From: Allobrachymonas sp.
Lineage (GTDB): Bacteria; Pseudomonadota; Gammaproteobacteria; Burkholderiales; Burkholderiaceae
Direction of reading: 5' to 3'
Assembly (NCBI GenBank): GCA_030529305.1
Contig: JAUMXD010000055.1
Span: 1 to 10,024 of the forward strand
DNA length: 10,024 nucleotides
Shown here in pieces: positions 1 to 10,024 of this stretch; within the stretch, counting starts at the first letter, position 1; each line of letters starts with the position of its first letter. A model generated the notes under the pieces. That model saw nothing but the letters and a program-made list of their open reading frames with translations, was not told the DNA's origin and did no database searches. The position numbers were made by a program, and so were the translations under genes.

Positions 1-212
1 TCGAGGCCAAGGGCCTGAAACAGATGAACGACACCGGCGCGCTGGAAAAAATCATTGACGAAGTGATTGCCGCCAACCCCGCCAATGTGGAGCAATACAA
101 GGCGGGTAAAGACAAAGCCTTCAACGCTCTGGTCGGCCAGGTGATGAAGGCCAGCAAAGGCAAGGCCAATCCCCAGCAAGTGAACGAATTGCTGAAAAAC
201 AAACTGGCCTGA
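1..212 (+). CDS. gatB: Asp-tRNA(Asn)/Glu-tRNA(Gln) amidotransferase subunit B, C-terminal end (partial)
   Basis: This is the 3' end of gatB; the reading frame is already open at the window edge, with the first full codon at 3. GatB is the kinase and tRNA-binding subunit of the cytoplasmic GatCAB complex, which converts misacylated Glu-tRNA(Gln) or Asp-tRNA(Asn) to the amidated form. The visible 70 residues form the helical, YqeY-like tail domain that contacts t[16 protein letters not shown], then an [20 protein letters not shown] stretch, then [17 protein letters not shown] just before the stop. That pattern and the ending are typical of GatB. The catalytic cradle domain lies outside the window. 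An intrinsic terminator follows 24 bases after the stop, so gatB is probably the last gene of its transcript. Confidence 0.93.
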
Positions 213-236
213 TCTTTCAACCACCATCTGCCCCAG

Positions 237-278
237 CCGGGTTGAGGTGTGCTTTATGCACACCTCGCCCGGTTTTTT
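237..278 (+). terminator. Rho-independent terminator after gatB
   Basis: A perfect 9-bp stem, GAGGTGTGC (244-252) with GCACACCTC (258-266), closes a 5-base loop. It is extended at its base by CCGGG (237-241) with CCCGG (268-272) across a small internal loop (TT against G). Six T residues follow directly at 273-278. This is a textbook intrinsic terminator for gatB, and it insulates the downstream operon from gatB transcription. Confidence 0.93.
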
Positions 279-279
279 G

Positions 280-668
280 TTGCCTAGCCACTTCTTTGAG
301 AGACTATGCGCCTGCCTTTTCAAGCTCAACGCGAGGCCGTTGAAGAAACGGAAGAAGCGAAAGACCAGCATGGCGGAAGAGCTAGGCAGCACAAATCGCA
401 CATTGCAGAGCCACGCCCCGCAAGAGCCATTGTTCAAACAGGCAAGCCGATTCGCAACGCTGCGCCTACGCGTACTCCGTCAAGTACTTGCAGCGCATCG
501 CAAGCAACTCACCAAGGCTACTCAAGCGCCTGCTCACTTGCCCCAGCCAATTGCCACAGATTGATTGCTTCAAGCCAAGCCTTGCCAAACAACATCTTCT
601 CGACAAGCGCTTTGACTCTGCGGATGAAACCATTCACGCGCACTCAGCACCCTTGGTATTGAAGCCAC
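280..668. other. Gene-free stretch between gatB and the ABC operon
   Basis: No credible gene is seen on either strand. The plus-strand open frames here are short and overlapping, start without a ribosome site, and give low-complexity basic peptides with no recognisable motif. The minus strand has no long open frame. Base composition is visibly less GC-rich than in the flanking genes. The 8-mer TGCCTAGC occurs at 281-288 and on the minus strand at 382-389, and again in the leader at 763-770. A 10-bp palindrome, CAAGTACTTG, lies at 481-490. The stretch may be a decayed gene or repeat-derived DNA; nothing decides this. Confidence 0.5.
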
Positions 669-698
669 TTCAAAACAAGAACAACTCGCATTTAGAAT
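669..698 (+). promoter_or_regulatory. Candidate sigma-70 promoter for the ABC operon
   Basis: TTCAAA (669-674, 4 of 6 matches to the -35 consensus) and TAGAAT (693-698, 5 of 6 to the -10 consensus) are separated by 18 bases. Transcription from here would start near 705 and give a leader of about 165 bases before orfA. A second -35-like hexamer, TTGACG, lies at 715-720 but has no good -10 partner. Confidence 0.3.
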
Positions 699-719
699 AA
701 TGTGTGTCAATTTGTTGAC

Positions 720-782
720 GCTTGCGCTTGGCACCGCGCATCTATCAAGCCGTTAGATAACTTGCCTAGCCACGGCGCAAGC
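720..782 (+). promoter_or_regulatory. Potential structured RNA leader upstream of orfA
   Basis: GCTTGCGC (720-727) pairs with GCGCAAGC (775-782), and TGGC (729-732) with GCCA (769-772). This gives 12 base pairs across a 1x2 internal loop. Inside, ATCTA (740-744) pairs with TAGAT (754-758) around a 9-base loop. The structure lies between the candidate promoter and the orfA start and has no T-run after it, so it is not an intrinsic terminator. I could not match it to the TPP, cobalamin or other riboswitch cores I know. It may be a cis-regulatory leader, or a chance pairing. Confidence 0.35.
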
Positions 783-869
783 CAGGTCAAGGCTTTGATC
801 AGCTTCATATGGTTTTTCACCTGTCCAAGCAGCAAGCAACTTCAACCATTTACTACCCCGTTTTTCATC

Positions 870-1421
870 ATGACTGCGTGCACCCTGATCCCCGTTGAGC
901 AATGGCTGGCTCCACAGATTGAGGTGTGTGATGCGGGTGATCGACTGAGCTTTCACATTCAAGACGCCTTGCGCTACCACGGCTACGATGCCGTGGGTGG
1001 CGTTGTGCTGGGTTTTCGCCTGCTGCAGCAAGCCATTGCCCAGCTGTCGTCGCAGTCACCGCCGCAACGGCGTGCGTTTGAGGTGCTGACGGCTTTTCCC
1101 GGCTTGGGCTTTCGCGATTGCATGGAGCTCATCACCCGCTGCGTGAGCGAAAACCGCTTCCGCCTGGATACCGATTTGCACAACCCCCAGGTGCAAGAAG
1201 GCGTACAAGGCCGCCTGCATTTCGAATTTGGCTATCACGGCCAGCGCATCGTGCTCACGCCTGTTGCCGGGGCCTTGTCGGCTGAATTCATCGCCTTGGG
1301 CCGTGCCAGCAAACAGCCGGGATTCACGCAGCAACAGCAACAGGCTTGGCGACAAGCCAAGTTTGCGCTGGCCAACACTTTGCTCGCCGAACAGGCCCAA
1401 GACGTGATTCGGGTGCTTTGA
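870..1421 (+). CDS. OrfA: uncharacterised 183-aa protein, paralogue of OrfB, FmdE-like hint
   Basis: I do not recognise a described function. The product is cytoplasmic, with no signal peptide or membrane segment. The reading frame stays open upstream to 702, but the ATG at 870 is preferred: the residues before it look like translated non-coding DNA, and the alignment with OrfB ends near here. No clear Shine-Dalgarno precedes it. Residues 26-131 align without gaps to OrfB 19-124. Shared landmarks are FPGLGFRDCMEL (76-87), ENR (94-96), G114, FE (118-119), Y122, GQ (124-125) and P131. The segment YHGYDAVGGVVLGFR (36-50) followed by DCMELITRC (83-91) recalls the FmdE domain pattern (HGHxCPG...LGYR, then DAVQxLTGC), but the second His and the Cys-Pro are absent, so this is tentative. 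It is the first gene of the transporter operon and its stop overlaps the permease start (TGATG). Confidence 0.8.
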   Translation: MTACTLIPVEQWLAPQIEVCDAGDRLSFHIQDALRYHGYDAVGGVVLGFRLLQQAIAQLSSQSPPQRRAFEVLTAFPGLGFRDCMELITRCVSENRFRLDTDLHNPQVQEGVQGRLHFEFGYHGQRIVLTPVAGALSAEFIALGRASKQPGFTQQQQQAWRQAKFALANTLLAEQAQDVIRVL

Positions 1422-2209
1422 TGCAAGGCACCGGCACTGGCCCACACAAGCTGCGCAAGGCTTTGCGCAGCGCCTTGCCTTTGCTGGGTTTGCTGGCTGT
1501 GTGGGAAGGCGTGGCGCGCAGCGCTTGGGTGTCCAGCTATCTGCTGCCTCGGCCGCTGACTGTTGCGGCAACGGGCCTGCAGTTGCTGCAAGAGGGGTGG
1601 TTGCTCAAACACACCCAGGCTTCTTTAACCCGCATTGCCATTGGCTTTGGCATCAGTTGCACAGCGGGGATTTTGCTGGCCGGGCTGGTAGCGCGCTTCA
1701 AACTGGCGGCCGAGCTTACCGCCGCCCCTTTGGCTTTGCTGCGCATGATTCCGCCATTGGCGCTCACGCCCTTGCTGATTCTGTGGCTGGGTATTGGCAA
1801 TGCCACGCAAATCAGCATCATCGTGCTGGCCTCGTTCTTTCCGGTTTTTTTGAATGCAGCCAGCGGCTTTCGCCACGTTACGCCCGAGATTGACGAACTG
1901 GCGCGCAGCTTGGCCCTGCCGCGCATGATGTATGTGAGCCACATTGCCCTGCCAGCCGCCGTGCCCGCCCTGGTAACGGGGCTGCGCCTGGGTTTTGGCT
2001 ACAGCTGGCGCGCCCTCATCGGCGCCGAACTGATCGCGGCCAGCAGCGGGCTGGGCTACCTCATTCTGGATGCGCAAGAGCTGCAACGCACCGATGTCGT
2101 CATCGTGGGCATTTTGGTGATCGGCCTGCTCGGCTGGGGCATGGATTGGCTGTTTCAACGCACAGTCAATGTTTTGCTGGGCCGCCGCTTTCCCGAGGTG
2201 GTGGCATGA
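1421..2209 (+). CDS. ABC transporter permease, NitT/TauT (SsuC/TauC-like) family
   Basis: This is the inner-membrane channel subunit of an importer for a small organic anion or similar solute; substrate unknown. It has 262 residues from the ATG at 1421, which overlaps the orfA stop as TGATG with GGGTG five bases upstream. This start gives the usual length. Several hydrophobic helices are visible: PLLGLLAVWEGVA near the N-terminus, an IAIGFGISCTAGILLAGLVA segment, LLRMIPPLALTPLLILWLGIG, QISIIVLASFFPVFLNAASG and a C-terminal VIVGILVIGLLGWGMDWLF. The cytoplasmic EAA loop that docks on the ATPase is EIDELARSLALPRMMYVSHIALP, followed by ALVTGLRLGFGYSWRALIGAEL, typical of the BPD_transp_1 fold in SsuC/TauC relatives. 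Translation of the next gene is coupled through an ATGA overlap. There are no desulfonation enzymes nearby, so a sulfonate substrate should not be assumed. Confidence 0.92.
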   Translation: MQGTGTGPHKLRKALRSALPLLGLLAVWEGVARSAWVSSYLLPRPLTVAATGLQLLQEGWLLKHTQASLTRIAIGFGISCTAGILLAGLVARFKLAAELTAAPLALLRMIPPLALTPLLILWLGIGNATQISIIVLASFFPVFLNAASGFRHVTPEIDELARSLALPRMMYVSHIALPAAVPALVTGLRLGFGYSWRALIGAELIAASSGLGYLILDAQELQRTDVVIVGILVIGLLGWGMDWLFQRTVNVLLGRRFPEVVA

Positions 2210-2985
2210 GCGATATGCGCCACACGGGCGAAGCCCCTTTTCCCGTTCTGCAAGAAGTGCGCTTTGGCTTTGGCCCGCGTCCGGTCTTGAATCACGCCAC
2301 GCTCACGCTCAAGCGCGGCAGCATCAACTGTTTGCTGGGGCCATCGGGCTGTGGCAAATCCACCTTGCTGCGGGTGGTGGCGGGCTTGTTGCAGCCTGAC
2401 TCTGGGCAAGTGCTCGTTTCGCCCACGCATTGCGCCACGGTGTTTCAAGACCCGCGTTTGCTGCCTTGGCTGACCGTGGCAGAAAACCTGGGGCTGGCCC
2501 TGGCCGGGCACGCACGCACGCAGCGATCTGCACGTATTCACCAGGCCCTGACGCAGGTGCAGCTTGCAGGCACGCAAGACCTGCTGCCCCGCGAGCTTTC
2601 TGGCGGCATGGCCCAGCGGGTGGGCATTGCCCGCGCCTTGCTGCGCGCGCCCCAGCTGCTGTTGATGGATGAGCCTTTTTCTGCGCTGGATGCCATCACG
2701 CGCCATGAACTGCAAACGGTTTTGCGCGAGCTTATGACTACGCAGCAAACCACCTGCCTGTTCATCACCCACGATATTCACGAAGCCACCCTGTTGGGCC
2801 AGCGCCTGTTCGTGATGCAAAACGGGCGCATCACCCAACAGTGGGATGCCCCCTGGAACGCCCCTGCCATCCAGCAGCAAATCGTGCAGGCGCTCAACCA
2901 AGCGGAGCAGTCATCCGCACCCAACACTCTTTCCGACCAAGCAAGCGTGCCAAAAGCCGCTTCTCTTTTTTCTTCCTTTTCTTGA
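2206..2985 (+). CDS. ABC transporter ATP-binding protein, NitT/TauT (SsuB/TauB-like) family
   Basis: This is the cytoplasmic ATPase that drives the adjacent permease; 259 residues. All nucleotide-binding motifs are intact: Walker A GPSGCGKST (45-53), Q-loop VFQDPRLLPWLTV (Q81), signature LSGGMAQR (131-138), Walker B LLLMDEP (151-157), and the switch histidine in FITHD (H189). The VFQDxRLLPWLTV stretch is characteristic of the SsuB/TauB/NrtD branch. The ATG at 2206 overlaps the permease stop (ATGA) and has GAGGTG five bases upstream; longer in-frame starts would overlap the permease deeply. The C-terminal 26 or so residues, from AEQSS to SLFSSFS, are a Ser/Ala-rich tail beyond the usual domain end. 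The stop lies 20 bases before the binding-protein gene. Confidence 0.93.
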   Translation: MSDMRHTGEAPFPVLQEVRFGFGPRPVLNHATLTLKRGSINCLLGPSGCGKSTLLRVVAGLLQPDSGQVLVSPTHCATVFQDPRLLPWLTVAENLGLALAGHARTQRSARIHQALTQVQLAGTQDLLPRELSGGMAQRVGIARALLRAPQLLLMDEPFSALDAITRHELQTVLRELMTTQQTTCLFITHDIHEATLLGQRLFVMQNGRITQQWDAPWNAPAIQQQIVQALNQAEQSSAPNTLSDQASVPKAASLFSSFS

Positions 2986-2994
2986 TCCACAACC

Positions 2995-3000
2995 AGGAGG
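2995..3000 (+). promoter_or_regulatory. Strong ribosome binding site of the substrate-binding protein gene
   Basis: AGGAGG sits five bases before the ATG at 3006. It fixes the start although the frame is open further upstream. It is the best Shine-Dalgarno in the operon, which fits the known need for more binding protein than membrane subunits in ABC importers. Confidence 0.85.
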
Positions 3001-3005
3001 TTTTC

Positions 3006-3962
3006 ATGAAACGTCGTTTTTTCCTCGCCCTGTGCCTGCTGTCTGCACTGGCCACGGGCAGCGCCCAGGCTCAGCCCAACAACGCCTTGCGCATCAGCTA
3101 CGTGCGCTCGCCCTTCAATCTGCAATTGATGGTAATGAAAGAAAAAGGCATTTTGCAAAAGCACCTTGCGCCGCTGGGCCTGCAAGCCCAGTGGCCTGAA
3201 ATCAACTCGGGCGCCAAGCAGGCACAGGCCTTGGCCAGCGGCGACCTGGATATGGGCGGCGTGATGAACACCACCTCCGTTCTGCTGGCAGAAGGCGAAG
3301 GCAACCCCGTGCGCATCGTGGCCGGCGTTTCGCGCCCGACCGATGTTTTTGCCATCGTGGCTGGTAAAAACGGTCCGCGCACCGTGGCCGGACTCAAAGG
3401 CAAAGCCATTGCCGGCCCCAAAGGCACCGTGCTGCATCAACTGCTGGTTGCCGCCCTGGCGCGCGAGGGCATCGGCATGCAGCAAGTCAACTTCTTGCAA
3501 ATGGATTTGCCCAAGGCATTTGCCGCGGTACAAAGCGGCCAGATTGATGCGGCCTTGCTGGCGGCCAACTTCGTGCTCAATGCGCAAAAAGACGGCTCGC
3601 ACGTTCTGACGCGCGCCACAGGCTTGGTCACCCCTATTCTGGTCATGACCGCAAGCGACAAATTCCTGCAAAAACACCCGGACCGGGTCAAAGCCGTTGT
3701 TGCCGCGCACGACGAAGCCTGGCAGTGGATTCAGGCCAATAAAGAAGATGCCATCGCCCTGGGCGCCAAGCTGCAAAACATCAGCGTGGACGAGGCCCGG
3801 CAGCTCTACAACTGGTCGCACTTCACCCAGCGCCTGAAGCCCAGCGACTTTCAAGCCATGGAAAAAGACGTGCAGTTCATGCTCGATAACGGCATGATGC
3901 GCAACCGCGTGGACGTGCGCAAAATCGTCGTCCCCAGCGCCCTGGAAGCCACCGCCAAATGA
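3006..3962 (+). CDS. ABC transporter periplasmic substrate-binding protein, NitT/TauT family
   Basis: This is the solute receptor of the importer; 318 residues. A Sec signal peptide is clear: basic MKRR, hydrophobic [12 protein letters not shown], then GSAQA|Q with likely cleavage after residue 22. There is no lipobox, so the protein is soluble and periplasmic. The mature part shows the SsuA/TauA/NMT1 type-2 periplasmic-binding pattern: [21 protein letters not shown] near its start, [16 protein letters not shown] for lobe 1, [21 protein letters not shown] for the inter-domain strand, and [19 protein letters not shown] for lobe 2. A C-terminal helical part follows ([19 protein letters not shown] ... 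[17 protein letters not shown]). Specificity cannot be read from this. The stop overlaps the orfB start (ATGA), so OrfB is likely made in coupling with it. Confidence 0.92.
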
Positions 3963-4513
3963 ACGAATTGAGCTCCCGGCACACGGTGCGAGTGGCCGAT
4001 CAAGATGGCGTCATCGACATCGGCCCGGAAGACTTCATCAAATACAGCACCCGCGCCAACGTCATCGCCGCCGCGCTCATGACGCGGGTGGCCCAACTGG
4101 GCTTTCGCCTGCTCTCGCCCGACGCGCCCGTCTGGCGGCGTGAACTGTACTGGCGCCTGGGCTTTCCCGGCCCCGGCCTGGTGGACTGCGTGGAGCTGCT
4201 CTCGCATGCCGTGCGCGAAAACCGCTGCCTGTGCCAGCCCGTCACCGATCACCCGCACGCGCCCTTCTCGCTCAATGGGCAGTTCGTCTTCGAGATCAGC
4301 TACCGCGGTCAAACCGTGCAAATCTGGCCCAGCCCGCAGGTTTTTGATGACGAGTTCAGGCAACAGGTCAGCACCTGGCAAGAAGCGCCAGACAGCGCCG
4401 ATCGCCAGGCCTTTCTGGCCTACAAGGCCCGCAAAGTGCAGCAGATCTTGGCCCTGCCCGAAGAAGAGCTGCTGCACGCCGTGATGTTGAAAACCAGCAC
4501 ATCGGCCGCCTGA
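3959..4513 (+). CDS. OrfB: uncharacterised 184-aa protein, diverged paralogue of OrfA
   Basis: Last gene of the operon; function not recognised. It is cytoplasmic by sequence, with no signal peptide or membrane helix. Residues 19-124 align without gaps to OrfA 26-131. Conserved points are DFIKY against DALRY, R43, [12 protein letters not shown] (69-80), VRENR (85-89), NG (106-107), FE (111-112), YRGQ (115-118) and P124. The conserved Asp-Cys (D76, C77) is the best candidate functional site. The HG pair of OrfA (37-38) is replaced here by ST (30-31), so only OrfA keeps the FmdE-like part. The C-terminal third is helical and charged ([24 protein letters not shown]). The ATG overlaps the binding-protein stop (ATGA), which fixes the start. 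An active OrfB with a regulatory OrfA, the reverse, or a heterodimer are all possible. Confidence 0.82.
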
Positions 4514-4546
4514 GCAGTTGCCCAGCAATCGCCGCCGCACCTAGCC

Positions 4547-4568
4547 GCCGTGCCTATCTACGCACGGC
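4547..4568 (+). terminator. Candidate hairpin at the end of the ABC operon (no T-run)
   Basis: GCCGTGC (4547-4553) and GCACGGC (4562-4568) form a perfect 7-bp GC-rich stem with an 8-base loop, 33 bases after the orfB stop. No T-tract follows, so at best it is a weak or factor-dependent terminator, or a 3'-end protecting hairpin. Confidence 0.3.
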
Positions 4569-4580
4569 GCATCAAGCCAA

Positions 4581-4610
4581 CTGTTTGCTAGCTGTTTGCT
4601 AACTGTTAGC
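4581..4610. repeat. 11-bp tandem repeat ending in a GCTAAC-T-GTTAGC dyad
   Basis: CTGTTTGCTAG (4581-4591) is followed directly by CTGTTTGCTAA (4592-4602) and a partial third copy, CTGTTAGC (4603-4610). The end of the array is a perfect 13-base dyad, GCTAAC-T-GTTAGC (4598-4610), of a size that could serve as an operator half-site pair. It lies about 330 bases upstream of the cupin gene, far from the proposed promoter, so a regulatory role is speculative. Confidence 0.5.
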
Positions 4611-4846
4611 GCGGCTGCCCCATGTGGCAAAGAGTCAGTCGCAGTCCAAACAAGCAAAGAGCTACCGACTGGCCCGTGTTGTTCTGTGCACTGCCCAGCA
4701 CACCAACTTCCACCTCATCCGTGAAGGCGCCTATTGCCCAACAACACACGCTGGCCCCTACGACCCTGCTGACCCGATTGGCTCAACGAGCTCCTTGGCC
4801 ATGTGCGTTCAGCGGCTCACCCAAACACATGCCCCTATCCGCCCTA

Positions 4847-4874
4847 TTGGCATAGTGAATCAGTCGGGTATTTT
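4847..4874 (+). promoter_or_regulatory. Candidate promoter of the cupin gene
   Basis: TTGGCA (4847-4852, 5 of 6 to -35) and TATTTT (4869-4874, 4 of 6 to -10) are spaced by 16 bases, about 65 bases before the cupin ATG. TAGAAT at 4878-4883 is a better -10 hexamer but has no -35 at a normal distance. Confidence 0.25.
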
Positions 4875-4940
4875 CAATAGAATCAAGCGGGCTTGGATCA
4901 TCCATTTCATCCGCTTCCATACGCAAAAGGAGAACGCCGC

Positions 4941-5276
4941 ATGAGTAACGAAAGCACAAAAACCGAAGTACAGAATCTGAAGCAATTGCTGCAATATCAG
5001 GAAAATGCCGTGGTCAGCAAAATGCTGGTCAAACGGCCAACCGGCAGCGTGACGCTTTTCGCATTTGATGGCAGCGAGGGCTTGAGCGAGCACACCGCCC
5101 CGTTTGACGCCTTGGTCATCGGCGTTGAAGGGCGAGCTGAAATTCCCATCGATGGCGTCAAGCATATTGTGGAAGAGGGCGATTCTTTATTAATGCCCGC
5201 CCATGTCCCGCATGCTGTTCATCCTTTGGGCAATTTCAAAATGCTCTTGGTCATGATTCGCAGCGAAGCCAAATAA
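4941..5276 (+). CDS. Small single-domain cupin protein
   Basis: A 111-residue cytoplasmic protein with one cupin beta-barrel (cupin_2 type). The ATG at 4941 has a good AAGGAGAA ribosome site at 4927-4934; the frame is open slightly upstream to 4893, but those residues are unlikely. Motif 1 is recognisable but reduced: GLSEHTAPFDALVIGVEGRAEI, with E50 and H51 the likely metal ligands and the second His replaced. Motif 2 is GDSLLMPAHVPHAV, with H91 the likely ligand. This short form is common in bacteria and usually has no assigned reaction; roles as a small metal-dependent enzyme or a ligand sensor are both possible. It is preceded by a gene-free stretch and is probably its own transcription unit, convergent with the next gene. 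Confidence 0.85.
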   Translation: MSNESTKTEVQNLKQLLQYQENAVVSKMLVKRPTGSVTLFAFDGSEGLSEHTAPFDALVIGVEGRAEIPIDGVKHIVEEGDSLLMPAHVPHAVHPLGNFKMLLVMIRSEAK

Positions 5277-5326
5277 CACGCTACTGAATAAATAACCTGT
5301 TGATGATTTCTAGATGCAGGGCTTGA

Positions 5327-5425
5327 TCATCCAGCGTAGGCGGCTTTGCGCATCGCCATCTTGGCCTCTGGCGCAAAGCCGCTATCCGCCATCACCTGAA
5401 CAATCAGTGCGTACAAGGGATTGCG
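5327..5425 (-). pseudogene. Possible 3' remnant of an unidentified minus-strand gene
   Basis: Reading the minus strand from 5425 to a TGA at 5329-5327 gives 32 codons that look protein-like, ending in ADSGFAPEAKMAMRKAAYAG. A stop codon (TAG at 5428-5426) lies directly upstream in the same frame, and it does not continue the preceding minus-strand gene. It could be a decayed C-terminus, or a small peptide from the internal ATG (20 residues). The inverted repeat at 5340-5382 falls inside it, which may equally explain the codon-like look. I do not recognise the family. Confidence 0.18.
5340..5382. terminator. 12-bp perfect inverted repeat between convergent genes
   Basis: GCGGCTTTGCGC (5340-5351) and GCGCAAAGCCGC (5371-5382) are exact reverse complements separated by 19 bases. 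The site lies between the 3' ends of the cupin gene (plus) and the YpfH-like gene (minus), where a shared terminator would be expected. There is no T-tract on either side, so a bidirectional, possibly factor-assisted, stop or an mRNA-end hairpin is the most that can be claimed. Confidence 0.45.
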
Positions 5426-5433
5426 CTACCTAC

Positions 5434-6183
5434 TCAATGCAATACGGATGGCTCGTCGTCTTTCGACTGCACTACGCTATCTAATGCACCAGCGCTGGCC
5501 AGCGCTTCACGCCACAGGCGGCGGGGCACATGGTTTTGCAGCAGGTGCAAAATGCGCTGTTGCAGTTCGGGCGCGCACGTCGCAGCAGCCTGGCTTTCCA
5601 GCACATCCAGCGTAAAGTCCACATCCAGCGCTTGCAGGCGTTGCCCCCATTCACGCGCCTGCTCGGCAGAGGTAGTGACCCTATCACGAGCATGCAGCCA
5701 GTGCAGGCAGGTGTGTTCGGCAATGGGTGAGGCTTGCTTGGGCAGCTGCCCGCCCACGGCAAACAGGCGGGCGCAAATATCCTCGTGCTGCATCACGGCC
5801 TGCATGGCCAAACTGGCCGCTGTGCCCTGCGCGATGATGGCCGTGCGCGCAAAATCGAGCCCCGCACGGGCCTGCCACTGTTGCACCAGCTGGCGCAAAG
5901 ATGCCACGGTAGCGGGTTGATGGGACGCGCTTGGCGCAGCAATCTCCGCAGGCCCAGCCAGCACCACCACGGCCCCTTGCGCAAAGTGCTGGGTCAAGCT
6001 GTGGGCCAGGGCCTTCCAGTCATCAGCCAAGGTAGGCTCGCTTGGCAGCAGCAAAAACAGTTGCTGTGGCTCTGTCGGCCAAGCTGCGATCTGGGGGCCA
6101 GCGGCATCTGGCTGAGTGGCTTCGTCGAACGATGCTGCAGACGTTTGCTGCTTGGCGGATGGAGAGGAAGGGTCTTGTGTCAT
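5434..6183 (-). CDS. YpfH-like alpha/beta-hydrolase, apparently inactive (pseudoenzyme)
   Basis: It resembles the YpfH/phospholipase-carboxylesterase family of serine hydrolases. The match is clearest over the C-terminal half: RTAIIAQGTAASLAMQA, LHARDRVTTSAEQA, DVDFTLDVLES and the family-type ending VPRRLWREALASAG. Compared with E. coli YpfH as I remember it, the nucleophile elbow GFSQG reads AQGTA (Ser to Gly, about residue 120), the catalytic His in LGHAI reads QAAAT, and the oxyanion HG after the first strand is missing. Only the Asp of HARDRV (about 167) survives. The frame is fully open, so it is not a plain pseudogene. The start is uncertain: ATG 6183 (249 residues, GGA eight bases upstream) is preferred to ATG 6207 or TTG 6258, which lack ribosome sites. 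The first 30 residues are polar and Ser/Ala/Gln-rich. It is presumed cytoplasmic. Confidence 0.72.
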   Translation of the reverse strand: MTQDPSSPSAKQQTSAASFDEATQPDAAGPQIAAWPTEPQQLFLLLPSEPTLADDWKALAHSLTQHFAQGAVVVLAGPAEIAAPSASHQPATVASLRQLVQQWQARAGLDFARTAIIAQGTAASLAMQAVMQHEDICARLFAVGGQLPKQASPIAEHTCLHWLHARDRVTTSAEQAREWGQRLQALDVDFTLDVLESQAAATCAPELQQRILHLLQNHVPRRLWREALASAGALDSVVQSKDDEPSVLH

Positions 6184-6308
6184 CGTCAATTCCGGTTTTC
6201 TAGCCATTGCGGCTTGAGGGTTGCTTGAAAAGTCTGGATGAGGGATGAGTTGGCTCAATCGTTGATGAAAGGACTAACTGGCGCCATGACGCATTTCCTC
6301 AGCAGAAG

Positions 6309-6327
6309 CAGGCGCTGTACACGCCTG
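6309..6327 (-). terminator. Weak hairpin downstream of purN
   Basis: CAGGCG (6309-6314) and CGCCTG (6322-6327) form a 6-bp stem with a 7-base loop, about 40 bases after the purN stop on the minus strand. It has no T-tract. It could mark the end of the purN transcript or a processing site; nothing else stands out in the 185 bases between purN and the YpfH-like gene. Confidence 0.2.
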
Positions 6328-6368
6328 TGCTGGCAACCCTTTTCCTGTTCAGTAAGCAGCGCCAGCCC

Positions 6369-6971
6369 TTACGACTGGGCCGCCTGAGCCAGCCAGTGCG
6401 CAATGGCACGGGGGTAAAGGATGTGCTCTTGCGTGAGGATGCGCGCGGCCAGGGTTTGCGCCGTGTCGTTCGGCAAAACAGGCACGATGGCCTGATCAAG
6501 AATCGGGCCGTGATCCAGCTCGGCCGTGACCTGGTGCACCGTGGCCCCGGCAAAACGGCAGCCCGCATCAATAGCACGCTGGTGCGTGTGCCGCCCCGGG
6601 AAAGCGGGCAGCAGCGAAGGGTGGATGTTGAGCAGCCGCCCGCTGTAGCGCGCCACAAATTCAGGCGTGAGGATGCGCATGAAACCCGCCAGCACCACCA
6701 GCGCAGGCGTGTACCGATCAATGGCTTGCGCCAATGCCGCATCAAAAGCGGCGCGATCGGCAAAAGCGGTGTGATCGACTACAGCCGTGGCAATGCCTTG
6801 CGCGTTGGCCCATTGCAAGCCGCTGGCATCGGCCTTGTTGCTGATAACAGCGGCCACGCGCGCGCCGTAGCGTTGCTGCCAGTTGTCGCGCTGGGCGGCC
6901 TGCACAATGGCCGCCATATTGGAGCCACTGCCAGAGATCAAAATCACGAGGTTGCGCTGCGTTGAAGCCAT
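6369..6971 (-). CDS. purN: Phosphoribosylglycinamide formyltransferase 1 (GAR transformylase)
   Basis: PurN transfers the formyl group of 10-formyltetrahydrofolate to glycinamide ribonucleotide, the third step of de novo purine synthesis, in the cytoplasm. The 200 residues cover the whole enzyme, which is usually 190-220 long. The phosphate-binding loop is LISGSGSNMAAI (11-22). The folate and catalytic part is GFMRILTPEF (96-105) and LLNIHPSLLPAFPG (113-126). The ending of the active site is VHQVTAELDHGPI (145-157). The catalytic Asn115, His117 and Asp153 match E. coli N106, H108 and D144 at a constant offset of nine. The ATG at 6971 has no Shine-Dalgarno but has GATAAT six bases upstream, consistent with a leaderless transcript. 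Same-strand neighbours are the metallophosphoesterase upstream and the YpfH-like gene downstream, each with a gap, so a shared operon is uncertain. Confidence 0.96.
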   Translation of the reverse strand: MASTQRNLVILISGSGSNMAAIVQAAQRDNWQQRYGARVAAVISNKADASGLQWANAQGIATAVVDHTAFADRAAFDAALAQAIDRYTPALVVLAGFMRILTPEFVARYSGRLLNIHPSLLPAFPGRHTHQRAIDAGCRFAGATVHQVTAELDHGPILDQAIVPVLPNDTAQTLAARILTQEHILYPRAIAHWLAQAAQS

Positions 6972-6977
6972 GCGCGG

Positions 6978-6983
6978 ATTATC
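6978..6983 (-). promoter_or_regulatory. -10 hexamer placed for a leaderless purN mRNA
   Basis: On the minus strand GATAAT (6983-6978, 5 of 6 to TATAAT) ends six bases before the purN ATG. Transcription would therefore start at or next to the A of the ATG. No Shine-Dalgarno is present between it and the start. No convincing -35 hexamer is seen 16-18 bases upstream, which lowers confidence. Confidence 0.45.
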
Positions 6984-7098
6984 CCGGATTGCCCAGCCTC
7001 ATCCGCCTGACGAAAACGCCAAGCCTTCCACGCCACAAGCCTTGAAAGCGATGGGGAACTCTCAATCCAGCGCAGCGTTCATCACGCACAAAAGAGAG

Positions 7099-8199
7099 CT
7101 ATGGCTGCACATGCAGCACATCCACACGCGGCACCACGCCCAGCCGCGCGGGCAGGCCGATGGTGCCAGTGCCTGCCGTGACGAACAAATCGCCCGCAGG
7201 GGTGCGGTAGTGCCCCTCAAACCAGCCCTGGGCACTCATGCCCGGCAGCACGTAGCGTCGCGTGATCCAGGGCAGCATGATTTGCCCGCCATGCGTATGC
7301 CCGCTGACCATGAGCGTGGCCCCGTGCGCAAGCGGCAGCAAGGCGGCTGTATCGGGCTGGTGCATGATCACCAAACGCGGCGCTGTGGCAGGCTGCTGCG
7401 CCGGCTGTAGCAGCTGGGCGATTTCCGCGCGCGGATTACCGCCCCACAAATCGCTCAAGCCCACCAGTTCCCAGCCTTTGAAGTGGCGCGTCTGCCCATC
7501 CAGCAACTGCACGCCGTTGTGTTGCAGCGCCTGCTGCAAAGAGGAAGCCAAATCCGGCCCAGGCGCTTGCGTATCGTGGTTGCCCAGCACGCCAAACACC
7601 GGATGCCGAATGCGCTTGAACGGCGCCCACCCCGCCAGCAAGTCGTGATGCGGCTCGTACGTCCAATCGCCCGCCACCACCACGGCGTCCACATCCAATG
7701 CGTTGAGGGTATCGACCAGCCGCTCCAACTGCCAGTGGCGCACAAACAGGCCAACGTGCATGTCCGCCACCAGCGCAATGCGCAGCGGCTGCGCAGCCGC
7801 GTTCGTCACAGACTTGCTTGACCGCAATTCAATGCGATGCGTGTGTACTTGGAGCAAGCGCGGCTCCAGCAAACCGCTGTAGGCCACTAGCAGCAGGCCC
7901 GCCGCCCACAAGGCATTGGCCGAGCGTTGAACGCGGCTGCGGGGCGCTTGAAATAGCTGAATAGCCGCATCCAGCAACAACGGCAGCGTGGCCCAAGTGG
8001 CCCAGAAAATCCACAGTTTGAAAAAGCTGACGCCCACGCGCCCTTCAACCAGCCAGCGCCCTTGCAAATCCCACCACGCCAGCGGCAGGCTCAGAACGAT
8101 CCAAGCGCCACCCAGCCAACGGCTGATACGCGCCAGCCGCTGCCAGCAAGCGCAATCTGTGTTGGCCACATCAGGAAAAGACGATTCTTGAAGAGACAT
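7099..8199 (-). CDS. Membrane-anchored calcineurin-like metallophosphoesterase
   Basis: This is a 366-residue protein with an N-terminal membrane part and a C-terminal dinuclear-metal phosphoesterase domain. Three hydrophobic helices are seen at about residues 28-43 (WLGGAWIVLSLPLAWW), 57-83 (FFKLWIFWATWATLPLLLDA) and 96-112 (LWAAGLLLVAYSG). All metal motifs are present in order: DMH (about 146-148), GDW (about 177), GNHD (206-209), MHQPD (about 280) and GHTHGG (about 301-306). This is the YkuE/YaeI-type arrangement, whose members include lipid- or UDP-sugar-lipid-cleaving enzymes; the substrate here is unknown. The ATG at 8199 is chosen although its ribosome site is poor; a TTG at 8262 would add 21 residues. 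The gene is divergent from ribF and 127 bases upstream of purN on the same strand. Confidence 0.88.
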   Translation of the reverse strand: MSLQESSFPDVANTDCACWQRLARISRWLGGAWIVLSLPLAWWDLQGRWLVEGRVGVSFFKLWIFWATWATLPLLLDAAIQLFQAPRSRVQRSANALWAAGLLLVAYSGLLEPRLLQVHTHRIELRSSKSVTNAAAQPLRIALVADMHVGLFVRHWQLERLVDTLNALDVDAVVVAGDWTYEPHHDLLAGWAPFKRIRHPVFGVLGNHDTQAPGPDLASSLQQALQHNGVQLLDGQTRHFKGWELVGLSDLWGGNPRAEIAQLLQPAQQPATAPRLVIMHQPDTAALLPLAHGATLMVSGHTHGGQIMLPWITRRYVLPGMSAQGWFEGHYRTPAGDLFVTAGTGTIGLPARLGVVPRVDVLHVQP

Positions 8200-8538
8200 G
8201 AAAGAACGATCAGAAATGGAAAGCGTTGCAGCCACCAGCGCATGAACGCGGTACAAACACAAGCGCTAAAGCCGCAGCCCAGCGCGGCAGAAAAAAGCGT
8301 GGCATGCAAGGGGCAATAAGAAAAGGCAGAAGAGGCGCAATTTTTGCACCACAAGGCCACGCAGCCCGCATGCCGATGTGGTTTCAAGGATGAATGGGAA
8401 AAGGCACGAAAGCATGCCACCAGCACGCACTGCTCAGCCGCTTCTGCTTAATGCATCTGTTCAGCGCCTGCTTGGCATCTGCTCAACCCAGCCAGCCGCA
8501 AACAAAGCCGGCAAGCCACACGGCTACTGGCGAGCGCA

Positions 8539-8544
8539 GATAAT
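8539..8544 (+). promoter_or_regulatory. -10 hexamer placed for a near-leaderless ribF mRNA
   Basis: GATAAT (8539-8544, 5 of 6 to TATAAT) is followed by eight bases and the ribF ATG, so transcription would begin at or within a couple of bases of the start codon. The intervening bases (ACGCCCCC) contain no Shine-Dalgarno. The -35 position (about 8516-8521, GCCACA) is a weak match. Confidence 0.5.
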
Positions 8545-8552
8545 ACGCCCCC

Positions 8553-9578
8553 ATGAAAATCCATCGCGGCCTGCACCGCTTCCCTTCCACGCCATGCGCC
8601 TTGACCATTGGCAACTTCGATGGCGTGCACCGCGGCCACCAGGCCATGATGCAGCGGCTGCGGCAAGAGGCCGACCAACGCGGGCTGCCCGTGTGCGTGC
8701 TCACCTTCGAGCCGCACCCGCGCGACCATTTCGCCCGCCTGCTGCAACAGCCTGATCTGGCGCCTGCGCGCATCACCACCCTGCGCGACAAGATGGATGC
8801 CCTGGCCGCGCTGGGCATCGACCATGCAATCATCCTGCCCTTTCGTGCACCGCTTGCGGCCTTGCCCGCAGAAGATTTCGTACGGCACATCGTGCTCGAT
8901 CGATTGCGGGCGCGCTACGTGCTGGTGGGCGATGATTTTCGCTTTGGCGCCAAGCGCGCGGGCGACTTGGCCCTGCTGCAAGCTCTGGCCACGCAGCACG
9001 GCTTTGAGGTGGGCTGCATGCAAGAGCAGATGGTGCAGGGCCTGCGCGCCAGCAGCACCGCCGTGCGCCAAGCGCTGCAAGCGGGCGATATGCCCACGGT
9101 CACGGCGCTGCTGGGCCGGCCCTACGCCATCAGCGGCCACGTGGTGCATGGCCGCAAGCTGGGCCGCAGCCTGCAAGCGCCCACGCTGAATTTGCGCTTT
9201 GCCCACTGGAAGCCCGCGGCCAGCGGCATTTTCGTGGTGCAGGTGCGGGGCCTGACGCGTGACGGCAGCGCCCTGCCCGGCGTGGCCAATATGGGCGTGC
9301 GCCCTTCGCTGGATGCCAGCGACGTGAACGGCGGGCGCGTGCTGCTCGAAACCCACTGCCTGCACTGGCCGCCCGAGCTGGGCCCCGAGGGGGGCTACGG
9401 TAAAATCGCACGCGTGGAACTTTTGCACAAATTGCACGACGAACGCCGCTACGCCGACCTGGCCGCCCTGCAAGCAGGCATTGCGCAGGACTGCGATGAC
9501 GCGCGCGCCTGGTTTGCCCGGCACGAGCAGGCGCGTTACCTGCAAACGCGCCGCCAAACCACGCGCGACCGAATTTGA
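8553..9578 (+). CDS. ribF: Bifunctional riboflavin kinase / FAD synthetase
   Basis: RibF makes FMN from riboflavin and ATP, then FAD from FMN and ATP, in the cytoplasm. The 341 residues are slightly long for the family. The N-terminal FAD synthetase (nucleotidyltransferase) domain starts with TIGNFDGVHRGH (18-29), then VLTFEPHP (49-56), YVLVGDDFRFGAKRAGD (122-138) and SSTAVRQAL (168-176). The C-terminal kinase domain shows GRPYAISGHVVHGRKLGRSL, PTLN (210-213, usually PTAN), GVANMGVRPSLD (243-254) and LETH with E266 as the expected catalytic base. A short Pro/Gly-rich insertion (HWPPELGPEGGYG, 271-283) sits where others have a tight turn. The ATG at 8553 gives the expected N-terminus. ileS lies downstream on the same strand, the usual ribF-ileS order in proteobacteria. 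Confidence 0.96.
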   Translation: MKIHRGLHRFPSTPCALTIGNFDGVHRGHQAMMQRLRQEADQRGLPVCVLTFEPHPRDHFARLLQQPDLAPARITTLRDKMDALAALGIDHAIILPFRAPLAALPAEDFVRHIVLDRLRARYVLVGDDFRFGAKRAGDLALLQALATQHGFEVGCMQEQMVQGLRASSTAVRQALQAGDMPTVTALLGRPYAISGHVVHGRKLGRSLQAPTLNLRFAHWKPAASGIFVVQVRGLTRDGSALPGVANMGVRPSLDASDVNGGRVLLETHCLHWPPELGPEGGYGKIARVELLHKLHDERRYADLAALQAGIAQDCDDARAWFARHEQARYLQTRRQTTRDRI

Positions 9579-9830
9579 CACTGGCTTTTTGTGGCTGCTC
9601 GTGATGGTTTGATCTGTGCGGGCAACAAGCTGTTTGCCACACAAGCACCGCTCAACCAAGCAAACGCCACAGCCCGACGGCCCAACGCATTGCAAGCCGA
9701 CCTTTACATGGGCAGCAACAGTACAAGCAGCAACACCGCAGTCCCCCCTTCATCTGGCACTCAGCAGCTCCGCATGCGCTGAAGCGGCCAGCCCCATTTA
9801 CCCACCCCACCCGCCCGAACGTCATTCATC
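9579..9830 (+). other. Intergenic stretch between ribF and ileS
   Basis: These 252 bases contain no credible gene and no clear promoter hexamers or T-run terminator. A small imperfect hairpin, GGCAA with TTGCC, is visible around 9620-9638. The segment is long for a ribF-ileS junction, so ileS may have its own promoter here, but I cannot place one. Confidence 0.35.
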
Positions 9831-10024
9831 ATGTCAACAGAAAAAAAAGACTATCGCCAAACCCTCAACCTGCCTGATACGCCTTTTCCCATGCGCGGCG
9901 ATTTGCCCAAGCGCGAGCCGGGCTGGGTCAAGCAGTGGAACGAAGGCGGCCTGTACCAGCAGCTGCGCGCCGCCAGCAAGGGCCGCCAGAAATTCATCCT
10001 GCACGATGGCCCACCCTATGCCAA
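9831..10024 (+). CDS. ileS: Isoleucyl-tRNA synthetase, N-terminal part (runs off the window)
   Basis: IleS charges tRNA(Ile) with isoleucine in the cytoplasm and edits misactivated valine. Only the first 64 residues are present. They match the family N-terminus: [35 protein letters not shown], and the [10 protein letters not shown] segment (55-64) that leads straight into the HIGH ATP-binding motif, which falls beyond the window. The ATG at 9831 gives the normal N-terminus. There is no obvious Shine-Dalgarno in the preceding bases (CGTCATTCATC). It follows ribF on the same strand. Confidence 0.95.

What the first reader, a model, noticed from the sequence alone, without database searches (positions are those of the whole stretch)
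870..4513. A NitT/TauT-type ABC importer bracketed by two paralogous proteins of unknown function
OrfA and OrfB, the first and last genes of the operon, align without gaps over about 105 residues and share FPGxGxxDCxEL, ENR and FE..Y.GQ. Three of four gene junctions are stop/start overlaps, and the ATPase-to-binding-protein gap is 20 bases. This suggests one functional unit in which a duplicated small cytoplasmic protein serves the transporter. I know of no described system with this layout, but I cannot search. A heterodimeric enzyme or carrier acting on the imported compound is an inference.
Basis: partly seen in the sequence, partly recalled or inferred. Interest (0 to 1): 0.75.

Follow-up and report, generated by a model that had tools for sequence, protein, structure and literature searches.

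The report
Nutrient importer with two FmdE-like partners
A rare, mobile bacterial gene set couples a small-molecule importer to two related proteins that share the fold of FmdE, a protein of unexplained function often found beside metal importers, and because the set also occurs on E. coli plasmids its job can be tested in the laboratory.

The parts
870..1421 (+). OrfA: FmdE-fold protein, lineage that keeps the first His (183 aa)
978..1001 (+). OrfA HGYDAVGG, counterpart of the FmdE HGHxCPG metal motif; only the first His kept (H37)
   Evidence: alignment of 59 family members
1095..1127 (+). OrfA FPGLGFRDCME, counterpart of the FmdE TDMCGVDAIQ segment; the Cys ligand is lost by alignment, the Asp kept (D83)
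1421..2209 (+). Permease of a NitT/TauT (TauC/SsuC-like) ABC importer
   Evidence: PF00528 E 1.4e-22; best NCBIfam match SsuC 142.7 bits, under its cut-off of 347
2206..2985 (+). ATPase of the importer
   Evidence: PF00005 E 5.7e-33
2995..3000 (+). AGGAGG, probable ribosome-binding site of the binding protein gene
   Evidence: read from the sequence
3006..3962 (+). Periplasmic binding protein, SsuA family (TIGR01728); both sulfonate side-chain ligands replaced by Val (V33, V142)
   Evidence: with PMC3839906 and PMC6906117 passages
3959..4513 (+). OrfB: FmdE-fold protein, lineage without the first His (184 aa)
4163..4195 (+). Orf[12 protein letters not shown], the same conserved segment as in OrfA
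669..698 (+). Weak promoter-like site upstream of OrfA (9 of 12 matches)
   Evidence: a consensus match only

Best explanation
This is a five-gene, horizontally moving importer operon. A binding protein of the SsuA/TauA class picks up a small compound in the periplasm, the permease and ATPase bring it in, and OrfA and OrfB, two anciently diverged FmdE-fold proteins, receive or process it in the cytosol, most likely as a mixed dimer whose cleft is built from both chains as in FmdE dimers. The compound is probably not an ordinary alkanesulfonate; the company the family keeps (iron-complex-type and Nik-type importers, a nickel-hydrogenase maturation operon) makes a metal complex or metal-related cofactor the leading guess. 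Shown by computation: operon, its conservation, the predicted fold, loss of the FmdE metal ligands and of the sulfonate side chains by alignment, separate ancestry of OrfA and OrfB. Inferred: the mixed dimer, the cytosolic acceptor role, the cargo.
For: Fold. Sequence bridge to FmdE: importer-linked relative L059 matches PF02663 over 8-132 of 133 (E 7.9e-4, 19.9 bits, cut-off 22.9), the relative in the hyp operon likewise (E 0.0028, 18.2 bits), and the profile of four FecBCD-linked proteins meets an FmdE profile with prob 91.7. Coupling to import: 12 of 12 compared loci with both genes keep the order on one strand; of 18 genomes drawn by the binding protein alone, 4 hold both partners, 1 a single one, 13 none, so the two come and go together there. 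Of 14 loci of further FmdE-like relatives examined (L034, L058-L062, L075, L076, L107-L110, L116, L117), 2 lie after a NitT/TauT importer, 8 after an iron-complex-type importer (4 of these are one mobile cluster), 1 in a Nik/Dpp-type cluster, 1 after an ABC ATPase (rest unread), 1 between hypE and hypB beside a NicO permease, 1 with no importer. Canonical FmdE forms dimers with clefts built from both subunits and most of its genes adjoin metal transporters (PMC2954224, sections 3.2, 3.3, 3.7). Sulfonate side chains Gln36/Ser141 (SsuA), Gln30/Thr132 (TauA) align with V33 and V142, conserved in all or all but one of 25.
Against: OrfA and OrfB score nothing against PF02663 and their profiles alone meet FmdE only weakly (prob 2.4 and 11.1); the link rests on fold and on intermediates. 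The metal ligands are lost, which weakens a metal role. OrfA-like genes live without OrfB and with no importer near; 0 of 6 such genomes (two named Vibrio, four unnamed) hold the binding protein, so a mixed dimer is not obligatory for the OrfA lineage. The importer occurs without the pair in 11 regions. The hyp-operon case is one genome of 78 in its class. No dimer was modelled, and no riboswitch or constant companion enzyme marks the substrate.
Confidence: 0.5

Rival explanations
1. OrfA and OrfB form an enzyme that chemically converts an imported organic compound.
For: Invariant polar residues in each family (A: D83, E86, D100, K148, K164; B: D14, D16, D76, C77, E79, R86, R89, K156); the cleft of FmdE 2gvi held an unidentified ligand near a cysteine (PMC2954224, section 3.3).
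Against: No catalytic activity of an FmdE-fold protein appears in the sections read; the cysteine near that ligand is lost by alignment; no metabolic enzyme genes accompany the operon consistently in the loci read.
Confidence: 0.2
2. An ordinary sulfonate/taurine importer with two passenger proteins; annotation as SsuA family is right.
For: Binding protein over the TIGR01728 cut-off; best PDB matches are SsuA and TauA.
Against: Both sulfonate side-chain ligands are replaced by conserved Val; no ssuD, ssuE or tauD gene was recognised among the window's ORFs (by reading); the pair comes and goes as a unit.
Confidence: 0.12
3. OrfA and OrfB are sensors or brakes that bind the cargo and then gate the ATPase or expression, not carriers.
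For: Small ligand-cleft proteins co-transcribed with a transporter; the importer can do without them.
Against: The chains of 183-184 aa are filled by the FmdE-type core, with no further domain matched; the solo form has no such importer to regulate in 6 of 6 genomes searched.
Confidence: 0.13

Closest known systems
FmdE family (PF02663; structures 2GLZ, 2GVI, 3D00)
   Same: Fold over nearly the whole chain, the Asp58 position, in OrfA also His15 and Gly21; gene next to an importer
   Different: Below the Pfam cut-off; HxHxC + C metal site lost except H37 in OrfA; two different copies; NitT/TauT importer; no zinc finger
FecBCD-type 'iron' importers followed by FmdE or an FmdE-like protein
   Same: Importer operon that includes an FmdE-fold gene after the ATPase
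   Different: Unrelated importer class; one FmdE-like copy, in some clusters with two unassigned proteins or the phnGHIJKL genes
Four-gene NitT/TauT operon with a single FmdE-like protein (L034, L058 Azospirillum)
   Same: Same importer subfamily (binding protein 49% identical), FmdE-like gene after the binding protein, in one clade with OrfB
   Different: No OrfA; not met in the paper searches made here
SsuABC / TauABC
   Same: Importer class and binding-protein family
   Different: Sulfonate side chains lost; no desulfonation enzymes recognised beside it; extra OrfA and OrfB
SAO selenoprotein ABC system (SaoXPA...)
   Same: NitT/TauT-like permease and binding protein with accessory proteins; a review passage links such selenoproteins to heavy metals (PMC13188914)
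   Different: Scores far under the Sao cut-offs (SaoP 141 of 295; SaoX 34 of 300); other accessory proteins

Membership tests
FmdE (PF02663) | Sequence score over the Pfam gathering cut-off (22.9 bits) | tested here: not met
   No hit for OrfA or OrfB at E 1; 0 of 33 members of the OrfA alignment match it; relatives L059 19.9 and L117 18.2 bits, just under
FmdE (PF02663) | FmdE alpha+beta fold | tested here: met
FmdE (PF02663) | Metal site His15, His17, Cys19, Cys55 | tested here: not met
   OrfA keeps H15 only, OrfB none; H15 in 12 of 12 A, 0 of 11 B, 0 of 11 single; a zinc-less natural FmdE with two ligands replaced exists (3D00, PMC2954224)
FmdE (PF02663) | Stable dimer | not testable with these tools
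FmdE (PF02663) | Gene beside a transporter | tested here: met
   literature PMC2954224
SsuA / aliphatic sulfonate binding protein | TIGR01728 score over cut-off | tested here: met
   172.5 against 163.5 bits
SsuA / aliphatic sulfonate binding protein | Gln and Ser/Thr side chains that hold the sulfonate | tested here: not met
   V33 and V142, conserved in at least 24 of 25; mapped by pairwise alignment
SsuABC operon | Desulfonating enzymes SsuD/SsuE beside it | tested here: inconclusive
   None recognised by reading the window's ORFs; no family scan was made of the flanking ORFs
SAO system | Sao model scores over cut-off | tested here: not met
   SaoP 141.4 of 295, SaoA 149.4 of 360, SaoX 34.1 of 300

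The most novel reading that the evidence does not exclude
OrfA/OrfB define a class of import-coupled unloading factors: FmdE-fold proteins that dock to unrelated ABC importers and take metal complexes (perhaps nickel) or cofactor precursors off the pump, with OrfA carrying the working site and OrfB a degenerate partner. If so, this would explain what FmdE proteins in general do beside metal importers.
Probability: 0.22. Interest if true: 0.82.

Novelty: new variant of a known kind. Interest (0 to 1): 0.52.

Why it matters
FmdE-fold proteins have had solved structures since 2006-2010, and the paper on them (PMC2954224, sections read) could only list possible functions. This operon ties a metal-site-depleted branch of them to a defined importer, shows that such proteins stand beside at least three unrelated importer classes, and places a complete copy on plasmids of Escherichia coli, where gene removal and uptake assays are routine. 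It also shows that a subfamily filed as sulfonate-binding lacks side chains that hold sulfonates, so its automatic annotation is probably wrong.

Tried and rejected
Pfam and NCBIfam scans of OrfA and OrfB gave nothing useful (a PRK15124 hit of OrfB at E 0.029, 14.3 of 184 bits, is taken as chance). PDB sequence search with OrfA and its profile gave nothing credible. hhalign of OrfA or OrfB profiles alone against FmdE was weak (2.4 and 11.1%), so the FmdE link rests on fold and intermediates. Rfam at gathering threshold found no riboswitch in 13 sources, only tRNAs, a rimP leader and an AgrB antisense RNA. Tandem duplication was considered and rejected by the tree and AU test; the AU group was chosen after seeing the tree, so its p is optimistic. 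The split between the FecBCD-linked clade and the rest has only 94/75 support, so whether all NitT/TauT-linked partners form one clade is open. A sulfonate importer was considered and made unlikely, but that mapping rests on pairwise HMMER alignments with gaps nearby. Paper searches on FmdE showed PMC2954224 as the one directly relevant paper; the listings were capped (20 of 101, 10 of 992), and the four papers, which hold FmdE, nickel and ABC transporter, were seen as listings only and not read. So 'not in print' means not met in those searches of one open-access library. G052's weak hit (E 8e-4 over 62 residues) was dropped as probable chance. Protein search 84 scored only 7,996 candidates, so its 90 hits are a lower bound.

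Papers: PMC2954224 abstract, introduction, sections 3.2, 3.3, 3.6, 3.7 and one stretch of methods and 3.1 read; PMC6906117, PMC3839906 and PMC13188914 passages only.

Full report
What is there. The importer parts are clear: permease PF00528, ATPase PF00005, binding protein TIGR01728 over cut-off. OrfA and OrfB have no Pfam or NCBIfam assignment at cut-off. They are homologous beyond doubt.

How the pair arose. A tree of 57 proteins rooted on FmdE puts OrfB (one clade, 100/100) together with single FmdE-like proteins (joint clade 100/100). Two of the 11 singles could be seen in context, in L034 and on an Azospirillum plasmid (L058), and both follow permease-ATPase-binding protein of the same subfamily. 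OrfA forms another clade with solo proteins, most of them named Vibrio or Vibrio kin (100/99). Holding OrfA, solo and OrfB together without the singles is rejected (p 0.0127; the group was chosen after seeing the tree). The pair is therefore old and was assembled or kept as two lineages; it is not a recent duplication in this operon.

How constant the unit is. One scan of one genome per species with the OrfA profile gave 12 loci: 7 complete five-gene operons (L004-L006, L008-L010, L015), one cut by a contig end after OrfA-permease-part of the ATPase (L007), and 4 OrfA-like genes in Vibrio with no importer match in the stretch fetched (L011-L014). Three further five-gene loci came from the order of a Desulfovibrio genome (L035-L037; the binding-protein gene of L036 is interrupted) and one from an E. 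coli plasmid (L057). With the window that makes 12 compared loci with both genes, all in the same order and on one strand; the window and L004 are close kin. Pairwise distances of the five proteins correlate (r 0.86-0.94, rank correlation 0.52-0.79 over 66 pairs); one near-identical pair drives part of the r, and no species-tree control was run. The importer does not need the pair: 18 of 297 genomes of that order hold a close binding protein (E up to 1e-60), of which 4 hold both OrfA and OrfB, 1 a single form and 13 no match to the OrfB profile. Twelve regions were fetched (11 of those 13 genomes, plus a second copy in G599, which also has a five-gene locus): 11 show permease-ATPase-binding protein without OrfA or OrfB, one shows the binding protein alone. 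On the binding-protein tree of 25 (11 with the pair, 12 without, 2 single; partly chosen through OrfA searches) the pair label needs at least 5 changes, 2 of them forced by well-supported branches; long branches make some placements unsure. Conversely 0 of 6 genomes with an OrfA-like gene and no operon seen (two named Vibrio, four unnamed) hold the binding protein at E 1e-10, while a control Vibrio with the operon does.

Distribution. Rare and patchy: 1 of 9 genomes of the nearest genus, G001 itself; 4 of 398 genomes of its phylum match the single-type profile (G001, a Vibrio-like solo, a FecBCD-type and the hyp-operon case); 5 of 345 in the order of Budvicia (Budvicia with five genes and four OrfA-like matches, of which the two read in context are solo); 5 of 5,426 complete E. 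coli genomes, all on plasmids. It crosses phyla (Pseudomonadota, Thermodesulfobacteriota). This is the pattern of horizontal transfer (inference).

What it carries. The binding protein is filed as SsuA family, but the Gln and Ser/Thr side chains that hold the sulfonate in SsuA and TauA (PMC3839906, PMC6906117, passages) align with V33 and V142, conserved in all or all but one of 25 members. The three layouts (with the pair, with a single, without) share these residues and 48.6-62.7% identity to the window's protein, the near-copy L004 apart, so they may well carry the same thing. No riboswitch and no constant companion enzyme names it. The family's company is the best clue: PMC2954224 says most PF02663 genes adjoin metal transporters, and in three of six FmdE regions fetched here canonical FmdE follows a binding protein-permease-ATPase set (my reading, the other three were not resolved). 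FmdE-like relatives follow importers annotated 'iron ABC transporter' (L059-L062, L075, L107, L108; L116 by my reading), lie in a Nik/Dpp-type cluster (L110), and in one genome sit between hypE and hypB with a NicO-type permease next door (L117; HypB, D, E, F over their NCBIfam cut-offs, NicO just over the Pfam cut-off). One relative (L109) has no importer beside it but a heavy-metal P-type ATPase nearby.

Mechanism. The most economical model: the importer delivers its cargo to a cytosolic pair of FmdE-fold proteins whose shared cleft takes it over. Shown are the operon, the predicted fold, the losses and the co-occurrence. The mixed dimer, the hand-over and a metal-linked cargo are inferred. 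My odds: about 0.95 for the fold, 0.85 for one functional unit where all five genes occur, 0.5 for the acceptor model, about 0.3 for a metal-linked cargo.

Verdict. Confirmed observation, partly right interpretation, new variant of a known kind (importer plus FmdE-fold partner). Interest 0.52: a specialist would not expect two diverged FmdE-fold proteins at both ends of a taurine-type importer, and the E. coli plasmid copies make the open question of FmdE function directly testable.

Noticed in passing
L061, L062, L107, L108: Plasmid-borne cluster: LysR regulator, iron-type ABC importer, FmdE-like protein and C-P lyase genes phnG, phnH, phnI, phnJ and two ATPases, in Klebsiella, Rhizobium and Labrenzia; in Morganella (L062) seen up to phnG at the record end; hits in Martelella and Proteus were only listed. 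No phnCDE importer genes appear in the feature tables shown.
   Followed up: partly
window 901-4500 against L004: Mosaic operon: 96-100% identical DNA per 100 bases at 3201-4400 (binding protein into OrfB), but 67-93% at 901-3200, as after recombination; window 90-301 also matches the left edge of L004, while right-flank pieces from 5492 on lie on another contig of G001.
   Followed up: partly
P0123-P0136, e.g. Ottowia massiliensis: Mostly 101-105 aa (two longer) OrfB look-alikes that match only part of OrfB; the four aligned share its first part and end in an unrelated tail: probable gene remnants.
   Followed up: no
L008 5325-9833: In Leminorella the operon follows genes that read like a DMSO-reductase-type molybdoenzyme set (my reading of the ORFs; not scanned).
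   Followed up: no
L059 6689-7944, L060 6602-7912, L075 4774-6005, L076 4788-6010, L110 4783-5987: Two unassigned proteins (fused in Rhizobium L060) precede the FmdE-like gene in several importer clusters; no Pfam hit for the L059 and L060 proteins scanned (L110 by position only).
   Followed up: no
L036 about 10350-10355: The binding-protein gene appears interrupted in the five-gene locus of G599, while a second, pair-less importer copy in that genome (L074) has an open binding-protein frame.
   Followed up: no
window 4893-5276: A small cupin-like gene right of the operon (my reading); window 4950-5491 had no match in the nearest held genome, where the rest of the right flank is found.
   Followed up: no
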